NCBI GenBank assembly: GCA_017461665.1
Contig: JAFTXI010000033.1
Span: 1 to 58,156, forward strand
Direction of reading: 5' to 3'
Source of the DNA: Bacteroidales bacterium
GTDB taxonomy: Bacteria > Bacteroidota > Bacteroidia > Bacteroidales > F082
DNA length: 58,156 nt
Shown here: in pieces, positions 1 to 58,156 of the stretch
How the letters are laid out: each line of letters begins with the position of its first letter
Position numbering within the stretch: the stretch's first letter is position 1
Position numbers and translations under genes: made by a program
The notes under the pieces: generated by a model
What the model saw: the letters and a program-made list of their open reading frames with translations, nothing else
The model's database searches: none
Told to the model about the DNA's origin: nothing

Positions 1-903
1 GAGCGTATTCTCTAATGTGCGGATAATCATATTGCGTTTCTCTTCGGGTAGTTGCTTTTCGTTGAGGAACGCTTTGATTTTTCTCATTATAATATCACCA
101 TCTGTATTGCCCTTTTCGGTCGATGATTTCAAATCAGCCTTCTCCAAAGGTGCAACTTTACCAGAAATACCCAAAGTGGCGATGATAGATGCTGCTACCA
201 AATATACTCGGTCATTCTCACCAAGCCCTTTCTCGTTTTGGTATATATCATTATTGAGTTTGGTAAGACTGATAGAAATCTCTCGCTCTCTTTGCTCCTT
301 AATTCTTTCTAACTCCTCTTGTGAAAGTGTTAGATTCTTCACTCTCTCAATAAACGCATCAAAATTAGCGGGTGCCAAGAAAGACAAATCAGTATATGTT
401 CCAACCTCTTGTCCTACGCCGAAATTGCTCTTTGATACATAATATACTCCAATTTGATATTGCAACTTCCCGTATTCATCTTTATAACCTGTCATTCCTA
501 TGGCAATTATGTCATTATAGGATGTGTGATGCAATATGGCGTTAGCGTAATGGATTGCTCCATTAACTGCGTAAGAGTTGATATTCTTGAAATTAGGTTC
601 GTTTTTAGCAGTCTTATTCTCTACTTGATTTTGAGCGTCAAGTTTGACAAGTTTATCTTTGTACCCCTTATACTCAATCAGAATAGGATAATAGTTGAGA
701 TTGGAATCTTGCAACAATAATTTTGCATCAGGTCGATTAGCTCCCGCTCCACCATTCTTGGTGAAGTAATCAGAAAGCGCATTATCTATCTCTGTGTTCA
801 GAGATTCCTGTTCTAATTTATAATCCAACTTATATTTCCTCATCCAACCATTTGCTAAATCAGCAATGTTCGGTTCAACCGATTGGGTATTTTTATTTGC
901 CAT
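1..903 (-). CDS. Type IIG-like restriction/N-6 DNA methylase, N-terminal part (runs off the window)
   Basis: An open frame starts at the ATG at 903 and continues past base 1, so only the first 301 residues are visible. The fragment carries a PD-(D/E)XK nuclease signature: Pro58-Asp59, then Glu77-Tyr-Lys79 after a 17-residue spacer. A charged helical stretch follows (about residues 190-220). From memory, this N-terminal layout resembles Bacteroidetes proteins annotated as N-6 DNA methylase, in which a nuclease domain precedes an adenine methylase; the methylase itself lies outside the window, so that half is inference. The protein would be a combined restriction-modification enzyme that cuts foreign DNA and protects self DNA by adenine methylation. 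A Bacteroidetes -7 element sits just upstream. The neighbouring DUF1016 nuclease gene on the other strand suggests an accessory or defence region. Confidence 0.6.
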   Translation of the reverse strand, partial: MANKNTQSVEPNIADLANGWMRKYKLDYKLEQESLNTEIDNALSDYFTKNGGAGANRPDAKLLLQDSNLNYYPILIEYKGYKDKLVKLDAQNQVENKTAKNEPNFKNINSYAVNGAIHYANAILHHTSYNDIIAIGMTGYKDEYGKLQYQIGVYYVSKSNFGVGQEVGTYTDLSFLAPANFDAFIERVKNLTLSQEELERIKEQREREISISLTKLNNDIYQNEKGLGENDRVYLVAASIIATLGISGKVAPLEKADLKSSTEKGNTDGDIIMRKIKAFLNEKQLPEEKRNMIIRTLENTL

Positions 904-921
904 ATGTAATAATTTAAAACA

Positions 922-929
922 CAAATTTA
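922..929 (-). promoter_or_regulatory. Bacteroidetes -7 element for the restriction-methylase gene
   Basis: On the minus strand TAAATTTG matches the TAnnTTTG consensus. It lies about 20 nt upstream of the ATG at 903, with a TTG triplet about 22 nt further upstream at the -33 position. Confidence 0.5.
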
Positions 930-1110
930 CAAATTATATTAACATTTCATCCAATGATGTTAATAAAAATTAACAATTAGTTTTCGTATTACTACCGTAA
1001 AACTCATCCGTGCCCATTTGTTAAATCTGTGGAAGAAAATTCCTCTTTGCGATTCTCTGCGTCTCTGCGAGAAAAAAGCAATAAACGTCTAAACATAAAA
1101 GTGGAAGCAG

Positions 1111-1165
1111 TTCCTGTCATCTTCCTGTCAAGTTCCTGTCATCTTCCTGTCAAGTTCCTGTCAAG
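1111..1165. repeat. Five tandem 11-bp repeats in a gene-free stretch
   Basis: Five head-to-tail copies of TTCCTGTCA followed by TC or AG (order TC, AG, TC, AG, AG), then a partial TTCG. They lie inside the 605-bp gap between the two divergent accessory genes. Apart from these repeats, AT-rich spacer and the two promoters, I see no gene in 904-1508. A short plus-strand open frame across the repeat has no recognisable features and is not called. Confidence 0.85.
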
Positions 1166-1429
1166 TTCGAACAACCACAAAAAATCAGTCTGCGGTCATG
1201 CAAACCACCGACTGATAATGGAAGTTTGTTTTCGTACCACATTCGACACAAGTTTGTAAACACAATAATCGACTTTAAAACTGTTAATTGTAAACTATAA
1301 ATTGTAAATTTCTCTTACCCTTTACGCCTTTAAACCCTTATCCCTCTTAACAACCTTTAACATCTCTTTCACACTTTCATTAACATTACGTTAAAAAATG
1401 TTAAAATCCTGATTTTTAACTCAAAAAAA

Positions 1430-1462
1430 CTTGACAAGAGCCACGTTGATGTTGTAAATTTG
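1430..1462 (+). promoter_or_regulatory. Promoter of the DUF1016 nuclease gene
   Basis: TTG (1431-1433) at the -33 position, a 21-nt spacer, then TAAATTTG (1455-1462), an exact TAnnTTTG -7 match. The inferred transcription start near 1469 leaves a 40-nt leader before the ATG at 1509. Confidence 0.65.
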
Positions 1463-1508
1463 CGGAAGGAAATGAATAATCGTTTCTGACACCAAGATTT
1501 GTGAAATT

Positions 1509-2642
1509 ATGAATACTTTTAAAAACAACTCTGATACTACACTATCCCAGTATGCAACCGCCGTAAAGGAAATCAAGAACGCTATTATTGACAGCCGTTA
1601 TCGTGTAGCAAGACAAGCGAATAAAGAGGTGCTACAACTTAACTATGAAATTGGTAGGTTTATATCTGTCAATAGCAGATTAGCAAAATGGGGAAGCAAT
1701 GCCATAACAGTGATTTCTAAAATGCTTCAACAAGAATTGCCAGGGTTGAAAGGTTATTCAGAGGCAAGTATAAAAATGATGAGAATCTTCTATGAAGAAT
1801 GGTGTCATATATTTGAAAATCGTCAATTGGCAATTGACGATTTTGACAATTCTATAATTAATAGTGAATCAAGCAATAACATAAGAATAGAGCAATTTGA
1901 TACGGATAAATTATCACAATCTGATTTGTTTCATTTTTTAAATGTTGGTTTTACCAACCATTATGTAATAATCACTAAAACAGCAACTTTAGAAGAGCGT
2001 CTGTTTTATATCCGACGATGTGCCACCGAATTTTGGAAAGTTGAGACTACCAAATATTATCTCAAAGAAGATCTTTATCATAAAGAGGGCAGCATTCAGC
2101 AGACTAATTTTGAGAAGACATTGGAAGAGTCTGATTTCAGGCAGCGTGCGCTTCAGACTTTTAAAGAGGAATATCAACTTGATTTTATCAAAACGGAAGA
2201 GATAAGTGAAAGAGTCATTGAGCAACAAGTGGTGCAGAATATCAAGAATTTCATCATGGCATTTGGCCCAGAATTCACTTTCATGGGAAACCAATATCGT
2301 TTAGAAGTTTCTGGTCAAGAGTTCTTTATAGACCTGCTTTTCTATTCACGTCGCTTGAAATCGCTGGTGGCTTTTGAGTTAAAAAGAGGAGAGTTTAAAC
2401 CTGAATATACCGGCAAAATGAACTTCTATCTTGCGGCTTTGGACAAATACATAAAACTGCCCGACGAGAATCCTTCCATCGGAATAATCTTATGTAAAAG
2501 CAAAAACGAGGAAATAGTGGAACTGTCGTTTTCGGATACTTCAAAGCCAATGGGAGTTGCGACATATCGTACCTCACAAGAACTGCCAGAATATTTCAGA
2601 AAAGCCTTGCCAAATATTGAAGAACTGAAGAAGTTGCTGTGA
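1509..2642 (+). CDS. YhcG-type PD-(D/E)XK nuclease, DUF1016 family
   Basis: 377 residues, full length for the family. The N-terminal half (about 10-200) is the helical DUF1016 N-domain, with the typical LNYEIGRFI and GYSEASIKMMRIFYE segments. The C-terminal half (about 210-360) is the nuclease domain, with the catalytic-looking pattern FFIDLLFY followed by VAFELKRG near residues 270-295 (Asp, Glu, Lys). Family members are predicted metal-dependent nucleases, often found next to restriction systems or in mobile regions; a precise role is not established. It is transcribed alone from a clear promoter, divergent from the restriction-methylase gene. Family assignment is strong; a defence role is inferred from position only. 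Confidence 0.85.
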   Translation: MNTFKNNSDTTLSQYATAVKEIKNAIIDSRYRVARQANKEVLQLNYEIGRFISVNSRLAKWGSNAITVISKMLQQELPGLKGYSEASIKMMRIFYEEWCHIFENRQLAIDDFDNSIINSESSNNIRIEQFDTDKLSQSDLFHFLNVGFTNHYVIITKTATLEERLFYIRRCATEFWKVETTKYYLKEDLYHKEGSIQQTNFEKTLEESDFRQRALQTFKEEYQLDFIKTEEISERVIEQQVVQNIKNFIMAFGPEFTFMGNQYRLEVSGQEFFIDLLFYSRRLKSLVAFELKRGEFKPEYTGKMNFYLAALDKYIKLPDENPSIGIILCKSKNEEIVELSFSDTSKPMGVATYRTSQELPEYFRKALPNIEELKKLL

Positions 2643-2750
2643 GGGACAGAGTGCAGCGAAGTACATTAGAAACCGAAGTGACATGAGGTTGGTGAATGGC
2701 TAATGGCTAAAGGTTCCTTTTTCAACTTCAAAGGCGTATGCGATACACCC

Positions 2751-3623
2751 CTACAATTGCCTATTTTCAACTTTAAACCGTTTCCCTGTCTCTTCCCACA
2801 ACCATTGTCTCATCGGGTTGTCGTAATGTTTTCTTAAAATTACTTTGTGTTTATTTCCAGAAAAAAGCATAACATTTTTACTGTCAATATCATTCGTGCT
2901 GATTCGTGTCGATTCGTGGTCTGGCATCATCAACGCGTTGACTGCAGGGATTGCGCCCTGTTTGGGTGTCTTGCAGAATGGACGAAAGAGAACGTCAGCT
3001 ATAGGATCGAACCAACGGTGCATGCTAATCATATTACTATCAACGATACCAGGATCGGTGAGGTTGACGCGTCCGTTTGTGATATTTTCTGATAATGTAA
3101 GCGACGATAAAAACAGGGCGTATTTCGCTTTTCCGTATGTTCCAAGTTGTGAAAATCTCTTTTTATCCAAATCGAAGAAATGTTCGTCAAGACTTGAGAC
3201 TCCGCGTGTTACAGAGACAGTATTGACGATACTGAAGTCATCTTCCATCAAAGGTATCATTAGTTTCGACAGATATAAAGGTCCTATATAATTGACCGCC
3301 ACCGTCGTCTCAAAACCATCGTCATTTATGGTGAAATCACGACAGATGACTCCTGCATTATTCAAAAGTTTATTTACCTTAAATCTTTGATTTTTAATAT
3401 TATCAACAAAGGTCTTTATGGATTGTAGCGAGTTTAAGTCTAATTCCAAAATGTTTATTTCGGAATGTGGAAATTCTTTTATCAGAGCGTCTCTTTGTAT
3501 ACTTGCCTTCTTGATGTTACGGCATGCCATGATCACAGGCAGGTCCTTTGATAACAATGACTTAACCGCCGCTAATCCTATACTTCCCGTAGCTCCCGTG
3601 ACTATTACTTGACTTTTCTCCAT
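2751..3623 (-). CDS. Short-chain dehydrogenase/reductase (SDR), third gene of the reductase operon
   Basis: 290 residues with a classical-type SDR fold. The nucleotide-binding motif is TGATGSIG at the N-terminus, NNAG follows the fourth strand, and the catalytic Tyr-X3-Lys appears as YGKAK with an upstream Ser in the SVT segment. The long substrate loop and overall look resemble retinol-dehydrogenase or WW-oxidoreductase-like SDRs, so a lipophilic alcohol or ketone substrate is plausible. The start overlaps the end of the preceding SDR gene by 19 nt, so the two are co-translated. In context (old yellow enzyme upstream, steroid 5-alpha-reductase nearby) it is a candidate 3-hydroxysteroid dehydrogenase. 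That substrate is inference; the fold and chemistry (NAD(P)H-dependent carbonyl/alcohol redox) are well supported. Confidence 0.8.
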   Translation of the reverse strand: MEKSQVIVTGATGSIGLAAVKSLLSKDLPVIMACRNIKKASIQRDALIKEFPHSEINILELDLNSLQSIKTFVDNIKNQRFKVNKLLNNAGVICRDFTINDDGFETTVAVNYIGPLYLSKLMIPLMEDDFSIVNTVSVTRGVSSLDEHFFDLDKKRFSQLGTYGKAKYALFLSSLTLSENITNGRVNLTDPGIVDSNMISMHRWFDPIADVLFRPFCKTPKQGAIPAVNALMMPDHESTRISTNDIDSKNVMLFSGNKHKVILRKHYDNPMRQWLWEETGKRFKVENRQL

Positions 3624-4450
3624 ATATAATTTATCAATGGTTTTGGCAAAATGGCGAGCAAAGGCGGAAGATAGACGTTCATCGCTCCTGGCGCCACTAT
3701 CATCTTTTTCCTAAACATTCCTCTAAGTGTTTTTCTCACAAGCCATTGTGGTGTTCCTATCAATCCTATCTTAACGCCAAGTTTCAACAATTTAGGATTT
3801 AATTGATATAAAGGTGTCGCTATAGCTCCCGGACAAACCGTCGTCACTCCTACTCCATGGTCTCTCATTTCATAATATAAGGACTTTCCGAAACTTTTAA
3901 GATAAGCCTTTGTTGCAGAATATGTCGTAATTCCAGGAAATGGAAGTCGTGCCGCCATTGACGATACTAATATTATATGTCCGAAACCTCTTTTCTTCAT
4001 CTCCTCTCCAAAAAGACGACTCATCTTCGACGGCGTCATAACATGAAGATTCAGCATCAGTTCCATCTTCCTATGATATTCATCATCGAGTTCATGGAAG
4101 AAAAACATCCCTGCATTGTTTATCAAAATATCAATAATAAGATTATTATTTTTACAATAATCAAATAGTTGTTGAGCAGAATCTTCTCGCGATAAATCTT
4201 GATAACAAGCAATTACATTAACACCAAACCTCTCTTTAAGATTTGCGGCAACTTCTTTCAACTCTTTTTCTTGATTACTAACAATCAAAAGGTTACAACC
4301 TGCTTCAGCGAGATATTCTGCATAAAGAAGCCCCATTCCTGAACTCGCTCCTGTAATCAGAGCTGTGATTTCCATTTGAGACGCCACAGGTGTGACGTCT
4401 CTACAGAGTTTGTGTTTTAATTTATCAATATGTTTTTTAAAAGATGTCAT
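3605..4450 (-). CDS. Short-chain dehydrogenase/reductase (SDR), second gene of the reductase operon
   Basis: 281 residues. TGASSGMG binds the dinucleotide, NNAGM is present, and catalytic Ser (VSSMAA) and YSATK are intact. The C-terminal 40 residues are hydrophobic and basic (LPPLLAILPKPLINYIW), suggesting peripheral membrane association as in 17-beta-HSD-like SDRs. The ATG overlaps the stop of the old yellow enzyme gene in an ATGA arrangement, which favours this start and implies translational coupling. The first 27 residues are unusual: residues 16-25 are encoded by a copy of a dispersed palindromic repeat (4378-4404), so the ancestral start may be Met26 or Met27 just before the SDR fold. 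A hydroxysteroid dehydrogenase role is possible from context only. Confidence 0.8.
   Translation of the reverse strand: MTSFKKHIDKLKHKLCRDVTPVASQMEITALITGASSGMGLLYAEYLAEAGCNLLIVSNQEKELKEVAANLKERFGVNVIACYQDLSREDSAQQLFDYCKNNNLIIDILINNAGMFFFHELDDEYHRKMELMLNLHVMTPSKMSRLFGEEMKKRGFGHIILVSSMAARLPFPGITTYSATKAYLKSFGKSLYYEMRDHGVGVTTVCPGAIATPLYQLNPKLLKLGVKIGLIGTPQWLVRKTLRGMFRKKMIVAPGAMNVYLPPLLAILPKPLINYIWRKVK
4378..4404. repeat. Dispersed palindrome (family A) inside a coding sequence
   Basis: GAGACGCCACAGG then TGTGACGTCTCTAC is a near-palindrome. Related copies lie at 11598-11624 and 28687-28713, and half-related ones at 26914-26966, 28624-28679 and about 39305-39327. This copy is in frame at the N-terminus of the SDR gene. 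Confidence 0.75.
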
Positions 4451-5682
4451 TTGTTTTCCAATCTCTCGATTTCCTTTTTGAGCTTGTCGGGCATATTGTC
4501 AACGCAATGATGGCATCTCATATCTTCGCTGTACATTCTTGCAATACAATAGTTTGAGTGTTTACAGTTACTTCTTGTCAGTTCGCCGTTTTTAAGTTTA
4601 TTAACAAAATCGGTATCGTTGATAAGAGCGCGAGCCATCTGAAACGCTACAAAACCTGAGTTCAACACCTCTTCCATCTTGTCTTTGGAAATCATACCTC
4701 CCACATAAATAAGCGGGATGTTAAGATTCTCGCGGAATTTCTTGGCTGTCTCGAGGAAATATGCCTCTTTGAAAGGAACAGTCGGGACCATCATACGACC
4801 TGCGATATGAAGTCCGGCTTTGAGCCACCAGAACTTCCACATATTCATATAGTAAGCCATCGTCTTTATCGGCATCGCGCCTCTCATGACTTCCATCGGT
4901 GCCTTGCTGACGAAACCTGCGGAAAGTACGATAGCATGAACACCTAATTTCTCCAACTCCTTAGCTATCAGTATCGCTTCATCGACTTGAATGCCTTTCT
5001 TCATTCCATCGAACATATTGAGTTTCACCACGACAGCCATGTCGTCTAAGGCAGCGTCCATCACCTCTCTTATCACGAGTTTCATGAAACGCATTCTGTT
5101 TTCCAAGTTACCTCCCCAGATGTCGGTACGATGGTTGGTGTAAGGCGACAAAAACTGACTTATAAGATAACCGTGACCAGCGTGAATCTCAACACAATCG
5201 AAGCCTGCCTCACGGGCGAGGTTGACAGCCTTACCGAAATCTCTCACAGTATCAAGTATTTCGTATTCTGTCATCTCTCTGACAAAAGTAGGAGAATAAA
5301 GATTGAATCCAGAAGAAGCGCCCATAGGTTTGCAGCCGCATGTGCTTCGGTGTGTCATATTACCGCAGTGTCCTAATTGTATCGAAGCCTTAGCTCCTTC
5401 ATTATGAATGGCATCAGTAAGTTTCTTGAGTTCTGGAACAATCTCTTCGCGCATCCAGAGCTGTCCGTTGAAAGAGACGCCGCTACGATTGACAGAAGCG
5501 TAGGCTATCGTCGTCATTCCTACTCCACCACGAGCCACAGCAGTATGATAATCAAATAGTTGTTGAGACGGGCTATTATCTTTACACATATTTTCAAAAG
5601 CCGCAGAACGTATCGTTCTGTTTCTCAACTCTATTGGTCCAATTTTACAAGGTGTGAAAATAATAGAATTTGTTGGTTGCAT
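4447..5682 (-). CDS. Old yellow enzyme family NADH:flavin oxidoreductase (BaiCD-like enoate reductase)
   Basis: 411 residues forming an FMN-binding TIM barrel of the old yellow enzyme family. Visible landmarks are GPIELRNRTIRSA near the N-terminus, the HAGHGYLISQFLSP active-site segment with its paired histidines, and the LENRMRF stretch. The C-terminus has spaced cysteines (CKHSNYC ... CHHC) that could hold an Fe-S cluster. Unlike full 2,4-dienoyl-CoA reductase or BaiCD it ends after the barrel and lacks the C-terminal pyridine-nucleotide domain. Family members reduce activated C=C bonds; relatives act on delta-4-3-keto steroids and bile acids (5-beta reduction). It is the first gene of a three-gene coupled operon with two SDRs. 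Steroid activity is inferred from the nearby 5-alpha-reductase. Confidence 0.8.
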   Translation of the reverse strand: MQPTNSIIFTPCKIGPIELRNRTIRSAAFENMCKDNSPSQQLFDYHTAVARGGVGMTTIAYASVNRSGVSFNGQLWMREEIVPELKKLTDAIHNEGAKASIQLGHCGNMTHRSTCGCKPMGASSGFNLYSPTFVREMTEYEILDTVRDFGKAVNLAREAGFDCVEIHAGHGYLISQFLSPYTNHRTDIWGGNLENRMRFMKLVIREVMDAALDDMAVVVKLNMFDGMKKGIQVDEAILIAKELEKLGVHAIVLSAGFVSKAPMEVMRGAMPIKTMAYYMNMWKFWWLKAGLHIAGRMMVPTVPFKEAYFLETAKKFRENLNIPLIYVGGMISKDKMEEVLNSGFVAFQMARALINDTDFVNKLKNGELTRSNCKHSNYCIARMYSEDMRCHHCVDNMPDKLKKEIERLENK

Positions 5683-5854
5683 CTTATTTTTAAGAACGTT
5701 GAGTTAATTAAAGTGTTTCTGTATATAATTCATTAAATACGAATAACACACCATTCTTTGCATTTTGCATGATGATAGCATAATACAAAACGCCATGTTA
5801 TCCGACAACAAAGTTATTGAAACTTTTTATATGGCAGACAAGTTTCAAAAAATT

Positions 5855-6331
5855 TCATTTCCGACTTATAGCATTCTGATAATCATCTTCAGTGATGGTG
5901 TAGAGTACTTCAATGTGTTTACCTCCTTTTTTATGTTCATTTTTTAGGATAGTCCAATTATTTATATAACATATATTCTTAGAAAAAGAATCTTCTTTTC
6001 TATAATTAATTACTATCGTATCGTTAAAATATATTTTTGAATAACTTGACCTGCAACTATAGAGATATGTATCTTCACATTGCTCCATTTCATGATTATT
6101 AATAACACGAAATATATCATGATTACCACCTCCTATAGCGGGAAGTTGTTCTTCCACTACAACTCTTTGATTTGGAAGTATTATGATAGAATCATTATAA
6201 TGTAAAAATGTAAGTCCTATGGAGTTATTATATTTATTTTCAATATAGCATACATAAGAGTAACTAGGATCACAAGACGCGCATAATATGCATAAGAATG
6301 ATATTAAAATTATTGTTATTATTGTTCTCAT
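5855..6331 (-). CDS. Small lipoprotein of unknown function
   Basis: 158 residues. The N-terminus is a short basic and hydrophobic signal ending in a lipobox with Cys20 followed by Asp-Pro, so a lipid-anchored envelope protein is predicted. The mature part has several further cysteines (for example EQCEDTYLYSC) and beta-rich segments; I recognise no family. It follows the broken lipoprotein gene by 11 nt, suggesting one transcription unit that lies between the steroid 5-alpha-reductase gene and the old yellow enzyme operon. No role can be assigned. Confidence 0.6.
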   Translation of the reverse strand: MRTIITIILISFLCILCASCDPSYSYVCYIENKYNNSIGLTFLHYNDSIIILPNQRVVVEEQLPAIGGGNHDIFRVINNHEMEQCEDTYLYSCRSSYSKIYFNDTIVINYRKEDSFSKNICYINNWTILKNEHKKGGKHIEVLYTITEDDYQNAISRK

Positions 6332-6342
6332 AATTGTTACAT

Positions 6343-7209
6343 TTATTGGTTACGTGAATAATCTCTATTCCAATAAGGAGCCATGTGATTATCTATCATT
6401 GTATTGATTTTGTTATTTTTTAATGCATTGTTTAAACTTGATACTGTTTTTTGTGGCTTATCTTCAGGAAACCACGTCTGATATAATGTTGACATATCAA
6501 ATTGTTGACATTTTTCTCCGTAAGATGACAATTCTGTATTATAATGATGAATGGCCAAGCCACACTCAATAGCAGCAGCCCAGCTTTTATCACTGCTGAA
6601 GGAGTCCAGCTGCTTGCTCTCATATCTTCATCATCAGCCAAATTGCCGGTTATAAGATAAGCTCTTTCTTCTAAATCGTCATAAAAAGTATCGCTGCTGT
6701 CTTCATCTGGGAAATACAATGTGTAGATTAGTTCGCATTTTGACGACAAGGTTGGAAGTTGATAATCGTTTGTCACTACAAAATATTGCCATGTGGGAAG
6801 ACTGTCGGCAATGGAAGGGTCGTGATAATGAGTTCCGTTGACAGTTATCTCATAATGAAGTGGATAATCCCACAGTAAAAGATTTGTATCAGCTTTGAGT
6901 AAATCTAATTCCTCATCGTTTTGTGGTCTATATCTCATGTATTTGTGAGTTGCACGTATTGTTGGTGTATTGATACTGCTTCTTTCATTTGCCAATTGAT
7001 TTCTTGCTTGAAGCATATTCTCAAATTTATAAGGATCGTTTAGCATGTTACCCAAAACGATTATACCTTGCGTTGGAAGATCTATTGCCAATGTAGTTGT
7101 TGCTTTCTCTGGTTGTATCGTTAGTGTCAGAAATTATTTCATCTTTTTTACACGAATACAATAATAAGAGAAATATGGTTAATGATAATAATAAGAATTT
7201 TTTATTCAT
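6343..7209 (-). pseudogene. Frameshifted lipoprotein gene (two compensating shifts)
   Basis: A convincing lipoprotein start lies at 7209: MNKKFLLLSLTIF then LLLLYSC, a lipobox. That frame runs into a stop after about 55 codons. From about 7104 the continuation is in a second frame (IQPEKATTTLAIDLPTQGII...) for about 165 residues. Near 6615 the natural continuation (SFSSDKSWAAAIECGLAIHH) returns to the first frame and runs to 6343. Repairing both shifts gives about 289 codons. The middle part has DEELDLLKAD and ELIYTLYFPDED segments that I cannot assign to a family. It is either a decayed gene or one with two assembly indels; the two shifts restore the original frame. It lies 208 bp downstream of the 5-alpha-reductase gene. 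Confidence 0.6.
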
Positions 7210-7417
7210 AGAGTAGTTGCAAGGTTATATGCCATTATGCTCTTCGGCAAAAGTTTATAAATCTGTACAAATATATGTAAAATATTCTTATGCATTGAAT
7301 ATGAAATGAAATTATCGGTATAAACTATATCACACAATTCTGTAAATTTATAGGAGAATTCTATAATCTTAATGCTTTAATAAGTTATAACTCTATTTGT
7401 TGTCTCAATCAGTCATA

Positions 7418-8182
7418 TCAATATATAAAAGGTAAAATTCTTTTTACTTTCTTTGTATCAAGTTCATTGCCAAACTCATTCTTGTAGTTGTCGTATATCT
7501 TGGCGGCGCGGGGAGCGAGATTTGCGAATGTCCACAATGCGAATACCGCGCCGGAGAGCGACCATGTCAGAATCGCGAAACCACACCATTCAACGAACTC
7601 TCCGAAATAATTGGCTGAAGTCACATATTTAAACATTCCTTTCTTAGGAAGATAATGTTTCGTATCGCTGGGCTTACGTAAGTGTCTGATAATGTAATCA
7701 GAATGAATATTGATAATCATTCCTGCGAAGAAAATAATAGTTCCGATGATAAACTGTGGCGTCATCAACCATGAAATTTCGTACATATTCTCAGGTGCAA
7801 CGTAAAAAATCCATCCGCCTTGCATAATAGCGTTCAAGACATTGAAAATCACTCCCATCAAAATGACTGATAATGGCATCACGCTTTTTCCTCTTATTAG
7901 AAACGGGAAGATAAACGAACGCTGAAAATAATGTATCTCAAATAAAATCAAGAATATAACACAAACGACATTGGTATTTCTTTCCGACAAAATCCATAAA
8001 ATCAGCATCACGATAAAAACCGGCGATTCCATAAGAATCCAACCTAATTTATTTGGAACCGCAGGACCCCATTTCTTATTATAGAAAACGCCGTAACCTG
8101 CTGTGACAAAATATAATGCGATAAAAACTATTATCGCAACAATCGTCATTATCAGAAGAAATATGTTAAAATATTCTAACAT
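7418..8182 (-). CDS. Steroid 5-alpha-reductase family protein (3-oxo-5-alpha-steroid 4-dehydrogenase)
   Basis: 254 residues with six or seven membrane segments, the normal length for this family. The C-terminus is diagnostic: KGMFKYVTSANYFGEFVEWC, then a WSLSGAVFALWTF segment and a terminal KRILPFIY. This closely follows the NADPH-binding C-terminus of animal SRD5A1 as I remember it (GLF-YVTAANYFGE-EWCG ... IIIPFLF). The enzyme would use NADPH to reduce the delta-4 bond of 3-keto steroids to the 5-alpha form. Homologues in Odoribacteraceae and Parabacteroides have been linked to allo-bile-acid formation beside a 5-beta-reductase and a 3-beta-hydroxysteroid dehydrogenase, which is the gene content seen here. 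Its start overlaps the ABC transporter stop by one base, so the two are co-transcribed. The family is well supported; the natural substrate is inferred. Confidence 0.88.
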   Translation of the reverse strand: MLEYFNIFLLIMTIVAIIVFIALYFVTAGYGVFYNKKWGPAVPNKLGWILMESPVFIVMLILWILSERNTNVVCVIFLILFEIHYFQRSFIFPFLIRGKSVMPLSVILMGVIFNVLNAIMQGGWIFYVAPENMYEISWLMTPQFIIGTIIFFAGMIINIHSDYIIRHLRKPSDTKHYLPKKGMFKYVTSANYFGEFVEWCGFAILTWSLSGAVFALWTFANLAPRAAKIYDNYKNEFGNELDTKKVKRILPFIY

Positions 8183-10008
8183 TAGTTAAAAGATTGTAAA
8201 TCCGTCAGTCTCTTATAAACGCCGTTTTTATTTATAAGTTCATCGTGTTTACCTTTTTCGACAATGTTTCCTTTTGCAAGGACAACAATCTCGTCGGCAT
8301 TCTGAATCGTTGAGAGTCGGTGCGCAATCACGATGGAAGTCCTGTTACTCATAACTTTAGCGAGAGCGTCTTGTACTAATTTTTCTGATTCTGTATCTAA
8401 AGATGATGTTGCTTCGTCTAAGATAAGGATTGGAGGGTTTTTCAACACTGCGCGTGCGATACTCAAACGCTGCCTTTGACCTCCCGAGAGGTTCATACCT
8501 CTGTCGCCGATGAAGGTGTCGTAACCATTTTCTAACTGCATAATGAAATCGTGAGCGTTGGCAATTTTAGCCGCTTCGATAACTTCTTCTCTTGTAGCGT
8601 CTTGCATACCAAAAGCGATGTTATTATGAACGGTGTCGTTGAATAAAATACTCTCCTGACTTACTATTCCCATCAGTCCGCGGAGATCGTTGATTTTGTA
8701 GTCGCGGATGTCAACGCCATCGACGGTGATATTACCTTCGCAGACATCATAGAAACGTGGCAGCAGGTCCACCATCGTCGACTTTCCTCCGCCGCTCTCC
8801 CCTACCAAGGCGACCATCTTGCCTTTCGCTACGGTTAAGTTAATATCTTTTAACACATCGTCTTTGCCATAACGGAAAAACACTTTATTATATTTGATGG
8901 AATCTTTAAATTCAATGATATGTTTTGCATCAGCTTTTTCTACTATAACTTCATCAGCATCAAGTATTTCAAAGACGCGTTCTGCCGACGCCATGCCTTT
9001 CTGTAAGTTATAGAATCCGTGTGAGAACGACTTTGCCGGCGGAATTATCTGTGAGAAAACGACTATATATGCAATGAAATTCGCTGCTGTGATAGAAGCG
9101 CTGCCCGAGAGAATAAGTGTAGAACCAAACCATAACACTATGGAAATCACCACTGCCGAAAGCAACTCGCTCATCGGAGAGCTGAGGTCTCTTTTTCTGT
9201 GAACAAATTTTAACAGTTTGGAATATCCATAGTTCTGCTCTTCAAATTTCTCGTTAGTATAATCTATAGCATTGAAAGCCTTGATGATACGCAAACCCGA
9301 AATCGTTTCTTCGATATTTGCGATTATATTCGAAAGACGTGTCATGCCTTCTTTGGAGTCTTTCTTCAACGACTTGCCAATCTTACCGATAATGACACCG
9401 CCGATTGGTAACACCAACAGAACGAACAAGGTAAGTTCCCAACTGACGCCGAGCATATATGCAAAATAAGCGATAATCGTTATCGGCGACTTGATGAAAA
9501 CGTCCAAATAGTTCATGATAGATACTTCTATTTCTTGAAGGTCGGTCGTTATTCTCGCAATGATATCGCCTTTCTTTTGCTTGCTATAAAACGACAACGG
9601 AAGGACAAGAACTTTATTATAAAGAGCTGACCTGATGTCTTTTATAGAATTAACACGCACTGAAGCCATGTAGAAACTTGCCATATATGTTGTGAGATTT
9701 CTTAGGAAGAAAGCGAAAACCAACATGGCGCAGATAAATAGCAATGCTGCTTTCTGACCTTTCGCGATAATTATCGAGCTGATGTAATAGTTCATCGTTT
9801 CGAGAAGCGCGTCGGAGCTTAATGAAAATTCAGGTTTAACAGTTAGCAAATTGTCCGGATTAAACAAAAGATTCAGGAACGGAACTATCATCGAGAAGGA
9901 AAACAATGAGAATATAGTTGAAAGTATAACAAAAACTATATTCATAGTAACGCTACCCCAATACGGTTTAACGAAACGAAGTACTCTATTGAACTTACTG
10001 ATTTTCAT
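8182..10008 (-). CDS. MsbA-type ABC exporter (fused permease and ATPase)
   Basis: 608 residues. An N-terminal six-helix exporter domain (about 15-330) is followed by a nucleotide-binding domain with Walker A GESGGGKST (403-411), signature LSGGQ (507-511), Walker B ILILDEATSSLD and the H-loop AHRLST. The layout matches MsbA/LmrA-type homodimeric exporters of lipids or hydrophobic compounds. It begins after a terminator that isolates it from purB, and its stop overlaps the start of the 5-alpha-reductase gene, so the two form one operon. Export of lipid A or another amphipathic molecule is the family default. The pairing with a sterol-type reductase makes a steroid or bile-acid substrate a reasonable but unproven alternative. 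Confidence 0.85.
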   Translation of the reverse strand: MKISKFNRVLRFVKPYWGSVTMNIVFVILSTIFSLFSFSMIVPFLNLLFNPDNLLTVKPEFSLSSDALLETMNYYISSIIIAKGQKAALLFICAMLVFAFFLRNLTTYMASFYMASVRVNSIKDIRSALYNKVLVLPLSFYSKQKKGDIIARITTDLQEIEVSIMNYLDVFIKSPITIIAYFAYMLGVSWELTLFVLLVLPIGGVIIGKIGKSLKKDSKEGMTRLSNIIANIEETISGLRIIKAFNAIDYTNEKFEEQNYGYSKLLKFVHRKRDLSSPMSELLSAVVISIVLWFGSTLILSGSASITAANFIAYIVVFSQIIPPAKSFSHGFYNLQKGMASAERVFEILDADEVIVEKADAKHIIEFKDSIKYNKVFFRYGKDDVLKDINLTVAKGKMVALVGESGGGKSTMVDLLPRFYDVCEGNITVDGVDIRDYKINDLRGLMGIVSQESILFNDTVHNNIAFGMQDATREEVIEAAKIANAHDFIMQLENGYDTFIGDRGMNLSGGQRQRLSIARAVLKNPPILILDEATSSLDTESEKLVQDALAKVMSNRTSIVIAHRLSTIQNADEIVVLAKGNIVEKGKHDELINKNGVYKRLTDLQSFN

Positions 10009-10022
10009 TTATAAAAATTTAA

Positions 10023-10042
10023 AGGGGAACTTTCATTCCCCT
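10023..10042 (-). terminator. Rho-independent terminator after purB
   Basis: A 7-bp stem (AGGGGAA/TTCCCCT) with a 6-nt loop, followed on the minus strand by TTTAAATTTTT. It lies between the purB stop and the ABC exporter start. Confidence 0.65.
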
Positions 10043-10055
10043 ATCTATTATTGAA

Positions 10056-11408
10056 TTATTCGAAACTATATCCTGTATAATTTTCAGGTGTGATGACGTG
10101 CATTTCTGCTTTCACAGCATCGCTGATAGGCAACTCGTCGATGAATCTGTCGATAGATTCGCGAGTGACTTTTTCATTTGTACGCGTCAAGCCTTTCAAC
10201 AATTCGTAAGCACCTTCCACTTCTTCACGACGAAGAATTGTCTGAATTGCTTCAGCAACGACTGCGTAATTATTTAATAAGTCTGCGCTAAGTCTTTCTT
10301 CGTTAAGAATAAGTTTGTCAAGGCCTTTCATGAGTGAGCTGATAGCAATCATGGTGTGAGCCAAAGGCACGCCGACGTTTCTTGTCACTGTCGAGTCGGT
10401 GAGGTCGCGTTGCATACGACTGATAGGAAGTTTCGCGCTGAGATGTTCGAAGATAGCGTTTGCGAGACCTAAGTTACCTTCTGCGTTCTCAAAGTCGATT
10501 GGGTTGACTTTATGAGGCATCGCTGATGAACCTACTTCGCCAGCTTTTATCTTTTGCTTGAAGTATTCCATTGATACATATTGCCATACGTCGCGAGCGA
10601 GGTCGATGAGGATTGTGTTGATACGTTTTACGGCATCGAAATAAGCTGCCATGAAATCGTAGTGTTCAATCTGCGTGGTGGTTTGAAGTCTTGTAAGACC
10701 AAGATTATTATTGATATAATTGTTAGCGAATTTTTTCCATTCTATCTGCGGATAAGCAATCTTATGAGCGTTCATATTACCTGTAGCGCCGCCGAACTTA
10801 GCACAGAAAGGAATGTTTTTCAAAGCGTTAAGCTGATTTTCCAAACGCTCAACAAAGACGTATATCTCTTTTCCCAGGTGTGTCGGACTTGCAGGCTGAC
10901 CATGAGTGTGAGCCAACATTGGAACGTCTTTCCATTCTTTTGCCATCTCGAAGAGTTTGTTTCTCAAGTCGTTCATCGCCGGCAAGAAAACATTGGCGTT
11001 GGCATCTCTCAAAGTGAGAGGCACTGCCACATTATTAATATCTTGCGATGTCAATCCGAAGTGGATAAATTCTTTGAATTTCTTGAGGTCCATCTCATCG
11101 AAGCGACGTTTGAGGAAATACTCGACGGCTTTAACGTCGTGATTAGTAACCTTTTCTATATCTTTAATCTCTTGAGCGTTTTCAACTGTGAAGTCCTTGT
11201 AGAAAGAACGAAGTTTTTCAAAATGATTATGGTCAAAATCTGCGAGCTGAGGCAAAGGAAGTTCGCACAACGCTATAAAGTATTCAACTTCAACCATTAC
11301 GCGATAACGAATCAACGCAAATTCTGAAAAATATTCATCAAGGTCTGCTGCCTTTGAACGGTATCTTCCGTCAACCGGAGATATTGCTGTAAGTGAATTT
11401 AATGTCAT
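10056..11408 (-). CDS. purB: Adenylosuccinate lyase
   Basis: 450 residues, full length. The fumarase/aspartase superfamily signature SSAMPHKVNPIDFENAEGN lies in the flexible catalytic loop (about 290-310). The HGQPASPTHLG segment carries the catalytic His, and TSQDINN is present. The enzyme cleaves SAICAR to AICAR and adenylosuccinate to AMP, two fumarate-releasing steps of purine synthesis in the cytosol. It is transcribed alone: a TATCTTTG element lies upstream and a hairpin terminator downstream. Sequence, length and motifs are all normal; this is a housekeeping gene. Confidence 0.97.
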   Translation of the reverse strand: MTLNSLTAISPVDGRYRSKAADLDEYFSEFALIRYRVMVEVEYFIALCELPLPQLADFDHNHFEKLRSFYKDFTVENAQEIKDIEKVTNHDVKAVEYFLKRRFDEMDLKKFKEFIHFGLTSQDINNVAVPLTLRDANANVFLPAMNDLRNKLFEMAKEWKDVPMLAHTHGQPASPTHLGKEIYVFVERLENQLNALKNIPFCAKFGGATGNMNAHKIAYPQIEWKKFANNYINNNLGLTRLQTTTQIEHYDFMAAYFDAVKRINTILIDLARDVWQYVSMEYFKQKIKAGEVGSSAMPHKVNPIDFENAEGNLGLANAIFEHLSAKLPISRMQRDLTDSTVTRNVGVPLAHTMIAISSLMKGLDKLILNEERLSADLLNNYAVVAEAIQTILRREEVEGAYELLKGLTRTNEKVTRESIDRFIDELPISDAVKAEMHVITPENYTGYSFE

Positions 11409-11431
11409 AACTCCTTGTTTAATGTAAAACG

Positions 11432-11439
11432 CAAAGATA
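11432..11439 (-). promoter_or_regulatory. -7 element of purB
   Basis: TATCTTTG on the minus strand, 24 nt upstream of the ATG at 11408. No good -33 element at the usual 19-21 nt. Confidence 0.5.
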
Positions 11440-11459
11440 AGAAAAAGTCAACAGACAAC

Positions 11460-11630
11460 GGACAACAGACGACAGATTTTTTTTGTAAAGTCACCGAGTC
11501 TCCAAGTCAATGAGTCAATGAGTCAATAAGTCCATGAGTTCTGAAGTTTTGAAGTTCTCCAGAAGTCCAGAAATCCAGAGATCCAAAAAAAACGTGAGAG
11601 ACGCCACAGGAGTGACATGTCTACATTGTA
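11460..11630. repeat. Intergenic cluster of short degenerate repeats with a family A palindrome
   Basis: Runs of AGTCAATGAGTCAATGAGTC-like and CAGAAGTCCAGAAATCCAG-like units are followed by a family A copy at 11598-11624 (GAGACGCCACAGG then AGTGACATGTCTAC). A closely similar AGTC-rich string recurs at about 28743-28800, between the MFS gene and the DGR template. No gene is visible between purB and the pseudogene. Confidence 0.6.
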
Positions 11631-11649
11631 AATTGTTAACTGTAAATTG

Positions 11650-12396
11650 TTAATTGTGAATTAAATTTGGCACTTCCGTTATATTTTCATACGTCCTAAT
11701 AAATTCTCCGTTCTCAAAATAATAAAAACGATTGTAGTTCTTCTTGTCATATTTGTCGCCTAAAAGTCCTTCATAAAAAACATCATCAGGATCTTTTTCA
11801 AATTGATAACGACTCGCATCTATTGAAAACATCGGATTGTCAATACTTTCTATTTGCGAAAATGCGTCGGCATAACTATCAGTTTTCAACTTTCAATTTA
11901 TACAGACTTCTGCAATCTTTACCGAATGTCATTCTTGAATCGATGAACTGATAATAAACCACGCCATTATTCCTTTCTCATCGACCGAGTAGTCGAGAAG
12001 CCAGACATCTTTGTTCTCGTATGCCAACTGCGGAGCATTCTCAACTATTGTGACTTCCGGCAGCAGATGATTTTTATCTTCCAACGTCACAATCATGATG
12101 AAGTTGTTGAACTCTTTCTCATACAAATCGGATTCTTTGATTTTAACGATTTTCTGTTCGAAGCTGAGATGAGAGAAAATTATCGCATCACTAAAGCGAG
12201 CTGTAATCCATGTGATTCCCTCTTGATTCGTGATACCGATAAGTCGGCTTTTTGAATTATAAACAGCAACATCTTTCAAGACATTCCCGTGATTATCGGA
12301 GACGATAATCTCGACATTTACAATTGCATCATCTTTTTGCGCGAAGACTGTCATTCCGCAGAAGATAAGTAACGTTATTATAAGTAGTTTTTTCAT
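11650..12396 (-). pseudogene. Decayed secreted protein with carboxypeptidase-regulatory-like domain (two in-frame stops)
   Basis: The start at 12396 encodes a signal peptide (KKLLIITLLIFCGMTVFAQ) and a carboxypeptidase-D regulatory-like beta domain (NVEIIVSDNHGNVLKDVAVY, ITNQEGITWITA). The frame stops with TGA at 11929. The same frame continues, meets a second TGA about 12 codons later, and then stays open to 11650 with sensible sequence (SYADAFSQIESIDNPMF ... NRFYYFENGEFIRTYEN). This looks like one gene shortened by nonsense changes rather than two genes. The paralogue at 13854-15103 shares almost identical signal-peptide DNA but is longer in its middle part. The ATG overlaps the ATPase stop (ATGA), so the two were once coupled. 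Function unknown. Confidence 0.55.
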
Positions 12397-13592
12397 GACA
12401 GCAACCAATCTACAACATTAATTTTCCTAATACCATCTATAACCGAATTGTCGAAATCCAATGTCAAAAGATATTTTGGATTTGCGTCTTTGATTTTTAA
12501 TAATGACGAAATTTCCCTATTTAGCGTTTTCTCGTCATTAATTACAAATGCGACCTGATAATATTCTATAGTTCCATCGTATTTTTTAACAACAAAATCG
12601 ACTTCCGTATTTTGATATCTGCCCACAAACACTTCTCCTCCACGTCTTAACAATTCAAAGAACACCACATTTTCCAATTTATGACCAAGGTCGGCATCAT
12701 AATGATTAGTCAGTAAAATATTCTTCAACCCCAAATCAACAACGTAATATTTATAATTGCTTTCGAGCAATTTTTTACCCTTCAAATTATACAATCTCAC
12801 CGGATAAATCAAGTAAGATTCTGTAAGATAAGTTATTAATTTTTTCACGGTATTGTGTGAAACAGAAGATTTGTTTTGAGACAATACTTCTGCGATATTG
12901 TTGGGAGATACAATACTTCCCACACTGTCAAATAAAAAATCTATAATATTCTGTAAGCTGTCGAACTTTCTAAGTCTATAATGCTTTATTATATCTTTTA
13001 CAACCACAGTCTCATATAAAGATTTCAAATATATATTTACATTCTCTGGTGACGACTTTGAAATAGACACAGCCTCAGGAAAACATGAAGTGTTAATATA
13101 TTGACGAAACAGACGATCATAACTATGTTCTTCAGGGAAATTTTCCACATATTCTTTAAAAGAAAATGGATGCAAATTAATTGTTATATAACGACCTGAC
13201 AATAATGTTGCCAATTCACTCGATAACAAGTAGGCATTAGAACCTGTAATATATAAATCTATATTCTTTTTAACATAAAGCGCATCTATTAATTTCTCAA
13301 ATTGCGGAACCGATTGAACTTCATCTAAAAACACATAATAATTATCAACTGTATTCATCTTGGCAACGATACTATCATACACATCTATCCATGATAAGAA
13401 ATCTGCATTCTCCCTTTCTTCGAAATTAATATCAACTATACAATCATTTGCAACGCCCTCATATACAAGATATTTCTGAAACGACTTCAACAATGTTGAT
13501 TTTCCGCATCTTCTGATTCCAGTTATTACTTTAATCAAATCTTGATTTTTCAAAGATTTGAGACGGTCCAAATATGTTTGTCTTACTATCAT
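12393..13592 (-). CDS. AAA-family ATPase with C-terminal DUF4143 nuclease-like domain
   Basis: 399 residues. The N-terminal AAA_14 domain has Walker A GIRRCGKSTLL (about 25-35) and Walker B YYVFLDEVQ (about 85-95), followed by the sensor region LYITGSNAYLLSSELATLLSGR. The C-terminal DUF4143 domain contains VVDLGLKN and a PD-(D/E)XK-like strand pair (FFELLRRGGEV ... EVDFVVKK). Such proteins are very common and numerous in Bacteroidales. Their function is not settled; roles in mobile elements or stress have been proposed. The gene's stop overlaps the start of the decayed secreted gene. Family confidence is high; no specific function is claimed. Confidence 0.85.
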   Translation of the reverse strand: MIVRQTYLDRLKSLKNQDLIKVITGIRRCGKSTLLKSFQKYLVYEGVANDCIVDINFEERENADFLSWIDVYDSIVAKMNTVDNYYVFLDEVQSVPQFEKLIDALYVKKNIDLYITGSNAYLLSSELATLLSGRYITINLHPFSFKEYVENFPEEHSYDRLFRQYINTSCFPEAVSISKSSPENVNIYLKSLYETVVVKDIIKHYRLRKFDSLQNIIDFLFDSVGSIVSPNNIAEVLSQNKSSVSHNTVKKLITYLTESYLIYPVRLYNLKGKKLLESNYKYYVVDLGLKNILLTNHYDADLGHKLENVVFFELLRRGGEVFVGRYQNTEVDFVVKKYDGTIEYYQVAFVINDEKTLNREISSLLKIKDANPKYLLTLDFDNSVIDGIRKINVVDWLLS

Positions 13593-13853
13593 TTTGAGAA
13601 TATTTTTTACAAAAATAACAAATAATGACGAAAAACAACAAAATTAAAAAAATCGTCATTATTAATTATTCTTTGTTTTCGTAAATTTATGGTTTTATCA
13701 TTTATTTTACAAATTTACATTTTCAAACTCTCTTTGTCAAGAGACAAATTCATAAAAGATTCTAACGTTTAATTCCGACAACAGACAACGGACAACAGTC
13801 AACAGGCTTTGCGCCCCTGCGAAAGGTATATTTCAATTCCTAACTCCTAATTC

Positions 13854-15103
13854 CTAATTAATCACAATCCTTTCAATATAAGATTCAAATACATTCAAAG
13901 CGTTCCTTTTCTTTGTAACGGCATATAAATTTCCTTTATAGACAATTATCTTTTCTGCTATCCACTGGTTTGCATTCGTCACCGCATTCGTCTTTCCTGT
14001 CTTGACATCAATCTCATTTACATTTGTGCCAAAAATTGTATAGAATTTTCCAAACACCTTATCCTTATATATCTTATAATGCCAGAAGTCTTCCTTCGTA
14101 GGATAAGTAATTTCACATTCATTTAGAAGATTCATACCTTCATCGTATGTAAGAATCTTGCCATTGAAATGATCGAAATAATACAAAGTATCGTCAATCG
14201 CATCAAGATGATTGTCTTTGGTATGATACCATGTAAGTTGGACAAATCTTTCCCAGTCTTCTGCCGAAGGTGAACCGCCCAACATTGGATGATCTATATG
14301 CCATTGCTTTTCAACTTTAATATCTCTATAAGTTTTCATGTCATTACAAACAAACATCATCTCTTTGGTTTTAGCTTCTTTAGTAATTCTATAGAAATTC
14401 GAAATATATCCATCCATCATTAACTCATTGAAATAAATATATTTATCCGTAAAGAAGATAATATCTTTCAACACCTTGTTATAACGTTCCTTTTCCGTCG
14501 GAAACATAAGCTCATAAGTATCGTTCATTTTTACCACTTGATAAACAGAATCTTTTCCTATCAGCTGGCAATTCTCAGTGCAATCAACTATAATTTCCGT
14601 TGCTTCAATATGCTTTGGAACATTAATCGTATCTATCGGATCCAACCATAAATCCTGAACTAAAATCCTGCATTCTTTCAAGGTGTTACCTTTTCTCTGA
14701 AGAAAAAAACTTTGTCGTCGAAAATCTCAAAGTCGAACATCACATAATTATGTTCGCTGTAACGTTTTATCTTATCTGCACTCACGCCAACTGCTTCAAG
14801 CATATACGATGTTTCTTTCATCTTGAAGTTAAGACTTATCGTATCTCGATTAGGAACAATACTCACCAAAGTGTCTTCATAACCGATACACGAAAACAAC
14901 AAACCGACTTGTTTGTCAGTTCTCGGCAACATCATAATAAAATCGCCATTGTTGTCGGAGCTAACTCCAAAGTCGGTATTGATAATCGAAATGTTTACAT
15001 TCTCTATTCCTACGTTTCCTTTGACGACGGAATAATTTTTATCCTGCGCGAAGACTGTCATTCCGCAGAAGAAAATTGTGATTGTTAGTAGCAGGTTTTT
15101 CAT
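13854..15103 (-). pseudogene. Frameshifted secreted protein, paralogue of the 11650-12396 gene
   Basis: The start at 15103 (MKNLLLTITIFFCGMTVFAQ) gives a signal peptide, then a carboxypeptidase-regulatory-like domain (VKGNVGIENVNISI ... LLFSCIGYEDTLVSI). The first frame reads through FEIFDDKVFFF and stops at 14678. A one-base change in the T7 run at 14704-14710 would give DDKVFLLQRKGNTLKECRIL and join the downstream open frame of about 270 residues ending at 13854. The downstream frame has no ATG of its own; only a TTG overlaps the stop. The full repaired product is about 415 residues, secreted, and its downstream half is beta-rich with propeller-like segments. The homopolymer position fits sequencing error, slippage or phase variation equally well. 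Function unknown. Confidence 0.6.
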
Positions 15104-15259
15104 AAGTTTATATTTTAAGGTCATCAGACTATATCCACTATGACTTGACAAATTTAAAACATATATTAATTTTTGTCAAGAAAAAAAATCTATGCATTTT
15201 TATGCATATTGTATTTTTACTTTAAAACACTGATACACAGTGGGCGTATACAATACATC

Positions 15260-15691
15260 CTACTCAACAACATACAATTTCACTTCATTATTATTGAAAT
15301 TATAAAAATCAATAGTTGATAAATATTTTTCAATAACAATTGGGTTAAAGCTTGATTTTCTTGAATAAATCGTCAAATAATCTTTTTTATCATCAGACAG
15401 AATCATAATACCGGAATCTTCATCATACAATAACATTTTCAACTTCTTAACAAAAAATACTCCTTTAAAGACAATATAGGTATCGTTATCCTTTTCAATA
15501 ATATATGAGGTAATCTTTTTCAAAATCTTACTTCTGTCTTTTTTAATTCCTACATAAAGCAAATCGAGATTATCTCTGCAGTTCATTGAAAAATAAAGAA
15601 GTACTTCTACAAATTTCATTTCATAACGATTGTAAGTCTTAGCAATCTGATACCACTTCCCTGTCAACTGAGAATTAACAATTGATTTCAT
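15260..15691 (-). CDS. Small lipocalin-like protein
   Basis: 143 residues. The N-terminal LTGKWYQIAKTYNRYE reproduces the lipocalin GxW opening as in bacterial Blc (GTWYEIAR...). Alternating beta-strand segments follow (VEVLLYFSMNCRDNLDLLYV, SYIIEKDNDTYIVFKG, GIMILSDDKKDYLTIYSR), consistent with a small beta-barrel that binds lipophilic ligands. Unlike typical Blc proteins there is no signal peptide or lipobox, so the product appears cytosolic, and it is short for the family. It stands alone between the frameshifted secreted gene and lpd. The family call rests on the first motif and strand pattern and is moderate. Confidence 0.5.
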   Translation of the reverse strand: MKSIVNSQLTGKWYQIAKTYNRYEMKFVEVLLYFSMNCRDNLDLLYVGIKKDRSKILKKITSYIIEKDNDTYIVFKGVFFVKKLKMLLYDEDSGIMILSDDKKDYLTIYSRKSSFNPIVIEKYLSTIDFYNFNNNEVKLYVVE

Positions 15692-16050
15692 AATTAAATA
15701 ATTTAAGGTTAATGAATATGTATAATACTGCCCTTACAAGGCGACATTTTCAAATAAAAAAAAGATTATTGCTTGAGGATACACCTCTTGTTTCACGCCG
15801 CAAATATACAAACAAGTATATTCTGAAGTCAAGTGTTTTAATGTATTTTTTCAAAAATTTAACATTTCTTAGGGGACATTCACAATTATTTTAAGATTTA
15901 TGTTAATAGATATTAAGATTTAAATAATTTCTACAAAATGTTTAAAAAAATACCTTATACAATATTCATTGCACGAAAAAATTGAGTAAATTCGCAGTTC
16001 GGTTTTTTCCGAAATTATTTATGTTTATTCTTAATTAAAAATATATTATA

Positions 16051-17442
16051 ATGAATTACGATGTTATAGTAATAGGCAGTGGACCAGGAGGTTATGTCGC
16101 TGCTATCAGAGCTTCACAATTAGGTAAAAAAGTCGCTGTTGTTGAAAAGTCAGAAATTGGCGGTACATGTTTAAACTGGGGTTGCATCCCTACAAAAGCC
16201 CTTTTGAAGAGCGCTCAAGTTTATACATATATGAAACATGCTGAGAACTACGGAATTAACGTAGAAGGCGAAGTCAAAGCCGACATGGAAGCAGTAGTAC
16301 GTCGCAGCCGTGGCGTTGCTGAAGGCATGAGTAAAGGAGTTCAATATCTTTTCAAGAAAAACAACGTAGAACTTATCGCAGGTTTAGGTTCATTGACAGT
16401 AGACAAGAAAGTCAAAGTCGTTGATGCAGAAGGCAATGAAAACATTTACGAAGCAGAACATATCATTCTCGCAACAGGTTGTAGAGTTCGTCAGTTGCCA
16501 GCTCTTCCTATCGACGGCGAAAGAATCATCAGCTATCGTCAGGCTTTGATATTAGACAAACTTCCTGAAACAATGTTAGTTGTAGGTTCTGGTGCTATCG
16601 GTTCTGAGTTCGCATTCTTCTTCACATCAATGGGCGTTAAAGTCACATTGGTTGAATTCATGCCAAACATCCTTCCTGTTGAAGATGAAGAAGTTTCAAA
16701 ACAAGTAGAACGCTGCTTCAAGAAATTGAAGATGACTGTCATGACAGAATCATCAGTGACAAATGTTGACACTACAGGCGAGAAATGCGTTTGTACAATA
16801 GAAACTAAGAAAGGTCCTAAAGTCGTTGAAGCTGACATCGTTTTATCGGCAGTAGGCGTACAGACCAACTTAGAAAACTTAGGCTTAGAAGAATTAGGCA
16901 TCGCTACAGAAAGAGGCAAAGTCATCGTTGACGATTATTACAGAACCAATGTTGAAGGTGTTTATGCTATCGGCGACATCGTTCACGGTCCAGCATTGGC
17001 TCACAAGGCATCGCACGAAGCTATCATCTGCGTTGAAAAAATCTGCGGATTAGAACCGGAAAAATTGAATTACAACAACATACCAGGTTGTACATATATC
17101 ACTCCAGAAGTCGCTTCAGTAGGTCTCACCGAAGCAAAAGCCATCGCTGCAGGTTATGAAGTGAAAGTCGGCAAGTTCCCATTCACAGCATCAGGAAAAG
17201 CTTCAGCAGCAGGTAATAAAGACGGTTTCATCAAGGTCGTGTTCAACGCTGCCAACGACGAATGGTTAGGCTGCCACATGGTCGGCGACAACGTCACTGA
17301 GATGGTCGCTATTGCAGCCCTCGGACGCGAGTTAGGCGCAAAAGGCCGCGACATCATCAACACCATCTTCCCTCACCCAACAATGTCGGAAGCTATGATG
17401 GAAGCAGCCGCTGCAGCACACGGCGAAGTGGTACACCTCTAA
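16051..17442 (+). CDS. lpdA: Dihydrolipoyl dehydrogenase
   Basis: 463 residues, full length. GSGPGGYVAAIRA binds FAD, the redox-active disulfide is GGTCLNWGCIPTKAL (Cys-X4-Cys), VGSGAIGSEFA binds NAD, YAIGDI is the second FAD motif, and the C-terminal HPTMSE carries the catalytic His-Glu pair. The enzyme reoxidises dihydrolipoamide in 2-oxoacid dehydrogenase or glycine cleavage complexes. No E1/E2 or gcv genes are adjacent, so its complex is encoded elsewhere. It is a single-gene unit; the 359-bp gap before it (15692-16050) contains no supported gene. Confidence 0.96.
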   Translation: MNYDVIVIGSGPGGYVAAIRASQLGKKVAVVEKSEIGGTCLNWGCIPTKALLKSAQVYTYMKHAENYGINVEGEVKADMEAVVRRSRGVAEGMSKGVQYLFKKNNVELIAGLGSLTVDKKVKVVDAEGNENIYEAEHIILATGCRVRQLPALPIDGERIISYRQALILDKLPETMLVVGSGAIGSEFAFFFTSMGVKVTLVEFMPNILPVEDEEVSKQVERCFKKLKMTVMTESSVTNVDTTGEKCVCTIETKKGPKVVEADIVLSAVGVQTNLENLGLEELGIATERGKVIVDDYYRTNVEGVYAIGDIVHGPALAHKASHEAIICVEKICGLEPEKLNYNNIPGCTYITPEVASVGLTEAKAIAAGYEVKVGKFPFTASGKASAAGNKDGFIKVVFNAANDEWLGCHMVGDNVTEMVAIAALGRELGAKGRDIINTIFPHPTMSEAMMEAAAAAHGEVVHL

Positions 17443-17467
17443 TAAAGTTTATAGTTGATGGTTAATA

Positions 17468-17537
17468 GTTTAGAGTAGTTGAAAGTTGAGAGTTGTAAGT
17501 TAAAAGTGTATTTTAAAACTCAGAGACTACTCTAAAC
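17468..17537. repeat. Inverted repeat downstream of lpdA
   Basis: GTTTAGAGTAGT (17468-17479) pairs with ACTACTCTAAAC (17526-17537) across 46 nt. The loop consists of the degenerate AGTTGAAAGTTGAGAGTT strings common in this genome's spacers. It could end lpdA transcripts, but it has no clear U-tract. Confidence 0.45.
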
Positions 17538-17597
17538 TTTTAACTTCAAACTCTAAAACTGCTATAAACTCTAAACTTTTAACTTTAAACTAAATAA

Positions 17598-18143
17598 ATG
17601 GAAATAATAAAAACTTCTATCGAGGGTCTTTTGATAATAAAGCCTGATGTCTTCAAGGATGAGAGGGGCTATTTTTTCGAGTCTTATAATAAGGAAAGAT
17701 TTGAAAGAGAGGGCCTTGTGATGAATTTCGTCCAGGATAACGAATCGAAATCTGGAAAAGGCGTCTTGCGTGGTTTGCATTTCCAGAAGCCTCCTTTCGC
17801 ACAGGGCAAACTCGTCAGGGTTGTGAAAGGTGCCGTGATGGATATTGCTGTCGATTTGCGCAGAAACTCATCTACTTACGGCAAATGGGAATCGCGTATT
17901 CTCACTGAAGACAACAAAGAGATGTTTTGGATTCCAGAAGGTTTCGCTCACGGATTTGTAACCTTAGAAGATAACACCGTGTTCACATATAAATGTACTA
18001 ACGTCTATAACAAAGAATCAGAAGGAAGCTTGCGATGGAACGATCCCGACATCAACATCGATTGGAACATTGAAAATCCTATCCTCTCGGAAAAAGACAA
18101 GATTTCACCATTATTCAAAAATTTTAAAACACCTTTTATATAA
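17598..18143 (+). CDS. rfbC: dTDP-4-dehydrorhamnose 3,5-epimerase
   Basis: 181 residues, the normal family length, with a cupin fold. Landmarks are PDVFKDERGYFFESYN, the catalytic-His strand VLRGLHFQ, the KLVRVVKGAVMDIAVDLR core and the WIPEGFAHGF strand. It converts dTDP-4-keto-6-deoxyglucose to the rhamno isomer in the third-to-last step of dTDP-L-rhamnose synthesis for surface polysaccharide. No other rml genes are in the window. It starts a closely packed plus-strand run with the lytic transglycosylase (9-nt gap) and uvrA. Confidence 0.93.
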   Translation: MEIIKTSIEGLLIIKPDVFKDERGYFFESYNKERFEREGLVMNFVQDNESKSGKGVLRGLHFQKPPFAQGKLVRVVKGAVMDIAVDLRRNSSTYGKWESRILTEDNKEMFWIPEGFAHGFVTLEDNTVFTYKCTNVYNKESEGSLRWNDPDINIDWNIENPILSEKDKISPLFKNFKTPFI

Positions 18144-18152
18144 AAACCAAAT

Positions 18153-19175
18153 ATGAAAAATACAAAACTTCTTTTTATTATCGCATCAGCATCGTTAGTT
18201 TTGATGATTATCGCTGCTTTCGTGATGAGTATCATAGCAATTAAAACAGCCAACAAGCGACCTGTTTCATTGGAACAGATTGTAGTTCAAAGCAACGACA
18301 TTGAATTTTGCGACGACATATATTTTGCAGGCGAAAGAGTTCCTCTCGAGATGTTCAACATCAGAGAACGTTATGAGAAAGAATTGCTTTCCAATACTTA
18401 TTTTCACAGCAACACTATGGTTTTGCTAAAACGTTCAAAACGCTGGTTTCCAGTCATTGAGCCTATATTAAAAAAATACAACATACCTGAAGATTTTAAA
18501 TATTTATGCGTAATCGAAAGTTACCTGAGCAATGTCGTCTCTCCCGCAGGCGCAGCAGGTTTTTGGCAATTCATGAAAAGCACTGCCGAAGAATTCGGAC
18601 TCAAGGTAAACAAAGACGTCGATATGCGCTATAACGTTGAGTTAGAGACAGAAGCAGCCTGTAAATATTTTCTTAAAGCATACGAGAGATTCGGCAGCTG
18701 GACATTAGTAGCAGCTGCATATAACGCCGGTTCTGCAAGAGTCGCGAAATTTATGAAAGAACAGGGTGCAACATCTTACTACGACCTCTTAATGGCAGAT
18801 GAAACAGAACGTTATGTGTTCCGTATCTTAGCTATAAAGACAATTTTTGAAAATCCGGAAAAATATGGAATATATGTAAGCGACAAACTTATGTACGAAC
18901 CTTACAAATACGATATTGTTATAGTCGATAAAAGCGTTGACAGTTGGGCTCAATTCGCTAAAGAGCACGACATTACATATAAACTTTTGAAGGTCTTTAA
19001 CCCTTGGTTAAGAAGTAACTCGTTGAAGGTCAAAAAAGGCGAAGTTTATGAAATCAAGATTCCAAAGAAACCTTTCAACTTAACACATGGTCATGTCATG
19101 AATCTGATAGGCAACGAAGAATTTTTACTTAACGACTCTTTAGCACAAGAAGATAGAATTTACGAAGATGAATGA
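18153..19175 (+). CDS. Membrane-anchored lytic murein transglycosylase (SLT domain)
   Basis: 340 residues. One N-terminal membrane segment (about 5-28) is followed by an SLT/goose-lysozyme-type domain (about 105-260). The catalytic Glu is in CVIESYLSNVVSPAGAAGFW, followed by the QFMKSTAEEFGL and AAAYNAGSARV motifs typical of MltD-like enzymes. The C-terminal part (about 265-330) resembles a single degenerate LysM-type repeat. The enzyme cleaves peptidoglycan glycan strands with 1,6-anhydro ring formation at the periplasmic face. Its last 8 bases overlap the uvrA start, so they share a transcript. Confidence 0.88.
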   Translation: MKNTKLLFIIASASLVLMIIAAFVMSIIAIKTANKRPVSLEQIVVQSNDIEFCDDIYFAGERVPLEMFNIRERYEKELLSNTYFHSNTMVLLKRSKRWFPVIEPILKKYNIPEDFKYLCVIESYLSNVVSPAGAAGFWQFMKSTAEEFGLKVNKDVDMRYNVELETEAACKYFLKAYERFGSWTLVAAAYNAGSARVAKFMKEQGATSYYDLLMADETERYVFRILAIKTIFENPEKYGIYVSDKLMYEPYKYDIVIVDKSVDSWAQFAKEHDITYKLLKVFNPWLRSNSLKVKKGEVYEIKIPKKPFNLTHGHVMNLIGNEEFLLNDSLAQEDRIYEDE

Positions 19176-22014
19176 AATTGACAAAAACAACATTTCTGAA
19201 GAAGAATTTTTAGAGATTTACGGAGCTAAAGAAAACAATCTCAAAGATATAAGTCTAAAAATTCCTCGCAACAAATTGGTTGTCATCACTGGTTTGAGTG
19301 GTAGCGGAAAGTCGTCATTGGCATTTGAGACGATCTATGCAGAAGGTCAGAGACGCTACATGGAATCGTTGTCGTCGTACGCCCGCCAATTCATCGGCAA
19401 TATGGAACGTCCTCAAGTCGATGACATCAAAGGACTTAGTCCTGTCATTTCCATCGAGCAGAAATCGGTCAACAAAAACCCACGCTCGACAGTGGGAACC
19501 ATAACCGAAATCTATGATTATCTGAGACTTCTTTATGCAAGAGCTGCCGAACCTTTTTCTTATAACACCGGAGAGAAAATGGTACGCTATTCAGAAGAGC
19601 AAATTTGCGATATTATCATTAAGACTTATAAAGATAAAAGAATCAACATCTTAGCACCTGTAGTAAGAGGTCGTAAAGGCCATTATCGCGAACTTTTTGA
19701 AAACGTACGTCAACAAGGATTTTTAAAGGTTCGTATAGATGGAGAACTGAGAGAACTCGACTACGGAATGCAAGTTGATCGTTATAAAGTCCATGATATT
19801 GAAATTGTTATAGACAGACTTTTGGTTGGTGAAGATAAAAGCAGAATCAACAAGGCTGTCGAGCTTGCCTTCAAACATGGAAAAGGATTGTTGTTCATCT
19901 TGGAAGAAGGAAAAACCGACGTTCGATATTTCAGTCGACTCTTGATGTGTCCAACGACAGGACTCTCATATCAAGATCCGGAGCCTAACTCATTCTCTTT
20001 CAACTCACCATACGGTGCTTGTCCGAAATGCAACGGATTGGGAGAAATCACTGTCATCGACATGAACAAGATTATTCCTGACATGGAGAAGAGCATAAAA
20101 AAAGGTGGACTCGCTCCAATAGGAGAATATAAGAACTCATGGATTTTCAATCAGTTGGAGACTTTAGGATTACATTACAACTTCAACTTGGACACTCCAT
20201 TAAAAGAATTGTCGGAAGAAGCTTTAAATACAATACTTTACGGAACGACAGAAGGTTTCACAGTGACAAAAGAATTGTATGGAACAATGTCAACATTCAC
20301 AGCGACTTTCGACGGACTGATAAATTTCATAGTAAGTCAGAATGAAGATGAGAATGCATCGACAACCATAAAACGATGGGCTGCAAGTTTCATGAATGAG
20401 ACCCAATGTCCTGAGTGTCACGGCGCTCGTCTGAAAAAAGAGTCTTTATACTTCAAGATAAACAACAGAAACATCGCCGAGTTGGCTGAGATGAATATCG
20501 TTAATTTGTCAAAATGGTTTGAAGAATTACCAAAACATCTCAATAAAAAACAAAAGGAGATATCAACAGACATATTATCAGAAATCAAGAAACGTATTGA
20601 TTTTCTTCTGAATGTAGGTATTGATTATCTGAATCTCAATCGTCCAGCAAAGAGTCTGTCGGGCGGCGAGGCTCAGCGTATCCGTCTCGCGACACAGATT
20701 GGCTCTCTGCTCACAGGCATTCTTTATATCTTAGACGAGCCGAGTATCGGTCTGCATCAGCGCGACAATCAACGACTTATACAATCATTGAAAGAACTGA
20801 GAGACATCGGCAACTCCATCATCGTCGTTGAACACGACAAAGACACGATGTTAGCATCAGATTATATCGTCGATATTGGACCGGCAGCCGGCAAACACGG
20901 AGGCGAGATTACTTTTGAAGGCACGCCAAAAGAAGCAAAGAAAGGAAAAAGTCTCACCTGCGACTATCTTAACGGAAAGAAAAAAATTGAACTTCCGAAG
21001 AAGAGACGTAAAGTCGTCGACGAGAAATATATCATTCTCAAAGGAGCCTGCGGACACAATCTCAAAAACGTGACTTTGAAATTACCTTTAGGGGTAATGG
21101 TATGTGTGACAGGCGTTTCCGGTTCAGGAAAGTCGAGTCTTATTAACGAGACTCTCTACCCTATCTTAAGCAAACATTTCTATCGTTCACTAAAGGAACC
21201 TCTTGAATATAAATCCATTGAAGGATTAGAACATATCGACAAGGTCATCGAGATAGATCAGGCACCGATTGGAAGAACACCGCGTTCAAATCCAGCGACA
21301 TATACCAAAGTTTTTGACGACATAAGAAAACTATTCGGCGAATTACCTGAGTCTAAAATCAGAGGTTACAAAGCCGGACGTTTCTCTTTCAACGTAAAAG
21401 GCGGCAGATGTGAGACTTGCTGCGGTGCCGGTGTCAGAGTCATTGAGATGAATTTCCTCCCCGACGTTCAAGTGGTCTGCGAGACATGCCAGGGAAAACG
21501 CTACAACAGAGAGACGTTGGAAGTTCGTTATAAAGGAAAATCTATCAACGACGTTTTAAACCTCACGATAAGCGAGGCTCTTACATTCTTCGAAAACATT
21601 CCGAGCATAACTCAAAAAATCAAGACTTTGGAAGATGTCGGTCTCGGTTATTTAACATTAGGACAAGCCTCGACGACATTATCTGGAGGTGAGGCACAAC
21701 GCGTCAAATTAGCAGCAGAACTCTCAAAACGCGACACCGGGAAAACGCTGTACATCTTAGACGAACCGACGACAGGACTTCACTTTGAAGACATAAAAGT
21801 ATTGATGGACGTTCTTAACAAATTGGTTGACAAAGGAAACACTGTCCTTATCATCGAGCACAACTTAGACGTGATAAAACTCGCCGACCACATCATCGAT
21901 GTCGGTCCTGACGGAGGCGACAAAGGCGGAACCATCATCAGCGAAGGAACACCAGAACAAATCGTCAAGAAAGGAAAAGGTTTCACAGCTAAGTTTTTGA
22001 AAGAAGAACTTTGA
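19168..22014 (+). CDS. uvrA: Excinuclease ABC subunit A
   Basis: 948 residues, full length. Two ABC ATPase halves are complete: Walker A GLSGSGKSS with signature SLSGGEAQRI, and GVSGSGKSS with signature TLSGGEAQRVKLA. The UvrA zinc modules are CPECHG in the insertion region and CETCCGAG/CETCQGKRY in the second half. The first module reads CPTTG ... CPKCNG, so its first Cys pair is incomplete; from memory this is common in Bacteroidetes UvrA. The protein scans DNA for bulky lesions and loads UvrB in nucleotide excision repair. It overlaps the lytic transglycosylase gene by 8 nt. Confidence 0.97.
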   Translation: MNEIDKNNISEEEFLEIYGAKENNLKDISLKIPRNKLVVITGLSGSGKSSLAFETIYAEGQRRYMESLSSYARQFIGNMERPQVDDIKGLSPVISIEQKSVNKNPRSTVGTITEIYDYLRLLYARAAEPFSYNTGEKMVRYSEEQICDIIIKTYKDKRINILAPVVRGRKGHYRELFENVRQQGFLKVRIDGELRELDYGMQVDRYKVHDIEIVIDRLLVGEDKSRINKAVELAFKHGKGLLFILEEGKTDVRYFSRLLMCPTTGLSYQDPEPNSFSFNSPYGACPKCNGLGEITVIDMNKIIPDMEKSIKKGGLAPIGEYKNSWIFNQLETLGLHYNFNLDTPLKELSEEALNTILYGTTEGFTVTKELYGTMSTFTATFDGLINFIVSQNEDENASTTIKRWAASFMNETQCPECHGARLKKESLYFKINNRNIAELAEMNIVNLSKWFEELPKHLNKKQKEISTDILSEIKKRIDFLLNVGIDYLNLNRPAKSLSGGEAQRIRLATQIGSLLTGILYILDEPSIGLHQRDNQRLIQSLKELRDIGNSIIVVEHDKDTMLASDYIVDIGPAAGKHGGEITFEGTPKEAKKGKSLTCDYLNGKKKIELPKKRRKVVDEKYIILKGACGHNLKNVTLKLPLGVMVCVTGVSGSGKSSLINETLYPILSKHFYRSLKEPLEYKSIEGLEHIDKVIEIDQAPIGRTPRSNPATYTKVFDDIRKLFGELPESKIRGYKAGRFSFNVKGGRCETCCGAGVRVIEMNFLPDVQVVCETCQGKRYNRETLEVRYKGKSINDVLNLTISEALTFFENIPSITQKIKTLEDVGLGYLTLGQASTTLSGGEAQRVKLAAELSKRDTGKTLYILDEPTTGLHFEDIKVLMDVLNKLVDKGNTVLIIEHNLDVIKLADHIIDVGPDGGDKGGTIISEGTPEQIVKKGKGFTAKFLKEEL

Positions 22015-22062
22015 GGAATTAGGAGTTAGGAATTAGGAGTTAGGAATTAGGAGTTAGGAATT
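22014..22062. repeat. Seven tandem 7-bp units after uvrA
   Basis: Alternating AGGAATT and AGGAGTT units, starting at the uvrA stop. The reverse complement of the same motif occurs at about 13835-13856. The rest of the 284-bp gap to 22298 is AT-rich with no supported gene. Confidence 0.8.
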
Positions 22063-22298
22063 GATTTATATATTACAAGAATTGTGTATAATAGATTGGC
22101 ATACTAAAATACCGCTTACGCGATTGGCCAAGTGTAACTTTGCGAATATCCCAAGAAGTAAATTTGGGATAAGATTAAAAATAGCACAAACTTTCTCATA
22201 GCAAAAGATTGTTAACAAGTTATACATTCATATTAATTGCATCGCAGGTTAATAATTTTATTTCAATTATCAAAACTATTTTTTCAAGAATAGAAAAA

Positions 22299-23315
22299 TT
22301 ATCTCAATCTGATATTATCTCCAACATGAAGTATGGTATTCTCATCCATGTCGTTCATTTTGAATATGGATTTTAGTTTTACTGCGTAAAGACGTGATAC
22401 GTGAGACAGAGTCTCGCCTTTTTGGATTGTGTGATATTTATAACGGCGCATAGCCTTGTTTTTCTTTGGTTCTATATAAATTATCTCATTGTCTTTTAAC
22501 ACCGTACGCTTACCAAGATTATTGTATTTTATTATCTGATAATCGTAGATTCCAAGCAAATCCGCAAGTTCATAAACGGTCTCGCCTTCTTTGGCATAGA
22601 TAAATTTAACATTATTATTCTCACGAATGTATCGCTCGTCAGAAGTCTTGTCAACGACTTCAGCGTCAGTGATTTTATAAGGTGTATAAATCAGATTATT
22701 CTCAACGTCATCTTTAGCCTTCTGTTTTTTGTCTTTCGTCTTTTGCCCTTTGTCACTATTCTTTTTCTTATAATTAAACTTACCTTTGACAACCATTTGG
22801 TCATATTGCGTAAGATTGTAGTCGTCAATAAGTTTTATCAGCACGTTGGCATAGATGGGCAATGTTGCATATCCTGCTTTTTTCAAACCTTTTGCCCAGC
22901 CTTTATAATCTGTTATTTTCAAGTCGAAGAGAAAAGCATAACGTTGACCTTCAGAAAGAAAGATGGAATGATCTCTGTAAGAATCTTCGGGACAATCATA
23001 TACGCGGAAGCACTCACCCTTTTCATCGTCGTCGTGATATGTTCGTTTTCCATTCCAACTTTTATGACATTTTATTCCGAAATGATTGTTTGATTTTTTT
23101 GCAAGTTCGCTATTGCCATTACCCGATTCCAACAAACCTTGTGCGAGAGTTATCGATGCCGGTATCTTATATTCCTGCATCTCTCTCATAGCGACGTCCT
23201 TATATTTTTCAATGTAATCCAAAGCGGCTTTAGATTTATCTTGTGCAAAAAGATAGGCATACCATAACAGCATGAATATCAACAACACAAATTTTCTAAA
23301 GCTTTTTAAATCCAT
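22299..23315 (-). CDS. Secreted glucosaminidase-domain peptidoglycan hydrolase with LysM repeats
   Basis: 338 residues. A signal or membrane segment (about 8-25) precedes a FlgJ/N-acetyl-beta-glucosaminidase domain (about 30-180), with the catalytic region PASITLAQGLLESGNGNSELA and the downstream NNHFGIKCH motif. A lysine-rich linker is followed by two LysM domains: one around IYAKEGETVYELADLLGI and a clear C-terminal one, YHTIQKGETLSHVSRLYAV. The enzyme trims peptidoglycan in the periplasm or outside, and the LysM domains bind the glycan. It is convergent with uvrA and has its own -7 element. Confidence 0.9.
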   Translation of the reverse strand: MDLKSFRKFVLLIFMLLWYAYLFAQDKSKAALDYIEKYKDVAMREMQEYKIPASITLAQGLLESGNGNSELAKKSNNHFGIKCHKSWNGKRTYHDDDEKGECFRVYDCPEDSYRDHSIFLSEGQRYAFLFDLKITDYKGWAKGLKKAGYATLPIYANVLIKLIDDYNLTQYDQMVVKGKFNYKKKNSDKGQKTKDKKQKAKDDVENNLIYTPYKITDAEVVDKTSDERYIRENNNVKFIYAKEGETVYELADLLGIYDYQIIKYNNLGKRTVLKDNEIIYIEPKKNKAMRRYKYHTIQKGETLSHVSRLYAVKLKSIFKMNDMDENTILHVGDNIRLR

Positions 23316-23338
23316 TTATATAATTTTTTGTAAAAGTA

Positions 23339-23346
23339 CAAAATTA
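23339..23346 (-). promoter_or_regulatory. -7 element of the glucosaminidase gene
   Basis: TAATTTTG on the minus strand, 24 nt upstream of the ATG at 23315, matching TAnnTTTG. Confidence 0.45.
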
Positions 23347-23407
23347 ACGTTTATGGACAAGAAAAATTATTTTGCTAATAAAATAAGGTATATAATATCT
23401 TTTTTCT

Positions 23408-23415
23408 TACTTTTG
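23408..23415 (+). promoter_or_regulatory. -7 element of rsmG
   Basis: TACTTTTG matches TAnnTTTG and lies 13 nt upstream of the ATG at 23428, giving a very short leader. Confidence 0.45.
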
Positions 23416-23427
23416 TAGGAATTAAGA

Positions 23428-24063
23428 TTGTTGTGTATGGATCATACCATTATAAAGAAATATTTTCCCAAATTAACTGAAAATCAGATGTTACAGTATC
23501 AGTCTTTGTTACCTCTATACGAAGATTGGAATAGTAAAATCAACGTTATTTCGCGCAAGGATATGGATAGTTTTTACGAGCACCATGTCTTGCATTCATT
23601 AGCCATTGCCAAATATTTTCCATTCCTACCTGGGATGAAAGTCATGGACGTAGGCACCGGCGGAGGTTTTCCGGGCATTCCATTGGCGATAATGTTTCCT
23701 CAGACATCGTTTTTACTTGTCGATAGTATAGGTAAAAAGATAAAAGTCGTTCAAGCTATTGCCGAATCTTTGGGATTACAAAACGTGACTGCTGTTCAGG
23801 AACGCGTTGAGAAGGTGAAAGACAAATTCGACATCATCACGAGTCGCGCCGTGACGCGTCTGCCTGAGATTGCCGGATGGGTTGGAAACAAGTTACGCAT
23901 TCACAACGACATAGAAGCAGGCGGTATCTTATATCTTAAAGGCGGCGACATCGAACAGGAACTTCGCGACGTGCCAAAGAATTGGAAACGTAAATCCACT
24001 TCCATAACAAAATGGTATGCAGAGCCTTATTTCGTAGAAAAATATGTAGTTCATTTATATTAA
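23428..24063 (+). CDS. rsmG: 16S rRNA (guanine-N7) methyltransferase G
   Basis: 211 residues, normal length. The GidB/RsmG pattern is clear: WNSKINVISRKD at the N-terminus, the SAM-binding VMDVGTGGGFPGIPLAIMFP loop, and DIITSRAV as the post-motif strand. It methylates G527 (E. coli numbering) of 16S rRNA. It precedes the M16 peptidase gene by 21 nt and is probably co-transcribed with it. Confidence 0.95.
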   Translation: MLCMDHTIIKKYFPKLTENQMLQYQSLLPLYEDWNSKINVISRKDMDSFYEHHVLHSLAIAKYFPFLPGMKVMDVGTGGGFPGIPLAIMFPQTSFLLVDSIGKKIKVVQAIAESLGLQNVTAVQERVEKVKDKFDIITSRAVTRLPEIAGWVGNKLRIHNDIEAGGILYLKGGDIEQELRDVPKNWKRKSTSITKWYAEPYFVEKYVVHLY

Positions 24064-24084
24064 AATTATTTAAAAAATCAACTT

Positions 24085-26889
24085 ATGAAAAAGTACTTAT
24101 TATCATTTTTGATTGTCATTGCTTTCGGCATCGATGCTTTTGCACAGATGGCAATGCCAATTCCAATGGACCCTAACGTAAGATACGGAAAATTGGACAA
24201 CGGATTGACTTATTACATCCGTCACAATGAAAAACCAGACAACAGAGCTGACTTCTACATCGCTCAGAAAGTTGGTTCTGTTCTTGAAGAAGAGAACCAA
24301 CGCGGTCTCGCACACTTCTTAGAGCACATGGCATTCAATGGAACAACAAATCTTCCTGGCATGACATTGAGAAACTACCTCCAAAGCAGAGGTATCAAAT
24401 TCGGTGAAAACCTCAACGCATGGACAGCCATCGACCAGACAGTCTATATGGTGACTGAAGTTCCAACAGATCTCCCAGGTTTAGTTGACACTTGCTTGCT
24501 CATCCTCCACGATTGGTCAAGTTTCATCGCTCTTGAAGATGAAGAAATCGACAACGAACGCGGCGTTATCCTCGAAGAAGAACGCACCACTGGCGGAGCC
24601 AACAGACGCGTCATGGAACAACTCCTTCCTAAAATGTATCCAGGTAGCCCTTACGGAGAACGCCTCCCTATCGGAACAAGAGAAGTTATCGCTAATTTCA
24701 AATATGAAGAACTCCGCGACTATTATCACAAGTGGTATCGCCCTGACCTCCAAGGTATCATCATCGTTGGTGACATCGATGTAGATGCTATGGAAGCACG
24801 TATCAAAGAAATGTTCGCCGACATCCCTGCTCCAGTAAACCCAGCAGAAAGAACTCAATTCATGATTGAAGACAACGAAGAACCAATAGTCGCTGTCGCC
24901 TCTGACCCCGAATTGACATCTTACCAAATTATGATGTTCCACAAACAAGATGCAACTCCCGATTCATTGAAAAACGATGTTCAATATTGGTTGTCACAAT
25001 ATGTTATAAACCTTATAACATCAATGCAAAACAACAGATTACAAGAACTCGTACAAAAACCTAATCCTCCATTCGTTTATGGTTACAGTTACCACGGCGA
25101 CTATTACGTTGCTCCAACAAAAGAAGCTTGGACAAGCGTTGCTGTAGCTAAAGACGTCGAAGGCATTGACGAAGCCATTACAGCCATCGTTGCCGAAAAC
25201 AAACGTATGCAACAATATGGCTTCACAGCTTCTGAATATGAAAGAGCAAAAGCCGATTTCTTAAAATCCGTTGAAAGCGCTTACAACGAAAGAAACAATA
25301 CTGAAAACAGCAAATACGTCGATGCTTGCTTAGACCACTTCTTAAGCAATGAACCTATGATGGACATCGAAACAGAATACATGCTCTATCAACAAATTAT
25401 CCCTAACCTTCCATTGGAAGCAATCAATGCCATTGTTAAAGAAATTATTCCACAGAACAACTTCGTAATGACTTTAATGGCTCCTCAAAAAGATGGAGAG
25501 ACACTTCCTACAGAAGAAGAATTGTTAGCTATGTACAACAATGCCAATGCAATGGAAGTAGAAGCTTACGTTGAAGAAGTATTCGACGGTCCTATAGTAG
25601 CAGAACTTCCCAAACCAGGTTCTATCAAGAAAGAAACTGTTAACGAAACATTCGGAACAACAGAATGGGTTCTCAGCAACGGCATGAAAGTCATCTACAA
25701 ACAAACAACTTTCAAAGACGACGAAATCAGAATGAGTGCATACAGCCCAGGCGGTTTGACATCACTCTCACAAGACGATCCTTACACACTACAAAATCTC
25801 GGTGACATCATCACATTAGGCGGCGTCGGAGAATTTAGTGCCATCGACCTTCCTAAAGTACTCGCAGGTAAGAAAGTTAGCGTATATCCTCAAATCACCA
25901 CCTACTCAGAAGGCATGACAGGTTTCTGTTCACCTAAAGACTTGGAAACAATGATGCAACTCATCTACTTGTACTTCACAGCACCTCGCGCCGACCAAGA
26001 AGCTTTTGAATCTAACATGGAACGCACTAAGGCGATGTTGAAAAACATGGAGCTGAACCCAATGATTACTTTCTCTGACTCTTTGACAAAAGTTTTATAC
26101 AACAACCATCCTTTGAGATTGAGAATGAAAGTTGAAGACTACGACAAAGTTGATTATGCAAAAGCAATGGAAATGTACGAACAATGTTTCTCAAATCCTA
26201 ACAACTTCACATTCACATTCGTTGGCAACATCGATGTTGAAACATTCAAGCCATTGGTTGAACAATATTTAGCTTCTTTAAAGAAGAAAAAAGGAAAAGA
26301 CGATTGGAAAGATATAGGTCTTAGCGTAAGCGAAGGTAATTATTCTACACATTATACAAAAGAAATGCAAGATCCTAAGACTTCCGTTTATATGATTTAC
26401 AACGGCGACATGGAATATAATCTCTACAATCAAGTTTACATGTCGGTTCTTTCTGATGTTATGGACATCATCTATACCAAAACAATCCGTGAAGAACAGG
26501 GCGGCACATACGGCGTTGGCGTCATGGGTTATGTAGATAACAAGCCAAAAGACGGCTATATGTTCTACATCGTTTTCGACACAAATGATGAAGTTTATGC
26601 AACATTGATGGACATAGCAAAGGCAGGCCTCCAAGACGTAGCTGACAATGGTCCTCGTCAAGAAGATCTTTCTAAAGTATTGGGAAACAAACTCAAGAAG
26701 AGAACAGAACAACTTCAAGAAAACGCATTCTGGACAAATGCTATCTCTTCATACGTAAGAGACGGTGTTGATGTTGTGACAGAATATGAAAACATCATCA
26801 ATGGCGTTACTGTTGAATCTGTTGCAGAATTTGCAAAACAAATCCTCAACGGCAATTTGAAAGAAATAGTTCAACTTCCAGCAAAATAA
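24085..26889 (+). CDS. Secreted M16 family zinc metallopeptidase
   Basis: 934 residues with a signal peptide (LLSFLIVIAFGIDAFAQ). The first M16 unit has the inverted zinc motif His77-Phe-Leu-Glu80-His81 and a downstream Glu in ERGVILEEE. The second half (about 520-930) has the M16 fold without the zinc ligands, as in pitrilysin-type enzymes, and contains the conserved late motif EQGGTYGVGV. It is predicted to degrade peptides in the periplasm. An inverted repeat 25 nt after the stop may end the transcript. Codon use is strongly biased to GAA/AAA/ACA, suggesting high expression. Confidence 0.92.
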   Translation: MKKYLLSFLIVIAFGIDAFAQMAMPIPMDPNVRYGKLDNGLTYYIRHNEKPDNRADFYIAQKVGSVLEEENQRGLAHFLEHMAFNGTTNLPGMTLRNYLQSRGIKFGENLNAWTAIDQTVYMVTEVPTDLPGLVDTCLLILHDWSSFIALEDEEIDNERGVILEEERTTGGANRRVMEQLLPKMYPGSPYGERLPIGTREVIANFKYEELRDYYHKWYRPDLQGIIIVGDIDVDAMEARIKEMFADIPAPVNPAERTQFMIEDNEEPIVAVASDPELTSYQIMMFHKQDATPDSLKNDVQYWLSQYVINLITSMQNNRLQELVQKPNPPFVYGYSYHGDYYVAPTKEAWTSVAVAKDVEGIDEAITAIVAENKRMQQYGFTASEYERAKADFLKSVESAYNERNNTENSKYVDACLDHFLSNEPMMDIETEYMLYQQIIPNLPLEAINAIVKEIIPQNNFVMTLMAPQKDGETLPTEEELLAMYNNANAMEVEAYVEEVFDGPIVAELPKPGSIKKETVNETFGTTEWVLSNGMKVIYKQTTFKDDEIRMSAYSPGGLTSLSQDDPYTLQNLGDIITLGGVGEFSAIDLPKVLAGKKVSVYPQITTYSEGMTGFCSPKDLETMMQLIYLYFTAPRADQEAFESNMERTKAMLKNMELNPMITFSDSLTKVLYNNHPLRLRMKVEDYDKVDYAKAMEMYEQCFSNPNNFTFTFVGNIDVETFKPLVEQYLASLKKKKGKDDWKDIGLSVSEGNYSTHYTKEMQDPKTSVYMIYNGDMEYNLYNQVYMSVLSDVMDIIYTKTIREEQGGTYGVGVMGYVDNKPKDGYMFYIVFDTNDEVYATLMDIAKAGLQDVADNGPRQEDLSKVLGNKLKKRTEQLQENAFWTNAISSYVRDGVDVVTEYENIINGVTVESVAEFAKQILNGNLKEIVQLPAK

Positions 26890-26913
26890 ATTGAAAACTG
26901 AAAATTGAAAACT

Positions 26914-26966
26914 GTAGAGACGTACCAATGTAACATACAAATAAACCACATTGATGCGTCTCTATA
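26914..26966. repeat. Inverted repeat between the peptidase and MFS genes
   Basis: The arms GTAGAGACGTACCAATG and its imperfect complement CATTGATGCGTCTCTATAG are separated by about 17 nt. The arms are related to the family A palindrome. It may form a terminator-like hairpin, but it has no strong U-tract. Confidence 0.6.
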
Positions 26967-27001
26967 GTTAAATTGAATTAATAATTAAAAAAAAATATAT
27001 C

Positions 27002-28618
27002 ATGACAGAAAAGATTCAAACATTACGCGACTCGGCAGCAATGAGATGGATTGCCTTGTTGCTTTTGGCTTTCGCGATGTTCTGTTCATACATTTTCATG
27101 GACATCCTCTCGCCTATCAAAGACCTCATGCAATCGACAAGAGGTTGGGACTCTACAGCATTTGGTACGATGCAAGGTTCTGAAACATTCTTAAATGTAT
27201 TTATTTTCTTCCTCATCTTCGCCGGTATCATCTTGGACAAGATGGGAGTTCGTTTCACAGCAGTATTATCTGGAGCTGTCATGCTCATCGGTGCAATCAT
27301 CAAATGGTATGCTGTATCAGAGAGTTTCATCGGAAGTGGTTTAGAAAGATGGTTCACAGAAAACCTCAACTACATCCCATTATTTGAAGAATTAGGCGTA
27401 TCGCCATTCTACAGAGGCATGCCTGCTTCTGCAAAAGTTGCAGCCGTTGGTTTCATGATTTTCGGTTGCGGCGTTGAGATGGCTGGTATTACCGTTTCTC
27501 GTGGTATCGTTAAATGGTTCAAAGGTCGTGAGATGGCTTTGGCGATGGGTTCAGAAATGGCATTGGCACGTCTCGGCGTTGCTACATGTATGATCTTCTC
27601 CCCTATGTTCGCTAACTTAGGCGACAAAGTTGACGTATCTCGTTCAGTAGCTTTCGGCGTTGTCTTGTTATGTATCGCTCTTATCATGTTCATCGTTTAT
27701 TTCTTCATGGATAAGAAGTTAGATGCACAGACAGGTGAAGCAGAAGAAAAAGACGATCCATTCAAAGTCAGCGACATCGGCAAAATTTTATCAAGCTGGG
27801 GATTCTGGTTGGTCGCTCTCCTCTGCGTGCTCTATTATTCAGCAATCTTCCCATTCCAAAAATACGCTGTCAACATGTTACAATGTAACTTGACATTCAC
27901 CGAACCAACAGAGTTCTGGGCTTCGAATACAGTTACAATCATTCAATACGTAATCATGTTGGTTGTTGCTGCAGGTTCATTTGCAAGCAACTTCTCAAAG
28001 AACAAAGGCATGAAATATGGTTTAATGGCACTCGCTATCGTAGCTTTAGTAGTTTATTGCTACATGGGTTACATGCGCGGTTCAGCAGCATCTGTATTCG
28101 CAGTGTTCCCATTGTTGGCTGTCGCCATCACTCCTATCCTCGGCAACTATGTTGACCATAAAGGTAAAGCAGCTTCAATGTTAATGATTGGTTCATTGTT
28201 ACTTATCGTATGTCACCTCACTTTCGCATTTGTATTGCCAATGTTCAAAGGTCAAGCAGTTGGTGGCATCATCGTAGCTTACGTAACAATCTTGGTATTA
28301 GGTGCTTCATTCTCATTAGTACCTGCAGCATTATGGCCAAGCGTTCCAAAATTAGTTGATGCTAAAGTTATCGGTTCAGCATATTCATTGATATTCTGGA
28401 TTCAAAATATCGGATTATGGTTATTCCCAATGTTAATTGGTAAGATTTTGGACAAGACAAATCCTGGCGTGACAAACCCTGTTGAACAAAACTACACATG
28501 GGCATTGGTAATGTTGGCTTGTTTAGGTATTGCAGCTCTCATCATCGGAGTCATCTTGAAGAGAGTCGATGCTAAGAAACACTTAGGATTGGAATTACCG
28601 AATATCACTGAAGAATAA
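27002..28618 (+). CDS. Major facilitator superfamily transporter
   Basis: 538 residues with about twelve membrane helices, a predicted inner-membrane secondary transporter. The loop between helices 2 and 3 carries the MFS-like ILDKMGVRF. A cytoplasmic loop near residues 235-260 (DKKLDAQTGEAEEKDD) separates the two six-helix halves. The substrate is not recognisable. The ATG follows an A-rich leader. Flanked on both sides by family A-related inverted repeats and transcribed alone. Confidence 0.85.
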   Translation: MTEKIQTLRDSAAMRWIALLLLAFAMFCSYIFMDILSPIKDLMQSTRGWDSTAFGTMQGSETFLNVFIFFLIFAGIILDKMGVRFTAVLSGAVMLIGAIIKWYAVSESFIGSGLERWFTENLNYIPLFEELGVSPFYRGMPASAKVAAVGFMIFGCGVEMAGITVSRGIVKWFKGREMALAMGSEMALARLGVATCMIFSPMFANLGDKVDVSRSVAFGVVLLCIALIMFIVYFFMDKKLDAQTGEAEEKDDPFKVSDIGKILSSWGFWLVALLCVLYYSAIFPFQKYAVNMLQCNLTFTEPTEFWASNTVTIIQYVIMLVVAAGSFASNFSKNKGMKYGLMALAIVALVVYCYMGYMRGSAASVFAVFPLLAVAITPILGNYVDHKGKAASMLMIGSLLLIVCHLTFAFVLPMFKGQAVGGIIVAYVTILVLGASFSLVPAALWPSVPKLVDAKVIGSAYSLIFWIQNIGLWLFPMLIGKILDKTNPGVTNPVEQNYTWALVMLACLGIAALIIGVILKRVDAKKHLGLELPNITEE

Positions 28619-28623
28619 GACAA

Positions 28624-28713
28624 TGTAGAGACGCATCAACGACACTTATGAAATATAAAATATGTCGTTGATACGTCTTGAAATAAGTAGAGACGTCACC
28701 CCTATGGCGTCTC
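28624..28713. repeat. Two consecutive palindromic repeats after the MFS gene
   Basis: First element: GTAGAGACGCATCAACGACA (from 28624) pairs imperfectly with TGTCGTTGATACGTCTTG ending at about 28680. Second element (28687-28713): GTAGAGACGTCACC then CCTATGGCGTCTC, a family A copy followed by ATTTTTTT, which may terminate plus-strand transcripts. The remaining 28714-28967 is spacer with AGTC-type repeats; no gene seen. Confidence 0.65.
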
Positions 28714-28967
28714 ATTTTTTTACCACGGATTGCACGAAGCTTTTTGAGTCTCCAAGTCACCGAGTCAATAAGTCTATGAGACTATGAGTCTATGAGTTTT
28801 TTTCAGATTTTGAGATTTTGAAGTTTTGAAGTTCTAAAAAAAAGCACTTTCGACTTGTTTCCAACAAACTACTAATGCTTTTTTCTTGACAGAAAATTCT
28901 GCTCTCTTCGTTTCTTGCGAAAACAGGACAAAATCTGTTTAACACACGAAATCCATCATTGTTTAAG

Positions 28968-29096
28968 CTTAGAAAGGCAGAGGCGGAGGCCAAGGTTGTT
29001 GTTCCTGTTGTCGGGATTGTTGTTGTTACGATTCGACACTCGGCAGTTCCTCGCGTTGTTGTTCCAGCTACCGCCACGGTTCACGCGGTTAGAGCC
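28968..29096 (-). repeat. DGR template repeat (TR)
   Basis: 129 bp, the same length as the variable repeat at 30723-30851. On the coding (minus) strand the two differ at 18 positions, and every one is an adenine in this copy. The segment is unusually rich in AAC/AAT codons when read in the target frame (for example [16 protein letters not shown]). It overlaps the last 8 bases of the reverse transcriptase gene and lies immediately downstream of it. The 3' part (about 28 bp ending in CTTTCTAAG on the coding strand) is identical in both copies and GC-rich, as expected for the homing-initiation region. Its transcript would be the mutagenised RNA template. Confidence 0.97.
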
Positions 29097-30096
29097 TTTC
29101 TTCCGATTTTATCCTACATAATATTCTTTTACGCATCTTCTTTGTATATGCGTATCTAACAAAAGACATCAATGGTAAAATATGCAACTGATATTCTTTT
29201 TCATTCCAAACACCATTTAACAACAACTTATCATATTTTAATATTTTCTTACTAAAACGATTTCTACTACGAGAATTAAGCAAAACCATATTACAACCTA
29301 TTTTATAACCCAAGAACGATACCGTGTCACTTGTTCTTTTAATAATTGGTGTTTTTAGCAATAATTCTAATTTATCTGTGGAATATTTTTTTATCAAATT
29401 CACACTTCTTCTTAAATTAGCTCTATCATTATCGAATAGGAGCATATCATCCATATATCTGACATATACAGGAATTTTCAAATCCTCCTTTATATAATGA
29501 TCCAATGATGATAGATAGTAATTCGCAAAATATTGACTTGTTAGATTACCGATTGGAATTCCACTTCCTTCATTTACCGAATAAGTATCTATAATCTGTG
29601 AGAAAATATAAAGTAGCCTTTTATCCTTAAATATTCTTTCTAATTTCTCTTTCAAAATTTGATGGGATATAGAATCGAAATATTTTTTAAAATCTAATTT
29701 GGCTACATAGTTATATTTCTTGGAGGCATAAATTGCCTTATCTAAGGCTTTATACACTCCTTTATCAATTCGTGTTGCGTATGTTGTCTCTATAAGGTTT
29801 CTTTCAAAATATTGATGACAGACAATCATTATAGCATGATGCAATACTCGTTCATCAAATGATGCAGCATAGATATTTCTTTTCTTTGGATCTGTAATGA
29901 CAAAACTATGATACTTACCAACAGAGACCCTACCACTTATTATTTCATTCTGTAATTTTGTTATATTATATTCAAGATTATCGCCAAAAGATATTACCTC
30001 TTTTTTGTATTGCTTTCCACGCTTTGCCTTATAGAAAGCCAACAACAAATTGTCTCTATCAGCTATTTTTTCCACCAAATAACCAACACGTTTCAT
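29089..30096 (-). CDS. Diversity-generating retroelement reverse transcriptase
   Basis: 335 residues, the compact size of DGR reverse transcriptases. Palm motifs are [11 protein letters not shown] (133-143), [16 protein letters not shown] with the DGR-type SQ (GNLTSQ, 183-188), and the catalytic YMDD (214-217). No maturase X, endonuclease or retron features are seen. With the template RNA it would make cDNA with errors at template adenines, which replaces the variable repeat of the target gene. The ATG overlaps the HRDC gene stop (ATGA), indicating translational coupling. The template repeat abuts the 3' end. Confidence 0.96.
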
Positions 30097-30542
30097 TCAC
30101 CATCCAAATTGTTAAACATCTCACAAATCATATTACCATATTTCTCCATTCTCTTACTACCTATACCTTGAATCTTTTTGATATTACTTTCACTTATATC
30201 ATCTAATTGCGACATCAATGCCAACTCTGCATCGGTAAAAACAGCATAAGCCGGAACTGCGTCTTTCTCTGCCAGGGACTTTCTCAAAAAACGTAATTGC
30301 GTAAACCGAGCAAAACTATTTTCATCAAGTATTTCTTTATAATCTATCTTTTCTTTTTTCTCTTGATGTTGTGTATTTTGACCTTGAAGATATGTGATAC
30401 ACAATGACCAATATGCCTCACCATTCAAGACATAAAATTGTTTCTCCACACTGACTATTTTGTTTCCTCTTAGGAAACGATTCATTTCATCATTCGACTC
30501 ACTTGAGTCTGAACATGGGATTGTAAATATTTTTACCTGCAT
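30093..30542 (-). CDS. HRDC-domain DGR accessory protein
   Basis: 149 residues. The C-terminal 70 residues match an HRDC fold (FTQLRFLRKSLAEKDAVPAY, VFTDAELALMSQ, IKKIQGIGSKRMEKYG). The N-terminal part (about 1-70) is an uncharacterised beta-rich segment. HRDC proteins are a known alternative to Avd as DGR accessory factors, presumably binding template RNA or DNA ends. It is translationally coupled to the reverse transcriptase. No avd gene is found nearby, which supports the substitution. Confidence 0.85.
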   Translation of the reverse strand: MQVKIFTIPCSDSSESNDEMNRFLRGNKIVSVEKQFYVLNGEAYWSLCITYLQGQNTQHQEKKEKIDYKEILDENSFARFTQLRFLRKSLAEKDAVPAYAVFTDAELALMSQLDDISESNIKKIQGIGSKRMEKYGNMICEMFNNLDGE

Positions 30543-30561
30543 ATTAATTTAGTAGAAAGGA

Positions 30562-30582
30562 AGAACGTCATGGTGACGTTCT
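30562..30582. repeat. Strong hairpin between the DGR target and HRDC genes
   Basis: A perfect 9-bp stem AGAACGTCA/TGACGTTCT with a 3-nt loop. A T-rich tract follows on the plus strand, opposite to the DGR genes. It could stop antisense transcription into the target gene or separate the target from the HRDC/RT unit. It is about 140 bp from the variable repeat, so it is probably not the cruciform found next to some DGR variable repeats. Confidence 0.6.
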
Positions 30583-30716
30583 TTTATTTGATTTTTTCTC
30601 GCAAAAATATCATTTCGTTTCGTAAGCTTCGTTAGGGCTACCGCCCCTACTTCGCTTTACTTCACTTCATTATATTTTTGCTCGTTTTTTTGCTTAAACA
30701 ATTTCTGGATTGTGTG

Positions 30717-32909
30717 TTAATACTTAGAAAGGCAGAGGCGGAGGCCAAGGGGGTAGTACCTGTAGTCGGGATTGCCGTAGTCACGATACGACACTCGGCA
30801 GAACCTCGCGAAGTAGTTCCAGCTACCGCCACGGTACACGCGGGGAGAGCCAGACGATGGTCCCGTTGGATTCGTCTGCGAGCCTCTGCTGTAACTTCCA
30901 TACCAGTCCTGACACCATTCATAAACATTACCGCTCATATCGTAAATACCCAATTCGTTCGGAGATTTGGTTTTTACGTCGTGTGTTCTACTACTGCTGT
31001 TGTCATAGTACCACGCAACATTTCCTATTGTGTTGCTGCCACTGTATTTGTAACCTCGAGATTTATTGCCTCCTCTTGCTGCATATTCCCATTCCGCTTC
31101 CGTAGGAAGTCGGAAATTCCTGCCTGTTAATTCGTTAAGTTTCGTTATAAACTCTTGGCAATCGTTCCATGAAACATATTCCACAGGTCTTTGAGGATAA
31201 CCGCTGAAATAACTCGGGTTGCTGCCCATAACAGCTTGCCATAATTCTTGGGTCACTTCCGTTTCGCCAATGTAATAATCCGAAAGTGTAACTGAATGAA
31301 CAGGATATTCACTGTCGTATGCATCGCTGCCTTGTTCTGAGGTTGCTCCCATTTGGAAAGTGCCGCCTTCTACTTTTATCATCGTAAAGGTAATGCCTTT
31401 TACGGTGAAGGTTTCGTTGTTACTAAACGTCAAAACATATTCGTCAGAAGAACCTCCGTTAGACACACGTCCGTGTGCCTCTACGTGAGAGACTTCTATA
31501 TTCTTGCTTACTGTCTTGCCGTCGCGTTCGGCTTTTATATAGTGAGAACCGAAAGAAAGAGAACTTGTAATTGGAGAAAGTCCTACATAATTACCATCAA
31601 CGTAAATCCTGTCGCCGCTCTTGTCGGTCTTTATCGTTATTTCTTTTCCTGTCTGTAGTTTCTCGTTAATACTTAAAGTCTCACCTTCTTTAATATTAAT
31701 AGTTTGCGTAATAGTAGTACAACCTTGTTTTTCAAGTTTGAGTTCGTGAGTTCCTATTATTATCTCGTTAATATAGTTTGGTGTCTCGCCATAATTCTTG
31801 CCGTCAATATATATCGTAGCTCCCATTGGAGAACTGCTAATTTCGCAGCTTCCGTTTATCGGTTTCGGCGCGTCTAAGGTAACGGTTTTTGTCTCGCCCA
31901 AAACCAAGTCGATAGTTCTCTGTGCAGTTCTATGGTTTTGTTTTCTTGCTTCAAAGATATGCGAGCCGTCGGAGAGTCTGCCCGTCCATCTGCCCTTACC
32001 CTTATATTCCTCATCAACATAAATGTCAGATTGAGAATCGGTGTTTATTATCACATTCACAAAGTTTGCCGCCATATTAAGAGTGGCGTTGGTAGTTTGT
32101 CCGTCAGTCACGGTGAAAGATTGCTCTTTCATCTTATACATTTCTTTCATCACCCTCACGGTGTGGGAACCGCTTTTGAGTTTGTCGGTTTTTATTGGAG
32201 AGACACCTAAATAATTACCGTCAACAAATACTTTGGCGCCTTGTTCTGGAGAGGTAGAGACATTAATATAACCGAAAGCCGGACGTAGTTTTTTGTTTAT
32301 CACGGTTCTTTCGTTCACTGTCACCGTTCCTGTTTCTGTATGATAGAGGTTACATTCAATTTTATATGTATGAGTAGTTCCTTCATCTACCGTCTTATAT
32401 GCTTCACCAACGTCTAAAGGTACATCGTCTATATATATCGTTGCATTACTTTGGTCGGCTTTCACTATGAGAGGATGTTTTTTCTGTTGTGCCGGTGTTG
32501 GTATCGGTTGAGGTTGATGTGACACATATTCCAAAGTCATCTCATATATAGCATGACCACGCAGAGTTTCGGGCAGTTTATATGTTATCAGGCTATAGTC
32601 GGGATGAGATATTTCGAGGAAGTCGGCAACATGAGAGAGGTAGAGCCACACTTGTCCGTTCAGATATTCCTTTACAATTTGTGTTGCACGATTACTTTTA
32701 AAGTTAATTCTCATGCGTTCGCTCTCGTTGATATTCACCGTTGAGATTTTTATCAGAGCCATAGGTTCATCATTATCATCGTAGCGGTCGGCTTTGTCGT
32801 TCATCACGGCATTAGGGACGTGTTTGAAAGAGCCCTCTCTGACGTGCAGTTGTGAGAAGGCGTCAAAAGATATTAACACAAATAACAGCAGTAACAATTT
32901 TTTCATCAT
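30717..32909 (-). CDS. DGR target: secreted PEGA-repeat protein with C-terminal FGE/SUMF1 fold
   Basis: 730 residues from the ATG at 32909. A signal peptide (about 1-20) is followed by an N-terminal beta domain and about five PEGA-type repeats (for example STSPEQGAKVFVDGNYLG and SSPMGATIYIDGKNYGETP, roughly 150-475). The C-terminus is a formylglycine-generating-enzyme/SUMF1-type C-lectin domain (about 490-730) with GGTFQMGA, RLPTEAEWEYAARGG and GNVYEWCQDWYG. The last 44 residues are the variable region: 13 Asn codons of the template are changed to Tyr, Phe, Pro, Asp or Gly. Such proteins display a hypervariable ligand-binding surface. An earlier TTG is possible, but the ATG lies 6 nt after the LPP20 gene stop and fits better. 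Residues 472-482 come from a dispersed repeat. Co-transcribed with the LPP20 protein. Confidence 0.95.
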   Translation of the reverse strand: MMKKLLLLLFVLISFDAFSQLHVREGSFKHVPNAVMNDKADRYDDNDEPMALIKISTVNINESERMRINFKSNRATQIVKEYLNGQVWLYLSHVADFLEISHPDYSLITYKLPETLRGHAIYEMTLEYVSHQPQPIPTPAQQKKHPLIVKADQSNATIYIDDVPLDVGEAYKTVDEGTTHTYKIECNLYHTETGTVTVNERTVINKKLRPAFGYINVSTSPEQGAKVFVDGNYLGVSPIKTDKLKSGSHTVRVMKEMYKMKEQSFTVTDGQTTNATLNMAANFVNVIINTDSQSDIYVDEEYKGKGRWTGRLSDGSHIFEARKQNHRTAQRTIDLVLGETKTVTLDAPKPINGSCEISSSPMGATIYIDGKNYGETPNYINEIIIGTHELKLEKQGCTTITQTINIKEGETLSINEKLQTGKEITIKTDKSGDRIYVDGNYVGLSPITSSLSFGSHYIKAERDGKTVSKNIEVSHVEAHGRVSNGGSSDEYVLTFSNNETFTVKGITFTMIKVEGGTFQMGATSEQGSDAYDSEYPVHSVTLSDYYIGETEVTQELWQAVMGSNPSYFSGYPQRPVEYVSWNDCQEFITKLNELTGRNFRLPTEAEWEYAARGGNKSRGYKYSGSNTIGNVAWYYDNSSSRTHDVKTKSPNELGIYDMSGNVYEWCQDWYGSYSRGSQTNPTGPSSGSPRVYRGGSWNYFARFCRVSYRDYGNPDYRYYPLGLRLCLSKY
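30723..30851 (-). repeat. DGR variable repeat (VR)
   Basis: 129 bp at the 3' end of the target gene, ending 3 nt before its stop codon. Compared with the template it has 18 substitutions, all at template adenines: on the coding strand A becomes T (11), C (4) or G (3). Codon effects are N to Y (7), N to F (2), N to P (2), N to D (1) and N to G (1). All non-adenine positions are identical. Confidence 0.97.
31462..31493. repeat. Dispersed repeat (family B) inside the DGR target gene
   Basis: GACACACGTCCGTGTGCC followed by TCTACGTGAGAGAC is nearly identical to intergenic copies at 55936-55967 and 58059-58090. Here it is in frame between the last PEGA repeat and the FGE domain, encoding SHVEAHGRVSN. 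Confidence 0.75.
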
Positions 32910-32914
32910 ATAAA

Positions 32915-34765
32915 TCAATATAAGTCTTTTAATCCAAGTAAATGTTTCATATCCACCTTATCGGGCTGCCATGCTCTCACATGAATGATGGGGCGTTTCT
33001 GGTCTCTTAGGTCAACCATCAGGAAGAGATAGCCGGTGTCACCGTATGTCGATGAGTTATATTCCTGGAGCAGTCTTACTCCGAAGATGTCCTCACCGCC
33101 GGTTTTGGAGGCGTCGTCGGAGACCATCTGTCGGGAAAAGTCTGTATCAGCGAATCTGATGTCGATATAATCTTGAGCATTGAATACGTTAGAGAGGTTT
33201 TTAAAATAGGTATCCTTATCATATTCCATAGTACGGACGTCATTTTCAGAGAGGTTCCACTGTTTTTGGTCGGGCAGCTCTGTTCTTTTCAGCACGTGTC
33301 CCACAATGATAAGGGCGTCGTTAGAGAAGATGCTTTCCAAGTAGTCGTATCGTTTAAGTGCGTAAGCAGTCTGATAATCTTCCATAAAATTGATAAGCGC
33401 GTAGCGGCAGTCTTTAGACCAACGTCCTTTTGTCATTATGTCTTTCTCAGCATCAGACTCAAGGCGGAACGAAAGTGAACTGATAAGTTTTTTGTTTTCG
33501 TCATAACGCAGCACCAACTCTCTAATGAAAGGCGTATGGTTTTTATATTGGAACTTAAGATCGATGTCGCGGCATATCGTAACATCACCTAAATCAAGAA
33601 ATTCATATTCTTGATTACCGACCACAGTGATTTTAGCGTTTCTCACCAAGGTATCGAGCATACCGTAAGCCTCGTTGGTGAGATATTTTCTCACAGAGTG
33701 ATAATTCTTTGAGCGAAAAGCTGATTCTACGTCCTGCATCATAGCGAGCAGATTTTTCTCTTTATCGTTGAGAGAATTGAAGTCTGTTGAGCTTGTTCCT
33801 ATAGAGACATTTTCCGAGTTTTTAAAATAGGAAAAGTATTTTTCAAGTTCTATGGTTCTTCTGACATTATTACCTAATACTATCCTATCAACATTATCCA
33901 TCACCAACTTTATTTCGTGATGAGACCGCGCTTCATGCAGGAAGTCGTATTTCACTCTTATATCAACAGACTCAATATCTGTGGTAGCCAATTGCAGCTG
34001 AGCCTTACCATTGCGAACCACTTCCGAGACATATTTATCGACACCGTTATAATATTCTATCTTAAGGCCCGAGATGTCTTCGCCGAAAGCTCTCACGTTA
34101 AGATTAACGGCTAAGCCTTCGCTGTTAAACTCACCCGGATTGTCCTTAGCCACAGCAAAAGTAAACGACTCAAGTACTTCAGTCACACGTTCATGGAGAT
34201 AATTATAAGCCGAATATTGTTCATTATCAACAGTCAGTTTCAGGTTAGCACCCTGTGGATGCGACACGCACAGCATCATTGCCCAATAATAGTTCTTGAG
34301 AGCTTCAACCATTTTCTGATCTTGCTCGTTATTATAAGCTCTATCGGCATAATGCTGCATATCTTTGTTTCTTTGGTCGCATAAAGTATCGAAGTCTTTT
34401 TTGTGCAGATAAGCGAGATACGAATATTTTCCATCATCGAAACCATCCAACACGGGTCGGATCTTACATCTGCCGCTTTCGTCTGATGTCACACCTAAGG
34501 TCAGATATATCTTATCCAAATACTCATCTTGGTCATCAACAGCGAGATTTATGAGAGAGAGTTTTATGTTGTCGGTGATGTTGTCATACAAAAGTTGTAT
34601 TGCTTTCTCCTTAGCCTTTTCTTCCGAGTTGGATGCAGGACCTTCGGCATAGAAATACAAGCCACTGTTTTTTATATGCTCGACGCCACTATTCTTCGGC
34701 TTATTCTGAGCATTTAACGATATAAATATCAGCAAGATAAGTAATAAAAAAATAAATCTTTTCAT
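32915..34765 (-). CDS. Secreted LPP20-domain protein upstream of the DGR target
   Basis: 616 residues from the ATG at 34765, which begins a signal peptide (KRFIFLLLILLIFISLNAQ). An upstream start at 34939 would add 58 residues but lies above a good -7 element (34783-34790), so it is rejected. Residues about 30-130 resemble an LPP20-type domain (SGLYFYAEGPASNSEEKAKE). The rest has alpha/beta segments and two NTF2-like stretches (AMMQDVESAFRSKNYHSVRKYL; DYQTAYALKRYDYLESIFSN). Its stop lies 6 nt before the target start, so it is the first gene of the DGR target operon and probably acts with the target at the cell surface. No known function. Confidence 0.75.
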   Translation of the reverse strand: MKRFIFLLLILLIFISLNAQNKPKNSGVEHIKNSGLYFYAEGPASNSEEKAKEKAIQLLYDNITDNIKLSLINLAVDDQDEYLDKIYLTLGVTSDESGRCKIRPVLDGFDDGKYSYLAYLHKKDFDTLCDQRNKDMQHYADRAYNNEQDQKMVEALKNYYWAMMLCVSHPQGANLKLTVDNEQYSAYNYLHERVTEVLESFTFAVAKDNPGEFNSEGLAVNLNVRAFGEDISGLKIEYYNGVDKYVSEVVRNGKAQLQLATTDIESVDIRVKYDFLHEARSHHEIKLVMDNVDRIVLGNNVRRTIELEKYFSYFKNSENVSIGTSSTDFNSLNDKEKNLLAMMQDVESAFRSKNYHSVRKYLTNEAYGMLDTLVRNAKITVVGNQEYEFLDLGDVTICRDIDLKFQYKNHTPFIRELVLRYDENKKLISSLSFRLESDAEKDIMTKGRWSKDCRYALINFMEDYQTAYALKRYDYLESIFSNDALIIVGHVLKRTELPDQKQWNLSENDVRTMEYDKDTYFKNLSNVFNAQDYIDIRFADTDFSRQMVSDDASKTGGEDIFGVRLLQEYNSSTYGDTGYLFLMVDLRDQKRPIIHVRAWQPDKVDMKHLLGLKDLY

Positions 34766-34782
34766 TCCAAAGTACTTTGCGA

Positions 34783-34790
34783 CAAAGATA
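34783..34790 (-). promoter_or_regulatory. -7 element of the LPP20/DGR-target operon
   Basis: TATCTTTG on the minus strand with TTG 17 nt upstream. The inferred start of transcription at about 34776 lies just before the ATG at 34765 and decides the start codon. Confidence 0.55.
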
Positions 34791-34936
34791 AGAAAAAAGT
34801 CTAATGACAAGGGAGAAAAGACTAATGTTTTTTTTAACCACGGATCCCCAAAATCTGCACAGATTAATTTGTTTTTGTATAATCTCTCGTAGTGTTTAAA
34901 AAAAAGATTCGTGAACAATTCGTGTAAATTCGTGGA

Positions 34937-34967
34937 CAAAAAAAGACGCTTCGTGACTGAAGCGTCT
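34937..34967 (-). terminator. Rho-independent terminator of tRNA-Val
   Basis: A 9-bp stem AGACGCTTC/GAAGCGTCT (34944-34967) with a 6-nt loop, followed on the minus strand by TTTTTTT. It starts 6 nt after the tRNA 3' end. Confidence 0.85.
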
Positions 34968-34973
34968 CTGTGT

Positions 34974-35047
34974 GGAAACTACTGGGGTCGAACCAGTGAC
35001 CTCCTGCTTGTAAGGCAGGCGCTCTAAACCAACTGAGCTAAGCTTCC
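34974..35047 (-). tRNA. tRNA-Val (anticodon TAC)
   Basis: 74 nt. The acceptor GGAAGCT pairs with AGTTTCC (one G-U). The D-arm is AGCTCAGTTGGTTTAGAGC, the anticodon loop CTTACAA (anticodon at 35010-35012), and the T-arm CTGGTTCGACCCCAG. CCA is not encoded. A terminator follows directly. Confidence 0.93.
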
Positions 35048-35204
35048 ATTAAACTAAAGAACCTATTTCCTTGTGTTTTGCGAGTGCAAAGATACAATAT
35101 TTTTTCAATCGTACAACATTTCTTCAAAAAAAAATTATTTTTATTTTTTATCAATTCAATATCAATATTTTAAGAATGAAAACGAGAGAGAAAAACCTAA
35201 ACTC

Positions 35205-35223
35205 GGGCACATTCGATGTGCCC
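35205..35223 (-). terminator. Hairpin downstream of tRNA-Gly
   Basis: A perfect 7-bp stem GGGCACA/TGTGCCC with a 5-nt loop. The minus-strand downstream sequence GAGTTTAGGTTTTT is only moderately U-rich. Probable terminator of the tRNA-Gly transcript. Confidence 0.5.
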
Positions 35224-35241
35224 CTAATGTATAATTAATTG

Positions 35242-35314
35242 AGCGGATAACGGGGCTCGAACCCGCGACCTGAGGCTTGGGAAGCATCCGCTCTACCAAC
35301 TGAGCTATATCCGC
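35242..35314 (-). tRNA. tRNA-Gly (anticodon CCC)
   Basis: 73 nt. The acceptor GCGGATA pairs with TATCCGC, the D-arm is GCTCAGTTGGTAGAGC, the anticodon loop TTCCCAA and the T-arm CGGGTTCGAGCCCCG. The anticodon stem GATGC/GCCTC contains one T-C mismatch at its middle pair. CCA is not encoded. Confidence 0.88.
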
Positions 35315-35385
35315 ATTAAAAAAATCGCAGCGCAAAATTATAAATATTTTCATTATTCGTCATAAAAAAAACAAGAAAATATTGT

Positions 35386-35393
35386 TATCTTTG
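35386..35393 (+). promoter_or_regulatory. -7 element of the LOG-family gene
   Basis: TATCTTTG, an exact TAnnTTTG match, 22 nt before the ATG at 35416. The -33 region is not well conserved. Confidence 0.5.
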
Positions 35394-35415
35394 TAAAAAC
35401 TAAAAAACATTCAAT

Positions 35416-36123
35416 ATGAACATCGACGAATCTAAAATAAGAGAAGCTTTTGAAGAAAAAAACTGGACTGAGATAAAATCACAAGACTCTTGGTCGGTAT
35501 TTAAAATAATGTCGGAATTTGTTACCGGCTACGAAACTCTTTCAAAGATAGGTCCTTGCGTAGCTATATTTGGTTCTGCGCGTACCAAACCCGACAACAA
35601 ATATTACAAGATGGCTGAGGAAGCAGCATATCTCTTGGTAAAAAAAGGCTTCGGCATCATCACCGGCGGCGGTCCCGGAATAATGGAAGCAGGTAATAAA
35701 GGAGCGCACTTCGGAGGCGGAAAAAGCGTCGGACTCAACATCGTTCTCCCTCACGAACAACGTCCTAACGCGTTCATCGACGCCGATAAAAGCATCAACT
35801 TCGACTTCTTCTACGTAAGAAAAACTATGTTTATGCGCTACGCACAAGGATTCATCGCATTCCCAGGTGGCTTCGGCACATTGGACGAACTCTTTGAAGC
35901 TATAACATTGATTCAGACTCACAAACTCGTCTCCTTCCCTATCATCATGGTCGGAAAAGAATATTGGCAACAAATCAACGACTGGTTCAAAAACACCTTA
36001 TTAAAAGAAGGAATGGTGAGCGAGAGCGACTTCGACATCTTCCATGTCGTTGACACCGTGGAAGAAGCCGTCACAATAATCGAAGAATTTTATCATAAAT
36101 ACGCACTGAGACCGAACTTTTAA
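35416..36123 (+). CDS. LOG family Rossmann-fold protein (TIGR00730-type nucleotide phosphoribohydrolase)
   Basis: 235 residues. The family signature GGGPGIMEAGNKGA (about 88-101) and PGGFGTLDELFE (about 152-163) are both intact; these bind and hydrolyse the N-glycosidic bond of nucleoside 5'-monophosphates. Proteins of this type are often annotated as lysine decarboxylases, which is not supported. Physiological roles in Bacteroidetes are unclear. It is followed by a 65-bp spacer of AATTGTAAACTGT-type repeats and then the retropepsin-like gene. The first 35 residues are an extra helical segment before the Rossmann core. Confidence 0.9.
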   Translation: MNIDESKIREAFEEKNWTEIKSQDSWSVFKIMSEFVTGYETLSKIGPCVAIFGSARTKPDNKYYKMAEEAAYLLVKKGFGIITGGGPGIMEAGNKGAHFGGGKSVGLNIVLPHEQRPNAFIDADKSINFDFFYVRKTMFMRYAQGFIAFPGGFGTLDELFEAITLIQTHKLVSFPIIMVGKEYWQQINDWFKNTLLKEGMVSESDFDIFHVVDTVEEAVTIIEEFYHKYALRPNF

Positions 36124-36188
36124 TTAATGTATAATTAACAATTTACAATTATTCTTAACTGTAAATTGTAAACTGTAAATTGTAAACT

Positions 36189-36623
36189 GTGAATTACATA
36201 GAGATACCTATCAATATTGTAAACATCGAAGGTGATGGTTTTCATCTCATCGCTGAGGGTTTTATCAACGACAAAGCTGCGCGTTTCGTCATAGACACCG
36301 GAGCATCAAGAACGGTTTTCGACAAAAACAATATTCTTAATTACATCGACAATCCTGAGTTCTCAGAGAAAGAAGGATTATCTGCTGGCATAGGCGGAAC
36401 AGACATCTCGAGTTTTATATTCTCCATCAAAGAATTACGTTTTGGCGACTTAGTCATCACAGATTATCAGGCTGTAGCGATGGATTTGTCTAACATAAAC
36501 AATTCTTACGCGATGATTAAACTTCCACCCATCGACGGCGTCCTCGGCGGCGATTTATTAATGAAACATAAGGCAGTGATAAGTTATAAGTTAAAGAAAA
36601 TGCGTCTCACTCCAATAAGATAA
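36189..36623 (+). CDS. Retropepsin-like aspartic protease
   Basis: 144 residues, starting with GTG because no in-frame ATG precedes the conserved region. The single active-site motif FVIDTGASRTVFD (about 34-46) is of the retropepsin type, followed by GGTD and a GVLGGDLLMKHKAVISY segment typical of dimeric one-domain aspartic proteases. No signal peptide, so cytosolic. The stop lies 2 nt before the response-regulator start, so the two genes are one unit. The substrate is unknown. Confidence 0.85.
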   Translation: MNYIEIPINIVNIEGDGFHLIAEGFINDKAARFVIDTGASRTVFDKNNILNYIDNPEFSEKEGLSAGIGGTDISSFIFSIKELRFGDLVITDYQAVAMDLSNINNSYAMIKLPPIDGVLGGDLLMKHKAVISYKLKKMRLTPIR

Positions 36624-36625
36624 TC

Positions 36626-37789
36626 ATGGCAAAGATTTTAGTTATAGACGATGAACCTGCTATCCGACGCATACTGCGCGAGATTTTAGAACACGAACAA
36701 TATCAAGTCGATGTGGCAGAATCTGCTATCGAAGCGCTGCCTCTCGTGAAAGAGACAGAATATGACGCGATTTTATGCGACATCAAGATGCCACAGATGG
36801 ATGGCATTGAATTTCTTGAAGAAGCCAAAAAGATAAGCGAAGCTCCCGTCATCATGATTTCTGGTCACGGCACCATTGAGACTGCCGTTGATGCAATAAA
36901 AAAAGGAGCCTTCGATTATATCGCTAAACCACCGGAGTTAAACAGACTACTCATCACTTTGCGCAACGCCTTAGACAAATCGAAACTCATGTCGGAGACC
37001 AAGGCACTGAAGAAAGTCGTCAGTCGCAAGTACGAGATGATTGGAAGTTCTAAGCCAATGATGGAGATACACGAGATGATTGAGAAAGTCGCGCCTACGA
37101 ATGCACGCGTGCTCATCGAGGGCGAGAACGGAACAGGGAAAGAGCTTGTCGCACGCCGACTTCACGAACTCAGCAACCGCTCTTACGCTCCATTCATAGA
37201 AGTCAACTGCGCCGCAATACCGTCGGAGTTGATAGAGAGTCAGCTCTTTGGACACGAGAAAGGCTCGTTCACTTCAGCGATAAAAATGAAAAAAGGCGAC
37301 TTCGAACTCGCCAACAACGGCACTTTATTCTTAGACGAAATCGGCGACATGAGTCTCTCGGCACAAGCTAAAGTATTGAGAGCCTTACAAGAAAACAAGA
37401 TAACACGTGTCGGAGGCGAGAGCGAGATAAATGTCAACGTTAGAATCATAGCAGCGACGAATAAAAACCTTAAAGAAGAGATACAAAAAGGCAACTTTAG
37501 AGAAGATTTATATCACAGGTTAAGCGTGATTATCATCAATGTTCCCCCATTACGCGACAGATTGGACGACATTCCTGAACTGATAAGTTATTTTGTTGAA
37601 AACATCTCAGGTGAGATGGGAAAACCTACCCCGACATTCACGCAAGATGCTATTGAAGAACTACAAAAATATCGTTGGACAGGAAACATCCGCGAGCTTC
37701 ATAACGTCATAGAAAGGTTAGTGATTTTGTGCGGAAACAAGATTTGCAGTGATGATGTGAGGAAGTTTGTACAGCCGCTTATGAATTAA
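36626..37789 (+). CDS. NtrC-family sigma-54-dependent response regulator lacking an HTH domain
   Basis: 387 residues. A receiver domain (1-120) has acidic residues D8-D9, phosphoacceptor D52 and a conserved Lys in AKPPE. A sigma-54-interacting AAA+ domain follows (about 140-380), with Walker A GENGTGKE, the sigma-54 contact loop written GSFTSA, Walker B TLFLDEIG and the R-finger region. The protein ends right after the AAA+ lid (FVQPLMN), so the usual Fis-type DNA-binding helix-turn-helix is absent. It must act through solution contacts or another DNA-binding partner. No sensor kinase is adjacent; it is coupled to the retropepsin-like gene. Confidence 0.9.
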   Translation: MAKILVIDDEPAIRRILREILEHEQYQVDVAESAIEALPLVKETEYDAILCDIKMPQMDGIEFLEEAKKISEAPVIMISGHGTIETAVDAIKKGAFDYIAKPPELNRLLITLRNALDKSKLMSETKALKKVVSRKYEMIGSSKPMMEIHEMIEKVAPTNARVLIEGENGTGKELVARRLHELSNRSYAPFIEVNCAAIPSELIESQLFGHEKGSFTSAIKMKKGDFELANNGTLFLDEIGDMSLSAQAKVLRALQENKITRVGGESEINVNVRIIAATNKNLKEEIQKGNFREDLYHRLSVIIINVPPLRDRLDDIPELISYFVENISGEMGKPTPTFTQDAIEELQKYRWTGNIRELHNVIERLVILCGNKICSDDVRKFVQPLMN

Positions 37790-37844
37790 TTCATAATTCA
37801 TAGTACATAATTCATAATTACTTTTTTATTTGAAATAAAAAGTG

Positions 37845-37852
37845 TATTTTTG
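37845..37852 (+). promoter_or_regulatory. -7 element of tmRNA
   Basis: TATTTTTG matches TAnnTTTG. Inferred initiation near 37859 would leave a leader of about 57 nt to be removed by RNase P. Confidence 0.45.
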
Positions 37853-37915
37853 CACGATAATTGATACGCAATTATGCATTATGAATTAAGCATTATGCAT
37901 TGTTCATTGAAATTT

Positions 37916-38314
37916 GGGGTTGACTGGTTTTGACAGCTTGTAGAATGGTCATGTAAGCATGTTGAGCCTTGCAGTTAAGCTCATTAATCTTGGCTGCGAA
38001 AAATTAATTGGCGAAAATAACTACGCTCTCGCTGCTTGATCGAAGAACAGTAGATCGTTGCTTAATTAGTCCACAAGGTGGATTAACGGGACATCTCGCG
38101 GATGGACTTTCCTGATTCCGGTCCGGATACGAGGTGCTCATCAATTTCGGGATAGCGATGCAGAAGCTCCGGCTGCATAGCGAAATTTAGGAGATAAGGT
38201 CGAGTTTAGGGTGTCTGTTTCCTTGCTCGGCTCGAAAACCAACAACAGAATAAACATGTAGAAAGCATGGGTGTTCCTTGTTTGGACGAGGGTTCGACTC
38301 CCTCCAGCTCCACC
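37916..38314 (+). ncRNA. ssrA: Transfer-messenger RNA (tmRNA)
   Basis: The 5' end GGGGTTGACTGGTTTTGACAG and the 3' tRNA-like end with GGTTCGACTCC and CAGCTCC form the alanine-tRNA-like half; the acceptor arms GGGGTTG/CAGCTCC pair with one G-U. The tag frame lies at 38010-38039 and encodes GENNYALAA with a TGA stop. The RNA is about 400 nt, normal for tmRNA. It rescues stalled ribosomes and marks products for proteolysis. The CCA end appears to be added post-transcriptionally. The 3' end borders the ten-gene operon region. Confidence 0.97.
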
Positions 38315-38336
38315 CCTATTGGATTTTAATCCACAA

Positions 38337-38374
38337 AAAACACTAATATATTCGAGACATATTAGTGTTTTTTT
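38337..38374 (+). terminator. Terminator of tmRNA
   Basis: An 11-bp stem AACACTAATAT/ATATTAGTGTT with a 9-nt loop, followed by TTTTT. The A-run on its left side makes it usable from the minus strand too, so it may also end the operon that runs toward it. Confidence 0.9.
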
Positions 38375-38430
38375 GTTAGTTGTAATGAGAACTTGTGTTA
38401 TCAAATTATTTCCTATAACATCACTATTGT

Positions 38431-39204
38431 TTATTCTGTAACAGGACGCACTGCTCGACCAGAACTATAGTCGGCGCAGTATACATCGAGACTACCACTA
38501 TCGAAGTATAGACTTCCTGCACCATAGCTACTACCCATGTACCGCGTAGAACTCCAATAGCTTCCGTGATCACCAGTATCTGGTGTCGATAATAATCCGT
38601 AGTAGCTATCGTAGTATCTATATCCAGCAGCAGGTAAAAAGATACTATTACCATTAGGTCCTGTCACCTTATAACCGTTATTACCATCTATGGAAGTCCA
38701 TGTCCAAAGACAGTTGATTATCAACTCTTGGAATTCCGCTACTGTCGGTAAACGCCATGTACCACCCCATTGCTTTACTGCATCAAATGCGTCACTATTT
38801 GTCATATCATCATTGTGTGTCAAATAACTTCCATATTCAGATAATGAACTTGCACCATAATTACATGTCGCCCACTTCAAGCCACTTGGCAATCCAAGAT
38901 CAACCCAATCATAACCATTTTTACTACCATGTGTCCTTGCAAACTGTGTTTGCTTTTCATCTTCTACTTCTGGTTTAGCTTCTTGTTTTGCTTTTGTTTT
39001 CACCTCTAATTCTGCCTTCAATCTTACTTGTTTTTGTTTAGTATTATCATATTGATAATATCCGAAGCCACATAATGCAAGAATAACTATTACTACTGCT
39101 ATCGTTATCGATAATGGTTTCATTTTCTTTTTCACCTTTATTTCACGGTATTCGCAATATTTGCTGTCATTAGAAATTTCTTCGCCACAATGAGGACATT
39201 TCAT
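38431..39204 (-). CDS. Membrane-anchored FISUMP-domain protein; candidate DGR-type variable C-terminus
   Basis: 257 residues. An N-terminal zinc-ribbon-like start (CPHCGEEISNDSKYC) has lost its fourth Cys. One transmembrane helix follows (about 31-48), then a charged coiled stretch (KAELEVKTKAKQEAKPEVED). The C-terminal FISUMP-type domain (about 95-257) begins YDWVDLGLPSGLKWATCN. Its last 65 residues are dominated by Tyr, Ser, Gly and Asp with NNC/NNT codons (RYYDSYYG, YMGSSYGAGSLYFDSGS), ending in the conserved GRAVRPV. FISUMP/C-lectin domains are known DGR targets, so this could be a variable repeat served by a distant template; no matching template is in the window. It is the last gene of the ten-gene operon and may be its external sensor. 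Confidence 0.75.
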   Translation of the reverse strand: MKCPHCGEEISNDSKYCEYREIKVKKKMKPLSITIAVVIVILALCGFGYYQYDNTKQKQVRLKAELEVKTKAKQEAKPEVEDEKQTQFARTHGSKNGYDWVDLGLPSGLKWATCNYGASSLSEYGSYLTHNDDMTNSDAFDAVKQWGGTWRLPTVAEFQELIINCLWTWTSIDGNNGYKVTGPNGNSIFLPAAGYRYYDSYYGLLSTPDTGDHGSYWSSTRYMGSSYGAGSLYFDSGSLDVYCADYSSGRAVRPVTE

Positions 39205-39362
39205 ACTATTTTATTTTTCATTTTATTTTTTTCTATATCTTTTTTCACGTCGTTTTTTTAAACCACTTGACGGAAATAAATCAAATGAATTGAATACGTT
39301 AAACACCACAAAGGTGACGTCTCCACATACATTTTTTATTTATTTATCTTGATATAATTATT

Positions 39363-39752
39363 TCAATCAAAGAAAATAACCTCGCCGAGATTGTAACCAT
39401 AAGTGGAAGTAATGTTTAGCAAAACTTCTTCTCTTGTGGCGTATTCATAACAATATTGTGTTTCAATGTAAAGTGATGTGCCGCATATTTGGTATAAGTT
39501 ACTGCTGACACGAGTTATCTCGACATCATATCTTCCACGGTCTATCTCTGTTGGAATAAGAACTGCTTCTACCTCTTCGATATTACCCCAACTATTGATA
39601 GCCTTAGAACCTTTATCAAGTTCTATCTTTTCATAGATTTTAGTAATTGTGTAAGCTTCAGTTTCTTGGGAATGCTTCGGTGTTGCAGAGACAAACAGCG
39701 TAAGACAAAGTGAAAGTGTTAATATTTTAACGATTGTTTTCATAATAGACAT
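39363..39752 (-). CDS. Small secreted protein of unknown function
   Basis: 129 residues from the ATG at 39752 (126 from the alternative at 39743). A signal peptide (KTIVKILTLSLCLTLFVSA) precedes a compact domain with three cysteines (ICGTSLYIETQYCYEY). No recognisable family. A longer start at 39788 would place charged residues before the signal peptide and is disfavoured. It lies between the trypsin-like lipoprotein and the FISUMP protein in the same orientation and probably belongs to the operon; the 158-bp gap to the FISUMP gene is the largest in the series. Confidence 0.55.
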   Translation of the reverse strand: MSIMKTIVKILTLSLCLTLFVSATPKHSQETEAYTITKIYEKIELDKGSKAINSWGNIEEVEAVLIPTEIDRGRYDVEITRVSSNLYQICGTSLYIETQYCYEYATREEVLLNITSTYGYNLGEVIFFD

Positions 39753-39807
39753 TTTATTTTTCTTGTAATTTTTATTTATACAAAACATGAATAGTGTCTC
39801 TCTACTA

Positions 39808-40575
39808 TTACTTCACGTATGGTCTAACAACGTTAATATCAACTGCAAAATTCAAGTTAGCACCAGAACTTTCTATGCCTGCCGTAGTTATGCCAATGAC
39901 TTCTCCATATTCGTTGATAAGCGCGCCACCACTGCTACCATGATCTATTGGAGCATTTATTTGAATCAAGTTATCTCCTCTAAGTTGTGATATTTCACCA
40001 GACGAAAATGTGTTTTCCAATCCTAAGGGACTGCCTATTGTGTAAACTTTTTCTCCTACTTTAGGAATCCTCTTTCCTACTGGAATATAGCTGAACGTAC
40101 GTCCTTGTGACTCAACTTGAAATATAATAAAATCGTTATCTTTACTTTTTGCGATTACATTTCTTATTTTGTAAGTATGTCCACTTGATAATTTAATTGT
40201 CTCATAACCAACTGTTGTTCCTTCAAAGACATGATAATTACTTACTCCTATTCCTGAGGAGGAAACAAAAAATCCCGAACCATGATAATCATTCCATCCG
40301 TCAGAAGTATAAATCATAAAGACAGCAGGATTGTATTTTTCAAAAATCTGCGAACCATTTAGTATTTTACTATCAACAGACGTAGATGCTACTGGAGCAT
40401 CAGTATGTGTAGTTCTTACTTCTTGAGTATTTCTTGTTGAATGCCTACGACTTTGCTGTTGAGTTCGTTCTTGTGTATATGAATTTCTCGTATTCGTATG
40501 AACGCCCTCACGTCTTCTGACACAAGAAAATAAAAGTAATAATATACAAATTCCTAATATGATTCTTTTCATCAT
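39808..40575 (-). CDS. Trypsin-like serine protease lipoprotein
   Basis: 255 residues. The signal ends in a lipobox (LLLLFSC), predicting lipid anchoring. A low-complexity Arg/Thr/Gln/Ser linker follows (about 20-70). The chymotrypsin-fold protease domain has His in SNYHVF, Asp in SKDNDFIIFQV and the nucleophile in DHGSSGGALIN, so the triad is complete. It resembles S1C/DegP-type proteases without a PDZ domain. The first ATG overlaps the stop of the ZorB-like gene (4 nt), so it is coupled to the motor genes. It could process a surface partner on activation, but the substrate is unknown. Confidence 0.88.
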   Translation of the reverse strand: MMKRIILGICILLLLFSCVRRREGVHTNTRNSYTQERTQQQSRRHSTRNTQEVRTTHTDAPVASTSVDSKILNGSQIFEKYNPAVFMIYTSDGWNDYHGSGFFVSSSGIGVSNYHVFEGTTVGYETIKLSSGHTYKIRNVIAKSKDNDFIIFQVESQGRTFSYIPVGKRIPKVGEKVYTIGSPLGLENTFSSGEISQLRGDNLIQINAPIDHGSSGGALINEYGEVIGITTAGIESSGANLNFAVDINVVRPYVK

Positions 40576-41249
40576 CTGATTTCTCCTGGTTTTGGAATTA
40601 TATGAATAACAAATCGTTGATTCTTTTTATTATGTCTATTGTCAGGCAATTCCCTAAACTTGCTAGCCTTACCACTTCCTGATATAATCACTTCACAATT
40701 ATGTATTCCGCCTGTTTCATCAAAATATATTTTTTGACTTGACCAAAACTTAACAAGACTTAAAGCTCTACTATAACTTAGTTCATAATTGCTTTGATAT
40801 CCATCATTTGATGTTTGACCTTCAATAATAAGCAAAAACTTAGCCTCTGGATTATCTTTTTGGGCTTTTAACATTGACTGTCTTATCGACTCTCCCGCTT
40901 TAGCCAATGTACGCCTTACATTGACAGGAATATCATTGATATCCGAACTATATCTTTTAAAAGACACTGTAATATTTTTCAACGTGTGTCGTTTATAGTT
41001 TTCATCAAACTTAAAATAATTTGTATCAATTGTTTGAGTAGCTTCCTGTATCTCTATTATTTTATTGATTTGCGCTTGCGTAATATCTCTTTCAATACGC
41101 ATTGCTTCTCGTTCTTCGCCGATTTTAACCATTTCCTTGTGAAGTAATGCCACCGTAACAACAAACAATACCAGCATTATAAAGAACATACTGGTCATCA
41201 AGTCAGAATAGCTTGTCCAAAAAAACGATTCTTTTTTGTTTTTCTTCAT
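40572..41249 (-). CDS. ZorB/MotB-like protein: one membrane helix plus OmpA peptidoglycan-binding domain
   Basis: 225 residues. The N-terminus FFWTSYSDLMTSMFFIMLVL places an Asp (D16) at the start of the only membrane helix, where MotB and ZorB have their proton-binding Asp. A coiled linker (about 40-70) leads to an OmpA/MotB-like domain (about 85-220) with LLIIEGQTSNDG and NYELSYSRALSLVKFW, the peptidoglycan-binding elements. It should form the stator partner of the ZorA-like protein encoded directly upstream with a 4-nt overlap. The similarity to Zorya ZorB is by architecture; sequence-level identity cannot be measured here. Confidence 0.82.
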   Translation of the reverse strand: MKKNKKESFFWTSYSDLMTSMFFIMLVLFVVTVALLHKEMVKIGEEREAMRIERDITQAQINKIIEIQEATQTIDTNYFKFDENYKRHTLKNITVSFKRYSSDINDIPVNVRRTLAKAGESIRQSMLKAQKDNPEAKFLLIIEGQTSNDGYQSNYELSYSRALSLVKFWSSQKIYFDETGGIHNCEVIISGSGKASKFRELPDNRHNKKNQRFVIHIIPKPGEIR

Positions 41250-42997
41250 ATCAGATTATATGATTTTAAAACCTTAAGAACAAGAAATGCAATTACCAAC
41301 AGACATGTCAAACAAACCAAGGAGCCACCGACTATCAGCAAAACTTTTGTCCATTTTGGCAAACTCTTTTGCACAATAGGAGTACCATTGTTACTAAATC
41401 CAACTCTTATTGAATTACGTTCCTTTATTTCTGATGCCAGAAAATTTATCGATGAAATCAATGTGTCCAAACGTCTATTCTGTTCATTTGAGGATTTCTC
41501 TGCTGTTTTTTCCATTTTTTCTAGACTTGCTTTAACCGCTGTAAGGTTTTTCAGTTCCTCTATTAAAGCTGTTGTTTCTTTAAGTTTTTCTTGCAAAATA
41601 TTTTGTTGTATAGCTGAAGATTTTTCAAGTTCAACAAATTGTTTACCAACATTCTCTTGCATCTTTATCAAAGCTTCCTGCAAGGCATCGTCAACCACAC
41701 CTACTGCCTTGGTCATTTCAGATTTTCTATTTTGGATTTGTTGCAGTTCTGCCTCAAAAAATTGTCCAAGTCTTTCGATGGTTTTCATTCTTTCTTCACC
41801 TTCATCAAGTTTTTCATTGAGTTCTTTAACCTGAGTCAGATATTTTTCAGAATTTTTAAGATATTTACCAAGTTTTGATAATTGTTCGGAATATTCTGAA
41901 ATATGCTGCGTTACATCTCCTAATTCTTGGGTGCTATCTTTCAACTTATCGTAGATTGTAATATTTGCAGTTGCTATTTCATTTATTCTCAATTCTTTTA
42001 TTGATTGAAGGACTTCCGCTTGACCTCTATAAGATTCATTAACCTTATCTAATGTTGCACTTAATTCTTTTGTATTTTCAGAGAATGTAGTGTTAAAATC
42101 TCTAAGATTTTGTCCCATTTTCACTAAAGTGCCGGAAACATCAGAAGACAACTGTGGCAATAGCTCAGACTGAATCCAACTTAAGAACTTATCTTTACCT
42201 TCCTCTTCATTCCTTTTTGCATTTTTGAAAATATACGAAGCAATGGTTGTTAACAATATACCCACAAAACTGGCTATCATCGCCAACGCAATTCCACTCA
42301 ACAAGGCAGAAACGCCCTCACTACCAGAATCATCTGATTTTAATTTAAGCTCTGTATTTTCACTCTTTACATAATCAATCAATTTATTCGCTTTAAGTTC
42401 ATCTATTACTCCACCTTCTTCAATAATTATTATATGGTCACTTTTAACTTCTTGTGCTGATTTTCTACCTACAATATCACTTACATCAGTTGTGCTATTA
42501 ATCAAATCATAATTACTATCTAATAAAGATGATAATCCACCGCTAAAGACTAAGAATGCAACGCCAACAATGATTCCTAGAACTGTACCCATTAAGCCTG
42601 TGTATAAAGGTGTGGGAATTTGAGTGTCTATTTCATTCTCTTTTGCATCACAATTTCTTTCAACTATATCTTTCATAAGATGATAGTCGCTTGCAGCGCC
42701 TTTATTTTTACGCAAATAAGTGTTTAGACTTGATATTATTCTCTCGAAAATAGAATCATGACTTCTACCATGACTAAAACCATCGAAAAGTTCATCATCA
42801 ATATCATCCGTCTCGTTTCCAACAACTATCTTCTTTCCCTTTAAAAAGATTTCCGAATCTTGAGCATACAAGCAATTTGTTGAATTTGGGAAAATATTTG
42901 AGAAACTGTTTATTTCTTTATATGTTTTGCTAAAGAAGTATATCTGAACTCCAATAATCAGCAAAACTATAATCCCTATTACGATATAGTGTACCAT
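41246..42997 (-). CDS. ZorA/MotA-TolQ-ExbB-like ion channel with long coiled-coil tail
   Basis: 583 residues. There is an N-terminal helix (about 3-22), a cytoplasmic loop, then a MotA/TolQ-type helix pair: TPLYTGLMGTVLGIIVGVAF (about 132-152) and VSALLSGIALAMIASFVGIL (about 232-252). A soluble domain (FLSWIQSELLPQL) and a long coiled coil (about 300-545) follow, with a final helix WTKVLLIVGGSLVCLTCLLV near the C-terminus. The core matches Zorya ZorA, where the long tail projects into the cytoplasm, but the extra C-terminal membrane helix is not something I recall for ZorA. An insertion between the helices (about 155-230) is also unusual. It pairs with the ZorB-like gene. Confidence 0.8.
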   Translation of the reverse strand: MVHYIVIGIIVLLIIGVQIYFFSKTYKEINSFSNIFPNSTNCLYAQDSEIFLKGKKIVVGNETDDIDDELFDGFSHGRSHDSIFERIISSLNTYLRKNKGAASDYHLMKDIVERNCDAKENEIDTQIPTPLYTGLMGTVLGIIVGVAFLVFSGGLSSLLDSNYDLINSTTDVSDIVGRKSAQEVKSDHIIIIEEGGVIDELKANKLIDYVKSENTELKLKSDDSGSEGVSALLSGIALAMIASFVGILLTTIASYIFKNAKRNEEEGKDKFLSWIQSELLPQLSSDVSGTLVKMGQNLRDFNTTFSENTKELSATLDKVNESYRGQAEVLQSIKELRINEIATANITIYDKLKDSTQELGDVTQHISEYSEQLSKLGKYLKNSEKYLTQVKELNEKLDEGEERMKTIERLGQFFEAELQQIQNRKSEMTKAVGVVDDALQEALIKMQENVGKQFVELEKSSAIQQNILQEKLKETTALIEELKNLTAVKASLEKMEKTAEKSSNEQNRRLDTLISSINFLASEIKERNSIRVGFSNNGTPIVQKSLPKWTKVLLIVGGSLVCLTCLLVIAFLVLKVLKSYNLI

Positions 42998-43001
42998 TAT
43001 T

Positions 43002-43775
43002 TTATACGAATTTTACGTTAGCTTTTTTGATAACTTTCCAAAAACCATCACCTGTTTTTTGCGCAAAACCAGAATCGCAGCCTTCAATGGTATTTCCATT
43101 ACCTAACTTATTACACGCCCCATTAATATAATCCTCACAACCAATAACTAACTCTTTTGCATCTTCGTACAATTCAAATTTAGCATTGTAATCATCTTCA
43201 AGTAAAAGTGTGTAAATTGTTTTATCCTTTGGTTGTTCAGAGACTTCCATAAAACACATATTAGCATCAACGGCAGATGCAAATAATTTTTTTATAATTA
43301 CAGTTGCTGGTTGAGGTTGAGGTTGTTGCTGTTGATATTGATCTGTGTTATACTTAACGGTCTGAGATTCTTTCTCATCGAGTCGTTTGCACTCGAGAAC
43401 TCGGTCAACAATAAGATTTATATCTGCCTCTGATAATTTATAGGGTTCAATTCTTGTCTTCACATTTTGAGGCATATTCCATTTCAAGTCATCAAGTTTT
43501 CCATCTAACTCACTGTATCTTTTTTTAGACTTTTCATCTACCCTAACAGATAAGGTCATGGCAAATGCAGCATTCGCTAACATTGAAATAATTAATGCAG
43601 TCCAGATTATTGTATTGTTTTTCGTTTTAGATTTAGAATTTTCCCTAACAGAAACTTTTTCTACATTCTCATTTTTAGAAGTATTTGTTTCTTTATTACT
43701 TCTATTACAAGATGTTAAAAGTATTGTGTTGACAAAAAACAACACAGAAATAATTATTATTTGTAATCTTTTCAT
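43002..43775 (-). CDS. Membrane protein/lipoprotein of the motor operon, unknown function
   Basis: 257 residues. A signal with a lipobox-like LLTSC (about Cys23) is followed by a polar region and a second hydrophobic helix (IIWTALIISMLANAAFAMTL, about 58-77). A charged segment, a Gln/Pro-rich linker (YQQQQPQPQPATV) and a C-terminal domain follow, the last with LYEDAKELVIGCEDYINGAC. The two hydrophobic segments make a lipoprotein or two-helix membrane protein equally possible. It sits 4 nt from the ZorA-like gene and 6 nt from the actin-like gene. No family recognised. Confidence 0.6.
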   Translation of the reverse strand: MKRLQIIIISVLFFVNTILLTSCNRSNKETNTSKNENVEKVSVRENSKSKTKNNTIIWTALIISMLANAAFAMTLSVRVDEKSKKRYSELDGKLDDLKWNMPQNVKTRIEPYKLSEADINLIVDRVLECKRLDEKESQTVKYNTDQYQQQQPQPQPATVIIKKLFASAVDANMCFMEVSEQPKDKTIYTLLLEDDYNAKFELYEDAKELVIGCEDYINGACNKLGNGNTIEGCDSGFAQKTGDGFWKVIKKANVKFV

Positions 43776-43781
43776 ATTCGT

Positions 43782-46700
43782 TTATTTTGCCATTTCTCTT
43801 GCCAAATTATTTAACATTCCAATTACCGGATAGAAGAATAATGTCTCTTCCAACTTACAACTATCATCAGCTTTCCATGTTTTCAGTTCTTCTTTCCTTG
43901 CATCTAAAGCTGATTTCGCAAATTGCTCGAGTTTAATATTGCATAAATCTTTAATACCATTAGATTTTCCTTGATTAACTCCAAAATTCTTGACATAGAA
44001 ATCTATCATTTCTGGAGACAAAATATAATCAATCATTTCTTGAACATGATTAACAACTTTGTTGATAACATTATCAGTCACATCATTATAACAGAAATTA
44101 TCGATAGTCTCACTGCCACTAACACCCAACAAATTGAATTTTAGCGAGTCAAAATCAATGTCAATATCATTATTACCTGTAAGAATACCGCCCTTACATG
44201 TTGCCGTCTTAGGATTTTTCTCACATATCACATCCAATACTTCTCCCTTTGCATATTCAGTTCCATATACATCTTCAAATATCATTTTGGCAAATTTTTT
44301 CAAAACATCCACGTCCTCCGACAACACTTTTATAGACTTTGAACCATTGCCACTAAACGCTATTGTAAGAGGTTTCTTTAATCCTTTTAATTTCATCTCT
44401 TTAGCCGTAAAATATAGCAAAGACGCATAGAACATTACAAATACATATTTCATACAATCGTCGCTCGACAATATATCTTGAAAATCCAAAGCTGTAATAT
44501 TATTTTTCTTAACATCTTTATTATTTGATAATGCATAGAAGAACGCTATAATATCAGGCGATTTTTTCTGTATCACAATATCATCAAGAGCTTTTAACAA
44601 ATCATTCAAACCATTGACATTTAATACACCTTTAAATCTATCCAAATATCTCGATACGAAACCATTGTTATCAGAATTATATCCAAAAGCGTCACCGAAT
44701 ATCGCATTTGAAGCAAATCGGAATGAAGACATCATCTTATATTCTGAATCTTCGACAACAAAAATATCGCTTGTCTCACCTCCAATATCTATTGTTAAAA
44801 CATTTGTCTGCGCACCCTGAGTTGTTTTATAGTGCTTATATGGAGCAATTGACTCTGGTATAGCAACAACATTTTGAATATCGTCTCCAAAATATTTTTT
44901 ATACAAATCGCACCAGATTTTCTTAAGTCCACTGATTTGATACTGAACCATACTTGTTGGATAGAACCATCTGATTTGGGTTTTTGCAAGACTTCCATTA
45001 TTCAACAGAACCTTGTTTCTCAATAAGATGACTATGTTCTCTATATACAACTCCACTCTTCTTCTTTCCTCGTTAGACCATTTCAAGTTTGTTTTGATAG
45101 AATAATATTTTGAACAAACTTCTTTTTCATATTTGAACGGAATATGAGCATGCGCCATCGAATGCACTGGTTTATCATAACTTATCGTATTGCATTCTGC
45201 AAATACAGTTCTCATTGGATAAGCATATTCGACATTGTCAATTATCGAAGGTACTAGATATCTATCATAAGCTCCCTCGATATTAACATCAACACCATAA
45301 TTATTGTGCAACCTCGAAACCTGCTTATCGTTTACTGTTATATCAAAGACTTGAGACGGAGTGCTATCCTTGCTATATTCAATGTGAGTATTCGTTGTTC
45401 CAAAGTCAATGGCGAATGAAAATTGACTATTTCCGATAACATCTTTAAGTTTAGGAATCAAAACACCAGAATTTGATCCGACAACAACTTCAATTCTGTC
45501 AAACAAATTTTTCTCTATCACATACGATACTATACCTGTTGTCCTATTGCTTTTAGGAGTATGAACTACTCTGACAGCAGTAACAACATTATTACCCAAG
45601 CAAGGATTCAGATAAACATCATTATCTCCATCATCAAATAATGCTATACGATAATATGCATAATCTTTATCTGCTTTAACAGGCGGTAAGACTCCAAGAC
45701 CAAATTTCTTAACAATTATTCCACCTAAATTATTGGAAATGTCGGCAATGTTATTGTTAAGATAGATTCTTTTATATTCAATACAATAATTCTTTTGAAC
45801 AGGAACACGTAAAACCACTGTGATACCACCTGCATTACTTCTAAACTCAAACATTTTTTGTCCGTTAGGCAGCGTCCCCAACAATTCATCTACAGTGAAG
45901 AAGTCGAAGAATAATTTCTTCAATGGCAACAAATACGACTCGTTTCCAGTGCTGATTGCATTGAAACCTCCATCATAGTAATCCTTATCATTCATACGAT
46001 AAGGCATTTTAACGATATTATCTTCCAAAAAATCACTGATTGTAAGATATGGATGGGAATCACTTGTAGATGGCAAAGTCCTTTTCTCCCACGGATTGCT
46101 ATCAAAATACGGAGCTGAATTGTTTGGATTCCATACTGTTGATGTGTATGTTAATGCTGAGTATTGATTTCCTTTTTCAACTGGAAGGACCAATGGCTTT
46201 TTGTCACCAACAAACACCTTAGAATTGATTTCAAAGTCGCTATTAATCTGAACAGCCGGCACTTCACATAGTGTTATACCGTTAATTACATCAACATTAT
46301 TGTTGTTAACAACAAGTTTTGTATAATCATTAATTGTGTTGGCATCAAACCTGCTTATTTGATTGATGAGACCTTGATTATTTACATCTTCTCCTAATTT
46401 ATTTATTGTGAGAGTTATATATTCACTCACTTCGGAAAATTCAATTGCAAAATTAGGGTATGATGCTTTCAAAGCACATAAATATTTAATATACTCAACA
46501 TCACGCTTATATAGTGGCTGATACTGATTATCAAATGGTTTATCGTTACCATCAAAAGAAATATAATTGGATATTCTTTTTGACAAATCATTTGCAGAAC
46601 TAAAGAATAACGTACATGGAGATGTTGCGCCAATAATATCATTTATCTTACATTGTGGACCTATGTACTGCAACATATAAATTCTCTGCATATTATTGAA

Positions 46701-47117
46701 ATTATATGTAGTACCATCTTGTAACATATACATTTCAAGAGTATCTGCAACAGTTTTATGGGAAGGAATCTGAGATTGTCTTAATGCTTGTAAATCATTT
46801 GTCTTATCCCAGAATACAATATTTACAAGATTTTTAAATTTAGGATAGTTGAAAAAAATCTGACCGATATCCAAACTGTCTGATACCATTTTGTGGTATA
46901 TCGTATTTCCATCAAGACCTATTTTATTTACTTCTTTGAATGCGTTTTTCACAAGATCTATTCTTGCAAAAGGAGATGGTATTGATGTTATTTCATTTTT
47001 TGCAGTGGCACCGTTAGGGTCATTTATCTGATTTATAACATTTGTACTATATGGTTGTGATTGTTGCCAATCAATCAATGTGTTATTATCTTGATGTAAT
47101 CTGAAAACTTTCGACAT
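43782..47117 (-). CDS. Large actin/Hsp70-fold ATPase
   Basis: 1111 residues from the ATG at 47117; a start at 47141 would overlap the tubulin-like gene and is disfavoured. The first about 560 residues are an unrecognised beta-rich region. The rest has actin/Hsp70 nucleotide motifs: phosphate-1 AIDFGTTNTHIEY (about 570), phosphate-2 LTIDIGGETSDIFVV (about 776) and adenosine motif AFSGNGSKS (about 917). Overall it recalls SrfB-like or other large bacterial actin homologues, but I cannot assign a family. No membrane helices, so cytosolic. It follows the tubulin-like gene by 4 nt. A tubulin and an actin-like NTPase in one operon with a membrane motor is striking. Confidence 0.75.
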   Translation of the reverse strand: MSKVFRLHQDNNTLIDWQQSQPYSTNVINQINDPNGATAKNEITSIPSPFARIDLVKNAFKEVNKIGLDGNTIYHKMVSDSLDIGQIFFNYPKFKNLVNIVFWDKTNDLQALRQSQIPSHKTVADTLEMYMLQDGTTYNFNNMQRIYMLQYIGPQCKINDIIGATSPCTLFFSSANDLSKRISNYISFDGNDKPFDNQYQPLYKRDVEYIKYLCALKASYPNFAIEFSEVSEYITLTINKLGEDVNNQGLINQISRFDANTINDYTKLVVNNNNVDVINGITLCEVPAVQINSDFEINSKVFVGDKKPLVLPVEKGNQYSALTYTSTVWNPNNSAPYFDSNPWEKRTLPSTSDSHPYLTISDFLEDNIVKMPYRMNDKDYYDGGFNAISTGNESYLLPLKKLFFDFFTVDELLGTLPNGQKMFEFRSNAGGITVVLRVPVQKNYCIEYKRIYLNNNIADISNNLGGIIVKKFGLGVLPPVKADKDYAYYRIALFDDGDNDVYLNPCLGNNVVTAVRVVHTPKSNRTTGIVSYVIEKNLFDRIEVVVGSNSGVLIPKLKDVIGNSQFSFAIDFGTTNTHIEYSKDSTPSQVFDITVNDKQVSRLHNNYGVDVNIEGAYDRYLVPSIIDNVEYAYPMRTVFAECNTISYDKPVHSMAHAHIPFKYEKEVCSKYYSIKTNLKWSNEERRRVELYIENIVILLRNKVLLNNGSLAKTQIRWFYPTSMVQYQISGLKKIWCDLYKKYFGDDIQNVVAIPESIAPYKHYKTTQGAQTNVLTIDIGGETSDIFVVEDSEYKMMSSFRFASNAIFGDAFGYNSDNNGFVSRYLDRFKGVLNVNGLNDLLKALDDIVIQKKSPDIIAFFYALSNNKDVKKNNITALDFQDILSSDDCMKYVFVMFYASLLYFTAKEMKLKGLKKPLTIAFSGNGSKSIKVLSEDVDVLKKFAKMIFEDVYGTEYAKGEVLDVICEKNPKTATCKGGILTGNNDIDIDFDSLKFNLLGVSGSETIDNFCYNDVTDNVINKVVNHVQEMIDYILSPEMIDFYVKNFGVNQGKSNGIKDLCNIKLEQFAKSALDARKEELKTWKADDSCKLEETLFFYPVIGMLNNLAREMAK

Positions 47118-47121
47118 GACT

Positions 47122-48528
47122 TTAGAATTTTTGTGATACAATCTCTTTCATCGCGCTGTAGAACAAGTTCATATATGATTGTTCCTTTGATGTTCCTTCC
47201 TGTTCCTGTTTACTTAAAACAGAATCTATTAGAACATAATTCTTTTTTTCCAAAATTTTCTTTTTGGGCTTATAATCTTTTACGGAATCGAATAAATCAC
47301 AGTTGTCGCCCAACTCAAACATCGTAAGTTTTCTATTGTTAGATGACAATTCTCCTAACCATGCAAAGAAATCATTTTGGAACATTTCGATATTCTTGTA
47401 AAAATTACCATTGAAAAATGACTTATCAAGTTTTCTATCTATAGCCCATGGTTGATGTTCATATTGTTTTTCCAGACAATTTTTGTTGTATTTTGTAAAG
47501 AAGAACATTCTCATCAAAGCATCTCTCATTATATTTTCAGTACTTTTTGCAAAATCAGAAAGAATTATATCATTGATTCCGGCTGGCAAGTTTTTAATTC
47601 CAAATTCTTTATGAATAGTTGGATTCAATCTTCCATTGACATTATTAACAAAATCAACAACCGCCAATGCAGAGATAAGTTCAACCAAATGAGCTGCATT
47701 TTTCTGTTTGGCACCACCTTCATGATTATCATACGCATTGTTTATATCGTCGGCAATATAGTAAAGCGCATCAATAGAATTGTTGCCACTGATATTTTTA
47801 TCGTAATACGACAAAGCCGATTTAGTTTTTGAAATAAACGTAGTTGAATCTATTTCACTTTTGTTATCTTGTTTAACATTGAAATATGGCAGAACCGTTA
47901 TACCACCTATGACAGCATCATTTATCAAAGCAAAGTTTGGAATAGTTCTATTGGCACGCAATGTTTTTAGTAATAACGGGAAACCACTGGCACCAGTTCC
48001 TCCAAATATAGAACTGATTATAAAGATTCTATCGCCTTGTTGAAAATTGTTTGCAAATTCTATAAATTCTCGTGATTGAGAAAACTGATTTAAAACTACA
48101 GAACCAATATTGGGATTTCCTTTAAAACCGACATTCATTTCTGCATTCAAATTCTTATCAGAAAACAACATTGACATCAAACATTGATTATTCGGAGTCA
48201 TTGAACTAACTCCCATATAATCTTGAAATTTCAATGTTTGTACCTTGTTATCTAATGGCAACTGAAAACCAGAAACGACTTGGTTAATCTCTGTTTTAAA
48301 GAACTCATTTTGACTTGTTCCGTCAAATGTAAGTTTACTTCTTATATCCGAATAACATCTCATTAAGGAGACTGTTCTTGTTAAATCTCCACCAGAAGCG
48401 TCTGGGTCAATAATAATAGGAACGATTGAATCATTTCCACAATCAACACCTGATGCTAATAACATTGTTAAGGATCTCAATACACGAGAACCTGTTCCGC
48501 CTATTCCAAATACATAAACTTTACTCAT
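47122..48528 (-). CDS. Tubulin/FtsZ-like GTPase (tubulin_2 type)
   Basis: 468 residues. The N-terminal strand-loop VFGIGGTGSRVLRSL begins a Rossmann-like GTPase fold. The tubulin signature is IISSIFGGTGASGFPLLLK (about 172-190), equivalent to GGGTGSG of FtsZ and tubulin. A DPDASGG segment and GGITVLPYF further match large tubulin-like proteins found in bacterial conflict and phage-like operons. The C-terminal part (about 330-468) is helical and ends in a charged tail. It is predicted to bind GTP and perhaps polymerise in the cytoplasm. It lies between the four-helix membrane protein and the actin-like gene. Confidence 0.8.
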   Translation of the reverse strand: MSKVYVFGIGGTGSRVLRSLTMLLASGVDCGNDSIVPIIIDPDASGGDLTRTVSLMRCYSDIRSKLTFDGTSQNEFFKTEINQVVSGFQLPLDNKVQTLKFQDYMGVSSMTPNNQCLMSMLFSDKNLNAEMNVGFKGNPNIGSVVLNQFSQSREFIEFANNFQQGDRIFIISSIFGGTGASGFPLLLKTLRANRTIPNFALINDAVIGGITVLPYFNVKQDNKSEIDSTTFISKTKSALSYYDKNISGNNSIDALYYIADDINNAYDNHEGGAKQKNAAHLVELISALAVVDFVNNVNGRLNPTIHKEFGIKNLPAGINDIILSDFAKSTENIMRDALMRMFFFTKYNKNCLEKQYEHQPWAIDRKLDKSFFNGNFYKNIEMFQNDFFAWLGELSSNNRKLTMFELGDNCDLFDSVKDYKPKKKILEKKNYVLIDSVLSKQEQEGTSKEQSYMNLFYSAMKEIVSQKF

Positions 48529-48546
48529 ATCTTTCAGTTTTTTTAA

Positions 48547-48972
48547 TTACAAAAATGGAGAGTGTTTACAGTTCTTGCTTCCCCACTTAATAATCATAGA
48601 GAAGACAAAAAACAACACAAATGTCCAGCAAAAACAAATACATGCAAATGGGAAAAATTCAGTCATTCCGTAATATGGTAAATCCAAGTTTTGTTCATAA
48701 TACAAATCAAATAATTTCCCGTGTGAAATTCCCCATCCTATTGCGAAATTCAATAAAGATGTAGCCAAATTAAATGCACCCCACCAATACCATCGATTAA
48801 GTCTTGGGTGATTTACTATATAATAATAGGAAACAGATACTATTACTATAGAAATAATCATCCATAGAAAAATTGGTAAATACGCATTGATGTCGTACAT
48901 GTCATCAGAAAATCCTTCAAAGTAGGCTCCGCCCCATAATTCGTAAATGTTTGCTATAAAATCTTGTATCAT
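48547..48972 (-). CDS. Small four-helix membrane protein
   Basis: 141 residues with about four hydrophobic segments (PIFLWMIISIVIVSVSYYYI, WWGAFNLATSLLNFAIGWGI, FFPFACICFCWTFVLFFVFS plus a shorter N-terminal one). Trp/Tyr residues lie at the predicted interfaces. It is conserved in position only: 18 nt upstream of the tubulin-like gene and 8 nt after the vWA-like gene. No family recognised; a membrane anchor for the cytoplasmic NTPases is one possibility. Confidence 0.65.
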   Translation of the reverse strand: MIQDFIANIYELWGGAYFEGFSDDMYDINAYLPIFLWMIISIVIVSVSYYYIVNHPRLNRWYWWGAFNLATSLLNFAIGWGISHGKLFDLYYEQNLDLPYYGMTEFFPFACICFCWTFVLFFVFSMIIKWGSKNCKHSPFL

Positions 48973-48980
48973 AACTTTAT

Positions 48981-50348
48981 TTATTTGTTTATTGTAATAT
49001 TAATTTCAAAATAATTATCGGCTCCTTTATCGTAAGCTTCTTTTATACCTGTCACAAAATACCATAATCCAAATGTCTTGTTTTGTTCTTCCGAATCTGT
49101 GCCTATATTTGTATCATCTACAGAAGAACTTTTTATCACCCATTCCGGCAACTCTCTCTTCATTTTTAGCGTAAAGCTTGGGACGGTTCTATTTAATGTC
49201 GAAACTTTTATAATGTGTGTACAATTTTGGGTTGCTTGCACATCGATTGGAGCTATTGTCGCATCTTCTATCTTTATAACTTCGTCTATAACATAATCTT
49301 CCGTAGCTTCGTATAGACGCACATCACATTTTTCATCATTACTCATAGGTATATCACTCAAATCTACCGCTATCGCCATAGCAAAAACATTTTTATGTTT
49401 GTCAGGCTGAGCTTCTCTTATCGTTGTCGCATCTGTTTTTCTAAATCTACCTACTTTATATGTATTCACGAGCACGCTACATTCAGGATTAAGTTCTTCA
49501 ATGTCTGTCAATGTGTATTTATTCTGGTAACCATTCATTCTTTGAACATCAAAATTTTCATTAAAAGAAGAAATCAATTCATCGACACCAATCACGCACA
49601 TATAATAAGGTCTCTTACATTTGAGTTTCTGTGATGCCTTTCCTGTAGGATGCTTATAATCCCAATAATTACCATCAAATTGCGAATAAAGTTGGATTAC
49701 TGTTGTGGATAACAACTGCTGATGCAGAGCCTTTAACTCTTTGCCTTTACCCAAAAACGCTTGTAATGTTTTATTCTTGCATTCAGATAGCAATACTGGA
49801 GCTGTTTGAGTTCCTGATATTGAGTATATGTTATCTGACAATAGAATAGAGATTGTTTTATTATCGGTCACATCAAGTATCATTTTTATGATATTATTCA
49901 AATTCGTTGATGCACCATTACCATTTGATTTAAACTCGGCAGGAGAAAGCATTTTTTGTGCAAAATTCAACAATGTAGCATTCGTTGTATTTTCTTTATG
50001 GATAATTCTTTCATTTATATAATGTAACTTAATATTATCCGTATCATAATAATACTCCAACCAAGCCAACATATTTTGAATAGCATCCTGATATTCCGAT
50101 GTTTTATTAATAAAACCATTCATACTACCGGAATTCTCAATGTAAATGTTTATGGTTGGCTTTACATTATTTTGTGGCGCGACATCTAACTTCCTAATTG
50201 GAGTGTCTTGATTTTCTGTTTTTTCAACAAATTCATTAGTTCCATTCGTTTCAACATTTCTTCCGTCTCGACCTTGTCGAGGTGTGTTTCTGGTACATCC
50301 TGTAATAATAGTAATTAGCAAGACTGCAAGTAAAATTTTATTTTTCAT
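48981..50348 (-). CDS. vWA-like lipoprotein, first gene of the ten-gene operon
   Basis: 455 residues from the ATG at 50348. A start at 50408 would run through the terminator of the upstream RNA and is rejected. A signal with lipobox IITGC (Cys18) leads to a linker and a von Willebrand factor A-like domain (about 75-290). The metal-site motif reads IENSGSM: Glu stands where DxSxS has Asp. The second conserved strand is ISILLSDNIYSI. The C-terminal part (about 300-455) is a beta-rich region. vWA domains usually mediate metal-dependent protein contacts. As a lipid-anchored exported protein it probably sits in the periplasm or at the surface as a receptor or scaffold. Confidence 0.75.
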   Translation of the reverse strand: MKNKILLAVLLITIITGCTRNTPRQGRDGRNVETNGTNEFVEKTENQDTPIRKLDVAPQNNVKPTINIYIENSGSMNGFINKTSEYQDAIQNMLAWLEYYYDTDNIKLHYINERIIHKENTTNATLLNFAQKMLSPAEFKSNGNGASTNLNNIIKMILDVTDNKTISILLSDNIYSISGTQTAPVLLSECKNKTLQAFLGKGKELKALHQQLLSTTVIQLYSQFDGNYWDYKHPTGKASQKLKCKRPYYMCVIGVDELISSFNENFDVQRMNGYQNKYTLTDIEELNPECSVLVNTYKVGRFRKTDATTIREAQPDKHKNVFAMAIAVDLSDIPMSNDEKCDVRLYEATEDYVIDEVIKIEDATIAPIDVQATQNCTHIIKVSTLNRTVPSFTLKMKRELPEWVIKSSSVDDTNIGTDSEEQNKTFGLWYFVTGIKEAYDKGADNYFEINITINK

Positions 50349-50392
50349 AATATCTTTTATATTTATTACCAAACATTCAAAGCAAACAAATA

Positions 50393-50583
50393 AAAAAAGT
50401 GCGAACAAATCTTACTTAGTATTCAGAGGTATCGCCAAACACCCACAACTACACAAATAAGAAAAGTCCGCACTAACGCGCGAAGCTTCACCCATTGCTG
50501 TCGTAGTTGTTATTCTTCTTTTTGGCGATTTTCTGAATATCACTCGCAATAAGTAAACACTTAAAATATATGTCTATTCCTGT
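50393..50583 (-). ncRNA. Structured RNA candidate, copy 1 (6S-like rod)
   Basis: About 190 nt. The minus strand runs from a TTTG/TATTAAGA promoter-like pair (near 50590-50623) to a U-tract after GTTCGCACTTTTTTT. Long-range stems are TATTCAGA/TCTGAATA, ATCGCCAAA/TTTGGCGAT and ACAACTAC/GTAGTTGT, nested as a rod. The copy at 51118-51307 keeps these stems with compensatory changes. Size and shape resemble 6S RNA, the regulator of housekeeping RNA polymerase; the identity is not proven. An alternative pairing of internal AGTGCGGAC with the 3' GTTCGCACT would form the terminator. Confidence 0.6.
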
Positions 50584-50699
50584 TTTCTACATCTTAATAT
50601 TTCTATTTTTTAATCCCGACAAAAGTAATTATTTTATTACAATATCCAAAATAAATCAACTTTTTTTTAAAATAAAAAATACTTGTGTTGTATAACTTC

Positions 50700-50939
50700 T
50701 CAAGCAATTATCTCCTCCATCTCCTTAATACTCCTACTTATCAACTCTTTCTGCTTCTCAATGGATTCCAATTTCAAAGCAAACTCCTGCTGTAATAATG
50801 GTGTCGGATCCGAATCGCCAAACATCTCGTGATATATCGACTGCGGAAGTCGGTCGTATTCCTCCAATTGCAGTCTCTTCTTCTCAATGATTGTTAAAAA
50901 AAGTTCTTTATAGTATTTCTTCTCTATACACTCTTTCAT
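50700..50939 (-). CDS. Small coiled-coil protein between the paired RNAs
   Basis: 79 residues from the ATG at 50939. A longer start at 50978 would overlap the upstream gene and is disfavoured. The sequence is highly charged and helical (YYKELFLTIIEKKRLQLEEY ... ALKLESIEKQKELISRSIKE). No family recognised. It starts 1 nt after the stop of the upstream 48-residue gene, so the two are coupled. The length and pairing recall a toxin-antitoxin-like or phage-like module, but no motif supports that. Confidence 0.55.
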   Translation of the reverse strand: MKECIEKKYYKELFLTIIEKKRLQLEEYDRLPQSIYHEMFGDSDPTPLLQQEFALKLESIEKQKELISRSIKEMEEIIA

Positions 50940-50940
50940 A

Positions 50941-51087
50941 TCACATAAATTTGGTCTTAAACTCAAACATGGCTTCACATATCTCTGTCTCCAAGAATGT
51001 TATCCTTCCAAAAATATCTTCACTGTTCTCGTATTCGACTTTCTCTATATCTGCATCAATAGTTTTTTTCGCATCGTCAGACATCAT
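50941..51087 (-). CDS. Very small acidic protein upstream of the coiled-coil gene
   Basis: 48 residues starting with MMSDDAKKTIDADIEKVEYE, after a strong ribosome-binding site (GAGGAGGAG about 8 nt before the ATG at 51087). The frame ends with TGA at 50941, one base before the next ATG. The product is acidic and helical with no recognised family. The good ribosome-binding site and tight spacing are the evidence for a real gene. The 3' end of RNA copy 2 lies about 30 nt upstream of the ATG, so the unit may be transcribed by read-through. Confidence 0.55.
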   Translation of the reverse strand: MMSDDAKKTIDADIEKVEYENSEDIFGRITFLETEICEAMFEFKTKFM

Positions 51088-51117
51088 GGTTCTCCTCCTC
51101 AATTTGGTTTTAGACAA

Positions 51118-51307
51118 TAAAAAAGTGCGAACTAATCTTATTTAGAACTCTGAGGCATCGCCAAACGCCTATGACTACACAAATAAGAAAGTCCGCACAG
51201 AGTGCGAAGCATTACTTAATTGCTGTCGTAGTCATTCCTATTTTTTGGCGATTTTCAGAATCTCACTCGCAACAAGTAAACACTTACTTCAATATGTCTA
51301 TTTCAAC
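51118..51307 (-). ncRNA. Structured RNA candidate, copy 2 (6S-like rod)
   Basis: A homologue of 50393-50583 in the same orientation, about 190 nt, with its own promoter-like TTTG/TATAACGT pair upstream (near 51314-51350) and a U-tract end. The stems AATCGCCAAA/TTTGGCGAT, CTCTGA/TCAGAA and ATGACTAC/GTAGTCAT correspond to those of copy 1. Relative to copy 1, two adjacent pairs in the last stem and one in the second stem changed on both sides, preserving pairing. Confidence 0.6.
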
Positions 51308-51584
51308 TTTTTATTACGTTATATTTCTGTTTTGTTTATTCGCAACAAAGGTAATAATTTTACCGCAAATCATTAAACAAAAATCAACAATTAAAAAAAC
51401 ATTCAACATATTGCGCATCTGTGCGGTTTTCTTGCAAAGTTACAATCTACCCATACCTCTTGTCAAGTATTTTAAAAGAAAAATAAATGTCTTTAACAAT
51501 TTTTAATACAATCTTAATGAAAATATGAATCTTATGTTAATAGTTATTAGGCTTTTCAGCGCTATCTTCTTCACACAAAAATCT

Positions 51585-51617
51585 TCTTGCCTACAATCTC
51601 CTTTTTTATTACATTTG
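51585..51617 (+). promoter_or_regulatory. Promoter of the T9SS cargo gene at 51642
   Basis: TTCTTG at -33, a 20-nt spacer, then TACATTTG (51610-51617), an exact TAnnTTTG match. Confidence 0.6.
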
Positions 51618-51641
51618 CAAATAATTTAATCTTAATTTACC

Positions 51642-52502
51642 ATGAAGAAATTTATCACTACTATTTTATGCGTATTCGCAGTTTTTGTAATTAATGCTCA
51701 GTCAGTAAATAATTTATATGGATCTCCTACCGGTTGGGATGCTGACGACAAATCGAAAGAAGGCACTTGGCTTCACTACGACAACGGTACTTTTGAAGTA
51801 CCGGCAGGTCTCACTTTCGACGGTGTCAACTTCGAATCTTTCAAATGGGGAATCATGTTTCCTGCAACAGACATATCTGCTTACGCAGGTCAGTCGATAA
51901 CGAAGGTCTCAATCTACGACTGTGAAGCCTTCGATGGCGAAGTATTCATTTATGAAGGTGGTTCTTCAGAACCTGGCACCTTATTATATAGTCAGGAGTT
52001 TTCAACTACCGGTTCTCAAGATTATATGGAAATAGAATTAAACACTGCCGTTGAAGTAAACGGAAATCAAAGTGTTTGGGTAGTCATCACAAACTATAAT
52101 GGCAAGCAACCTGCCGCTGGTTGCGCTGATCAAGGCAAAGCCAACGGACGTTGGATTTATTACGAAGGATACGGCTGGATGGACTTCGCGATGCTTTCAA
52201 TGCCGGCTTATACATGGCAAGTTCGAGCCTACGTGGAAGAACAAAACCAAGAATCTGTTGAAGAAAACGAAATCGATAATGTCAAGATTTATCCTAATCC
52301 AACAAGCAGCAACTTGAACATCGACATCGACTCAATGACAAATATTTCGATTTTCAACAGCTTAGGTCAATTGGTTTATGACAGCAAAGTAGAAAGTGAC
52401 AATTTTGTAATTGATATGTCGCAATTCGACGCAGGTGTTTATATGATAAGAGTCACAACAGAAAACGGACTTATCACAAAACGAGTTTCAATAGCGAAAT
52501 AG
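51642..52502 (+). CDS. Secreted protein with type IX sorting domain
   Basis: 286 residues. The signal peptide (KKFITTILCVFAVFVINAQ) is followed by a beta-rich domain (about 25-195) with repeated glycine- and aromatic-rich strands of the adhesin/choice-of-anchor type. A Glu-rich linker and a C-terminal type IX secretion sorting domain follow (about 205-286: VKIYPNPTSSNLNID, ISIFNSLGQLVYD, YMIRVTTENGLITKRVSI). It should cross the outer membrane by T9SS. Its domain resembles part of the larger T9SS protein at 55974-57824. Single-gene unit with its own promoter. Confidence 0.85.
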   Translation: MKKFITTILCVFAVFVINAQSVNNLYGSPTGWDADDKSKEGTWLHYDNGTFEVPAGLTFDGVNFESFKWGIMFPATDISAYAGQSITKVSIYDCEAFDGEVFIYEGGSSEPGTLLYSQEFSTTGSQDYMEIELNTAVEVNGNQSVWVVITNYNGKQPAAGCADQGKANGRWIYYEGYGWMDFAMLSMPAYTWQVRAYVEEQNQESVEENEIDNVKIYPNPTSSNLNIDIDSMTNISIFNSLGQLVYDSKVESDNFVIDMSQFDAGVYMIRVTTENGLITKRVSIAK

Positions 52503-52510
52503 CCTTTAGG

Positions 52511-52543
52511 GAACGAGAGCGAGAACGAGGACGAGAGCGAGAA
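52511..52543. repeat. GA-rich hexameric repeat
   Basis: GAACGAGAGCGAGAACGAGG type units of CGAGNR. Similar strings occur at 52739-52768 and, inverted, at 55849-55886. They all lie in spacers next to stops or RNA genes. Confidence 0.7.
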
Positions 52544-52657
52544 AAAAATTTAATCTCGACCTCACCATCGTTTTTTATTTATACTATTTAAAAAAATCTT
52601 AAATTTGCCAATCGTTGACAAAAGTCTAAAGTCAACTGTCAATTGTTAATTATCAAC

Positions 52658-52729
52658 GGCCCCGTAGTTCAACGGATAGAATAAAGGATTCCGGTTCCTT
52701 AGATCTGGGTTCGATTCCCAGCGGGGTTA
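52658..52729 (+). tRNA. tRNA-Arg (anticodon CCG)
   Basis: 72 nt. The acceptor GGCCCCG pairs with CGGGGTT through two terminal G-U pairs. The D-arm is GTTCAACGGATAGAAT, the anticodon stem AAGGA/TCCTT with loop TTCCGGT, and the T-arm CTGGGTTCGATTCCCAG. CCA is not encoded. Confidence 0.9.
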
Positions 52730-52855
52730 CGAAATTTAGGGAGCAAGAGCGAGGACGAGGATAAGGACATTTTTATTTTTTTATACGGTCACTTACCTTT
52801 TTTACAACACCTATTAAAATCCTTATAATTCTTGAACAATCATTCAACAAAGAAT

Positions 52856-52975
52856 CTAATTAATACACCTATATAATCCCACAATTCTCTTCGCGAAATC
52901 AAATGCCAAATCCTTAATTTTCATAATACGCTTCTCTTCCTCAGAAGCAAAAATAGTTTTTGTATTAGTATTCAT
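52856..52975 (-). pseudogene. Remnant of a four-helix-bundle (S23-like) protein
   Basis: A 39-residue frame from the ATG at 52975. The segment KIKDLAFDFAKRIVGLYRCI resembles the first helix of the four-helix-bundle proteins related to the 23S rRNA intervening-sequence family, which are usually about 120 residues. The frame ends at a TAG after that helix, and the sequence beyond has no readable continuation. Probably a truncated, nonfunctional copy. The rest of the 313-bp gap (52730-53042) has only repeats. Confidence 0.45.
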
Positions 52976-53042
52976 AATTTATAATTTTTGGTAAATATTT
53001 AAATTTATATATTCTCGATCTCGTCCCCAAAGGAAAAATGCT

Positions 53043-54125
53043 TTAGCATTTTTCCTTTATAATAACATCAATGGCTCCAACGCCGAATTTCATTATCGAC
53101 GCCATTCTGTTGCTTGTGTTGTCGTAATGCTTCAACTCTTCGATAATGGCGTTTTTCAAAACTCCATTGCCAACACCATGAATGAAAGTCACCTTGTCGT
53201 ATTCATTGGCAATAGCGCTATCCAACATCTTCTTGAAATAATTTATCTGCGTCCTAAAAATATCGTTGCTCGACATACCAAGAATATTATCGACCAATTC
53301 TCCTATATGTAAATCGACTATTGCTTCCCCAGGAGCAGTCTGATGCTTATCGATGGCTGCTTTCTCTTTAACCAATTTCTGATTAGCCACTACTTTCTTA
53401 TTGTCCTCTTTCATCATTTTTGTAAAATCGGTCTCTGTTCCTTTCAAGGCGAGCACACTCGAGAGTTTTATCATCACTGCTTTTTCTCCGAGAACGCCCG
53501 ACTCTGCATAACTACCATCTTTGAAGAAACGACTGCTTCTCAATGAGAATGGAGCGTGCAACGGATGATAGACAAAGTCGGTCTCTTCTTGAGAAAGAAT
53601 AACTTGAATGTAACCTTCGCACCAATACTCAATATCTTCGCGAGAGATAGATTCTATCACAACTTTGGAATGAGGCTCCACACTGCCATAATCCACGTTG
53701 ATATATTTCTCGTTTTCTTTTATGTTGAAGCTGTACAAAGCATCGGCAGCAGTATGATTTACGAGCACCACGTCTAACAATCCGGTGAGCAGCCACTGCT
53801 GATCCTGAGGAACAAAAGCGAGATACAGGCCTTCTTCTTCGGCATTACGACCGAAACGACGCAACGCACTCTTACGAGTAGCTTCATTTTCTTTCTCTTC
53901 AACAATCTGTTTCTGCTGTATTTCTTTCTGAACATTATCAACCACTTGCTGTCGTCTATCAGGTTGAGCTCGGAAGTCAAGAACCAACTCGCCCATCAAG
54001 ACAGGAATATCAAAACCATCTTCGATAGTCACTTCAACCATTCTCGTATCAATAATTCTCTTCACCACGCCACCTCCGGTAGCATTAAGAAAATTCACCT
54101 TGTCACCTACTTGAAATTTTTCCAT
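53043..54125 (-). CDS. DUF2027 and Smr domain protein
   Basis: 360 residues. The N-terminal segment GDKVNFLNATGGGVVKRI is a KOW/Tudor-like fold. The middle DUF2027 domain (about 85-250) is beta-rich. The C-terminal Smr domain (about 280-360) has VDLHIGELVDN and the conserved VTFIHGVGNGVLKNAI core. Smr domains bind or nick nucleic acid and, in related MutS2, sense collided ribosomes. This domain order is typical of Bacteroidetes. It is transcribed divergently from the radical SAM gene. Confidence 0.9.
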   Translation of the reverse strand: MEKFQVGDKVNFLNATGGGVVKRIIDTRMVEVTIEDGFDIPVLMGELVLDFRAQPDRRQQVVDNVQKEIQQKQIVEEKENEATRKSALRRFGRNAEEEGLYLAFVPQDQQWLLTGLLDVVLVNHTAADALYSFNIKENEKYINVDYGSVEPHSKVVIESISREDIEYWCEGYIQVILSQEETDFVYHPLHAPFSLRSSRFFKDGSYAESGVLGEKAVMIKLSSVLALKGTETDFTKMMKEDNKKVVANQKLVKEKAAIDKHQTAPGEAIVDLHIGELVDNILGMSSNDIFRTQINYFKKMLDSAIANEYDKVTFIHGVGNGVLKNAIIEELKHYDNTSNRMASIMKFGVGAIDVIIKEKC

Positions 54126-54197
54126 TTTAATAATTATTTATAATTTATTCGTTTCTCTTACAACCTTATGCCTTCGACAAGCTCAGGCACCAATTTG

Positions 54198-54205
54198 CAA
54201 AGTTA
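54198..54205 (-). promoter_or_regulatory. -7 element of the Smr gene
   Basis: TAACTTTG on the minus strand, about 73 nt upstream of the ATG at 54125. Confidence 0.4.
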
Positions 54206-54283
54206 TTTATTTTATCAGAAACAATAAAACATTTTGCAATAAATTCTTTAATCATTTGCCATTCGCTTTTTTTTGTTTTCACT

Positions 54284-54291
54284 ATCTTTGC
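54284..54291 (+). promoter_or_regulatory. -7 element of the radical SAM gene
   Basis: TATCTTTG, 16 nt before the ATG at 54308. Forms a divergent promoter region with the Smr gene. Confidence 0.5.
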
Positions 54292-54307
54292 AAAAACAAA
54301 AAAATCA

Positions 54308-55249
54308 ATGAATCGTCGTTTCAATAGTTATAACTCTTATTTTGTAAAAAACTTCGGTGGAAGAGTGCAGAAGATAAGTATCGACGCTGGTTTCAGCTGT
54401 CCGAATCGCGATGGTAAGATTAGTACCGGTGGCTGTTCGTTCTGTCGCAACGACGCCTTCAATCCTTCTTATTGCCGTCCAGAGAAAAGCATCTGTCAGC
54501 AGATTGAAGAAGGCATCGAGTTTCACCAAAGGCGCTATCGCCGAGCAAAACAATATCTCGCCTACTTCCAGCCTTTCAGCAACACTTACAAAAACGTCGA
54601 TGAGTTGGAAAAACTCTACAAAGAGGCTCTTGAAGTCGAAGGTGTTATCGGCATCGTCATCGGAACACGTCCAGACTGCATCGACGAAGAAAAACTTTCT
54701 ATGTTAAAAGAAATTAACAAATCGCATTATGTGATGCTTGAATACGGTGTCGAGTCGGTCTATGACGAGACTTTGAAACGCATCAACAGAGGTCACGACT
54801 TTGAGACCGCGAAAAAGGCGATTTGCCTGACACACGAATACGGACTTCCTTGCGGCGCGCATTTCATCTTTGGACTCCCCGGAGAATCACGCGAGATGAT
54901 GTTAAACGCTGCCAACATAATCTCAGACTTACCTCTGACAACAGTGAAATTCCATCAGCTCCAGATTTTCAAAGACACCAGCATGGCTGAAGAATATCTC
55001 AGCAATCCAGAGGCGTTTCATCTCTTCACCTTGGAAGATTATATCGACTTCGTGATTGACTTCACCGAACGACTGAATCCTAATTTCGTCATCGAACGTT
55101 TCGCTGGCGAAGTACCTCCTCGCTTTCTCATCTCTGAGCCTTGGATGAACCTTCGCTACGACGAGGTGCTGAATCTCATCGAGAAAAGAATGGAAGAGAG
55201 AAATACGTTTCAAGGGAAATTGACAATGAACAATTTACAATTAAAATAA
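54308..55249 (+). CDS. Radical SAM protein (TIGR01212/YhcC type)
   Basis: 313 residues. The 4Fe-4S cluster motif is CPNRDGKISTGGCSFC (Cys-X9-X-Cys-X2-Cys, about 30-45). YFQPFSNTYKN, IGTRPDCI, GVESVYDETLKRINRGHDF and HFIFGLPGE follow the known YhcC order. The family is related to elongator-like radical SAM enzymes; the reaction of YhcC-type members is not established. The spacing to the methyltransferase gene (29 nt) suggests one transcript for two RNA-modification-type proteins. Confidence 0.93.
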   Translation: MNRRFNSYNSYFVKNFGGRVQKISIDAGFSCPNRDGKISTGGCSFCRNDAFNPSYCRPEKSICQQIEEGIEFHQRRYRRAKQYLAYFQPFSNTYKNVDELEKLYKEALEVEGVIGIVIGTRPDCIDEEKLSMLKEINKSHYVMLEYGVESVYDETLKRINRGHDFETAKKAICLTHEYGLPCGAHFIFGLPGESREMMLNAANIISDLPLTTVKFHQLQIFKDTSMAEEYLSNPEAFHLFTLEDYIDFVIDFTERLNPNFVIERFAGEVPPRFLISEPWMNLRYDEVLNLIEKRMEERNTFQGKLTMNNLQLK

Positions 55250-55278
55250 AACTCCATAACTTCACAACTCCATAACTC

Positions 55279-55803
55279 ATGTACATAAAATCTAACGACT
55301 TATTTAAGCAGACTCATCCAGAAAAGATTTACGATGAGATTCCGAAGCCTATCATAATTGCTGATCGTTTGCTGACACCTGATAATATGGGTTCGATGAT
55401 TCGTTTGGCGGACAACATCGGCGCATCGGAGATGTGTTTCTTAGGAGTCTCCCCTACCCACAGTCTTTCTAAAGTAAAGAAAGCGGCAGCAAGCAGTAAG
55501 GATAACATCAGATGGTATTATACCGAAGAAGACGATTTGCGTAAGATTGTCGGTGACAAGAAAATCATTGCCATTGAGACTTCCGACGATGCTGAATGTA
55601 TTTATGATTGTGAGTTACCCAAAGATGTTGCTTTTATCGTTGGGAATGAGAGTCGCGGCATAAGAGAAGAGATTTTATGTCAGTGCGACAAGGTTGTATA
55701 TATTCCGGTTCCAGGTCCTACGCGTTCGTTGAACGTCAGTCATGCTGCTGCAGTAGCGCTTTTTGAGTGGCAGCGACAGATGTTGAAAAGACCTTTGAAT
55801 TAA
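55279..55803 (+). CDS. TrmH/SpoU family RNA 2'-O-methyltransferase
   Basis: 174 residues forming a SPOUT knot domain without the N-terminal substrate-binding extension. The three family motifs are present: LLTPDNMGSMIRLADNIGAS, FIVGNESRGIREEI and YIPVPGPTRSLNVSHAAAVA, which bind SAM in the trefoil knot. It methylates a ribose 2'-OH in tRNA or rRNA; which nucleotide is not visible. Downstream comes the GA-rich repeat and a bidirectional terminator. Confidence 0.92.
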   Translation: MYIKSNDLFKQTHPEKIYDEIPKPIIIADRLLTPDNMGSMIRLADNIGASEMCFLGVSPTHSLSKVKKAAASSKDNIRWYYTEEDDLRKIVGDKKIIAIETSDDAECIYDCELPKDVAFIVGNESRGIREEILCQCDKVVYIPVPGPTRSLNVSHAAAVALFEWQRQMLKRPLN

Positions 55804-55892
55804 GAAAGAGGTCAGGGATCGAGTATAAAAATAATATCTGTTTATTTCTCATCCCCGTCCTCGCTCTTGTCCTCGTTCTCGTCCTATTAAAA

Positions 55893-55922
55893 AAAAGCGA
55901 CCATAATTAAAAGATCGCTTTT
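55893..55922. terminator. Bidirectional terminator between the methyltransferase and T9SS genes
   Basis: AAAAGCGA pairs with TCGCTTTT across about 14 nt, with A-runs on the left and T-runs on the right, so it can serve both convergent genes. Nearly the same element recurs at 58016-58045. Confidence 0.8.
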
Positions 55923-55935
55923 ATTTTAGTTTTTA

Positions 55936-55967
55936 GTCACACGTCCGTGTGACTCTATGTGAGATGC
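55936..55967. repeat. Dispersed repeat, family B
   Basis: GTCACACGTCCGTGTGAC is a perfect palindrome followed by TCTATGTGAGATGC. Further copies are at 58059-58090 and, in coding sequence, 31462-31493. Confidence 0.8.
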
Positions 55968-55973
55968 TTTACC

Positions 55974-57824
55974 TTATTTAGCAACAACAACGCGTTGTAA
56001 TGATTCTTGACCTGCGTTGTCTACGATGTTAAAGAAATAAACGCCGTTTTCATATTGGCTCATGTCAACAACATTTGTTTCGTTTTTAACAATATTTACC
56101 AACTGACCGACTGAGTTATATACTGCGATGTAGTCGATGTTTTCGCCTTCTACCATAACAGCACCTGTTGTTGGGTTAGGATATACGTTGTAAGTATTGC
56201 TTAAAACTTCATTAACATTATCACCTTTCACTGTGAGTGTCAATGGGATTTCAACTTCCGGATGAGCTGGGTCGTTAGTAACGAATTTAACTGCTGCTTC
56301 GTATGTACCTTCATTAAGACCTATTGTGCTTAATGTAAGTGTAACTTCTTCTGTTGCACCAATTGCCAAAGAACCGTTTGTTTTACTTAATGTTGCATAA
56401 CCACCTACGATAGGATCGCCTTGGCAAACCATTGCGAGGCACCAGTTACCGTAATCATTTCCTGCGTCATTGGTGATTGAAGTAAATGCGCCTTTGTTTT
56501 GACGGCACAAATCGCCGTAACCAACAACAGCTTGACCTCCGTCTAAGTTCATAGCTACACCATTGACTGCTGCTGTCATCTCAACAGCTACATATACATC
56601 GTAACCTGTTAAAGCTACCGGCTCATCAAACTCTACTAATGTATAGTCGTTCAATACGACTTGACTTTGTGGGATAACTTTTTCTGCCAAGATTTCACCT
56701 GGTTCACCGTTGCGACCTTGACCATAGATACGGAAAATGACATCTGAACCTGGTTCTAATGTTTGTAATGATTGTTGATTTTGGTCAACCCATTCGAAGA
56801 AGGCATACATAGCATGTGTGATATATGTACCCATAACAGAGTTACCGTATGATGATGCTGGATATAAAGCAGCTATTTCAAAAGTTTTAGGTGTTGTTGA
56901 GTTCCAGCTCAATCCGTTAGGCGAACTAACCTCATCTAAAGCGTATGAGATAGGATTTTGAGCACTACCACCTTGACCAACGCCATAGTCAACCCATGCT
57001 GAATAGTCAGCGATTGATGTACCTGTATTTTCAATGCTGATTTGAACAGATGACATATCATCGGCATCTACTTCTGTAGCAATTTCTTCTGGAGTGAAGA
57101 CGAGGTTAGCTGCTGTTTCGCCACCTATTCTTGAGAATTTAACATTATCCAAGTAGAACTCAGATGTCGCTGCATTTAATGGAGGATAGAATCCCATTGC
57201 GTCGAATGTACGGTTGTTACCTGTACCTTGTACGCCCTTACTCCATTGCCATTCATTAACCATAGTTTCGCTTTCGTCAGATACAGAGTAATAACATTGA
57301 GCGAGGTCGGCGTCTGTATCGACGTGAAGACGGAAGTGCATCCATGCATCATAGACGCAATCAAATTGTACGTCGATGTTATTGCCTACGATATGACCTT
57401 CACCAGATGCAGATGTTTGATAGTCTGCCATGTGGATGTGACCTTCCATTGCCCATTCTGAGTTGATAGCAGCAAATTTGTTAAGTGCATTGAAATAGGC
57501 ATTTTTGCCTTGTGGCACTAAGATGTCGAATTCTACTTCAAAAACACCAGATTGACCTGCGTTGAGATAAAGAACTTGGTCGTTACCGTATGTCAAATGA
57601 ACGCATTGATTGCCTTGATAGTCTGCGATCACACCATCTTCAGCACCGCCTGGTATATTTGACCATGTTGTCCACCAATTGCCACTTGCACTTGCAGCGA
57701 GTTTGTTACCTACTGTGTAAGTTGAGAAATCATCTTCATACAATACTACAGCCTCATCTTGAGCTTTTACGTTGCCACCAAATAAGAACATGGCAACCAA
57801 CAAAAGTAATGATACTTTTTTCAT
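55974..57824 (-). CDS. Large secreted T9SS cargo protein
   Basis: 616 residues. The signal peptide (KKVSLLLLVAMFLFGGNVKA) is followed by a lectin-like or choice-of-anchor domain (about 28-235) starting VVLYEDDFSTY. Next are a proline-poor Ig-like region (about 240-450) with FRIYGQGRNGEPG and an Ig-like domain with ATEEVTLTLST. The C-terminal type IX sorting domain (about 535-616) has YNVYPNPTTGAVMV and ends in SLQRVVVAK. The product should be exported to the surface or medium. Its 3' end and downstream repeat/terminator block are duplicated at the right edge of the window. TATCTTTG lies upstream (57880-57887). Confidence 0.85.
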   Translation of the reverse strand: MKKVSLLLLVAMFLFGGNVKAQDEAVVLYEDDFSTYTVGNKLAASASGNWWTTWSNIPGGAEDGVIADYQGNQCVHLTYGNDQVLYLNAGQSGVFEVEFDILVPQGKNAYFNALNKFAAINSEWAMEGHIHMADYQTSASGEGHIVGNNIDVQFDCVYDAWMHFRLHVDTDADLAQCYYSVSDESETMVNEWQWSKGVQGTGNNRTFDAMGFYPPLNAATSEFYLDNVKFSRIGGETAANLVFTPEEIATEVDADDMSSVQISIENTGTSIADYSAWVDYGVGQGGSAQNPISYALDEVSSPNGLSWNSTTPKTFEIAALYPASSYGNSVMGTYITHAMYAFFEWVDQNQQSLQTLEPGSDVIFRIYGQGRNGEPGEILAEKVIPQSQVVLNDYTLVEFDEPVALTGYDVYVAVEMTAAVNGVAMNLDGGQAVVGYGDLCRQNKGAFTSITNDAGNDYGNWCLAMVCQGDPIVGGYATLSKTNGSLAIGATEEVTLTLSTIGLNEGTYEAAVKFVTNDPAHPEVEIPLTLTVKGDNVNEVLSNTYNVYPNPTTGAVMVEGENIDYIAVYNSVGQLVNIVKNETNVVDMSQYENGVYFFNIVDNAGQESLQRVVVAK

Positions 57825-57879
57825 GTTTGATTTTTTTTGATTAAAAAAACGTTTAATTAATAGTTTAATTTACCTTCCG

Positions 57880-57887
57880 CAAAGATA
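57880..57887 (-). promoter_or_regulatory. -7 element of the large T9SS gene
   Basis: TATCTTTG on the minus strand, 56 nt before the ATG at 57824. No good -33 at the expected distance. Confidence 0.45.
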
Positions 57888-58015
57888 ACATTTATAGGTA
57901 AATGTAGCACATTTCTCATCAAAAAAATATCATTAATTTCAAAGTTCTATAGTTCAAATAATTATAAACAAATATTAAAAAAAATTAAGGAATAAACAAC
58001 ATTTATAGACACAAT

Positions 58016-58045
58016 AAAAGCGACCTTAATTAAAAGATCGCTTTT
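58016..58045. terminator. Second copy of the bidirectional terminator
   Basis: AAAAGCGA and TCGCTTTT arms as at 55893-55922, with near-identical flanking sequence. It ends the partial T9SS gene at the right edge. Confidence 0.75.
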
Positions 58046-58058
58046 ATTTTAGTTTTTA

Positions 58059-58090
58059 GTCACACGTCCGCGTGACTCTACGTGAGATGC
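58059..58090. repeat. Dispersed repeat, family B, second copy
   Basis: GTCACACGTCCGCGTGAC then TCTACGTGAGATGC. Compared with 55936-55967 it differs at two positions (T to C in the palindrome, T to C in the tail). Confidence 0.8.
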
Positions 58091-58096
58091 TTTATC

Positions 58097-58156
58097 TTAT
58101 TTAGCAACAACAACGCGTTGTAATGATTCTTGACCTGCGTTGTCAACGATGTTGAA
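58097..58156 (-). CDS. C-terminal end of another T9SS cargo protein (partial)
   Basis: Only the last 19 codons and the stop are visible: FNIVDNAGQESLQRVVVAK, identical to the C-terminus of the 616-residue T9SS protein. The DNA differs from it at few positions, so the two genes are close paralogues in tandem, sharing the same 3' repeat and terminator. The rest lies beyond the window. Confidence 0.85.
   Translation of the reverse strand, partial: FNIVDNAGQESLQRVVVAK

Follow-up and report, generated by a model that had tools for sequence, protein, structure and literature searches.

A patchily distributed eight-gene locus of Bacteroidales with tubulin-like, ASKHA-type, and ZorA/ZorB-like components: a candidate trans-envelope conflict system

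Introduction

Tubulin-like and actin-like NTPases are encoded beside a Zorya-like motor on one strand of a 58,156-nucleotide stretch of DNA from a Bacteroidales bacterium (contig JAFTXI010000033.1; the whole stretch is called the window), which raises the question of whether these genes constitute a single system and what such a system would do. A sequence-only reading of the window had described a ten-gene operon and a possible trans-envelope sensing machine. Here, the extent of the unit, its components, its distribution, and its relation to described systems are examined in turn.

Gene composition and extent of the unit

All ten ORFs of the window ORF list are real and lie on the minus strand, running from 50348 to 38431, as follows:

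48981..50348, minus strand: gene 1, vWA-domain lipoprotein, 455 aa, MIDAS-like ExSxS at ENSGSM
48547..48972, minus strand: gene 2, conserved small membrane protein, 141 aa, in 42/65 loci
47122..48528, minus strand: gene 3, tubulin/FtsZ-type GTPase, 468 aa, GGTGASG loop at residue 176
43782..47117, minus strand: gene 4, ASKHA (actin/FtsA-type) ATPase, 1111 aa, large N-terminal region, alternative TTG start at 47141
43002..43775, minus strand: gene 5, membrane protein, 257 aa, lipobox-like start, second hydrophobic segment, conserved C-terminal domain
41246..42997, minus strand: gene 6, ZorA-like channel subunit, 583 aa, long coiled coil, C-terminal hydrophobic segment
40572..41249, minus strand: gene 7, ZorB-like subunit, 225 aa, membrane Asp16, OmpA-type LSYSRA motif
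39808..40575, minus strand: gene 8, trypsin-like protein, 255 aa, SNYHVF and GSSGG motifs, lipoprotein-type start LLFSC (by eye)
39363..39788, minus strand: gene 9, small secreted-type protein in the same strand run, not conserved
38431..39204, minus strand: gene 10, zinc-ribbon/FISUMP-type (Lcl_C) membrane protein, not conserved

The spacings from gene 1 to gene 10 are 8, 18, 4, 6, 4, -4, -4, 19, and 158 nt, and together with the coordinates they confirm the mostly tight same-strand arrangement; the spacing of genes 3 and 4 becomes -20 nt instead of 4 if gene 4 starts at TTG 47141. A consensus scan detected no minus-strand terminator-like site between genes 8 and 10, and the region holds 5 terminator-like sites vs 5.1 expected from shuffles.

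Among 1083 ORFs of 73 loci, genes 9 and 10 returned only self-matches (phmmer, E up to 10), and their counterparts are absent from the 72 other loci; one of these is the sister locus L010, with 82% identity to the window in the ATPase. Because of this absence, a ten-gene unit is ruled out and the sequence comparison supports a unit of eight genes (39808-50348), with genes 9 and 10 probably outside the system.

The order of genes 1-4, and often of genes 5-7, is kept across genera, and that of genes 1, 3, and 4 also on cyanobacterial plasmids. A chance cluster of unrelated genes is what genes 9 and 10 resemble in their behavior as unrelated neighbors, and gene 8 has homologues in only 10/65 loci; for genes 1-7, this explanation is refuted by the kept order, and for the locus it is so improbable as to be negligible. 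Many loci share the combination of vWA protein, small membrane protein, tubulin, ATPase, ZorA, and ZorB, which is the co-conservation of at least six genes that had been proposed as a mark of a system. The comparison supports a core of four genes, encoding the vWA lipoprotein, the small membrane protein, the tubulin-like GTPase, and the ASKHA ATPase. Genes for a membrane protein and a ZorA/ZorB-type motor often come next, and half of the loci with a motor continue with enzymes whose family differs from locus to locus.

Tubulin-like GTPase and ASKHA ATPase

The window tubulin matches PF00091 with an E value of 6e-5, below the curated cut-off, and PF13809 (Tubulin_2) with an E value of 2e-4 and 21.0 bits vs a curated cut-off of 27. 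Across the family, PF00091 is matched by 18/19 members and PF13809 by 14/19 (E<=0.05), and the earlier assignment as a tubulin-like GTPase agrees with these family-wide matches, the window protein itself being below the cut-offs. The window tubulin also finds a "tubulin-like doman-containing protein" of Gloeothece (E 3e-10), which scores 40.8 on Tubulin_2, above the cut-off of 27. A PDB profile search with the tubulin alignment gave no match.

The best PDB profile match of gene 4 is MreB (E 1e-4), accompanied by actin-family matches, and at E<=0.05 the FtsA model is found in 10/19 family members and Ppx-GppA in 3/19. The protein carries three motifs, at about residues 571, 777, and 922 in the window, which we take to be the PHOSPHATE-1, PHOSPHATE-2, and ADENOSINE motifs of ASKHA proteins; in 58 proteins, patterns of our own found them in 46, 58, and 38, respectively, and all three in 37. 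By its sequence, the 1,111-residue protein is of the ASKHA type, in agreement with the large actin/Hsp70 ATPase first described. The SrfB family (PF07520) was rejected for this gene, having no window match at E<=1 and matching 1/19 members at 0.05.

The two NTPases are close companions. The ASKHA gene is also present in 36/42 loci found with the tubulin query, and the pair is adjacent on one strand in 58/59 loci that have both, in Bacteroidota as well as on cyanobacterial plasmids.

vWA protein and small membrane proteins

The vWA protein is found in 48/65 loci. None of 22 members of its family matches a VWA model of Pfam (E<=0.05), although HHalign aligns the family with VWA_2 domains of related genomes at 91% probability and E 9e-7, with the DxSxS, T, and D residues aligned, compared with E 0.014-0.82 for seven other alignments of the present study. 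A vWA domain with MIDAS residues is accordingly predicted for gene 1 from the sequence alignment. A lipobox pattern occurs in 38/48 members, so that both halves of the label "vWA-like lipoprotein" hold, the first by HHalign and not by Pfam.

Gene 2, described as a four-helix membrane protein, is a membrane protein with two strong peaks in a crude hydropathy scan, and its four helices are unproven. Gene 5, whose profile matches in 36/65 loci, had been called a lipoprotein; its lipobox-like start agrees with this. A second stretch of hydrophobic residues lies near residue 64, and the C-terminal domain is conserved. Neither the vWA nor the gene 5 alignment found a match in PDB profile searches.

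ZorA/ZorB-like motor

In PADLOC, the window motor matches ZorB1 (8e-15) and ZorA2 (3e-7), the only convincing matches of the ten genes to a named defense component; seven genes have no match, and the remaining matches are to coiled coils (JetC, LmuB, and the like) or a generic protease. In the PDB, the ZorB profile best matches 8vvn (4e-12) and 8qyd (3e-6), which are presumably Zorya structures, and the ZorA profile finds only unrelated coiled coils. The match of gene 7 to the OmpA model has an E value of 0.063. Among 28 ZorB ORFs, the transmembrane Asp pattern is present in 24 and the LSx2RA-type pattern in 25; the window protein has both the membrane aspartate Asp16 and the wall-binding motif LSYSRA. 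A C-terminal hydrophobic segment ends 10/35 ZorA sequences, that of the window included, and by hand-entered labels an enzyme follows in 9/10 loci with this segment vs 3/25 without it, an association that may be plain ancestry.

These matches, together with the long ZorA coiled coil, are what a divergent Zorya system with replaced effectors would show. Its effectors are, however, missing from the operon: in PADLOC, none of the ten window genes matches ZorC/D/E/F/G. Gene 7 scores 29.3 bits on NCBIfam ZorB1 vs a cut-off of 400, and the hydrophobic ends of ZorA are hard to reconcile with a tail that is free in the cytoplasm. Plain Zorya is rejected because the operon lacks the effectors, and a divergent form is considered improbable.

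Whether motor and NTPases are inherited independently has a divided answer. Where both occur, the distance matrices of tubulin/ASKHA and ZorA/ZorB are correlated (0.87-0.96 in 21 non-redundant loci, after loci with >90% tubulin identity were dropped; 0/5000 permutations as high), with host descent common to all genes contributing to these values. Yet, the motor is missing from 20/45 decidable loci: among 52 loci placed on a tree (>95% tubulin identity dropped; L010 left out because its tubulin is cut), 25 are with, 20 without, and 7 undecided, the first state including L050 with a weak ZorB match (1e-4) and the rearranged L051. The tree comes from a quick search, and the branches of L051, L031, and L078 with L079 are long. 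Motor relatives also occur elsewhere. In 18 genomes of the order having a ZorB of the system's profile, 10 are linked to the system (8 by their place on the same contig; G743 and G705 via gene 4 and/or gene 5), 4 have ZorB in other surroundings (G506, G629, G637, and G759), and 4 could not be assigned (G657 is on a short contig, G505 lacks partners, and G476 and G652 lie at contig ends). In locus L094, motor relatives lie beside a DrmD/ZorD-like helicase and TmtA.

A force-transducing device for secretion, uptake, or motility could also be built from these parts, the motor pulling periplasmic or outer-membrane partners via the vWA protein and the enzymes being cargo or nutrient-processing factors. 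In the available text of one study, vWA proteins that have an SHLS motif and lie beside TolQ/TolR-like motors are proposed as force transducers, Bacteroidetes included (PMC12204202). The lipoprotein start seen by pattern in most vWA members is unlike the TM-plus-linker layout given there, an outer-membrane channel was not recognized among the eight genes, and the core also occurs without the motor. Such a device is regarded as distinctly unlikely.

Enzymes encoded after ZorB

Gene 8 is trypsin-like, with SNYHVF and GSSGG motifs, and its start is of the lipoprotein type by eye, as first described. Half of the linked non-redundant loci (13/26; loci redundant at 90% ZorB identity dropped) have a recognized enzyme in the run after ZorB, and in the remaining 13/26 none was recognized. 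Across all 33 ZorB loci, enzyme genes make up 20/58 of the first four downstream genes vs 4/319 flanking genes, an enrichment that is partly circular, since genes at this very position supplied the seeds of the enzyme profiles. The families vary between loci and comprise trypsin, retropepsin-like protease, SNase, and Endonuclease_NS (Pfam), as well as Exo_endo_phos enzymes. The reported absence of Zorya effectors therefore holds for the ten window genes, and other loci have nucleases after ZorB.

Most of these enzymes, the trypsin-like protease and those that take its place, begin with a lipoprotein-like sequence or a membrane anchor. Surface export of lipoproteins in Bacteroidota uses an acidic signal after the lipobox; where a lipobox is seen in these enzymes, the following residues tend to be basic, without that signal, so a periplasmic location is likelier than a surface one.

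Enzymes in the periplasm could also trim the envelope. In an envelope- or membrane-remodeling reading, tubulin and ASKHA filaments would shape the inner membrane, and the motor and vWA protein would couple this to the wall and outer membrane. Consistent with it, L048 encodes a YkuD protein (L,D-transpeptidase; Pfam, 9e-22), L054 has a relative of this gene, and ZorB carries a wall-binding motif; an FtsZl1/vWA/OmpA logic of this kind is already published in the available text of PMC2875224. It leaves no obvious role for SNase, Endonuclease_NS, and Exo_endo_phos enzymes, and the patchy distribution and the extra segment beside the tmRNA gene described below speak against it. We judge remodeling unlikely, but still the strongest of these rivals.

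Distribution and genomic context

The system was found in 13/395 genomes of the phylum and 23/393 of the order. Within the same genus, 7/36 genomes carry it, and these seven fall into separate supported clades. In the window, it lies in an extra segment bounded by two RNA genes:

37916..38314, plus strand: tmRNA gene, one edge of the extra segment
38315..52657, no strand: extra segment between tmRNA and tRNA-Arg, 14.3 kb
52658..52730, plus strand: tRNA-Arg(ccg), the other edge

The distance between tmRNA and tRNA-Arg is 14.3 kb in the window vs 78 bp in two congeners, and a third congener has a type I restriction system after the same tmRNA; a defense system is found at 1/3 annotated tmRNA sites. 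Integration with duplicated ends was rejected: among the best 20 of at least 60 direct-repeat families, none has one copy at the tmRNA 3' end and another at the opposite edge, and by eye the sequences at the two edges do not resemble each other. No integrase was seen by eye among the listed ORFs of the segment. The difference in length may be due to a deletion in the two congeners rather than to an insertion in the window. Since tRNA genes were found near only one of 27 other loci examined (L023), a tRNA/tmRNA site is not a general feature.

The cyanobacterial loci are on plasmids, and of the five, the two whose surroundings were examined both have neither a motor match nor a recognized enzyme. 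In L032, the system lies beside phage tail-like genes; the tubulin was not found in phage records. Labels given by eye include an ADP-ribosylglycohydrolase-like gene in L088, a kinase, PP2C, and vWA in L093, and GTPases in L095.

Proposed function

The eight genes are best read as encoding a trans-envelope machine that spreads by horizontal transfer and most likely serves in conflicts with phages or mobile elements, a reading that we prefer while giving it a little less than an even chance. Counted in its favor are the tubulin-ASKHA core, the co-inheritance of the motor, the channel and wall motifs, the swappable enzymes, the patchiness, the tmRNA-side segment, the plasmids, the phage tail-like neighbors of L032, the helicase and TmtA of L094, and the precedent of "System 3" described below. 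Counted against it are the sparse PADLOC matches, the enzyme-less 13/26 loci, the motor-less 20/45, and the lack of a phage record.

In such a conflict system, the vWA protein and the wall-binding domain of ZorB would sense envelope damage or penetration, and tubulin and ASKHA would act as an NTP-dependent switch or filament on the inner face of the inner membrane, to which gene 5 may link it. Ion flow via ZorAB could then move or activate the complex, and a periplasmic protease or nuclease, in the window presumably the trypsin-like gene 8, would attack the intruder or its DNA. The earlier picture, which placed the motor in the membrane, the NTPases on its inner side, and the vWA protein and protease beyond it, fits this layout, except that the protease is likelier in the periplasm than on the surface. 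The more specific proposal of a new immune machine, in which tubulin-like and actin-like NTPases gate a wall-bound ion-driven motor of the inner membrane and so trigger exchangeable periplasmic proteases and nucleases, is speculative and judged unlikely.

If true, this would be a defense acting on the invader before or during DNA passage across the envelope, and periplasmic interception by a motor-driven machine would extend known bacterial immunity. If the locus is not defensive, a mobile tubulin-plus-actin envelope machine would itself be unexpected. Either way, the link of this FtsZl1-type tubulin branch to an ASKHA partner that is almost always present, to a Zorya-like motor, and to exchangeable envelope enzymes yields an eight-gene unit that is compact and testable.

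Comparison with described systems

In the open-licence literature, no paper joining tubulin, ASKHA, a ZorA/B-type motor, and exchangeable enzymes was among the matches listed, and no functional study of FtsZl1-type tubulins was found.

Zorya, with its ZorA5B2 motor, is resembled by the locus in a ZorA/ZorB-like pair, the membrane aspartate, the wall-binding domain, the coiled-coil tail, and, in some loci, nucleases, as far as its available description goes (PMC11890865). It differs in that tubulin, ASKHA, and vWA genes stand here in place of ZorC/D/E, the enzymes have export-type starts, and ZorA ends hydrophobic in 10/35 sequences.

The predicted DO-GTPase/GAP1-N2 conflict systems are similar in having tubulin or HSP70-type components with vWA proteins, in the available part of their description (Kaur et al., 2020; PMC7159879). 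A DO-GTPase/GAP1 system was rejected for the window, where a search at E<=1 finds neither protein in the ten genes; L011 has a weak match to DO-GTPase1 (7e-5). The same source predicts a proteolysis-activated conflict system of trypsin and Endonuclease_NS (NucA), "System 3", mostly in alphaproteobacteria, which resembles the present loci in its membrane-linked pairing of protease and nuclease and differs in that its available description includes no motor, tubulin, or ASKHA gene (PMC7159879).

The TolQ/TolR-linked force transducers likewise place a vWA gene beside an ion-driven motor; theirs is TM-tethered in the available text, whereas here it is of the lipoprotein type with tubulin and ASKHA partners (PMC12204202).

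The closest kin are the FtsZl1 (Tubulin_2) neighborhoods with vWA and OmpA-domain proteins, predicted to act in membrane remodeling (Makarova and Koonin, 2010; PMC2875224), so the sequence-only reading, which could name no described system with this set, needs correction on this point. According to the available text, a vWA protein is present in the majority of these operons and an OmpA-family protein nearby in several genomes, a P-loop GTPase or protein kinase is frequent but not universal, an extended coiled coil follows the FtsZ-like domain in the majority of FtsZl1 proteins, and a Bacteroides caccae member appears in its Figure 1 (PMC2875224). The P-loop GTPase and the kinase have no match in the ten window genes at E<=1. 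That text names no actin/ASKHA partner, MotA/ZorA-type channel, or swappable protease or nuclease, and its supplementary gene tables may list ASKHA/ZorA-type genes as unnamed families (PMC2875224). With a tubulin-like protein that is probably of the same broad family and with vWA, OmpA-domain, and membrane partners in common, we read the eight-gene set from its sequence as a motor-driven variant of the FtsZl1/vWA/OmpA kind of neighborhood.

The gene run and its products

The system in the window is carried by the following run of genes.

50348 to 38431, minus strand: ten open reading frames, tightly spaced apart from a 158-nt gap between gene 9 and gene 10

The sequence-only reading had described it as a ten-gene operon; strand and spacing agree with this, but the claim does not extend by comparison to genes 9 (small secreted-type) and 10 (Lcl_C/FISUMP-type), which matched only themselves across 73 loci. 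Most of the ten genes gave weak matches in a family library search. Gene 3 (tubulin-like) matched Pfam Tubulin (6e-5), gene 6 (ZorA-like) MotA_ExbB (4e-4), gene 7 (ZorB-like) MotB_plug (0.01), gene 8 (trypsin-like) Trypsin_2 (1e-22), and gene 10 Lcl_C (2e-8), and no convincing family was found there for genes 1, 2, 4, 5, and 9. Directly upstream of the run, a stretch of ~217 bp is duplicated (50393-50609 and 51119-51333; 79% alike), with one more weak match elsewhere in the genome.

Gene 1 was aligned to VWA_2 domains from related genomes with an HHalign probability of 91% (E 9e-7), against E values of 0.014-0.82 for seven other alignments in the same test. The loop G[GA]TG[AS][SAG] is present in all 63 gene 3 proteins of at least 380 residues. 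Gene 4 has all three ASKHA nucleotide motifs, the patterns of which are fitted by 46/58, 58/58, and 38/58 proteins, respectively, and the PDB hits of its alignment (1e-4 to 7e-3) are to MreB and to a protein of the actin family. The gene 5 protein has a conserved C-terminal domain, for which an alignment search of the PDB gave no match. Elsewhere in the same genome (G000:C39:74706-77744; loci L035 and L038), an SrfB-family (PF07520) gene lies beside other proteins of ~1,000 residues. In a congener locus (L040), an SrfB protein weakly similar to gene 4 (4e-6) lies near two trypsin-like genes, possibly a parallel system.

Distribution of the core

The gene 4 query matched 8 of 60 related genomes, comprising 7 of 36 of the genus (its own counted) and one other of the order, while the gene 4 alignment, used for pattern-based scanning of the species collection, confirmed at least 15 loci; among the matches listed, 14 are Bacteroidota-named and one is a Clostridiales MAG. 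The tubulin alignment found matches in 13/395 phylum genomes and 23/393 order genomes, together with three viral-contig loci. By tblastn, the window tubulin matched six plasmid records (five cyanobacterial and one 1.77-Mb Prevotella replicon) and no phage record. In one viral-contig record (L032), a motor-less core is next to phage tail-like genes and a match to a DNA methyltransferase.

The sequence-only reading had proposed a search for co-occurrence of the tubulin, the ATPase, and the ZorA/ZorB pair; for this, 65 loci were annotated with iterated profiles. At E < 1e-3, and with many loci cut by contig ends, the tubulin was present in 65/65 loci, the gene 4 protein in 59, vWA in 48, the small membrane protein in 42, gene 5 in 36, ZorA in 30, ZorB in 29, and trypsin in 10. 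Tubulin and gene 4 are same-strand neighbours in 58 of the 59 loci having both. Gene 4 was also present in 36/42 loci fetched by the tubulin query alone, the exceptions being L049, L064, L066, L068, L075, and L076. L050, L052, and L067 form a distant tubulin/ASKHA branch, with a TerD gene (4e-51) nearby in L052 and a PP2C gene (5e-16) in L067.

The ZorA/ZorB motor

A divergent Zorya is a rival explanation of the locus. The PADLOC models ZorB1 and ZorA2 were matched by window genes at 8e-15 and 3e-7. In the PDB, the ZorB profile matched 8vvn and 8qyd best, which we take to be Zorya structures; the NCBIfam ZorB1 model scored 29.3 bits, where its cut-off is 400. The membrane aspartate pattern of ZorB occurs in 24/28 ORFs (exceptions L028, L050, L051, and L058), and an LSx2RA-type pattern in 25/28. 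In L028 (14127-14780), glycine replaces the conserved aspartate, and that motor may therefore lack ion conduction. L017 and L020 each have ZorA as two separate ORFs. ZorA ends in a hydrophobic segment in 10/35 sequences, 9 of which have an enzyme gene after ZorB.

Window 41246-42997, and L010, L017, L020, L053, L061, L062, L089, L090, and L092: ZorA ending in a hydrophobic segment

ZorB of this profile was found in 18/393 order genomes, where 10 are linked to the system, 4 lie in other surroundings, and 4 are undecided. Since it also sits in such other surroundings, as in L094 with a DrmD/ZorD-like helicase and TmtA, the motor type seems to serve several modular systems. Other neighbours of same-profile ZorB, some labelled by eye, are kinase/PP2C/vWA (L093), ADP-ribosylglycohydrolase-like (L088), and GTPase-like (L095) genes.

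Independent inheritance of the motor and the tubulin/ASKHA pair, named by the sequence-only reading as the outcome that would speak against one system, is not the pattern seen where all four proteins occur. In 21 such non-redundant loci, distance matrices correlate at 0.956 for tubulin-ASKHA, 0.934 for tubulin-ZorA, 0.886 for tubulin-ZorB, 0.964 for ASKHA-ZorA, and 0.869 for ASKHA-ZorB; none of 5000 permutations was as high, and shared host descent adds to these values. In a quickly built tree of 52 loci, leaving out the sister locus L010, the motor is present in 25, absent from 20 with > 4.5 kb of room, and undecided in 7, requiring 8 changes, while shuffling gives a mean of 14.9. In our reading, motor and core move together, and the motor has undergone several losses and rarer gains.

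Exchangeable enzymes after ZorB

A protease or nuclease profile was matched in the same-strand run after ZorB in 13/26 linked non-redundant loci.

Window, L010, L013, L014, L017, L020, L033, L049, L053, L056, L061, L063, and L089: enzyme gene after ZorB

Examples with Pfam support are SNase (L017, L020, and L061), Endonuclease_NS (L013), retropepsin-type (gag-asp) protease (L010, L020, L053, and L063), Exo_endo_phos (L020), and Trypsin_2 (window). Related prolyl-oligopeptidase-sized genes follow ZorB in L021, L022, and L041 (Pfam Peptidase_S9 for L021). Among motor-less loci, L044 and L054 have a retropepsin-type protease and L048 a YkuD protein. In 33 non-redundant ZorB loci, enzyme profiles matched 20/58 of the first four downstream genes versus 4/319 other non-core genes (Fisher p 1.5e-14), a measure of concentration that is partly circular, as downstream genes supplied the seeds of the profiles. 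Where a lipobox is visible, the residues past its cysteine tend to be basic; given the sorting rule for lipoproteins, we place the exchangeable enzymes putatively in the periplasm. Endonuclease_NS proteins have, by eye, an N-terminal hydrophobic stretch in place of a lipobox.

Genomic site and transfer

In L085 and L087, from congener genomes in which gene 4 had no match, 78 bp separate tmRNA from tRNA-Arg(ccg), and beyond these lie best-hit counterparts of the four window genes after tRNA-Arg; in the window the distance is 14.3 kb, with the system in between. A third congener (L081) encodes a PDC-S02 protein and a type I restriction system downstream of tmRNA. The regulator-tmRNA contig of the sister genome (L080) is short, and a different contig carries the system. 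These few examples suggest that the tmRNA/tRNA-Arg interval is a variable site, which is not a general feature of other loci. By the window tmRNA gene, a small plus-strand ORF (36189-36623; 83% identity in the sister genome) has, by eye, an aspartyl-protease-like 'DTGAS' stretch. Same-genus loci are split among separate supported clades, and L053, which the tree places nearest to the window, is from another family, which indicates horizontal transfer of the system.

Proposed mechanism and comparison with known systems

Sequence comparison supports which parts the putative machine has, how they are ordered and co-inherited, its channel and wall motifs, and its enzyme classes; all interactions, the trigger, the enzyme location, and the target are inferred. 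The periplasmic vWA protein and wall-bound ZorB would register envelope disturbance, the tubulin and ASKHA proteins would form an assembly or act as a switch at the inner membrane, activation would be driven by ion flow through ZorAB, and the output would be a periplasmic protease or nuclease. Ion flow through ZorAB is reported to matter in Zorya (PMC11890865). Besides a divergent Zorya, rival explanations are membrane remodelling, as predicted by Makarova and Koonin for FtsZl1 neighbourhoods (PMC2875224), and force-driven secretion or motility.

That no described system could be named, as first claimed, holds in part. FtsZl1 tubulins encoded with vWA and OmpA-domain proteins are a kind described in 2010, and the window system has such partners beside a tubulin-like protein probably of the same broad family; the abstract and main-text portion of that paper (PMC2875224) name neither an ASKHA gene as near-constant partner, nor a ZorA/ZorB motor, nor exchangeable enzymes of the envelope. 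Because of this, and because no paper joining the three was among those listed in searches of the open-licence literature, we take the ASKHA partner, the motor, and the exchangeable enzymes to set the window system apart, apparently, from the 2010 kind.
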